DNA from: Flavobacteriaceae bacterium ASP10-09a | Lineage (GTDB): Bacteria; Bacteroidota; Bacteroidia; Flavobacteriales; Flavobacteriaceae | DNA length: 32,731 nucleotides | Assembly (NCBI GenBank): GCA_000981625.1 | Contig: LAQA01000046.1 | Coordinates: 356-33,086, forward strand | Direction: 5' to 3' | Part shown: piece after piece, positions 1-32,731 of the stretch | Layout: the number at the start of each line of letters is the position of its first letter | Numbering within the stretch: the first letter of the stretch is position 1 | Made by a program: the position numbers and the translations under genes | The notes under the pieces: generated by a model | Databases searched by the model: none | What the model was told of the DNA's origin: nothing | The model's input: the letters and a program-made list of their open reading frames with translations, nothing else

Positions 1-119
1 TAAATAAAATTTTAGGAGAAAAAAAGTACGCAGATATAAATGACAATGACAATGCTAGCTTATACATTGTAACGATTACTGGTGATAAGAAAACAAGTAG
101 AATTGAGAGAATAGAATAA
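1..119 (+). CDS. C-terminal fragment of a protein truncated by the window edge (…NKILGEKKYADINDNDNASLYIVTITGDKKTSRIERIE*)
   Basis: Open reading frame from the left edge to TAA at 117-119; not in the ORF track because its start lies outside the window. Family not identified. Confidence 0.55.
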   Translation, partial: NKILGEKKYADINDNDNASLYIVTITGDKKTSRIERIE

Positions 120-204
120 AGAACTATAGTTTGTTTAAGGACTGATTCACAAATATATGGGGATTCATAAATTGATAACTACCTTCTCAAGGATGATTAA
201 ATAA

Positions 205-933
205 CTAATCTAAAATATCAACTTTAATATCTTCTAAAATAATTTCCGATATTTTTTGAAGTTGCTCAGCTTCAAAAGCTTCATCAATATTTATCAAAGA
301 AATTGATTTATTTATAGGTTTATAATTATCATAGTTTGCAAAACGAATTCCGTTTTTAGTAATTTGTTCTTTTAAAGCTCTAAAACGTTTTCCCCCTCCA
401 TTTGTATGATAAGAATACGCTAAATAATCAACGAGAAAATCTTCTTTTCCTATCCAATAAATAAAAACATCTTCAAAATCTTCTCCTCCTCCATTTTCAG
501 AAAAAGTAACTTCAATTTTATAATAATCTTTTCCTTTTATAGTTGATGATGGCAAACGTTTTTCTTGAACTGCTTTATCATTTAATCCATAGGGCAATGC
601 AGAAAAATAATGTACAGAGTTCACTGAATTAGTATATTTTGAAGCCATTAGATCCGTAACTTTAATTTCTTTTTTATTAACAAACCTTTGAAACCCACTA
701 TTACTTAATACATCCTTAATAGAATCAAAATCTCTAGTTAAAATAAAACGACCATTATTTCTTTTTGCGCTATATTTTTTATTTCTAAACTTAAAAGTAA
801 TTTCAGCATTAGAAACCTTATTAGCTCCTGAATTAATAATAGATTTATCAATAATATATTGCGCCGTAAAATCTTTTTTTAAAGGTTTACAAGAAATCAT
901 TAAAACTACAGAAAGTATGTAAAAATATTTCAT
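205..933 (-). CDS. Secreted/lipoprotein of unknown function, resembling the DUF6503-type family
   Basis: 242 aa ORF with an N-terminal lipoprotein signal (MKYFYILSVVLMISC). Confidence 0.75.
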   Translation of the reverse strand: MKYFYILSVVLMISCKPLKKDFTAQYIIDKSIINSGANKVSNAEITFKFRNKKYSAKRNNGRFILTRDFDSIKDVLSNSGFQRFVNKKEIKVTDLMASKYTNSVNSVHYFSALPYGLNDKAVQEKRLPSSTIKGKDYYKIEVTFSENGGGEDFEDVFIYWIGKEDFLVDYLAYSYHTNGGGKRFRALKEQITKNGIRFANYDNYKPINKSISLINIDEAFEAEQLQKISEIILEDIKVDILD

Positions 934-1001
934 TACGTCTTATTTGTTTTTATGCTGTTTTTCATGTGTAAAATTACACTTCTTTATCTTAAGCAAAAAT
1001 G

Positions 1002-1009
1002 TATCTTTG
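1002..1009 (+). promoter_or_regulatory. Bacteroidota -7 element TATCTTTG upstream of smpB
   Basis: Exact match to TAnnTTTG, 29 nt before the smpB ATG at 1039; no clear -33 element. Confidence 0.45.
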
Positions 1010-1038
1010 CTAAAATAATCATAAAATTAAATCGGTCA

Positions 1039-1506
1039 ATGACTGTTCAGAAGAACATAAACATACAGAATAAAAAAGCCCGTTTTGAATTCGAAATTCT
1101 AGACAAATTAGTTGCCGGAATTCAATTAACAGGAACAGAAATAAAATCAATAAGACTAAGTCAGGCTAGAATTACAGAGAGTTTTTGCGAGTTTAATGAA
1201 CGTGGAGAATTGTTTATTATTAATATGTACATTCAAGAATATATGTTTGGACATCATTTTAATCACAAACCAAAAAGTGAACGTAGATTACTCTTAAATA
1301 AACGTGAATTAAAAAGCTTAAGAAAAGATGTTGAGGCCAAAGGAAATACAATTGTTCCATTACGTTTATTTATAAATGAAAGAGGTTTTGCTAAATTAGA
1401 AATTGCTTTAGCGAAAGGAAAGCAAACACATGACAAGCGTGAAGTGCTAAAAGACAGAGATAATAAACGTGATTTAGCTAGAGTTAAAAAGAGTTTTAAT
1501 TCATAA
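1039..1506 (+). CDS. smpB: SsrA-binding protein SmpB
   Basis: Start trimmed to ATG 1039 (MTVQKNINIQNKKARFEFEI…); GTEIKSIR and KGKQTHDKRE…KRDLAR motifs typical of SmpB. Confidence 0.96.
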   Translation: MTVQKNINIQNKKARFEFEILDKLVAGIQLTGTEIKSIRLSQARITESFCEFNERGELFIINMYIQEYMFGHHFNHKPKSERRLLLNKRELKSLRKDVEAKGNTIVPLRLFINERGFAKLEIALAKGKQTHDKREVLKDRDNKRDLARVKKSFNS

Positions 1507-2084
1507 TGTTAAGAGAAAAATTAAAAAATTACCATGTAATTTTAGCTTCTGGTTCTCCAAGAAGACAGCAATTCTTTAAAGATTTAGATATCGATTTTAC
1601 CATCCAACTAAAAGAAGTTGAAGAACTGTATCCAAAAGAATTAAAAGGGACTGAAATCACTGACTTTTTAGCTGATTTAAAATCAAAAGCATTTAATAAC
1701 TTATCAGAAAACGATCTATTAATTACTTCTGACACTATTGTTTGGCTAGATGGAAAAGCATTGGGTAAACCAAAAGATGAATCAGATGCTTTTAAAATGT
1801 TAAGAGATTTATCAGGAAAAAAACACGAAGTAATCACATCAATAAGCATTAAAGGTAAATATTTTCAAAAAATAATTAACGATACAACGATTGTTTCTTT
1901 TAATAATATCACTGACGAAGAGATTCATTATTACATAAAAAACTACAAACCTCTTGACAAAGCTGGAGGTTACGGAATTCAGGAATGGATTGGTTTTATT
2001 GCCATTAACAAAATAGAAGGTAGCTATTTTAATGTAGTAGGATTGCCTGTTCATAAACTTTACAAAGAGTTGATAAATTTATAA
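1506..2084 (+). CDS. maf: Maf family nucleotide pyrophosphatase
   Basis: ASGSPRRQQ, SDTIVWLDGKALGKPKD and DKAGGYGIQEW motifs; start overlaps the smpB stop. Confidence 0.93.
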   Translation: MLREKLKNYHVILASGSPRRQQFFKDLDIDFTIQLKEVEELYPKELKGTEITDFLADLKSKAFNNLSENDLLITSDTIVWLDGKALGKPKDESDAFKMLRDLSGKKHEVITSISIKGKYFQKIINDTTIVSFNNITDEEIHYYIKNYKPLDKAGGYGIQEWIGFIAINKIEGSYFNVVGLPVHKLYKELINL

Positions 2085-2117
2085 ATTCTCACCAAATCTA
2101 TTTAAAATTATTAAAAA

Positions 2118-2154
2118 ATTAGACTTTCTCACATTATGTTAAAAAGTCTTTTTT
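2118..2154 (+). terminator. Intrinsic terminator downstream of smpB-maf
   Basis: AGACTTT … AAAGTCT inverted repeat followed by a T tract. Confidence 0.55.
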
Positions 2155-2232
2155 CTATTCTCTCATTTCTCTTCTTTAAGGTGAAATAAAAGTTTATTTT
2201 TACGCAAAATTTTACAACACAACACACTCATA

Positions 2233-3186
2233 ATGAAAAAATACACATACACAGAAAAAAAAGACACACGTTCTGGTTTTGGTGATGGTTTAACAGAATT
2301 AGGAAGAACAAATCCAAACGTAGTTGCTTTATGTGCAGATTTAGTTGGTTCTTTAAAAATGGATCAATTTATTAAAGAAAATCCAGAGCGATTTTTCCAA
2401 ATTGGAATTGCAGAAGCAAATATGATTGGTATTGCTGCTGGTTTAACTATTGGAGGTAAAATTCCTTTTACAGGAACATTTGCTAACTTTTCTACAGGTA
2501 GAGTTTATGATCAAATTCGTCAATCTGTAGCGTATTCTGGTAAAAATGTAAAAATTTGTGCATCACATGCAGGAGTGACTTTAGGAGAAGACGGAGCAAC
2601 TCACCAAATATTAGAAGATATTGGTTTGATGAAAATGTTACCAGGAATGACTGTAATAAATCCTTGTGACTACAATCAAACAAAAGCGGCAACTTTAGCA
2701 ATTGCAGATTTTGACGGTCCTGTCTACTTACGTTTTGGGCGTCCAAAAGTCCCTGTATTTATGCCAGCAGATGAAAAATTTGAAATTGGTAAAGGAATTC
2801 AATTAACAGAAGGAACAGATGTAACTATTGTTGCAACGGGTCATTTAGTTTGGGAATCTCTGCAAGCTGCTGAACAATTAGAGGCAGAGGGAATTTCTGT
2901 AGACGTCATAAATATTCATACAATTAAGCCTTTAGATGAAGAGATCATCTTAAAATCTGTTGCAAAAACAGGTTGTATTGTTACTGCTGAAGAGCACAAT
3001 AAATTAGGTGGCTTAGGAGAAAGTGTTGCAAGAACTTTAGCTTTAAACAATCCAACTCCACAAGAATTTATCGCTACTAACGATACTTTTGGTGAATCTG
3101 GAACGCCTGCTCAATTAATGGCAAAATATGGTTTAGATGCTGCTGCAGTTGTAAAAGCTGTTAAAAAAGTAATTTCTAGAAAATAA
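2233..3186 (+). CDS. Transketolase, C-terminal subunit (split transketolase)
   Basis: 317 aa; pyrimidine-binding and C-terminal transketolase regions (IGIAEANMIGIAAGL, GATHQILEDIGLMK). No TPP-binding N-terminal half. Confidence 0.93.
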   Translation: MKKYTYTEKKDTRSGFGDGLTELGRTNPNVVALCADLVGSLKMDQFIKENPERFFQIGIAEANMIGIAAGLTIGGKIPFTGTFANFSTGRVYDQIRQSVAYSGKNVKICASHAGVTLGEDGATHQILEDIGLMKMLPGMTVINPCDYNQTKAATLAIADFDGPVYLRFGRPKVPVFMPADEKFEIGKGIQLTEGTDVTIVATGHLVWESLQAAEQLEAEGISVDVINIHTIKPLDEEIILKSVAKTGCIVTAEEHNKLGGLGESVARTLALNNPTPQEFIATNDTFGESGTPAQLMAKYGLDAAAVVKAVKKVISRK

Positions 3187-3234
3187 TAACGTTTGTATCT
3201 TTACAAAGTTTTACAATAACATAAAATTTATACA

Positions 3235-3837
3235 ATGAAAAAAGTAATCTTAATATTGTGTTTGGTTTTTGGATTTAGTCAAATCTCTAATGCACAAGTA
3301 GCTTTTGGTATTAAAGGTGGTGTAAACTACAATTCTAATTCTATTAAAGAATCAGGAACTGATGTGTTTTCTGGAGCAAAAAGTAAAACGGGTTACCATG
3401 CAGGAGTTTGGTTGCGTTTAAAAGTACCAGTTTTAGGCCTTTATATTAGACCTGAATTCGTCTACACCAATTTAGAAAATGAAGTTTATTACCAAACTGC
3501 CGCAAAAACAACTACTCATAGTTTTCAAAAAATTGATATTCCTGTTTTATTTGGGAAAAAGTTTTTTGGGGTTGGTAATATTTATATTGGTCCCTCTTTT
3601 CAATATGTTTTAGCTTCTGATTTTAATATTGAAGATATTAAAAATGTAGATTCAGAAGGTTTTACAATGGGAGTTCAATTTGGTGGTGGAATTGAGCTTG
3701 GAAAATTAGGAATAGATGTGCGATGGGAAAGAGGTTTTTCTGGCATAGAAAGTTCTTTGGTGAGTTCTACTGGAGTTCCTGTTAATTTTGATACTCGTAT
3801 TAATCAAATTATAATTGGTTTGTCTTACAGACTATAA
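3235..3837 (+). CDS. Outer membrane beta-barrel protein (PorT-like fold)
   Basis: Signal peptide (MKKVILILCLVFGFSQISNAQ), alternating beta strands, C-terminal IIIGLSYRL. Confidence 0.82.
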   Translation: MKKVILILCLVFGFSQISNAQVAFGIKGGVNYNSNSIKESGTDVFSGAKSKTGYHAGVWLRLKVPVLGLYIRPEFVYTNLENEVYYQTAAKTTTHSFQKIDIPVLFGKKFFGVGNIYIGPSFQYVLASDFNIEDIKNVDSEGFTMGVQFGGGIELGKLGIDVRWERGFSGIESSLVSSTGVPVNFDTRINQIIIGLSYRL

Positions 3838-3861
3838 TCAAGATAAAATAATTGTACAAAA

Positions 3862-3894
3862 AAAATGCTCTTGATAAATCAAGAGCATTTTTTT
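3862..3894. terminator. Terminator hairpin, probably bidirectional between convergent genes
   Basis: AAAATGCTCTTGA-taaa-TCAAGAGCATTTT followed by T-rich sequence. Confidence 0.85.
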
Positions 3895-3915
3895 ATTATA
3901 TAATAATTAAATAAG

Positions 3916-4791
3916 TTACTTAACATCAGGATTTAAATAATCTGCTAAAGTTGGGTTGTTAGGGTCATTGAAATCATTTGCTGGGTTTCCATCTCCATTA
4001 GCATCTTCATTTACAGTTAATGTTCCATCCCCGTCATCATCTAAATCAAAGAAATTTGGGATACCATCCGCATCTGTATCATCATTTCTAGGATCATCAT
4101 TACCATCTACATCTTCATTAATTGAAGGTATCCCATCATTATCATGATCTGTATCTTTAACTATATCATATAAATCAATATAAAAAAGTAGACATTCATT
4201 TTCTAAAATAGGCCCTTGACCTGTGTTAGCATATGCCAAACCAGAAGGTACAAATAAAACTCCATTACCCCCATTTTCGTATGTAATAGGTCCATTATCT
4301 GTAATGTTTTTACCGCCTTTAAAATTGGTAAAACCATGAGACCAACCTCTAATAACTCCATTAAGTGTAAACCAAACATTTGAATTATTATCAACTGATG
4401 CACTAAGACTATCTGTTGTTACAATTCTTTGACCGTAATATTTAACAAATACAGAATCCATAACAGTTGGATACCCTTTATCTGGATCTGGAGTTCCTTC
4501 TCTGTTAATATAATAGTATAGAGTATAATCGATATCAAACTCTGTTACAATCATTGATTTTAATTTTGAAGTATCATCATATAGTGCTGTTTGACCAGAA
4601 ACTAAGACTTTTACAGAATCTACAGAAGTATCAAAGTAATGAGTTTTTAAAAATTTAACTAAAGTATCATTATCAATTAAAGCTTGTGCTTCATAATCAA
4701 AATCATCTATTGGTGTGGTATTACTAGTTCCGCAAGAGTATATTAGAATTATAACTATTGCAAATGCAAAAATATTTTTTATTTTATTCAT
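3916..4791 (-). CDS. FKBP-type peptidyl-prolyl isomerase lipoprotein with acidic Ca2+-binding-like C-terminal repeats
   Basis: Lipoprotein signal (IVIILIYSC); FKBP-like VIRGWSHGF…GGNGVLFVPSGLAYAN; C-terminal DNDGIPSINEDVDGND…DADGIPNFFDLDDDGDGT repeats. Confidence 0.85.
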   Translation of the reverse strand: MNKIKNIFAFAIVIILIYSCGTSNTTPIDDFDYEAQALIDNDTLVKFLKTHYFDTSVDSVKVLVSGQTALYDDTSKLKSMIVTEFDIDYTLYYYINREGTPDPDKGYPTVMDSVFVKYYGQRIVTTDSLSASVDNNSNVWFTLNGVIRGWSHGFTNFKGGKNITDNGPITYENGGNGVLFVPSGLAYANTGQGPILENECLLFYIDLYDIVKDTDHDNDGIPSINEDVDGNDDPRNDDTDADGIPNFFDLDDDGDGTLTVNEDANGDGNPANDFNDPNNPTLADYLNPDVK

Positions 4792-4829
4792 TTAATCTTA
4801 AAATTTGAGCGTGCAATTTACCAATTTTA

Positions 4830-4837
4830 TACCTTTG
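4830..4837 (+). promoter_or_regulatory. Bacteroidota -7 element TACCTTTG upstream of the S4 protein
   Basis: Exact match to TAnnTTTG, 33 nt before the ATG. Confidence 0.4.
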
Positions 4838-4870
4838 TAAAAAGACAAACGTTATATTTTAACTATTTTT

Positions 4871-5260
4871 ATGAGAATTGATAAATACTTATGGTGCATT
4901 CGAGTTTTTAAAACGAGAACTATTGCAACCACTGCCTGCAAAAAAGGACAAATAAAGATTGAAAATAAAAATATAAAACCCTCTAAAGAAGTTTTTGGAG
5001 ATGAATTAATTTTAGTTAGAAAAAATCAAATTAATTATCAAATAAAAGTTTTAGATTTACCAGAAAGTAGAGTTGGCGCAAAATTAGTTGATCTTTATAG
5101 AAAAGATATTACTCCAAAAGAGGAATTTGAAAAAAATGAGCTTTTAAAATATTCTAAAGATTACTACCGTAAAAAAGGTGCAGGAAGACCAACTAAAAAA
5201 GACAGAAGAGATATAGAAGGGTATCAAGAAGATACAGAAGATACAGAAGAAGACTTATGA
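4871..5260 (+). CDS. RNA-binding S4 domain protein (Hsp15-like)
   Basis: MRIDKYLWCIRVFKTRTIATTACKKGQIKIEN is a canonical S4/Hsp15 N-terminus. Confidence 0.93.
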   Translation: MRIDKYLWCIRVFKTRTIATTACKKGQIKIENKNIKPSKEVFGDELILVRKNQINYQIKVLDLPESRVGAKLVDLYRKDITPKEEFEKNELLKYSKDYYRKKGAGRPTKKDRRDIEGYQEDTEDTEEDL

Positions 5261-5760
5261 CAACAGAAAGTAACATCATATTAAATTCAGTTCAGGTTAA
5301 TCAAAAGATTAAAAGAATTGCCTACCAAATATATGAAAGCAATAGTAATGAAAAAGAGGTAATTATTGCTGGTATCATTGGAAATGGTTTCGTTTTTGCA
5401 GAAAAATTAGTAGAAACTCTTAAAGAAATTTCCACTTTAAAAGCAACAATTTGCCAAGTAAATATCAATAAAAAAAAACCCTTAGATCCTATTACAACCT
5501 CTCTACAAGTTAAAGATTATAAAAATAAATCATTGGTTTTGGTTGATGATGTTTTAAATTCTGGAACTACTTTAATTTACGGAGTAAAACACTTTTTAGA
5601 TGTTCCTTTAAAAAGGTTTAAAACTGCGGTTTTAGTAAATAGAAATCATAAAAAATATCCTATAAAAGCAGATTTTAAAGGCGTTTCTTTATCAACTTCA
5701 ATAAAAGAGCATATTCAAATTGATTTTTCAGAAAAAGGGGCTAAAGCCTATTTAGTTTAA
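5257..5760 (+). CDS. Phosphoribosyltransferase family protein (PyrR-like)
   Basis: PRPP-binding loop LVLVDDVLNSGTTL; 4-nt overlap with the previous gene. Confidence 0.9.
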   Translation: MTTESNIILNSVQVNQKIKRIAYQIYESNSNEKEVIIAGIIGNGFVFAEKLVETLKEISTLKATICQVNINKKKPLDPITTSLQVKDYKNKSLVLVDDVLNSGTTLIYGVKHFLDVPLKRFKTAVLVNRNHKKYPIKADFKGVSLSTSIKEHIQIDFSEKGAKAYLV

Positions 5761-6267
5761 TAATTTTTCTAATTCTAATGCAACTTCATTTTTAGTTTTG
5801 TCATCAATTTTAATCTTCATTTTAGCTTGCTCGTAAAAAGGAAGTCTTTCAAAAATATGTTTAGCGACAAACTCGGTAATTTTATCGTCTCCTAAAATAG
5901 AAATTAATGGTCTTTTACTTTTGTCATTAATCAATCTTTTGGAAATCGTTGGAATACTACCCTGTAAATAAACAGAAATGGTATCTTGTTTATTGATTTC
6001 ATTCATATTATTTCCATAACAAGGGGTTCCTCCTCCTAGAGAAAGTATAAAATCGTCGTCTTTAGAGAGTATTTCTATTAAATATTTGCTTTCAATTCGT
6101 CTAAAATAGATTTCACCTTTCTGTTTAAAAAGGTCGGCAATAGACATGTTTTCCTTTTCAATAATGTAGTCATCTAAATCTATAAACCTCAAAGACAACT
6201 TCTTAGAAAGTGTTTTTCCAATGCTAGATTTTCCAGAAGCCATGTAACCTAATAGAACTATTTTCAA
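5752..6267 (-). CDS. aroK: Shikimate kinase
   Basis: Walker A GYMASGKSSIGKTLS, FIDLDDYI, LGGGTPC motifs. Confidence 0.95.
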   Translation of the reverse strand: MKIVLLGYMASGKSSIGKTLSKKLSLRFIDLDDYIIEKENMSIADLFKQKGEIYFRRIESKYLIEILSKDDDFILSLGGGTPCYGNNMNEINKQDTISVYLQGSIPTISKRLINDKSKRPLISILGDDKITEFVAKHIFERLPFYEQAKMKIKIDDKTKNEVALELEKLLN

Positions 6268-6313
6268 TTTTATATATTTTCAACAAATATCTTAAAAATT
6301 ATTCAATTTTATA

Positions 6314-6344
6314 TTTCTAATTTCAATGATTGATAGTATATTTG
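6314..6344 (+). promoter_or_regulatory. Bacteroidota housekeeping promoter for the tRNA unit (TTTC-N19-TATATTTG)
   Basis: TTTC 6314-6317, 19-nt spacer, TATATTTG 6337-6344; tRNA-Lys begins at 6362. Confidence 0.75.
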
Positions 6345-6361
6345 CAGCCTGGTTAAATTAA

Positions 6362-6434
6362 GACCTGGTAGCTCAGTTGGTAGAGCATCTCCCTTTTAAG
6401 GAGAGGGTCCTGGGTTCGAGCCCCAGCCCGGTCA
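6362..6434 (+). tRNA. tRNA-Lys (anticodon TTT)
   Basis: Cloverleaf: GACCTGG/CCCGGTC acceptor (one T·C mismatch), TCTCC-CTTTTAA-GGAGA anticodon arm, CTGGG-TTCGAGC-CCCAG T arm. Confidence 0.95.
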
Positions 6435-6435
6435 C

Positions 6436-6468
6436 AAAAAAAGTTAAGCTATAAAGCTTAACTTTTTT
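6436..6468 (+). terminator. Hairpin with T tract between the two tRNA genes
   Basis: AAAAAAGTTAAGCT-ataa-AGCTTAACTTTTTT. Confidence 0.7.
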
Positions 6469-6485
6469 GTTTTAGTTCTTTAAAA

Positions 6486-6569
6486 GCGCGTATGGCGGAA
6501 TTGGTAGACGTGCAAGCTTGAGGGGTTTGTGTTCGCAAGAACGTGCTGGTTCGACTCCAGTTACGCGCA
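6486..6569 (+). tRNA. tRNA-Leu (anticodon GAG)
   Basis: Perfect GCGCGTA/TACGCGC acceptor, CAAGC-TTGAGGG-GTTTG anticodon arm, long variable arm, GCTGG-TTCGACT-CCAGT T arm. Confidence 0.93.
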
Positions 6570-6643
6570 CTTTTTTAGAATTAAAATAACTTCTTCACAA
6601 AATATTAACCTTTCTGTAGCGTTTTATACTTAGTTTTACATTT

Positions 6644-7447
6644 ATGCAAAAGAACCTATTTATTTTGTGCTTATTTTTAAGTTTAAGCGCATTTTCTCAA
6701 AAAGATACTATAAGGTCTAAAACCTTAAAAGGGCAGATTATACATGCTCTAGATAAGCGTCCTTTAAGTGCGGCACATGTTTTAAACTTAAATACTGTGC
6801 AAGGTACAATTACTAACGAAAAAGGTTTTTTTGAGCTTCCAACAAGAACAAATGATACTATTTTAGTTTCTTATTTAGGTTTTTCTTCTATTAAATTAAA
6901 AATCACTAACGATTTATTAAAAGGAAATGAGCTAGAAATTGCACTTTATGAAAAGCCTGAAGAAATTAAAGAAATTATTATAAGGTCTACTAAATTAATT
7001 GGTGTTTTAGAAGTTGATATTAAACAAGTACCAAAAGATAGATTTACTAGAATTCATATTAATGGATTGCCACAAACATACGAAGTAGGGAAACCAAAAG
7101 GTAAGAATTTCGCCTCTCCTATTGCGGCTTTATTTCAACCTGTAGATTTCTTATACAATCTTTTTGGGAAGAAGCCTCAACAGCTAAAAAAGCTTCAGAA
7201 ACTAAAAAAAGAAGATGATTTGCGTAAAATGTTAGCAGGTAAGTTTGATAGAGAAGTTATGATGGAATATCTAGATATGGATAGGCAAGAATTGACAGAT
7301 CTACTTACTGACTGCAGTTACTCTGATTACTTTATTAAAAAAGCATCAGATTTACAGATGATTGAAGCAATATTAGATTGTTATGAGACCTACAAGGCTC
7401 TCAAAAAAGGTAAAATAGAACGCGATAAAATTCCTGTAAAAAATTAA
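6644..7447 (+). CDS. Carboxypeptidase-like regulatory domain (CarboxypepD_reg-like) secreted protein
   Basis: Signal peptide; LKGQIIHALDKRPLSAAHVLNLNTVQGTITNEKGFFELP is a typical CarboxypepD_reg-like beta-sandwich. Confidence 0.85.
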   Translation: MQKNLFILCLFLSLSAFSQKDTIRSKTLKGQIIHALDKRPLSAAHVLNLNTVQGTITNEKGFFELPTRTNDTILVSYLGFSSIKLKITNDLLKGNELEIALYEKPEEIKEIIIRSTKLIGVLEVDIKQVPKDRFTRIHINGLPQTYEVGKPKGKNFASPIAALFQPVDFLYNLFGKKPQQLKKLQKLKKEDDLRKMLAGKFDREVMMEYLDMDRQELTDLLTDCSYSDYFIKKASDLQMIEAILDCYETYKALKKGKIERDKIPVKN

Positions 7448-7460
7448 TTCTTTTAAAACT

Positions 7461-7492
7461 GAAAAGAGCCAAAAGCAATGTGCTTTTAGCTC
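7461..7492 (-). terminator. Hairpin terminator reading on the minus strand, downstream of the 43-codon sORF
   Basis: Minus strand GAGC-T-AAAAGCA-cat-TGCTTTT-G-GCTC followed by TTTT; 12-bp stem including one G·U pair. Confidence 0.6.
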
Positions 7493-7504
7493 CAATCAAC
7501 TATT

Positions 7505-7529
7505 ACTAACTAACTAACTAACTAACTAA
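7505..7529. repeat. Tetranucleotide tandem repeat (ACTA)n, about 6.25 copies
   Basis: actaactaactaactaactaactaa read directly; TTAG on the minus strand. Confidence 0.95.
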
Positions 7530-7657
7530 AATACAGTTGTTATGTATTTGTAGTTATAATTTCTTCTTGAATTCCAAGTTGCTCTTTTTGATTGGAAGAT
7601 AGTTCCAGAATTGTTAACCTTTTTATCTATGTTATTTGTTTCTTTTAATTTCATCAT
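7526..7657 (-). CDS. Candidate small basic protein, 43 aa: MMKLKETNNIDKKVNNSGTIFQSKRATWNSRRNYNYKYITTVF
   Basis: Uninterrupted minus-strand ORF, ATG ATG start and TAG stop, flanked by an ECF-like promoter and a hairpin terminator; absent from the ORF track. Confidence 0.55.
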   Translation of the reverse strand: MMKLKETNNIDKKVNNSGTIFQSKRATWNSRRNYNYKYITTVF

Positions 7658-7681
7658 TATGAATTTTAATTTCACTTATAA

Positions 7682-7706
7682 GACGGATACATCATTAAAA
7701 AGTTAC
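7682..7706 (-). promoter_or_regulatory. ECF-sigma-type promoter candidate: GTAAC-N16-CGTC
   Basis: Minus strand GTAAC (7706-7702), 16-nt spacer, CGTCTTAT beginning at 7685; about 25 nt from the CGTC to the sORF start. Confidence 0.5.
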
Positions 7707-7822
7707 ACGTTTTTCTTTAGTTTAACAGAACTTTAAGACTACTAAAATTAGTATTTCTAATTATAAAAAAGTAATAACTATTAAACGCTATTTTTATAAA
7801 ATTAAAAACAATATTGAATTCA

Positions 7823-9037
7823 ATGCATATATTAAATAAAGAAATTATTTTACCAAACGGTTCAAAGATTATAAATAGAATTGCAAAATCTGCAATGAGT
7901 GAAAATTTATCTAATAAGAATAATCAACCAACATCGATACTTATAAATCTATACAAAAAATGGGCACTAAGTGGTTCTGGCTTATTAATTACTGGAAATA
8001 TAATGATCGACTCTTCAGCTATCGGTGAACCTCGTAATGTAATCGTTGAAAATAGAGACAATTTTAAGTTATTAAAAGAATGGGCTGATACTGTTAAAAA
8101 TACAGAAACACATCTTTGGGCACAAATAAATCATCCAGGAAGACAGGCAATGGAACAAATTAACACTGTTTTAAAAGCTCCTTCTGCTGTTCCCTTAAAA
8201 TATGGTGGACGAAAAAAGACATCTCCTAAAATACCTCTAGAATTAAAAGAAAATGAAATAGTAGATATTATCGAATCTTTTGCTAAAACCTCACTAATAT
8301 TAAAAGAAGCTGGCTTTACAGGCATTCAAATACATGGCGCTCATGGATATTTAGTAAGTCAGTTTTTATCTCCAGATTCAAATATTAGAAAAGATAAATG
8401 GGGGGGAAGTTTAGAAAACAGAGCTAGATTTGTTGTCGAAATTTACAGAGAAATAAGAAAAAAAGTAGGTTCAAAATTTCCTATAGGAATAAAATTAAAC
8501 TCAACTGACTTTCAGAAAGGGGGTTTCTCGGAAGAAGAATCTATGGAAGTGGTTAAAATTCTATCAAAAGAAGGAATAGATCTTATTGAAATTTCTGGAG
8601 GAACTTATGAAGTTCCTGCTATGATGGGTAAGAAAATGAAAAGTACTAAAAAGAGAGAAGCATATTTTTTAGATTATATTAAAAAAGCTAGAAAAATTAC
8701 AGCAACTCCTTTATTATTAACTGGTGGATTTAGAACAAGTGCAGGCATGGAAGCAGCAATTGCTTCAAATGATTTAGATATTGTTGGAATTGCTAGACCT
8801 TTTGCGGTTTTTCCTAACTTAGTAAATGACTTAATTTCGAAAAAGCAATTAAATTTTGCTACAAACATTAAAAAAACAGGGGTTAAAGGAATAGATGGAA
8901 GCATGAACATTATTTGGTATGAAGCTCAATTAAAACGTTTAGGATTAGGAAAAGACCCAAATCTTAAATTAAATCCTTGGTTTGTATTCTTTAAATATGC
9001 ATTATTAATTATAAAACACAAAATTAGAAAAAAGTAA
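7823..9037 (+). CDS. NADH:flavin oxidoreductase / Old Yellow Enzyme family
   Basis: TIM-barrel OYE motifs: WAQINHPGRQ, GIQIHGAHGYLVSQFLSPDSNIRKDKWGGSLENRARF, ISGGTYE. Start moved from TTG 7814 to ATG 7823. Confidence 0.93.
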   Translation: MHILNKEIILPNGSKIINRIAKSAMSENLSNKNNQPTSILINLYKKWALSGSGLLITGNIMIDSSAIGEPRNVIVENRDNFKLLKEWADTVKNTETHLWAQINHPGRQAMEQINTVLKAPSAVPLKYGGRKKTSPKIPLELKENEIVDIIESFAKTSLILKEAGFTGIQIHGAHGYLVSQFLSPDSNIRKDKWGGSLENRARFVVEIYREIRKKVGSKFPIGIKLNSTDFQKGGFSEEESMEVVKILSKEGIDLIEISGGTYEVPAMMGKKMKSTKKREAYFLDYIKKARKITATPLLLTGGFRTSAGMEAAIASNDLDIVGIARPFAVFPNLVNDLISKKQLNFATNIKKTGVKGIDGSMNIIWYEAQLKRLGLGKDPNLKLNPWFVFFKYALLIIKHKIRKK

Positions 9038-9071
9038 CATTCTTCTAGCAACAAAAGAAGTTATAAATAAA

Positions 9072-9098
9072 AAAAATCCAGCTTATAGCTGGATTTTT
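9072..9098. terminator. Bidirectional terminator hairpin
   Basis: AAAAATCCAGCT-tat-AGCTGGATTTTT between convergent genes. Confidence 0.85.
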
Positions 9099-9121
9099 AA
9101 TTTATAAAAAGTTAAAACTCT

Positions 9122-9955
9122 TTATTGATTTCCTAATATAATTGGCAATCCTGACTTACCAGAACCTATTACAATTACCTTGCTGTTAGAAGATTGAGAT
9201 AATTGAATTGTTGCTTCAATACCTTTATCCTGTAAAATTTTATCTGTTAAGGAAGCACTTAAAATTCTATTCGCATCTGCTTTACCTTGCGCTTCAATAA
9301 TTTGTTTCTCAGCCTCTTTTTTTGCTGTAACTAATCTAAATTCGTATTCTAAAGATTCTTGTTCTTGTTTTAATTTACGTTCAATTGCTGTTTTAATTGT
9401 TGACGGTAAAGTAACATCTCTAACTAAAATTTCATTTAATTGAATAAACTGTTTGTCTAGTATTTTCTTAGTTTCAAGAAAAATTTCTGTCTGAATCACA
9501 TCTCTTTTACTAGAATACAGTTGCTCTGGTGTGTAACGCCCAACAACACTCCTTGCTGCAGATCTAATTGTTGGCTGTATAACTCTAGAAATATAGTTTT
9601 CTCCTTTTTCTTGATGTAAAGAACCTATATTTTCTGATTGAGGCTGAAACCAAGCAGAAGCTTCTAATTGAATCTCTAAACCGTTAGAAGATAATACTTG
9701 CATTTTTTCATAAATCTCTTGCTGTCTTACTTCATAAATAAAAACTTTATTCCAAGGTGCTACAATTTGAAAACCCTCTCCTAATGGTGGTTCATCAGTT
9801 ACAACACCACCTCCAAAAGTTTTATATAAAACTCCTGCTTGACCCGAATTTATTGTTACTGTAGATTTTGAAAATAAAATAATTCCAATAACTGCTATTA
9901 CTATTAAGAAAATTCCTCCTTTTGGAAAGTTCAATTGCATTTGATTATCTGCCAT
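9122..9955 (-). CDS. Prohibitin family / SPFH (band 7) membrane protein
   Basis: N-terminal TM segment; VVGRYTPEQLYSSKRDVIQTEI, LVRDVTLPSTIKTAIERKLKQEQE, EAQGKADANRILSASLT. Confidence 0.92.
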   Translation of the reverse strand: MADNQMQLNFPKGGIFLIVIAVIGIILFSKSTVTINSGQAGVLYKTFGGGVVTDEPPLGEGFQIVAPWNKVFIYEVRQQEIYEKMQVLSSNGLEIQLEASAWFQPQSENIGSLHQEKGENYISRVIQPTIRSAARSVVGRYTPEQLYSSKRDVIQTEIFLETKKILDKQFIQLNEILVRDVTLPSTIKTAIERKLKQEQESLEYEFRLVTAKKEAEKQIIEAQGKADANRILSASLTDKILQDKGIEATIQLSQSSNSKVIVIGSGKSGLPIILGNQ

Positions 9956-10344
9956 TTTGTTTATTTTTAAATTTAATCAAATCTACGATATAAGTTCTTT
10001 AAACACAATCTATATAGCTACAATCTTCCGAAATTTCTATTTATAAAGTAATAGGTTCAAAATGAAAATCATCATGTAAAACTTGCTTAATTTCCTTTTT
10101 AATTAGATTTACTTTTAACAAAAAAATAATTTTATTCAATATTAATAAATATACCCTTAGTATATTGTCAATCGACATCAAATAAACAAGAATTATAGAA
10201 GTTTTTAAGTTGATGAATATTATCTTAAATTCAATGAAAGTAAAATAAATATTATTATAAAAATTTTTGTTAAATAAACCAACAAAGGCCCAGAAGGTAA
10301 AAAAACAGAAAAAAAGCAAGCAAAAGATTCAAGAAAAAATAAAA

Positions 10345-12372
10345 TTAAACTTTTCCATGGTATTTTCTAACAAACCACTCAACTGTAAGTAAAGTAATTA
10401 CAAAGAATAAAACCCATTTCCAATCAATTAAATTTTGTTGTTTAACAGATGATTTTTGTACCGTATAAAAAGATTTATTATCTAAAAGCTCATTCGTTAA
10501 ATCATCAATTTGATTTTTATAGAATAGCTTCCCTCCTGTCTTAGTTGCCAATTGTTGCAACTTATTTAGATTGGCACTTGTAAACTGCTCTTCAATTTGA
10601 TACTCCGTAATTTTAAAACGTCCAGATTTATTAATTTTCTGATCTAAAACCTCAACATCGTAGGAATAATTTCCAGAAGGTAAATTTTCTATTGCAACTT
10701 GATACGAATTATTAATTAATGAAAAAGGAATTTTGATAACTTCATTTGTTTCTTTACTTCTTATAGACAACTCCAAGGCTACCCGTGCATCAAACTGATA
10801 ATTTTTATCTGTATAAAATGCTGATATATTTATAGTTGAATTTGCTGGATAGCTATTTTCAACGTTCATCACTAAACGAGCTCTCTTTTTGTTAGATGCT
10901 AGAAATTGCACTAAACTCCCTGTAAACCTGTCAAATTCTTCAAAAGAATTGGTCGTTAGAAAACTTGAAGCTCTCCATTTCCAAATTCCTTCTCCAAACA
11001 AAACTGCAGATTTTTGATTATCAACATCAAAATTCACCAATAAAGGTTGTGTTGTTTGAATTCCATTAATATTTTGGTATAATAAAATTTGATGTTCTTT
11101 AGAAATTAAAATCTCTCCAAACTTATCTTTTAACGGCGGAAAATTATTAAATCCAATGTCTTCTTGTAAAAAAGTTAAAAATGAATCATTATAAATTGCT
11201 CCATATTTTTCTGTTTGATTGATGGCGTTTTTGGTAAATCCTAATTTTTGTTTATTGATAAAATTCCAATCAGAATTGGAACCAGAAATTAATAAATAGT
11301 TACTTTTACTCTCCTTTAGTTGAGAAATTATTGAATTAAACTTATCATTTACTTGGTAAATTATAATTAATTGATAATCAGATATTTGATTTAAAAATTT
11401 ATCAATTAAAAACACATCTACAGAGCGTTGTTTATTACTTTCTATCGATTTTTTTAAAGCACCTACATCTGGGTGCAAAACTGAACTTAAAATTAATACT
11501 TTTGTTTGCTCATCTATAACTTCTACAGAGAAATTTTTAGTATTATTTTTAGTGTTTTTTTCGTTATTTATTTTTCTTATAGAAGCTGTATAATAATGTA
11601 ATCCTTCTTTAGTAGACGTTAAATTAGCAGTAATGGTTGTTGATTTTTTATCCGAAGAAAAAGTTACATTTTCTCTAAAAATGGTTTTTCCTTGACTAAA
11701 AATTGAAAATTGAGTTTTTACAGTTTCATTGCCTTCGTAATTTAAAAGAACCTCTACAGGAAATTTATTTTGAATATAACTGTACTTATTTACATTTAAC
11801 TGTGTAATTTTTAGGTCAACATATTTTGTAGTATCTCCTACTATAATCGGATAAATGGGATGCTTAGAATTTAAAAACTCATATGCAGCTCCAATTGTTT
11901 GATTGCCGTCAGTAATTAAAATGATAGGTGCAATTTTTTCTTTATGTAATTCAGTAATACCTTTAATTGCTGTTGCTATATTGGTTTCGTTTTCTAAAAA
12001 TGAAAGGCTATCTAAAACTTGTAAATTCTTCCCAAATGTAAATTCATTAATGGAAAATTTATCTCTTAAAGCATTGTTATTCTTTACATTATAAACAATA
12101 TCACTTACATTTTTCGCTTCTTTAAAGAAAGAAATTGATTTAGAGTTATCAACCAAGATAGATACAATTGGTTTTTCATTTTCAATGACTACTTTTTCTA
12201 TTACTGGATTTATCAACAATAGAATTAATAAAAACAAACTCAAAGTTTTTAAAACAAAGAGTATAATTGTAACTTTTAGTTTATTTTTTACTTTGTAATA
12301 ATATTGAAAAAATGCTACTGAAAGACTCAGTACCAAAGCGAATAGTATATAAAAAAAAGTAACTGTCTGCAA
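10345..12372 (-). CDS. Large membrane protein with VWA-like domain
   Basis: Two N-terminal TM helices; VSILVDNSKSI (MIDAS-like) and ILITDGNQTIGA; C-terminal TM helix. Confidence 0.8.
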   Translation of the reverse strand: MQTVTFFYILFALVLSLSVAFFQYYYKVKNKLKVTIILFVLKTLSLFLLILLLINPVIEKVVIENEKPIVSILVDNSKSISFFKEAKNVSDIVYNVKNNNALRDKFSINEFTFGKNLQVLDSLSFLENETNIATAIKGITELHKEKIAPIILITDGNQTIGAAYEFLNSKHPIYPIIVGDTTKYVDLKITQLNVNKYSYIQNKFPVEVLLNYEGNETVKTQFSIFSQGKTIFRENVTFSSDKKSTTITANLTSTKEGLHYYTASIRKINNEKNTKNNTKNFSVEVIDEQTKVLILSSVLHPDVGALKKSIESNKQRSVDVFLIDKFLNQISDYQLIIIYQVNDKFNSIISQLKESKSNYLLISGSNSDWNFINKQKLGFTKNAINQTEKYGAIYNDSFLTFLQEDIGFNNFPPLKDKFGEILISKEHQILLYQNINGIQTTQPLLVNFDVDNQKSAVLFGEGIWKWRASSFLTTNSFEEFDRFTGSLVQFLASNKKRARLVMNVENSYPANSTINISAFYTDKNYQFDARVALELSIRSKETNEVIKIPFSLINNSYQVAIENLPSGNYSYDVEVLDQKINKSGRFKITEYQIEEQFTSANLNKLQQLATKTGGKLFYKNQIDDLTNELLDNKSFYTVQKSSVKQQNLIDWKWVLFFVITLLTVEWFVRKYHGKV

Positions 12373-12523
12373 TTATTATTATTTATTTGGAAAGATATAA
12401 AGAACTATCTAGAAACAAAAAACCTACAACGTTAAATTGTAACAGGTTCTGTCTTTTTTTTCTTACAAATAATTCTGTTCCCAAGATAAATTTATTATTT
12501 TCACAAAAAATAAGCCAAAATCT

Positions 12524-14032
12524 ATGAATAAAAATTTAAAATTTATTATTGTTTTATCTTTACTCTCTTTCTCATCTATGTATTCTCAAAACAGTCATTT
12601 TGATGTTAAAGAAAGTATTAAATACATGGATCAATTTAAGACTACTACCATTTTAAGTAGTCATTCTAATTCAGATGAATTAAATGTTATTGCACGAAAA
12701 AGCAAAAATAATCTTGTATTTGAAACTTTTGATAAACAAGCAAAAGGTAAAAAAATTAAGATAATTCAACTTTCTAAAAAAGAATCTTTTGTTGGAGATA
12801 TTTTCCATAATAATAAATTACAAATTTTTATGGTTGAGACACTCTCTAAAACAAAACGCATATTAAATTGTTATACTTATAATATTGAAGATAACACATC
12901 TACAAAAATTATTTTACTCGAAAAAAATGTAAAAAAGAAAACAGCTTTATTTTCTGGACAAAATAAAAGGCAAACCAATTTTTCTATATCACCTAATAAA
13001 AAATATATTGCAATTGCTACTGATAATATCAAAAAAAATTCTAACTCTTATGATATTCATGTTTATGATGCAGAAAAATTAACTCTTATTTACACAAAAA
13101 ACTACTTTAATAATTTAGATAAATATTACATATCCTCTGATATGTTAGTCAGTAATAACGCTATTATTTATAGTATTGGTAAAGAATATAAAAATGGCAA
13201 AAGAGAAAGAAAAAAATCTAAACCTAATTATTCTTATGTTTTAAACAAGATTAGTAAAGATGATATTAAAACTAGTATTATTAAATTAAATGAAGATGAA
13301 TATATAAAAAGTTTAACGATGTCTTTTTATAATGATCAAATAAGATTAATAGGTTACTATTCTAGAGATAAAGTTTTTGGAATTAAAGGTGTTAGTATCT
13401 TTAATTTTGATAAAAAAAACCTTTCTGTTACAAGTAAAAAGAAACAAAAACTACCTGTAAAAGTTTTTGAAGATTTATATGGCTATAGAAATGCGAAGAA
13501 TAAAAAAGATTCTGAATTAACTAGTTTTTATTTAGACCATACACTAGAAGATAAAGATGGTAATGTGTATTTAATTGCTGAGGAGTTTTATACGACACAA
13601 ACATACGTGTCTTATGGAGTTAATGGAGGGGGTGGTTTTGTTACTACTTATCATTATGATGATTTATTAATTACTAAATTAAATAAAAATGGAAATTTAG
13701 TTTGGGGACGTAGTATTTATAAACGCTCAAACGAAGCTTCATACAATGTATTTTTGCACAACGATCAATTACATGTATTATTAAATTCTGGTAAAAATCT
13801 TTTAAAGAAAAATGATGGAAGATTGAAAGTATCTAAAGGATGGTTTGAGTCTAGTTCGTTGTATTTATTTTTATATGATAATGATGGAAATGTAACACAT
13901 CAAAAAATACAAGATAATAAAGGCAAAACATTTTACATTCCTTACAGAGGTTCTTATTCAAAAGGAAAATTTGTAATGTATAATCATTCCAAAAAAAGAA
14001 AGCAAATTATGATGCTTACTTGTATAGAGTAA
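12524..14032 (+). CDS. Secreted protein of unknown function (502 aa)
   Basis: Signal peptide (MNKNLKFIIVLSLLSFSSMYSQ); repeated beta-propeller-like segments. Confidence 0.75.
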   Translation: MNKNLKFIIVLSLLSFSSMYSQNSHFDVKESIKYMDQFKTTTILSSHSNSDELNVIARKSKNNLVFETFDKQAKGKKIKIIQLSKKESFVGDIFHNNKLQIFMVETLSKTKRILNCYTYNIEDNTSTKIILLEKNVKKKTALFSGQNKRQTNFSISPNKKYIAIATDNIKKNSNSYDIHVYDAEKLTLIYTKNYFNNLDKYYISSDMLVSNNAIIYSIGKEYKNGKRERKKSKPNYSYVLNKISKDDIKTSIIKLNEDEYIKSLTMSFYNDQIRLIGYYSRDKVFGIKGVSIFNFDKKNLSVTSKKKQKLPVKVFEDLYGYRNAKNKKDSELTSFYLDHTLEDKDGNVYLIAEEFYTTQTYVSYGVNGGGGFVTTYHYDDLLITKLNKNGNLVWGRSIYKRSNEASYNVFLHNDQLHVLLNSGKNLLKKNDGRLKVSKGWFESSSLYLFLYDNDGNVTHQKIQDNKGKTFYIPYRGSYSKGKFVMYNHSKKRKQIMMLTCIE

Positions 14033-14036
14033 AATT

Positions 14037-14073
14037 AAAAAGCTTCAATGGTTTAAATATATTGAAGCTTTTT
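14037..14073. terminator. Terminator hairpin between convergent genes
   Basis: AAAAAGCTTCAAT … ATTGAAGCTTTTT. Confidence 0.8.
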
Positions 14074-14087
14074 ATTATTATATCTTT

Positions 14088-14834
14088 CTACGTTAACATT
14101 CCACCATCAACAGACAAAGTTTGCCCAGTAATATAAGAACTCATGTTAGAAGCTAAAAATACGCAAGCATTTGCGATATCTTCGGGCTTTCCTCCTCTTT
14201 TTAACGGAATAGAATCTCTCCAACTTTGTACAGTTGCTTCATCTAATTTTGCTGTCATTTCTGTTTCGATAAATCCTGGTGCAATTACATTACTTCTAAC
14301 ATTTCTTGAACCTAACTCTAGAGCTACAGATTTAGAAAAACCAACAATACCCGCTTTTGAAGCTGCATAGTTTGTTTGACCTGCATTTCCTTTTAAACCA
14401 ACTACAGAACTCATATTTATAATAGAACCCGATCTTTGCTTCATCATGGGTCTAATTACCGCTTTTGTCAAGTTGAAAACAGATTTTAAGTTTACTTCGA
14501 TTACTTTATCAAAATCTTCTTCAGACATGCGCATTAATAAATTATCTTTTGTAATTCCTGCATTATTTACTAAAATATCTATTGAACCAAATTCTTTTTG
14601 AACTTCTTTTGCCAATTCTTGTGCTGCGTCAAAATTTGCTGCATTCGATTGATATCCTTTTGCAGAAACTCCATAAGATTTTAATTCTTCTTCTAAAGCA
14701 TTTGCCGCTTCTACAGAAGAACTATAAGTGAAAGCAACATTTGCTCCTTGTTTTGCAAATTCAACTGCAATTCCACGTCCAATTCCTCTAGTTGCACCAG
14801 TAATAATTGCTGATTTATTTTCTAGTAATTTCAT
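14088..14834 (-). CDS. fabG: 3-oxoacyl-[acyl-carrier-protein] reductase
   Basis: SDR motifs: ITGATRGIGRGIA, LVNNAGITKDNLLMRM, YAASKAGIVGFSKS, C-terminal TLSVDGGM. Confidence 0.95.
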   Translation of the reverse strand: MKLLENKSAIITGATRGIGRGIAVEFAKQGANVAFTYSSSVEAANALEEELKSYGVSAKGYQSNAANFDAAQELAKEVQKEFGSIDILVNNAGITKDNLLMRMSEEDFDKVIEVNLKSVFNLTKAVIRPMMKQRSGSIINMSSVVGLKGNAGQTNYAASKAGIVGFSKSVALELGSRNVRSNVIAPGFIETEMTAKLDEATVQSWRDSIPLKRGGKPEDIANACVFLASNMSSYITGQTLSVDGGMLT

Positions 14835-14892
14835 ATTGTTTTTTTGGTTGTATTCGTCAAGTTCAAACTGACAGTTATCAAATATAAAAAAG

Positions 14893-14916
14893 AAATTCCC
14901 GTTTTCACGGGAATTT
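14893..14916 (-). terminator. Terminator hairpin downstream of sucD
   Basis: AAATTCCCGT-tttc-ACGGGAATTT, with a T-rich tail on the minus strand. Confidence 0.7.
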
Positions 14917-14944
14917 ATATATCATTCTCTTTATAGAGTTCGTT

Positions 14945-15817
14945 TTATTTTAAAACACTTGCTACCATTTCTCCAATTTTAGCTGGAGAACTAACAACAT
15001 ATATTCCATTTTCTGCTAAGATCTTCATTTTAGCTTGTGCAGTATCATCAGCACCACCTACAATTGCTCCTGCATGTCCCATTGTTCTTCCTGCAGGCGC
15101 AGTTTGTCCAGCAATAAAACCAACAACTGGTTTTCTATTACCATCAGCTTTAATCCATTGTGCAGCTTCTGCTTCTAGGTTTCCACCTATTTCACCAATC
15201 ATTACAATTGCCTCAGTTTCATCATCATTCATTAATAATTCAACAGCTTCTTTTGTTGTTGTACCGATAATTGGATCTCCTCCAATACCAATTGCTGTAG
15301 ATATTCCAAATCCTTGTTTTACAACTTGATCTGCAGCTTCATAAGTTAAAGTACCCGATTTAGAAACAATACCGACTCTACCTTTTTTAAATATAAAACC
15401 TGGCATAATACCAACTTTAGCTTCATCTGGAGTAATTACTCCAGGGCAATTTGGACCAACTAATCTAGTGTCTTTATTTGCTATATATGCTTTTACTTTT
15501 ACCATGTCGGCAGTAGGAATTCCTTCAGTAATACAAATAATTACTTTAATCCCTGCATCTGCAGATTCCATAATTGCATCCGCAGCAAAAGCTGGTGGTA
15601 CAAAAATAATTGAAGTGTCTGCAGCTACTTTCTCAACAGCTTCTGCAACTGTACTAAAAACTGGTTTATCTAAGTGTTTTTGACCTCCTTTACCTGGTGT
15701 TACACCACCTACAACATTAGTTCCGTAGTCAATCATTTGACCAGCGTGAAAAGTACCTTCACTACCTGTAAAACCTTGTACAATAATTTTTGAATTTTTA
15801 TTTACTAAAACACTCAT
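14945..15817 (-). CDS. sucD: Succinate-CoA ligase alpha subunit
   Basis: [53 protein letters not shown] motifs. Confidence 0.97.
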
Positions 15818-15877
15818 GGTTTGTTATTTTAATTTGTCGTGCAAAAATAGTTTATTGATTGTTTCTAAGAAAGAATT

Positions 15878-16804
15878 TTAGGAATTCTTTCTATCTTTTA
15901 AAAAACGTTTTATTTCTGCCATTTCTTTTAATTTCTCTCTTGATTCTGAAACCGGAGTTCCAAAATAACTTTTTCCTCCTACTACTGACTTAGTAACACC
16001 CGTTTGGCCTAAAATTATAGCTCCTTTGCCAATTGTAATTCCACTATTTGTTCCAACTTGTCCCCAAATTGTAACTTCATCCTCTATAATAACACAACCA
16101 GCAATACCAGTTTGTGAAGCTATTAAACATTTTTTACCGATAACAGTATCATGTCCAACATGGACTTGGTTATCTATTTTAGTTCCTTCTTTAATTGTGG
16201 TATCTCCTGTAACTCCTTTATCAATTGTACAAGATGCTCCTAAATCTACATTATCCTCTAAAACAACTCTTCCACCAGAGATAAGTTTATCATAGCCTTC
16301 TGGTCTCTTTTTATAATAAAAAGCATCTGCACCTAGTACCGTATTTGCATGGATAGTTACATTATTACCAATAACTGTATTATCATAAATGGTAACATTT
16401 GGATGAATTACACAGTTTTTACCAATTATTACATGATTACCAATAAAAACATTGGGTTGTATAATTGATCCTAAACCTATGATAGCCGTATCGGAAATAC
16501 TTTCTTTTGAAGCTATAAAAGGATTAAAATGTATTGTTAGTTTATTGAAATCACGAAAAGGATCGTCAGAAATCAACAATGATTTGCCTTCCGGACAATC
16601 TACCTTCTTATTGATTAAGATAGTTGTTGCTAAAGAATTTAAAGCTTTTTCATAATATTTTGGATGATCTACAAAAACAACATCTCCTTTTTCGACAACA
16701 TGAATTTCATTAATACCTTTAACAAGAATAGATGGATCACCTACAAACTCACAATTTAAAATTTCAGCAATAGCGATTAAAGTATATCTTCTTTTAAAGT
16801 TCAA
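15878..16804 (-). CDS. LpxD-like UDP-3-O-acylglucosamine N-acyltransferase paralogue
   Basis: Left-handed beta-helix hexapeptide repeats; second LpxD-like gene in the cluster. Confidence 0.85.
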   Translation of the reverse strand: MNFKRRYTLIAIAEILNCEFVGDPSILVKGINEIHVVEKGDVVFVDHPKYYEKALNSLATTILINKKVDCPEGKSLLISDDPFRDFNKLTIHFNPFIASKESISDTAIIGLGSIIQPNVFIGNHVIIGKNCVIHPNVTIYDNTVIGNNVTIHANTVLGADAFYYKKRPEGYDKLISGGRVVLEDNVDLGASCTIDKGVTGDTTIKEGTKIDNQVHVGHDTVIGKKCLIASQTGIAGCVIIEDEVTIWGQVGTNSGITIGKGAIILGQTGVTKSVVGGKSYFGTPVSESREKLKEMAEIKRFLKDRKNS

Positions 16805-16808
16805 ATTA

Positions 16809-17390
16809 TTATATCAATTTAAATGTACTGTGAATTAATTTAAAAGTTTCTTTGTATTTACTATATCTGTTTTTTATTGTCCAAGACATAATCATATACA
16901 TTTTTTTCTCTGCTTCAACTAAACTTACTACATAAGCAATCTCTAATCCTTCTACTTTACCATTAAATTTGTGTATTTGTGAAGGAAGATTTTTAATTCT
17001 GCTATCAAGTTTTTTTACATCTAAAGCCCCGATACTTTCTTTAAAACTTTTTAACTGAAAGTTAGAATAATTTTCTAGCGGTGTTAAAGAGTCATTATAT
17101 ATTTCAAGTTCTTTAAAAGTGTTAATGAATTCTTCTTTACTCTCATCAATAACTATAATATAGGTTTCTTTAAAAAGATTTGCATATTGAAAAGAAGCGT
17201 CATCATGTAAAGATTTCATTTCTGTCATGTAATCTGGAACAGAAACAGCATATTCATCATTTATATTTATTTTGTTTAACTCTTCAATTTTAACCTCTTC
17301 TTTACCTAAAGATGCAGCAGATTCAATAATTTTCTTGCAAGAAATTATTGATAAAGAAATTAATAAAAGAAAAATTAAATTTTTTTTCAT
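16809..17390 (-). CDS. Lipoprotein of unknown function (193 aa)
   Basis: Lipobox LLISLSIISC; embedded between efp and the LpxD-like gene. Confidence 0.75.
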   Translation of the reverse strand: MKKNLIFLLLISLSIISCKKIIESAASLGKEEVKIEELNKININDEYAVSVPDYMTEMKSLHDDASFQYANLFKETYIIVIDESKEEFINTFKELEIYNDSLTPLENYSNFQLKSFKESIGALDVKKLDSRIKNLPSQIHKFNGKVEGLEIAYVVSLVEAEKKMYMIMSWTIKNRYSKYKETFKLIHSTFKLI

Positions 17391-17408
17391 TTTTATGTAC
17401 TGTATAAT

Positions 17409-17975
17409 CTATTCTTTAATACGCTCTTGATATGTTCCTTTTGTTGTTTCAACTTTAATTTTATCTCCTTCATTTATAAATAAAGGTACGTTTACAACTG
17501 CTCCACTTTCTACAGTTGCAGGTTTTGTTGCATTTGTTGCAGTATTTCCTTTTACACCAGGTTCTGCATGCGTTACTTCTAAAATTACACTTGCAGGTAA
17601 ATCTACAGATAATGGCATATCATCTTCAGAGTTAATAATAATAGTTACTACTTCTCCTTCTTTCATTAATTGAGGTGCATCTAAAGCAGCCTCTAATAAC
17701 CTAATTTGACTATAATCTGATTCATTCATAAAATGATAAAACTCACCATCATTATATAAATACTGAAATTTGTGAGTTTCCACTCTTACATCATCAATTT
17801 TTCTTCCTGCAGGAAATGTATTATCTATTACTTTTCCATTTGTAACACTTTTTAATTTTGTTCTTACAAAGGCTGGACCTTTTCCAGGTTTTACGTGTAA
17901 AAATTCTACGACTTTATATATATCATTGTTATACTTAATACACAATCCGTTTCTAATATCTGATGTAGTTGCCAT
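17409..17975 (-). CDS. efp: Translation elongation factor P
   Basis: EF-P KOW-like N-terminus with conserved loop VKPGKGPAFVRTKLKS; C-terminal INEGDKIKVETTKGTYQERIKE. Confidence 0.97.
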   Translation of the reverse strand: MATTSDIRNGLCIKYNNDIYKVVEFLHVKPGKGPAFVRTKLKSVTNGKVIDNTFPAGRKIDDVRVETHKFQYLYNDGEFYHFMNESDYSQIRLLEAALDAPQLMKEGEVVTIIINSEDDMPLSVDLPASVILEVTHAEPGVKGNTATNATKPATVESGAVVNVPLFINEGDKIKVETTKGTYQERIKE

Positions 17976-18034
17976 TTAATTTTTTGTTTTATTTTATGAT
18001 TAGTAAATATTTTTGTTAAAAAATATTTACTTAA

Positions 18035-18820
18035 TTAACTTACGTTGAAATATCCTTTCATGATTCCTCTATGTGAATCTTTTATAAACTGTATAATTTC
18101 ATCACGTTCAGGAGTCGCTTCCATTTCTGCTTCTATAATATCTATAGCTTGCGTGTAATTGTAATTTTTTTGAAACAGAATTCTAAATATATTTTGAATT
18201 TCTCTTATTTTTTCTGTTGAATACCCTCTTCTTCTTAACCCTACAGAGTTAATACCTACATAAGACAATGGCTCTCTTGCTGCCTTAACATATGGTGGAA
18301 CATCTTTTCTAACCAAAGATCCACCTGTTACAAAAGCATGTTTTCCGACAGATGCGAATTGATGCACCGCGACCATACCTGCTAATACCACGTTATCTCC
18401 AATTGTTACATGGCCAGCTAAAGTCGTATTATTAGAGAAAATACAATTATCACCTACAAAACAATCGTGAGCAATATGACAATAGGCCATAATTAAACAA
18501 TTGTCACCAACTGTTGTTTTCATTCTGTCTTTTGTACCTCTGTTAATTGTAACACATTCTCTAATTGTAACATTGTCTCCAATTTCTACAGTAGTTTCTT
18601 CGTCTTCAAATTTTAAATCTTGGGGAATTGCAGAAATTACTGAACCAGGAAAAATTCTACAATTTTTACCAATTCTAGCTCCTTCCATTATTGTAACGTT
18701 AGATCCAATCCAAGTTCCAGAACCAATAACTACATTATTATGTATAGTTGTAAAAGGTTCTATCACAACATTTCTTGCAATTTTTGCTTGAGGGTGAACA
18801 TATGCTAATGGTTGATTCAT
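18035..18820 (-). CDS. lpxA: Acyl-ACP--UDP-N-acetylglucosamine O-acyltransferase
   Basis: Hexapeptide repeats, AYCHIAHDCFVGDNCIFSNNTTLAGHVTIGD, GLRRRGYS. Confidence 0.96.
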   Translation of the reverse strand: MNQPLAYVHPQAKIARNVVIEPFTTIHNNVVIGSGTWIGSNVTIMEGARIGKNCRIFPGSVISAIPQDLKFEDEETTVEIGDNVTIRECVTINRGTKDRMKTTVGDNCLIMAYCHIAHDCFVGDNCIFSNNTTLAGHVTIGDNVVLAGMVAVHQFASVGKHAFVTGGSLVRKDVPPYVKAAREPLSYVGINSVGLRRRGYSTEKIREIQNIFRILFQKNYNYTQAIDIIEAEMEATPERDEIIQFIKDSHRGIMKGYFNVS

Positions 18821-18823
18821 AAT

Positions 18824-20215
18824 TTATTTTTTTCTAGCAATTTGTGCCATTAATTCTGCTTCCGCAACTAATTTTCCATTTGCATAAGCATACGCTTGCA
18901 TATGGCAAATTCCTCTTCTTATTGGTGTAATTAATTCACATTTAAAAATTAATGTATCACCAGGTAAAACTTTCTGTTTAAATTTAACTTTATCCATTTT
19001 CATGAAATATGTTAAATAGTTTTCTGGATCAGGAACCGTACTTAATACTAAAATCCCACCACATTGTGCCATCGCTTCAACCTGTAAAACTCCAGGCATC
19101 ACTGGAGAACCAGGGAAATGACCAATAAAAAAACCTTCATTCATTGTCACGTTTTTCATACCCACAACATGTTTGTCTGAAAGTTCTATAATTCTATCTA
19201 CCAACAAGAAAGGTGGTCTATGAGGAAGGATATCCATAATTTGATGAATATCTAATAGAGGTACTAAGTTTAAATCATATTGAGGAACATTGTTTCTCTT
19301 TTCTGATTTAATAATTTTCGCTAATTTCTTAGCAAATTGTGTATTTATTAAATGACCCGGTTTATTTGCAATTACCTTACCTCTAATACGAACTCCTGTT
19401 AATGCTAAATCACCAATAACATCTAGTAATTTATGGCGTGCAGCTTCATTTGCCCAATGCAAAGTTAAGTTATCTAAAATTCCATTTGGTTTTACAGCAA
19501 TATCCTCTTTTTTAAAGGCTTTTTTTAATTTTTGCATTGTATTTTCTGATAATTCTTTATCAACATATACAATTGCATTATTTAAATCTCCTCCTTTAAT
19601 TAAATCATTTTCTAATAACATTTCAATTTCATGTAAAAAACTGAATGTCCTAGCATCTGCAATTTCATCTTTAAAGTCCGTAATTCTATCTAAAGTAGCA
19701 TTTTGAGTTCCTAAAATTTTGGTTCCAAAATCGACCATTGTAGTTATTTGATATTCATCAGCAGGCATTAAAATAATTTCACTTCCTGATATCTCGTCTT
19801 TATATGAAATAACCTCTTTAACAATATATTCTTCAATATATGCTTCTTGTTCCTTAATTCCTGCTTTTTCTAAAGCTTCAACAAAATACTTAGATGAACC
19901 ATCCATAATTGGCGGTTCTGATGCATCTATTTCTATTAATAGATTATCAATATCTAAACCAACAGCTGCAGCTAAAACATGCTCTGATGTTTGAATTTTA
20001 ACACCATTTTTTTCAAGATTAGTTCCTCTTTGAGTGGTTACAACATATTCTGCTTTAGCTTCTATGGTTGGTGAACCTTCCAAGTCTACCCTACTAAAAG
20101 CAAAACCATGATTTATTGGAGCGGGTTTTAATGTCATTGATACGATATTACCCGTGTGTAAACCTACACCTGCTAAAGTAATTTCTGATTGTATTGTCTT
20201 TTGTTTCTTACTCAT
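18824..20215 (-). CDS. Bifunctional LpxC deacetylase / FabZ dehydratase fusion
   Basis: LpxC N-terminal part (SEHVLAAAVGLDIDNLLIEIDASEPPIMDGSS, HKLLDVIGDLALTG) and FabZ C-terminal part (ILPHRPPFLLVDRI, GHFPGSPVMPGVLQVEAMAQ). Confidence 0.97.
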   Translation of the reverse strand: MSKKQKTIQSEITLAGVGLHTGNIVSMTLKPAPINHGFAFSRVDLEGSPTIEAKAEYVVTTQRGTNLEKNGVKIQTSEHVLAAAVGLDIDNLLIEIDASEPPIMDGSSKYFVEALEKAGIKEQEAYIEEYIVKEVISYKDEISGSEIILMPADEYQITTMVDFGTKILGTQNATLDRITDFKDEIADARTFSFLHEIEMLLENDLIKGGDLNNAIVYVDKELSENTMQKLKKAFKKEDIAVKPNGILDNLTLHWANEAARHKLLDVIGDLALTGVRIRGKVIANKPGHLINTQFAKKLAKIIKSEKRNNVPQYDLNLVPLLDIHQIMDILPHRPPFLLVDRIIELSDKHVVGMKNVTMNEGFFIGHFPGSPVMPGVLQVEAMAQCGGILVLSTVPDPENYLTYFMKMDKVKFKQKVLPGDTLIFKCELITPIRRGICHMQAYAYANGKLVAEAELMAQIARKK

Positions 20216-20217
20216 AT

Positions 20218-21249
20218 TTATTGATTTTGAGCATTCAATTCTTTTTCCATTTTATTAACTGATGCTGCAATCTTAGGGAAATTTCTAAAATAAACGTATG
20301 ATTTGCTATAATTTGAATACGACATTGCGGGTGTACCTTGTACTTTTTCTCCATCTTTTAAACTTCTGGTAACTCCAGATTGACCTTGAATTTTTACATT
20401 ATTACCAATCGTTAAATGGCCTGCAAAACCAACTTGACCACCAATCATACAGTTTTCTCCTATTTTGGTTGAACCTGCAATTCCTGTCTGTGCAGCAATT
20501 ACTGTATTCCTACCAATCTCTACATTATGAGCAATATGTATTTGATTGTCTAACTTTACACCTTGTCTTATAATTGTAGAACCTAAAGTTGCTCTGTCTA
20601 TGGTTGATGCAGAACCGATGTCTACATAATCTTCTATAATTACATTTCCTATTTGCGGAATTGCAACATATTCTCCATCTCCATTTGGAGCAAAACCAAA
20701 ACCATCAGAACCAATTATACATCCTGAATGAATTTTACAATGTTTTCCTATTAGTGTTTCTGAATAAATTTTAACTCCAGAAAAAATAATACAATTATCG
20801 CCTATAACAGTATTATCGCCAATATAACAATTAGGATAAATTTTAACATTATTACCAATAGCTACATTCTCTCCTATATAACAGAAAGCTCCCAAATATT
20901 CATTATTCCCGATTTTTGCTGAATCTGCTATGTAATGAGGTGCTTCTCTTCCTGTTTTATTATTCTTTACTTCGTTATAAAATTCTAATAATTTAGAAAA
21001 AGATTTGTATGCATTTTCTACTTTTATTAAAGTTGTAGAAATTTTTTTTTCGGGCTCAAAGGCTTTATTAACAATGGTAATAGAAGCATTTGTTGTGTAT
21101 AAAAAAGGATTGTATTTAGGGTTAGATAAAAAAGTTAAAGAACCTTTTTCACCTTCTTCTATTTTAGATAACTTAGAAACTTCTTCATTGGGGTTTCCAA
21201 CTACTTCTCCTTCTAAAATATCTGCTATTTGTTGTGCTGTAAATTTCAT
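20218..21249 (-). CDS. lpxD: UDP-3-O-(3-hydroxymyristoyl)glucosamine N-acyltransferase
   Basis: LpxD N-terminal domain and hexapeptide repeats ([34 protein letters not shown]); start moved to ATG 21249. Confidence 0.96.
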
Positions 21250-21294
21250 TAATCGCAAAAGTATAAAAATTATGGCTATTTGGCTAATATCATT

Positions 21295-22545
21295 TTACTT
21301 TGGATAGCAAATAAAATGTTTTATAACGGGTTTTGTTAAGGCCTGTATGTTAAATTGATCAGAAGCTTTGGCAATATCTTTTAACTTTCCATTTTTATTA
21401 AGAATAAAGACAGGTTTCTCTGAATTATAAGCTTGATTTTTTATTTCTTGTGAAAAAACAAAGTATTTTGTTTCTTCTTCGGATAAATGTAATTTCTTTG
21501 AAAACTTACTTATTATTTTATTTATTTGTGAAACATCAAAAGGATCTTTCTGAATTTCAACACGCAATAATTTTCTATCAACAATCATTTGAGACAATAA
21601 TGACAATACTTTGTCGTCATGATTTGTCCATTCTTTTATTGCTGACAAAATATCATAATCATCTAACTTAGAAAACATTTCTAAAGTTTCATCTGTAAAA
21701 TTATCTTGATCTATTTGATTATCTAAAAAGTATTTTAAAGAAGTACTTGCAAACAATCTTTCACCTTTTCCAACCAATTCCTTTGCTCTTATTAAAACGT
21801 TTACCAACATGTTTTCTGCGACCAAACCTGTTTTATGTAAATATACTTGCCAATACATAAGTCTTCTAGCAATCAAAAATTTTTCTACAGAATAAATACC
21901 CTTTTGTTCAATTACTAATTCATCATCTTTCACATTCATCATAACAATTAATCTATCTGATGAAATATTACCTTCTGTAACTCCAGTATAAAAACTATCT
22001 CTTTTTAAATAATCTAATCTATCTATATCTAACTGACTAGAAATAAGTTGATATAAAAAATTACGATGGTAATTTCCTTCAAATATTTCTATTGCTAAAT
22101 CCAATTCCCCATCAAACTCATTATTTAACTTTTTCATGAATTTTAATGAAATTTCTTCATGAGAAATTCCATTAGCAATGCTATGCTCTAAAGCATGAGA
22201 GAAAGCTCCGTGACCAATATCGTGCAACAAAATAGCAATACATAAAGCGTTTTCTTCTTCCTTGCTGATTTCAATTTGCTTAATCCGAAGAACTCTTACC
22301 GCTTTTTGCATTAAATGTATGCATCCTAAGGCATGATGAAAACGTGTATGATTTGCGCCAGGATATACTAAGCTTGAAAACCCCATTTGAGAAATTCTCC
22401 TTAAACGCTGAAAATAAGGGTGTTCTATAATGTCAAAAATTAACGAATTTGGAATTTGAATAAACCCATAAATTGGATCATTTAAAATTTTTAATTTATT
22501 TGGTATTTTTTTCTTCAAAAGGTGCGTTTTATCAATGTATGGCAA
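21295..22545 (-). CDS. HD domain phosphohydrolase (dGTPase-like)
   Basis: RLRRISQMG…TRFHHALGCIHLM and ILLHDIGHGAFSHALEH metal-binding motifs. Confidence 0.92.
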   Translation of the reverse strand: MPYIDKTHLLKKKIPNKLKILNDPIYGFIQIPNSLIFDIIEHPYFQRLRRISQMGFSSLVYPGANHTRFHHALGCIHLMQKAVRVLRIKQIEISKEEENALCIAILLHDIGHGAFSHALEHSIANGISHEEISLKFMKKLNNEFDGELDLAIEIFEGNYHRNFLYQLISSQLDIDRLDYLKRDSFYTGVTEGNISSDRLIVMMNVKDDELVIEQKGIYSVEKFLIARRLMYWQVYLHKTGLVAENMLVNVLIRAKELVGKGERLFASTSLKYFLDNQIDQDNFTDETLEMFSKLDDYDILSAIKEWTNHDDKVLSLLSQMIVDRKLLRVEIQKDPFDVSQINKIISKFSKKLHLSEEETKYFVFSQEIKNQAYNSEKPVFILNKNGKLKDIAKASDQFNIQALTKPVIKHFICYPK

Positions 22546-22649
22546 AATACGAACATTATTTTTTTTGGCAATATTTTATCATTTTAAAGCAACCAAAAAT
22601 ATAACAAAACAGTACTTTTAACGTTAAATGGTATAATTAAAAATGATAT

Positions 22650-24197
22650 ATGAGCAATATACAGATTTTATGGGTTGATGATGAAATTGAATTATTAAAA
22701 CCTCACATTCTTTTTTTAGAGCGTAAAAATTATAAAGTAACCAAATGTACAAATGGAGCTGACGCAATTGATTTGGTAGACCAAGAAAATTTTGATATTG
22801 TCTTTTTAGATGAAAACATGCCTGGCTTATCAGGTCTAGATACACTTGCACAAATTAAACAAAAACAGACAAATTTACCTGTTGTAATGATTACCAAAAG
22901 TGAAGAAGAATATATTATGGACGAAGCAATTGGTTCTAAAATTGCCGATTATTTAATTAAACCGGTAAATCCTAGTCAGATTTTATTGAGCATAAAGAAA
23001 AATTTAGACCATTCACGTTTAATTTCTGAAAAAACTACTTCTAGCTATCAACAAGAATTCAGAAAAATTTCTATGGATTTATCAATGGTAAACAGTTATG
23101 AAGAATGGATTGAACTCTACAAAAAATTGGTTCATTGGGAATTAGAACTAGAAAATATTAGCGATTCTGGAATGTTAGGTATTCTAGAAAGTCAGAAACA
23201 AGAAGCTAATAATCAGTTTTTTAAATTCATAAAGAAAAATTATGAAGATTTTTTAACCTCTCATGATAAACCTACTTTTTCTCATACTTTGTTTAAAGAT
23301 TATGTAGTTCCTGAATTAAGTAAAGAGCAAGGTGTTTTATGGATAGTGATTGATAATTTAAGATATGATCAATACAGAACCTTAGAACCTTTAATCAATA
23401 ATTATTACAAGAAAGAGCAAGAATACTCGTACTTTTCTATTTTACCAACAGCGACTCAATATGCTAGAAATGCAATTTTCTCAGGATTAATGCCGTCAGA
23501 AATGGAAAAACGTCATCCAAATTTCTGGAAAAACGATACAGATGAAGGTGGAATGAATTTATTTGAAAATGATTTTTTAACGGCTCAAATTAAAAGGTTG
23601 AATTTAGATATTAAACATGAATATTATAAAATAACAAACCTAAAAAGTGGAAAAGAATTAGCGGATAATTTTAACGGAACAAAACAAAACGACTTAACGG
23701 CAGTTGTATATAACTTTGTCGATATGCTATCTCACTCTAAAACAGAAATGGAAGTTATTAAAGAATTAGCTGGAGACGATAAAGCCTATAGAAGCCTTAC
23801 TCTAAGTTGGTTTAAGAATTCACCTTTGTTTGAAATTATACAGAAAGCGCAACATTTAGGTCAAAAATTAATAATTACCACAGATCACGGAACTATTAAT
23901 TGCAAAAACCCCACAAAAGTGATTGGCGATAAAAATATCAGTTCTAATTTACGCTACAAAACAGGAAGAAGTTTAACCTATGAAGAGAAAGATGTGTATG
24001 CAGTTAGAAATCCAAAAGATATATTTTTACCAACAATAGCGATGAATAGCCCATTCATTTTCGCAAAAGAAGACCTCTTTTTCGCATATCCAAATAACTT
24101 TAATCATTTTGTTAAATATTTTAAAAACACGTATCAACATGGAGGTGTTTCTTTGGAAGAAGTAATTATTCCTTGTGCCGTATATAGTCCTAAGTAA
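22650..24197 (+). CDS. porX: PorX-type response regulator with PglZ/alkaline-phosphatase-like domain (T9SS regulation)
   Basis: Receiver domain (ILWVDDEIELLKPH, DIVFLDENMPGLSG) fused to LWIVIDNLRYDQYR and IITTDHGT. Confidence 0.93.
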   Translation: MSNIQILWVDDEIELLKPHILFLERKNYKVTKCTNGADAIDLVDQENFDIVFLDENMPGLSGLDTLAQIKQKQTNLPVVMITKSEEEYIMDEAIGSKIADYLIKPVNPSQILLSIKKNLDHSRLISEKTTSSYQQEFRKISMDLSMVNSYEEWIELYKKLVHWELELENISDSGMLGILESQKQEANNQFFKFIKKNYEDFLTSHDKPTFSHTLFKDYVVPELSKEQGVLWIVIDNLRYDQYRTLEPLINNYYKKEQEYSYFSILPTATQYARNAIFSGLMPSEMEKRHPNFWKNDTDEGGMNLFENDFLTAQIKRLNLDIKHEYYKITNLKSGKELADNFNGTKQNDLTAVVYNFVDMLSHSKTEMEVIKELAGDDKAYRSLTLSWFKNSPLFEIIQKAQHLGQKLIITTDHGTINCKNPTKVIGDKNISSNLRYKTGRSLTYEEKDVYAVRNPKDIFLPTIAMNSPFIFAKEDLFFAYPNNFNHFVKYFKNTYQHGGVSLEEVIIPCAVYSPK

Positions 24198-24237
24198 ATT
24201 AGTTCGCAGTATTTATAAACGGTTAAAATTTAATTAA

Positions 24238-24816
24238 ATGAAGACTTCATTTACAGCTATCTTTATTTTCCTTTTTGTCAGCTTAGGTTTCTCACAAATA
24301 CAAGAAGACACTTTAAGTGTTGCTGCTTTAGAATTGACATTAGATGAAGTGGTGTATGACCCAAGTTATTTTTCTATTGATTATCCTAACGGAGAGATAC
24401 CAAAAGGAAGAGGAGTTTGCACAGATGTGATTATTAGAGCTTATAGAAAGTTGAAAATTGATTTACAGAAAGAGGTTCATCAAGATATGAAGCAAAATTT
24501 TGGTTTGTATCCTTCAATTTGGGGACTAAAAAAGATAGACAAAAATATAGATCATAGAAGAGTTCCTAATTTAATGACTTTCTTTTCAAGAAAAGGAACT
24601 GTAAAACCCATTACTAAAAACCCAATAGATTACAAGCCGGGAGATATAGTTTGCTGGAATTTAAGAGGTTCAATAACACACACAGGAATTGTTGTCAATA
24701 AAAAATCTAAAGATCATAGACGTTTTTTAATTGTTCATAATATTGGATCTGGTCAGGTTATAGAAGATTGTTTGTTTAATTTTAAGATTATTGGTCATTA
24801 TCGATATAAAAACTAA
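24238..24816 (+). CDS. DUF1287 family protein
   Basis: Signal peptide; GRGVCTDVIIRAYRKLKIDLQKEVHQDM and GDIVCWNLRG…HTGIVV. Confidence 0.85.
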   Translation: MKTSFTAIFIFLFVSLGFSQIQEDTLSVAALELTLDEVVYDPSYFSIDYPNGEIPKGRGVCTDVIIRAYRKLKIDLQKEVHQDMKQNFGLYPSIWGLKKIDKNIDHRRVPNLMTFFSRKGTVKPITKNPIDYKPGDIVCWNLRGSITHTGIVVNKKSKDHRRFLIVHNIGSGQVIEDCLFNFKIIGHYRYKN

Positions 24817-24846
24817 TTTTTAGAATTAATAAATTAATTTCTTCAC

Positions 24847-24854
24847 TATTTTTG
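24847..24854 (+). promoter_or_regulatory. Bacteroidota -7 element TATTTTTG immediately upstream of tsaE
   Basis: Match to TAnnTTTG ending 5 nt before the ATG; no clear -33 element at the expected distance. Confidence 0.35.
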
Positions 24855-24859
24855 TATTA

Positions 24860-25267
24860 ATGAACAAAAACTATTCTTTAGAAGATTTATCTTTAATTGC
24901 AGCTGAAATTATTTCATCCGCAAAAAGCAAAACATTGTTGTTTTACGGAGAAATGGGCGTTGGAAAAACAACACTTATAAAAGAAATTTGTAAAGAACTA
25001 AAAGTTCAGGATTCAATCTCCTCTCCTACTTTTTCTTTAGTTAATGAATATCAAACATCAACAAACGAAAAAGTTTTTCATTTTGATTTCTATCGAATTA
25101 AAGATCTAGAAGAAGCGCTAGACATGGGAATTGAAGAATATTTTTACAATAATGATTGGTGTTTAATTGAATGGCCTGGAAATATCGAAAATTTACTACC
25201 TTTAGAAGCTGTTGAAGTTAATCTTACAATTTTAGATAATAGAAAGCGCAACATCCAATTAAAATAA
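24860..25267 (+). CDS. tsaE: tRNA threonylcarbamoyladenosine biosynthesis ATPase TsaE
   Basis: GEMGVGKTTLIKEIC, SSPTFSLVNEY, HFDFYRIK motifs. Confidence 0.95.
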   Translation: MNKNYSLEDLSLIAAEIISSAKSKTLLFYGEMGVGKTTLIKEICKELKVQDSISSPTFSLVNEYQTSTNEKVFHFDFYRIKDLEEALDMGIEEYFYNNDWCLIEWPGNIENLLPLEAVEVNLTILDNRKRNIQLK

Positions 25268-25274
25268 CCAAACT

Positions 25275-26471
25275 ATGAGTCAATTTTCTCCTTTTAGTAA
25301 AGAAGAGTTGTTACCACAAGCAGAAATGCTAGAAATTAAAAAACAAAAAGGAGAACTATTTATTGGCCTTCCGAAAGAAACTTATTTAGGTGAAAAACGA
25401 GTTTGCTTAACTCCAGATGCAGTAACAGCATTAACGTCTCATGGTCATAGAATTGTTATAGAAACAGGTGCTGGTGATGGAGCAAATTATACCGATAAAG
25501 AATATTCTGAAGCTGGTGCAAAGATTTCTTACGATATAGAAGAAGCTTTTAAATGCAATATTGTTTTAAAAGTGGCACCTCCAACAGAAAAAGAAATTGA
25601 ATTTATAAATCCCCAGACCATACTAATTTCTTCTCTTCAGTTAAAAACACAAAACAAAAATTACTTTGAAAATTTAGCTAAAAAAAGAATTACAGCGGTT
25701 GCTTTTGATTTTATAAAAGATGAGCATGAAACGTATCCTATAGTAAAATCTTTGAGTGAAATTGCTGGTACAGCTTCTGTTTTAATTGCTGGTGAATTAA
25801 TGAGCGGCGTTAACAAAGGAAACGGTTTATTATTTGGTAATATTGGCGGAGTACCACCAACAAGTGTGGTTATTTTTGGAGCAGGAACTGTTGGTGAATA
25901 TGCTGCAAGAACTGCGATAGGATTGGGCGCTAGAGTTAAAGTTTTTGATAATTCTATTACAAAACTTCGCAAACTACAACACTGTTTAAATGCTCCTATT
26001 TATACATCTACGATACAACCAAAGTCAGTTGCAAAAGCTTTAATGAGATGCGATGTAGCTATTGGTGCTATTAGAGGTAAAAATAGATCTCCGGTTATAG
26101 CCTCAGAAACAATGGTTGAACAAATGAAAGAAGGTGCTATTATTGTCGATGTAAGTATTGATAGAGGTGGTTGTTTTGAAACATCTAATGTAACGACACA
26201 CATTACCCCTACTTTTGTAAAACACGGAGTAATACATTATTGTGTACCTAATATTCCTGCAAGATATGCTAGAACAGCCTCTTTGTCTATTAGCAATATC
26301 TTTACTCCTTATTTATTAAATATTGCTGAAGAAGGTGGTTTTGAAAATGCCGCACGATTTGATAAAAGTTTGCGAAATGGCATGTATTTTTATCACGGAA
26401 TCTTAACAAATAAAACTGTTGGTGATTGGTTTGATCTCCCTTATAGAGATATTAATTTGTTGATTTTATAA
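25275..26471 (+). CDS. ald: Alanine dehydrogenase
   Basis: GLPKETYLGEKRVCLTPD, VVIFGAGTVGEYAARTAIGLGARVKVFD, VSIDRGGCFET. Confidence 0.93.
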   Translation: MSQFSPFSKEELLPQAEMLEIKKQKGELFIGLPKETYLGEKRVCLTPDAVTALTSHGHRIVIETGAGDGANYTDKEYSEAGAKISYDIEEAFKCNIVLKVAPPTEKEIEFINPQTILISSLQLKTQNKNYFENLAKKRITAVAFDFIKDEHETYPIVKSLSEIAGTASVLIAGELMSGVNKGNGLLFGNIGGVPPTSVVIFGAGTVGEYAARTAIGLGARVKVFDNSITKLRKLQHCLNAPIYTSTIQPKSVAKALMRCDVAIGAIRGKNRSPVIASETMVEQMKEGAIIVDVSIDRGGCFETSNVTTHITPTFVKHGVIHYCVPNIPARYARTASLSISNIFTPYLLNIAEEGGFENAARFDKSLRNGMYFYHGILTNKTVGDWFDLPYRDINLLIL

Positions 26472-26495
26472 GTCTCTTTATTCTTTAAAAGAATT

Positions 26496-26503
26496 ACTTT
26501 TGC
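26496..26503 (+). promoter_or_regulatory. Bacteroidota -7 element TACTTTTG
   Basis: Match to TAnnTTTG, 17 nt before the ATG at 26520. Confidence 0.4.
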
Positions 26504-26519
26504 AATTCAAATTTTAACA

Positions 26520-26888
26520 ATGTTGATTAAAAGAATTGGATATTATTTAGTAGGGTTATCATTGGGTAGTATAGCTGTATATTTTTTTTGGCAAAAGAAA
26601 AATGCAACTTTTGATTATTGGATGGATGCTAGAACATTAAAAACAATTAGAATTAGAGAACGTTTATTTTCTGATGATGCAAAAAATGCAATGCATAAAT
26701 TTAATATTGATACTCTAAAAATATCTACTATTCTAAAATCTGGTGATGTTGATTTTTGGAAAAGTAAACCTAGACAAAAACCTTGTGCTGAATATTATAT
26801 TACAGGAAGTAAAGAATTAGAAAACGTAAGTTTACTCGTAAAGCGTTGCGACTCTACCTCTAAAATTGAGAATATTATTATTGACTAA
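26520..26888 (+). CDS. Small single-TM protein, DUF4258-like
   Basis: 122 aa with N-terminal TM helix (GYYLVGLSLGSIAVYFF); similarity recalled, not searched. Confidence 0.65.
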   Translation: MLIKRIGYYLVGLSLGSIAVYFFWQKKNATFDYWMDARTLKTIRIRERLFSDDAKNAMHKFNIDTLKISTILKSGDVDFWKSKPRQKPCAEYYITGSKELENVSLLVKRCDSTSKIENIIID

Positions 26889-27016
26889 ATTATTTTGAAT
26901 TTCTAATAGCACTAAAATAGTTGTCTAGAATAAAGTGATTTTACTCCAAAAGTTACTTACACACTTCTTCAGTAATTAACTTTTGCTACAGACGAAAGAC
27001 AACAACGACAAAAATT

Positions 27017-27694
27017 TTATTCCTTTTTTAAATTTTGAAAGTAATGTTCCTCAATTTTATCAACGTTTTTAATAGTTTTCTTTACCCAACTAAAGTACAA
27101 AATCTCTTTTTCTTCTTTTGTTAATTGCCATTCAACACCAGACATTCTTAATTTTGTGGTTACGTCTTGTAAGATAATTGCAGCAGCTACAGAGATATTT
27201 AAGCTCTCTGTAAAACCCACCATTGGTATTTTTAAGAAACCATCTGCATTGTCTTTTACATAGTCAGAAACCCCCTCTGCTTCCACTCCAAATACGAATG
27301 CTGATTTCTTAGTAACATCAAAATCTTGCAATAAACAAGAATCATTATGGGGTGTTGTTGCTATAATCTGATATCCTTTTTCTCTCAATGCATCTAAACA
27401 AATTTGTGTATTATCTCCATCACATTTATATCGTTTTGAGGTAATCCATTTTTGAGAACCTTTTGCTACATGCCTAGAAACCTTATTTAAGTATTTATTT
27501 TCAATAGCATGAACATCTTGAACACCAAAAATATCGCAAGTTCTTACAACTGCACTTGCATTGTGTGGCTGAAAAATATCTTCTAAAACAACTGTAAAAT
27601 GACGTGTTCTATCTTCTAAAATTTTTTTAAAAAGAGCCTTTCTGTTATCCGTTAAATAACCTTCAAAATATTTTAATAGTTTTTCGTCAATCAT
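27017..27694 (-). CDS. trmH: TrmH-type tRNA/rRNA 2'-O-methyltransferase (SpoU family)
   Basis: LEDIFQPHNASAVVRTCDIFGVQDVH, VFGVEAEGVSD, ESLNISVAAAIIL SPOUT motifs; start trimmed to MIDEKLL. Confidence 0.9.
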   Translation of the reverse strand: MIDEKLLKYFEGYLTDNRKALFKKILEDRTRHFTVVLEDIFQPHNASAVVRTCDIFGVQDVHAIENKYLNKVSRHVAKGSQKWITSKRYKCDGDNTQICLDALREKGYQIIATTPHNDSCLLQDFDVTKKSAFVFGVEAEGVSDYVKDNADGFLKIPMVGFTESLNISVAAAIILQDVTTKLRMSGVEWQLTKEEKEILYFSWVKKTIKNVDKIEEHYFQNLKKE

Positions 27695-27822
27695 AAAATA
27701 TAAATTTAGTGAAGAAATTTTAGTCACTAATCACTCAAATTTACATTAAAATTTAATTGATTTATCAATTTTGTCTTTTTTTAATTTATGAACTCATAAT
27801 AAAAAATAGTATCTTTATTTTG

Positions 27823-28509
27823 ATGAAAAAAATGGTTGTTTTAACTGGCGCAGGAATTTCCGCTGAAAGCGGAATAAAAACATTTAGAGATGCTGAGGGT
27901 TTATGGGAAGGTCATGATGTAATGCAAGTTGCTTCCCCAAAAGGTTTTGCTGAAAATCCTGAATTAGTTTTAGAATTTTACAATCAGCGTAGAAGACAAT
28001 TATTAGAAGTAAAACCTAACAGGGCACACTTCAACTTGGTCGCATTAGAAAAAGAATTTGAAATAGAAATTATTACTCAGAATGTTGACGACCTTCACGA
28101 AAGAGCTGGTAGTTCTAAAGTGACACATATACATGGAGAATTATTAAAGGTTAGGAGTTCTGTAGATAAAACTATTGTTTTAGACTGGAAGAAGGATTTA
28201 GTTTTAGGTAATTTATGTAAAAAAAGAAGTCAGTTAAGGCCTCATATTGTTTGGTTTGGAGAAATGGTACCTATGTTAGAAACGGCAATTAAGATTACTA
28301 AAAAAGCCGATATTTTGGTAATTATAGGTACATCTATGCAGGTTTATCCTTCAGCAAGTTTAATTAATTATTTAAAACTAAATACCCCTATTTATTTTAT
28401 AGATCCATTACCTTCTATTTCTAAGAATAGTTTTAGTAATCTTAAAGTTATTACAAACACAGCTATTTTAGGTACAGAAAAACTAAAAGAACTATTAATT
28501 AAATTATAA
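27823..28509 (+). CDS. cobB: NAD-dependent protein deacylase (sirtuin)
   Basis: VVLTGAGISAESGIKTFRDAEGLW, TQNVDDLHERAG, HIHGEL, RPHIVWFGE, IGTSMQVYP; start trimmed to ATG 27823. Confidence 0.95.
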   Translation: MKKMVVLTGAGISAESGIKTFRDAEGLWEGHDVMQVASPKGFAENPELVLEFYNQRRRQLLEVKPNRAHFNLVALEKEFEIEIITQNVDDLHERAGSSKVTHIHGELLKVRSSVDKTIVLDWKKDLVLGNLCKKRSQLRPHIVWFGEMVPMLETAIKITKKADILVIIGTSMQVYPSASLINYLKLNTPIYFIDPLPSISKNSFSNLKVITNTAILGTEKLKELLIKL

Positions 28510-28535
28510 CCTTTTTTTTAAATAAATAACTTAAT

Positions 28536-28814
28536 TTATACTGCTTCAACCTCATACATATCATCGTATATTTCTTTGCATCCATATCCTATAATAAAAA
28601 CTTCTTTACTTTTTTCAGCCCCCTCTTTAACGACTTCTTTAAGCGCTTTAAGTCCCATCCTATCTATTTGTTTTATTGCATCAATATTTAAAACTATTTT
28701 TTTCTTTTTACCAAGTTTCTTTTTAAAATACGCTGAAAACAGATTTACTGTTGATTTAGTAATTCTTCCTTTTATAAGATAAACACTTTTCTTTTTTGAG
28801 ATTTTTAGTGACAT
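28536..28814 (-). CDS. STAS-domain protein (anti-sigma-factor-antagonist-like)
   Basis: 92 aa; VYLIKGRITKSTVNLFSAYFKKKL…KIVLNIDAIKQIDRMGLKALKEVVKEG is STAS-like. Confidence 0.75.
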   Translation of the reverse strand: MSLKISKKKSVYLIKGRITKSTVNLFSAYFKKKLGKKKKIVLNIDAIKQIDRMGLKALKEVVKEGAEKSKEVFIIGYGCKEIYDDMYEVEAV

Positions 28815-29171
28815 AATATAAATATTTAGTTGTTATTCTTTTTTGACTTTCCTCAGATATAAACATCAATTCTAAAAAAAGAGATATTTTATAACTATTA
28901 GAACCTAAAACCCAATTGATAGATTTAGTAAAAAAACTTACTCTTCTTATATTAGGTTCGTCAGTTTAGATTATTCAAATGAAGAAAATCTGACTCTTTA
29001 TAAGTATTTATAACTAAAAATTTAATGCTATAAAAACAAGAATAAGTAACGTACGTCTAAAAGTGTTACGTTTACATTATAAAAATAAAAAGTAATTAGC
29101 TTAAAAAAATAAGTTTTCGTTTTATAGTACTTATCTTACGGTGAAGTGTATAATTTAGTCCGACTAACTAA

Positions 29172-29876
29172 TCAAAGTAAATCTAATCGTTTCATCAACT
29201 CGGCTCTCTTAGATCGACTTATAGGAACTACATCTTTTTTTATTAAGACACTGTTGTCTTCTATATCTATAATCTTCTTAACATTTATGATGTAAGAACG
29301 ATGAACTTTTAAGAATAAAAGATCAGGTAATTTCTCCTCAATCTTTTTTAATGTAGAATGGACGACATAATTCTTGTCTTCTGTTTTAATGTTGATATAG
29401 TCTCCTTTTGCTTCAATTAAATAAATACTGGTCAAATCTATTTTTATCAACCTTCTATCTATATTAACATAGAAATCATTTTTAATCTCTGGTTCCTCAT
29501 CTTTATTTAACTGACTCTGCACAAGTAATTCCCTTTCCACTTTTTTAATTGCCTTTTTAAATCTTTTTAATTCTATTGGTTTTAAAAGATAGTCTACAAT
29601 AAAATCATATTCAAAAGCTTCTATTGCAAATTTTGGGTCTGAAGTGGTGAAAATTATTTTAGGAGGGTTTTTTAGCGTTTTTATAAAATCTAATCCGCTA
29701 AAATTTGGCATATGAATATCTAAAAAAATAAGGTCGACTTTATTAATATCCAAGTATTTAATAGCTTGAATAGCACCCGAAAATTCTTTAAGAAGATTTA
29801 ATGATTTTATTTGATCGCAAAGAGTTTTTATAATAACTCTTGCCATCTTTTCATCATCTATAACTATACAATCCAT
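29172..29876 (-). CDS. LytTR-family response regulator
   Basis: Receiver (CIVIDDE, LIFLDIHMPNFSGLDF, IIFTTSDPKFAIEAFEYDFIVDYLLKP) and LytTR domain (YINIKTEDKNYVVHSTLKKIEEKLP…FLKVHRSYIINVKKI). Confidence 0.95.
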   Translation of the reverse strand: MDCIVIDDEKMARVIIKTLCDQIKSLNLLKEFSGAIQAIKYLDINKVDLIFLDIHMPNFSGLDFIKTLKNPPKIIFTTSDPKFAIEAFEYDFIVDYLLKPIELKRFKKAIKKVERELLVQSQLNKDEEPEIKNDFYVNIDRRLIKIDLTSIYLIEAKGDYINIKTEDKNYVVHSTLKKIEEKLPDLLFLKVHRSYIINVKKIIDIEDNSVLIKKDVVPISRSKRAELMKRLDLL

Positions 29877-29880
29877 GTGT

Positions 29881-30204
29881 CTAAATAGTTTTCAAATATT
29901 CAGAAATAGCCGTTAGAATTTTATCAAAATCTTGATGTTCTTTTAAATTTAATTGATGTTCTCGAAGACTATGTTCAAACTCATTAGCTTTATTATAACT
30001 TTTTACTAGTCCTAAAATACTAAATTTATGCTTAATTCTATGAACATTGCTTTCAATTTTTTTAAAATCTTTAAGTTCCAAACTAATATAATAGTCTTTT
30101 ATTTCGTCAGGAAACTCTGTCTTTATTACATCTATTAAGGTTTTCTTAATAGATTCGTCTCCTCTAGCAAGTTGTTCTATATAATCTAAATTTGGTTGTT
30201 CCAT
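29881..30204 (-). CDS. Stand-alone Hpt (histidine phosphotransfer) protein
   Basis: 107 aa helical protein with VHRIKHKFSILGL, the Hpt phospho-His motif. Confidence 0.87.
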   Translation of the reverse strand: MEQPNLDYIEQLARGDESIKKTLIDVIKTEFPDEIKDYYISLELKDFKKIESNVHRIKHKFSILGLVKSYNKANEFEHSLREHQLNLKEHQDFDKILTAISEYLKTI

Positions 30205-30206
30205 GC

Positions 30207-31253
30207 TTATTTTTTAATTTTAAAATAAAATGTAGTTTCTATATTTGGAATAGATTTTAACCAAATTTCACCATCGTAAGTTTCTATAATTTTTTTTACA
30301 ATTGATAAACCTATACCTGTAGACTTGTAATCATTTTCTAGTTTTTGAAATGCAATAAATATTTTATCAAAATATTTTTCTTCTATTCCTTTTCCATTAT
30401 CTTTTATAGAAAATTGCCAATATTTATTTTTATCAGAACAATTAATCTCTACTAAACCCTCTTTTTCTTTATCATTAAACTTAATAGCATTGTATATAAG
30501 GTGATGAAATAATAACTCTAACCTATGGTGATCACCTTTTATAATAGGGAGTTTTCTAGGCATTGAGATTCTAACGTCTTTAGGATTCTCGAAAGTTAAT
30601 ATAAGGTCCTCTATTAAAACATTTAAATTTACTTCATAAAGTTCTTTTTTTGCTTTTCCTATTGTCGAATATTCTAAAATTCCAAGAATTAATGTATCCA
30701 TTTTTTCAACATTCTCTCTAATTAGGCCTACAACCTCTCTTCCTCCTTCTCCTAAAACCTCAGAATAATCTTCTCTTATCCAGTTAGTGAGGGCGTCTAT
30801 ACTCTGTAAAGGCGACTTTAAATCGTGAGAAATCATGTGTGCATAGTCATTTAGCTCTTGATTTTGTCGCTCTAAATTTGATACAAGTTTATCTTTCTGT
30901 TTGTTTATTTCTAATATTTCTTTTGTTTGAATATCTATAAAATCAACTAATTTTAAAGAATCTTCACTCTCTATTTGATCATCAACTTTTAAGTCATAAA
31001 ACTTTAACGTGTCAATAACATTATTAAGTTTCGTTATAATTTCTTTTTGAGATTCTGATTCTTCTCTTAATTGTTTATTTGAATTAAAAAGCTCTTCAGA
31101 ACTAATAGATGCTGCTCTTTCAAGCATTGCAAACTGATCTTCTGAAGTTGTATAAGATCGATTTACTGCATCTATAAAAGCTTCCAAATCTTTATTAGAT
31201 TGAAAGTCTTTGGGTAAATATTTTCTTAATTGTCTTATTAAAAGTAAGTTCAT
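30207..31253 (-). CDS. Soluble sensor histidine kinase without a receiver domain
   Basis: HisKA YAHMISHDLKSPLQSI; HATPase N box LIYNAIKFND, G1 IKDNGKGI, G2 STGIGLSIVKKI; no TM segment; long N-terminal coiled coil. Confidence 0.94.
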   Translation of the reverse strand: MNLLLIRQLRKYLPKDFQSNKDLEAFIDAVNRSYTTSEDQFAMLERAASISSEELFNSNKQLREESESQKEIITKLNNVIDTLKFYDLKVDDQIESEDSLKLVDFIDIQTKEILEINKQKDKLVSNLERQNQELNDYAHMISHDLKSPLQSIDALTNWIREDYSEVLGEGGREVVGLIRENVEKMDTLILGILEYSTIGKAKKELYEVNLNVLIEDLILTFENPKDVRISMPRKLPIIKGDHHRLELLFHHLIYNAIKFNDKEKEGLVEINCSDKNKYWQFSIKDNGKGIEEKYFDKIFIAFQKLENDYKSTGIGLSIVKKIIETYDGEIWLKSIPNIETTFYFKIKK

Positions 31254-32392
31254 TATTCACTTATTAGTGTAATCACAATTGTTTGGTTATGTAATTGACT
31301 ATTTTTTTCTCCATTAAAAGGGGCTATTTCTCCATAAGAATAGAAACCACAAATTGTTGTTTCTTTACCTACCACTTGAATTACCTCTTCTACTTCTTCT
31401 TCTACCCTTTGGTCTAAAACTAATTTTCTACCAATACAACTTACTAAAATTGCAAGCTCCGGTTTATTTTTTCTTGATTTTAAAGCATTTACAGCACAAG
31501 TATCAGCTGCATTTACAATATTATCCACATTTGTCATCATTAACTGAACTTTAGATCCTTCAATTATATCACCAGCTAATATCATTGAATTATTTTCTTC
31601 ATTAATGTTTAAAATAGTTCTTACAATTGATCTTTTTTCATCAGTAGATTTTACTTTTAATGGATATAATAATGCAGCACCGGGTAATTCTTTAGATTTC
31701 TCACCTAGATATGTTTTGTATAAATCTAATGCTGGTTTACCATCTAATTTAAATAAAATATTATCTTTTGATTCCGTAACTACTCTTTCTGGGCCGAAAG
31801 GTGTCCAACCACCATTAGAAGAAAAAGAAACTTCTAATGTGTCTCCATAAAAACCAATCGCAACTACTTTTCCTTCTTTTGGATTTTCATTATAGGATGA
31901 TAACGTAGTCTCAAACCTTGCTGCATCTCCACATAAGGCTCCTGTTATTAAAAGGTCGTCTTTCGTTACAGAATTCATACCTTTAGTAAGCTGACTTCCG
32001 TTTGTAAAACTTCCATCAGCAACAATAAAAGCATATTTTAAATTCTCTTTTGGTAATTGTTTTATTAATTCATTACCTGTTTTAAAACTATCTATCTGAA
32101 CATTAGAATTTAAGACATTCGCTGTTTTAATTAAAAAACTACTCTTTTCAAATTCTATTGCTGTAATTATTATGCTATCATCACTAACAGATTCTGAAGT
32201 TATATCTCCAGAAGTTGAACCAAAAACAATATGACCGTCTTTAAAGATCTCTCTAACTTCATCAAAAATATTTTTTTCCTGCAACATATATCTGTTTCCA
32301 AAGACTAAAACTAGAGGTTCTTTTAAAATAAGCACTTCAGTTAAATATTCGAATTTTTTATCCTCAGTTTTCTTTAGTTGTACCGTTTTCAT
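31253..32392 (-). CDS. FIST domain protein (FIST_N + FIST_C; NosP-like candidate NO sensor)
   Basis: VFGSTSGDITSES, GALCGDAARFETT, VVAIGFYGDTLEVSFSSNGGW and C-terminal CGFYSYGEIAPF; stop/start overlap TAATG with the kinase. Confidence 0.88.
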   Translation of the reverse strand: MKTVQLKKTEDKKFEYLTEVLILKEPLVLVFGNRYMLQEKNIFDEVREIFKDGHIVFGSTSGDITSESVSDDSIIITAIEFEKSSFLIKTANVLNSNVQIDSFKTGNELIKQLPKENLKYAFIVADGSFTNGSQLTKGMNSVTKDDLLITGALCGDAARFETTLSSYNENPKEGKVVAIGFYGDTLEVSFSSNGGWTPFGPERVVTESKDNILFKLDGKPALDLYKTYLGEKSKELPGAALLYPLKVKSTDEKRSIVRTILNINEENNSMILAGDIIEGSKVQLMMTNVDNIVNAADTCAVNALKSRKNKPELAILVSCIGRKLVLDQRVEEEVEEVIQVVGKETTICGFYSYGEIAPFNGEKNSQLHNQTIVITLISE

Positions 32393-32414
32393 TTTTTTTT
32401 TTTAGTGGGGGGGG
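32392..32414. repeat. Adjacent homopolymer tracts T12 (32392-32403) and G8 (32407-32414); A12 and C8 on the coding strand
   Basis: Read directly: attttttttttttagtggggggggaaaag, at the FIST translation start. Confidence 0.95.
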
Positions 32415-32444
32415 AAAAGAAATTCAGCAGATTTGTTAAGTCTT

Positions 32445-32488
32445 AAAAAGTATGATTATTTTTAAATATTAATAAGCCTATACTTTTT
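32445..32488 (-). other. Inverted repeat between the H-NOX stop and the FIST gene (possible weak terminator/attenuator)
   Basis: AAAAAGTAT (32445-32453) and ATACTTTTT (32480-32488), 26-nt loop. Confidence 0.35.
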
Positions 32489-32731
32489 ATTTATTTTTTT
32501 TGATGATAAACTTTACTTCTGTACCATCTTCTTTTATTTTCTCTATTTCTATTGTGGCTGTTGTATTAAAATACTCAAAAGTTTTATTCATTAAACCTAA
32601 TCCAAAATGATGCATTGCTCTACTAGACTTATATATCATTACTAAATAGTCATCTCTTTTTTCTAATACTATAAAAAGAGGTACTTCTGAATCAGGATAA
32701 ATTTTTTTTACTTCTAAATGAATATGACTTT
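32487..32731 (-). CDS. Heme NO/O2-binding (H-NOX) domain protein, C-terminal fragment truncated by the window edge
   Basis: Translated by hand: SHIHLEVKKIYPDSEVPLFIVLEKRDDYLVMIYKSSRAMHHFGLGLMNKTFEYFNTTATIEIEKIKEDGTEVKFIIKKNK*. YKSSR matches the H-NOX heme-contact YxSxR motif, and the GL(M/I)xxxxxxF context fits the family. Confidence 0.87.
   Translation of the reverse strand, partial: SHIHLEVKKIYPDSEVPLFIVLEKRDDYLVMIYKSSRAMHHFGLGLMNKTFEYFNTTATIEIEKIKEDGTEVKFIIKKNK

Follow-up and report, generated by a model that had tools for sequence, protein, structure and literature searches.

How an H-NOX protein and a FIST protein are wired into a shared phosphorelay is the question raised by the end of the stretch of DNA analyzed here (the window, 32,731 nt; G000:C37:356-33086), which belongs to a draft assembly of 2.37 Mb (completeness 75.5%, contamination 4.95%). 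Read along the minus strand from 32731 to 29172, the locus encodes the C-terminus of H-NOX, the FIST protein, a histidine kinase (HK2), an Hpt phosphotransfer protein, and a response regulator with a LytTR domain. An earlier note on this DNA had described these five minus-strand genes; their positions were reproduced closely and their spacings exactly. FIST and HK2 overlap by 1 nt, HK2 and Hpt are separated by 2 nt, and Hpt and LytTR by 4 nt. Unlike these junctions, the spacing between H-NOX and FIST amounts to 94 bp. The same note had proposed that both sensors feed one soluble kinase.

Only the 3′ part of the H-NOX gene, its last 80 codons, lies in the window (32487..32731, minus strand; match 32487-32729). 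The resulting fragment of 80 aa matched HNOB (PF07700; profile positions 101-162) with 48.3 bits (cut-off 25.5) and an H-NOX HMM built from the operons of relatives with 124 bits. Its YxSxR motif reads YKSSR, and the codon of the proximal heme-ligand His, the second His of SHIHLEV, is located at 32718..32720 (minus strand) in a column that was invariant in 85/85 H-NOX sequences. The HNOB match above the cut-off, the invariant His and the motif bear out the H-NOX identity that had been claimed. Extension past position 32731 met a scaffold gap of 325 N directly at the window end, followed by a same-strand gene for a CheY-like receiver. Because of this gap, the full H-NOX gene was not recovered from the genome; the proximal His nevertheless falls within the part contained in the window.

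Among solved structures, those closest to the operon H-NOX proteins were PDB 6bdd/6bde. The former is the H-NOX of Kordia algicida (PMC7356049). Compared by eye, 6bde matched the H-NOX of a canonical operon (L110) except for one Gly/Ala difference, so the operon-type H-NOX has an established H-NOX structure. The window H-NOX is well grounded as an ortholog of this crystallized protein, and binding of heme and nitric oxide (NO) is predicted for it. The Kordia protein has its counterpart in a canonical operon but was studied as an isolated domain, and among open-licence papers we found none on its operon or signaling.

The FIST protein (379 aa; 31253..32392, minus strand) matched both FIST (142.7 bits) and FIST_C (121.2 bits), so that the three HMM searches proposed in the earlier note, including that for HNOB, were all positive. 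The gene adjoins that of a soluble kinase without a sensor domain. The closest named relatives of the protein are from Polaribacter (78% identity), which is very probably also the genus of the window. The two domains are clear, but the label 'NosP-like' given previously turned out to be loose, the NosP model (NF041558) yielding 61.9 bits against a curated cut-off of 450. The AlphaFold model of the protein (mean pLDDT 61) was too poor for a search for a heme pocket, and no solved FIST structure was found by sequence search, so that FIST is without a structural anchor such as H-NOX has.

It is quite possible, although not what we expect, that the FIST branch senses another ligand, i.e. heme itself or a small metabolite, in which case the relay would combine NO with a second, different signal. 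The NosP score, far below the cut-off, is consistent with this. So is the occurrence of FIST-kinase loci without H-NOX: proteins of the FIST type encoded beside kinases but without H-NOX are widespread in Bacteroidia, and a class-level survey of 20 FIST loci outside the family yielded 19 without H-NOX and one with the full operon, perhaps due to transfer or mislabeling. In addition, His368 of FIST_C, although invariant, is at most a putative heme ligand. On the other hand, characterized FIST proteins next to soluble sensorless kinases are heme/NO sensors (PMC12570481), and their layout is that of FIST-HK2.

HK2 (30207..31253, minus strand) showed matches to HisKA (33 bits; H-box HMISHDLKSPL) and HATPase_c (74 bits), and scored 480 bits with an HMM of the HK2 proteins from operons. 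No membrane-like segment was detected (maximum hydropathy 0.82), in agreement with the soluble kinase that had been claimed. The Hpt protein (29881..30204, minus strand) stayed slightly below the Pfam cut-off (PF01627; 23.8 vs. 24.6 bits), but it carries the motif HRIKH and reached 122 bits with the operon Hpt HMM. The output protein (29172..29876, minus strand) comprises both a receiver (Response_reg, 61.2 bits) and a LytTR DNA-binding domain (72.7 bits). The genes for the postulated kinase-Hpt-LytTR phosphorelay are thus present, and their order is conserved in relatives. A STAS-domain gene (28536..28814, minus strand; 32.3 bits) follows 357 bp downstream of LytTR. STAS homologs were found at the corresponding position after LytTR in several Polaribacter loci (L262, L273, L176, L180, and L267); whether the gene is part of the relay system is uncertain.

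Profile models built from 65 operons were used to survey the relatives. The conserved order CheY - H-NOX - HK1 - FIST - HK2 - Hpt - LytTR was found in 119 distinct loci, nearly all from Flavobacteriaceae, a number to be read as a count and not as a frequency, as loci had been selected by H-NOX/FIST linkage or by their similarity in FIST. The synteny survey that the earlier note had called for thus revealed a conserved gene order. In a sample of 400 genomes of the family, H-NOX was present in 149 and FIST in 118. For 76 of the 148 listed H-NOX genomes, FIST was located within 8 kb of H-NOX and in the same orientation, while less than one such genome is expected by chance according to our own arithmetic. 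The linkage is far beyond chance, and a chance gene cluster was rejected on these numbers. Among 118 congeneric genomes, 71 contained H-NOX, 55 FIST, and 50 both; the two genes were linked in 32.

Distances between H-NOX and FIST did not vary continuously but in steps (near 1350, 1730, 2100, and 2500 bp; 1.3-2.5 kb in canonical operons) because a kinase of varying length, HK1, sits between them. Several PAS matches were detected in the HK1 of one relative, PAS and GAF in that of another. The gene directly after H-NOX was HK1 in 155 out of 164 distinct cases but FIST in only four, and FIST was followed directly by HK2 in 155 of 162. Further downstream, Hpt came after HK2 in 147/160 cases but after HK1 in 17/163, and LytTR came after Hpt in 155/167. 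Separated forms were also encountered, namely CheY-H-NOX-HK1-Hpt-LytTR without FIST, with FIST-HK2 elsewhere in the genome or absent, as well as FIST-HK2 alone. Such separate modules are what a model of two sensor-kinase pairs predicts. With HK1 placed directly after H-NOX, and HK2 after FIST, each sensor would have its own kinase, and the branches would meet at Hpt-LytTR. As a general rule, the proposal of two sensors on one soluble kinase is not supported, given the HK1 gene directly after H-NOX in all 119 distinct operons. Judged by gene order, one Hpt-LytTR output seems to be shared by two sensor-kinase pairs.

The window departs from this arrangement in one respect: HK1 is missing at the locus, which is otherwise complete, with CheY lying across the scaffold gap. 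Its place is taken by the spacer of 94 bp (32393..32486, minus strand), which contains C8 and an A-rich run. No HK1 remnant was seen by eye in the printed spacer sequence, and a hairpin within it was not unusual (z -0.67). The best HK1 match of the same genome was found on another contig (C41), where it runs to the contig end and is preceded by a CheY-like gene, with no H-NOX there. Many Polaribacter carry a second module of the type CheY-H-NOX-HK1-(Hpt)-LytTR. In the tree, the HK1 proteins of these modules group together in a clade (support 100/100) that includes the C41 kinase as sister to the HK1 of genome G415 (99/93).

An assembly or binning error that removed HK1 from an ordinary seven-gene operon appears very improbable. 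The draft state of the genome, with its incompleteness and contamination, would allow for it; moreover, H-NOX abuts the scaffold gap, and the HK1 relative ends exactly where its contig does. However, two single-contig genomes (G415 and G462) share the layout of the window, with H-NOX directly before FIST and HK1 hundreds of kb away and without H-NOX, and the C41 kinase does not group with the HK1 proteins encoded inside operons. We read the window genome as having probably lost HK1 from the operon while keeping a relative in the second module. Two further genomes show other combinations: in G449, H-NOX occurs in both places, once by FIST without HK1 and once paired with HK1, while G408 has kept the HK1 relative and no H-NOX was found. 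The latter indicates that HK1 does not need H-NOX. The pattern across Polaribacter may be read as a duplication followed by reciprocal loss.

What H-NOX acts on after such a loss allows for different answers. It is conceivable, though in our judgment unlikely, that H-NOX was rewired to HK2 in the lineage of the window, so that one kinase is read by two unrelated gas sensors, much as the earlier note had it. In the window as well as in G415, G449, and G462, H-NOX immediately precedes FIST-HK2 with no HK1 in between, and G449 retains the H-NOX on the FIST side despite its second H-NOX-HK1 module. Against such rewiring, all four genomes still have an HK1 relative, HK2 is without the N-terminal PAS/GAF region of HK1, and HK1 directly follows H-NOX in the great majority of loci, as given above. 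We likewise doubt, without dismissing it, the more specific scenario in which duplication and reciprocal loss separated H-NOX from its own kinase and brought it under HK2, with the ancestral two-kinase form kept in relatives; if true, H-NOX under HK2 would be a natural rewiring experiment. The H-NOX tree was too weakly resolved to place the window H-NOX as operon type or second-module type. In our preferred reading, the window H-NOX most likely works in trans, through the HK1 relative of the second module.

The output side was approached through the regions surrounding the operons. Upstream of the operon in relatives, a direct repeat of ATTCGTC with a period of 21 bp was detected. A qualifying pair of repeats was present in 91 of 175 regions upstream of CheY, and the period was exactly 21 bp in 90 of these 91. 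Spacing by 21 bp, about two helical turns, is known for LytTR regulators. A matrix scan of 1.27 Mb of non-training loci returned 89 sites above 22 bits, compared with a best score of 15.6 in reversed sequence; the training and scanned sets share some species and are thus partly dependent. Sites above 24 bits included 40 in intergenic regions upstream of CheY and 22 that preceded a gene for a large protein. Searches of whole genomes gave 1 to 5 sites per genome in 8/11, many of them beside the operon and some beside glycosyltransferase and polysaccharide-export genes; a control pattern gave none. The ATTCGTC direct repeat is thus a probable operator of the LytTR regulator. With the patterns used, no operator was found in the window and its genome (G000) or in G415 and G449. 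The window's own operator is not visible because the start of its operon is not assembled.

The large protein is encoded by the next same-strand gene after LytTR, whose product exceeds 600 aa in 49 operons. Four of these proteins were examined and found to be type-IX-secreted with DUF4114 or DUF6923, one of them with an additional ice-binding-like domain. The gap between LytTR and the large-protein gene is often 108-111 bp long and contains a conserved CCATTCGTCTACACTT element. A TAnnTTTG-like box is also present in this gap, which we take to be a promoter box of the flavobacterial type.

Taken as a whole, we consider it fairly probable that the window holds the Polaribacter form of a gas-sensing phosphorelay with two branches that occurs in Flavobacteriaceae, with LytTR acting at the 21-bp repeats, HK1 relocated, and H-NOX working in trans. 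In this relay, H-NOX would bind NO through heme and tune its own PAS/GAF kinase HK1, while FIST, a presumed sensor of heme or NO, would tune its own soluble kinase HK2. Judging from gene order, both kinases would pass phosphate to a single Hpt and from there to a single LytTR; the CheY-like protein may be an extra receiver or phosphate sink. LytTR would then act at the ATTCGTC direct repeats, in a direction that is itself conjectural, on its own operon and on the type-IX-secreted surface protein; polysaccharide genes may be further targets in some genomes.

Most work on sensors of the H-NOX and NosP types concerns Proteobacteria, in which they signal via c-di-GMP or quorum-sensing relays. The pathways of the HnoK/HqsK type in Shewanella and Vibrio likewise have a stand-alone H-NOX beside a kinase and a signal carried by phosphotransfer. 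Here, in contrast, both sensors and both kinases are encoded in one operon, and a LytTR transcription factor with a putative operator of its own takes the place of c-di-GMP enzymes or a quorum-sensing relay as the output. The NosP/NosK/NosR system, in which a FIST protein acts with NO on the adjacent soluble kinase (PMC12570481), has the same pairing of a FIST gene with a soluble kinase without a recognized sensor domain, along with a response regulator. The flavobacterial system differs from it by a FIST protein below the NosP cut-off, an output through Hpt-LytTR, and an additional H-NOX branch.

A meeting of the two sensor types has precedents. The review PMC8738867 depicts the H-NOX and NosP pathways of Vibrio cholerae as meeting in one network, and the title of a reference in PMC12570481 points to H-NOX/NosP convergence in Shewanella oneidensis. 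FIST genes near H-NOX genes appear in a genome neighborhood network (PMC8738867, Fig. 6, group 1); the section on this network does not describe the operon order, second kinase, Hpt, LytTR, operator, or targets. Neither the seven-gene operon nor its operator or targets turned up in a search of open-licence papers, which amounts to weak evidence of absence. The earlier note knew of no described system with this exact composition; the proximity of H-NOX and FIST genes was already on record in that network.

A common marine family thus appears to unite both sensor types, both kinases, the shared Hpt, and the regulator in one operon. With one locus, a readable putative operator, and a short list of targets, the combining of two NO/heme sensors becomes directly testable. 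The operon also offers a signaling context to test for the crystallized H-NOX of Kordia algicida, and the reshuffled Polaribacter versions are natural variants in which the control of each kinase by its sensor can be examined. In many marine flavobacteria, two different gas/heme sensors appear to converge on one regulator of surface and sugar-coat genes.

Residue 365 of the window FIST protein is a serine, a position at which 152 of 154 FIST homologs carry cysteine. The spacer just before the start of the FIST gene holds a run of eight G (C on the coding strand; 32407-32414), together with a long A run close to the start. Both runs are missing from the same spacer in G449, in which H-NOX stands beside FIST and in a second module, and in the single-contig genomes G415 and G462, which share the window layout. 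The G/C and A runs could be prone to slippage.

Elsewhere in the window, the product of 22650-24197, judged by eye from the translation, resembles the type-IX secretion regulator PorX in combining a receiver with an alkaline-phosphatase-like region. A STAS gene lies at 28536-28814. In G268 (L297), a protein that resembles its product by eye adjoins operator-carrying polysaccharide genes; a Pfam search with this fragment gave no match.

The complete seven-gene operon also occurs outside Flavobacteriaceae, on a contig labelled Portibacter lacus (L241, G833:C32), perhaps through transfer or mislabelling. Locus L077 has another Hpt-like gene, encoding 108 aa and placed two genes after LytTR; it may be an additional component of the relay. 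In G415 and G462 (L276 and L277), the second module is preceded by a FixG-type gene, confirmed in L276 by a Pfam FixG_C match, and by genes resembling, by eye, cbb3-oxidase accessory genes.

Directly upstream of eight distinct operons (e.g. L189:747-5704) are genes for a molybdopterin oxidoreductase and a nitrite/sulfite-reductase-like protein. The domains of both were checked in L189, where the former is nitrate-reductase-like (1173 aa); the other operons were judged from gene sizes. These upstream reductase genes may tie the operon to nitrogen oxides.
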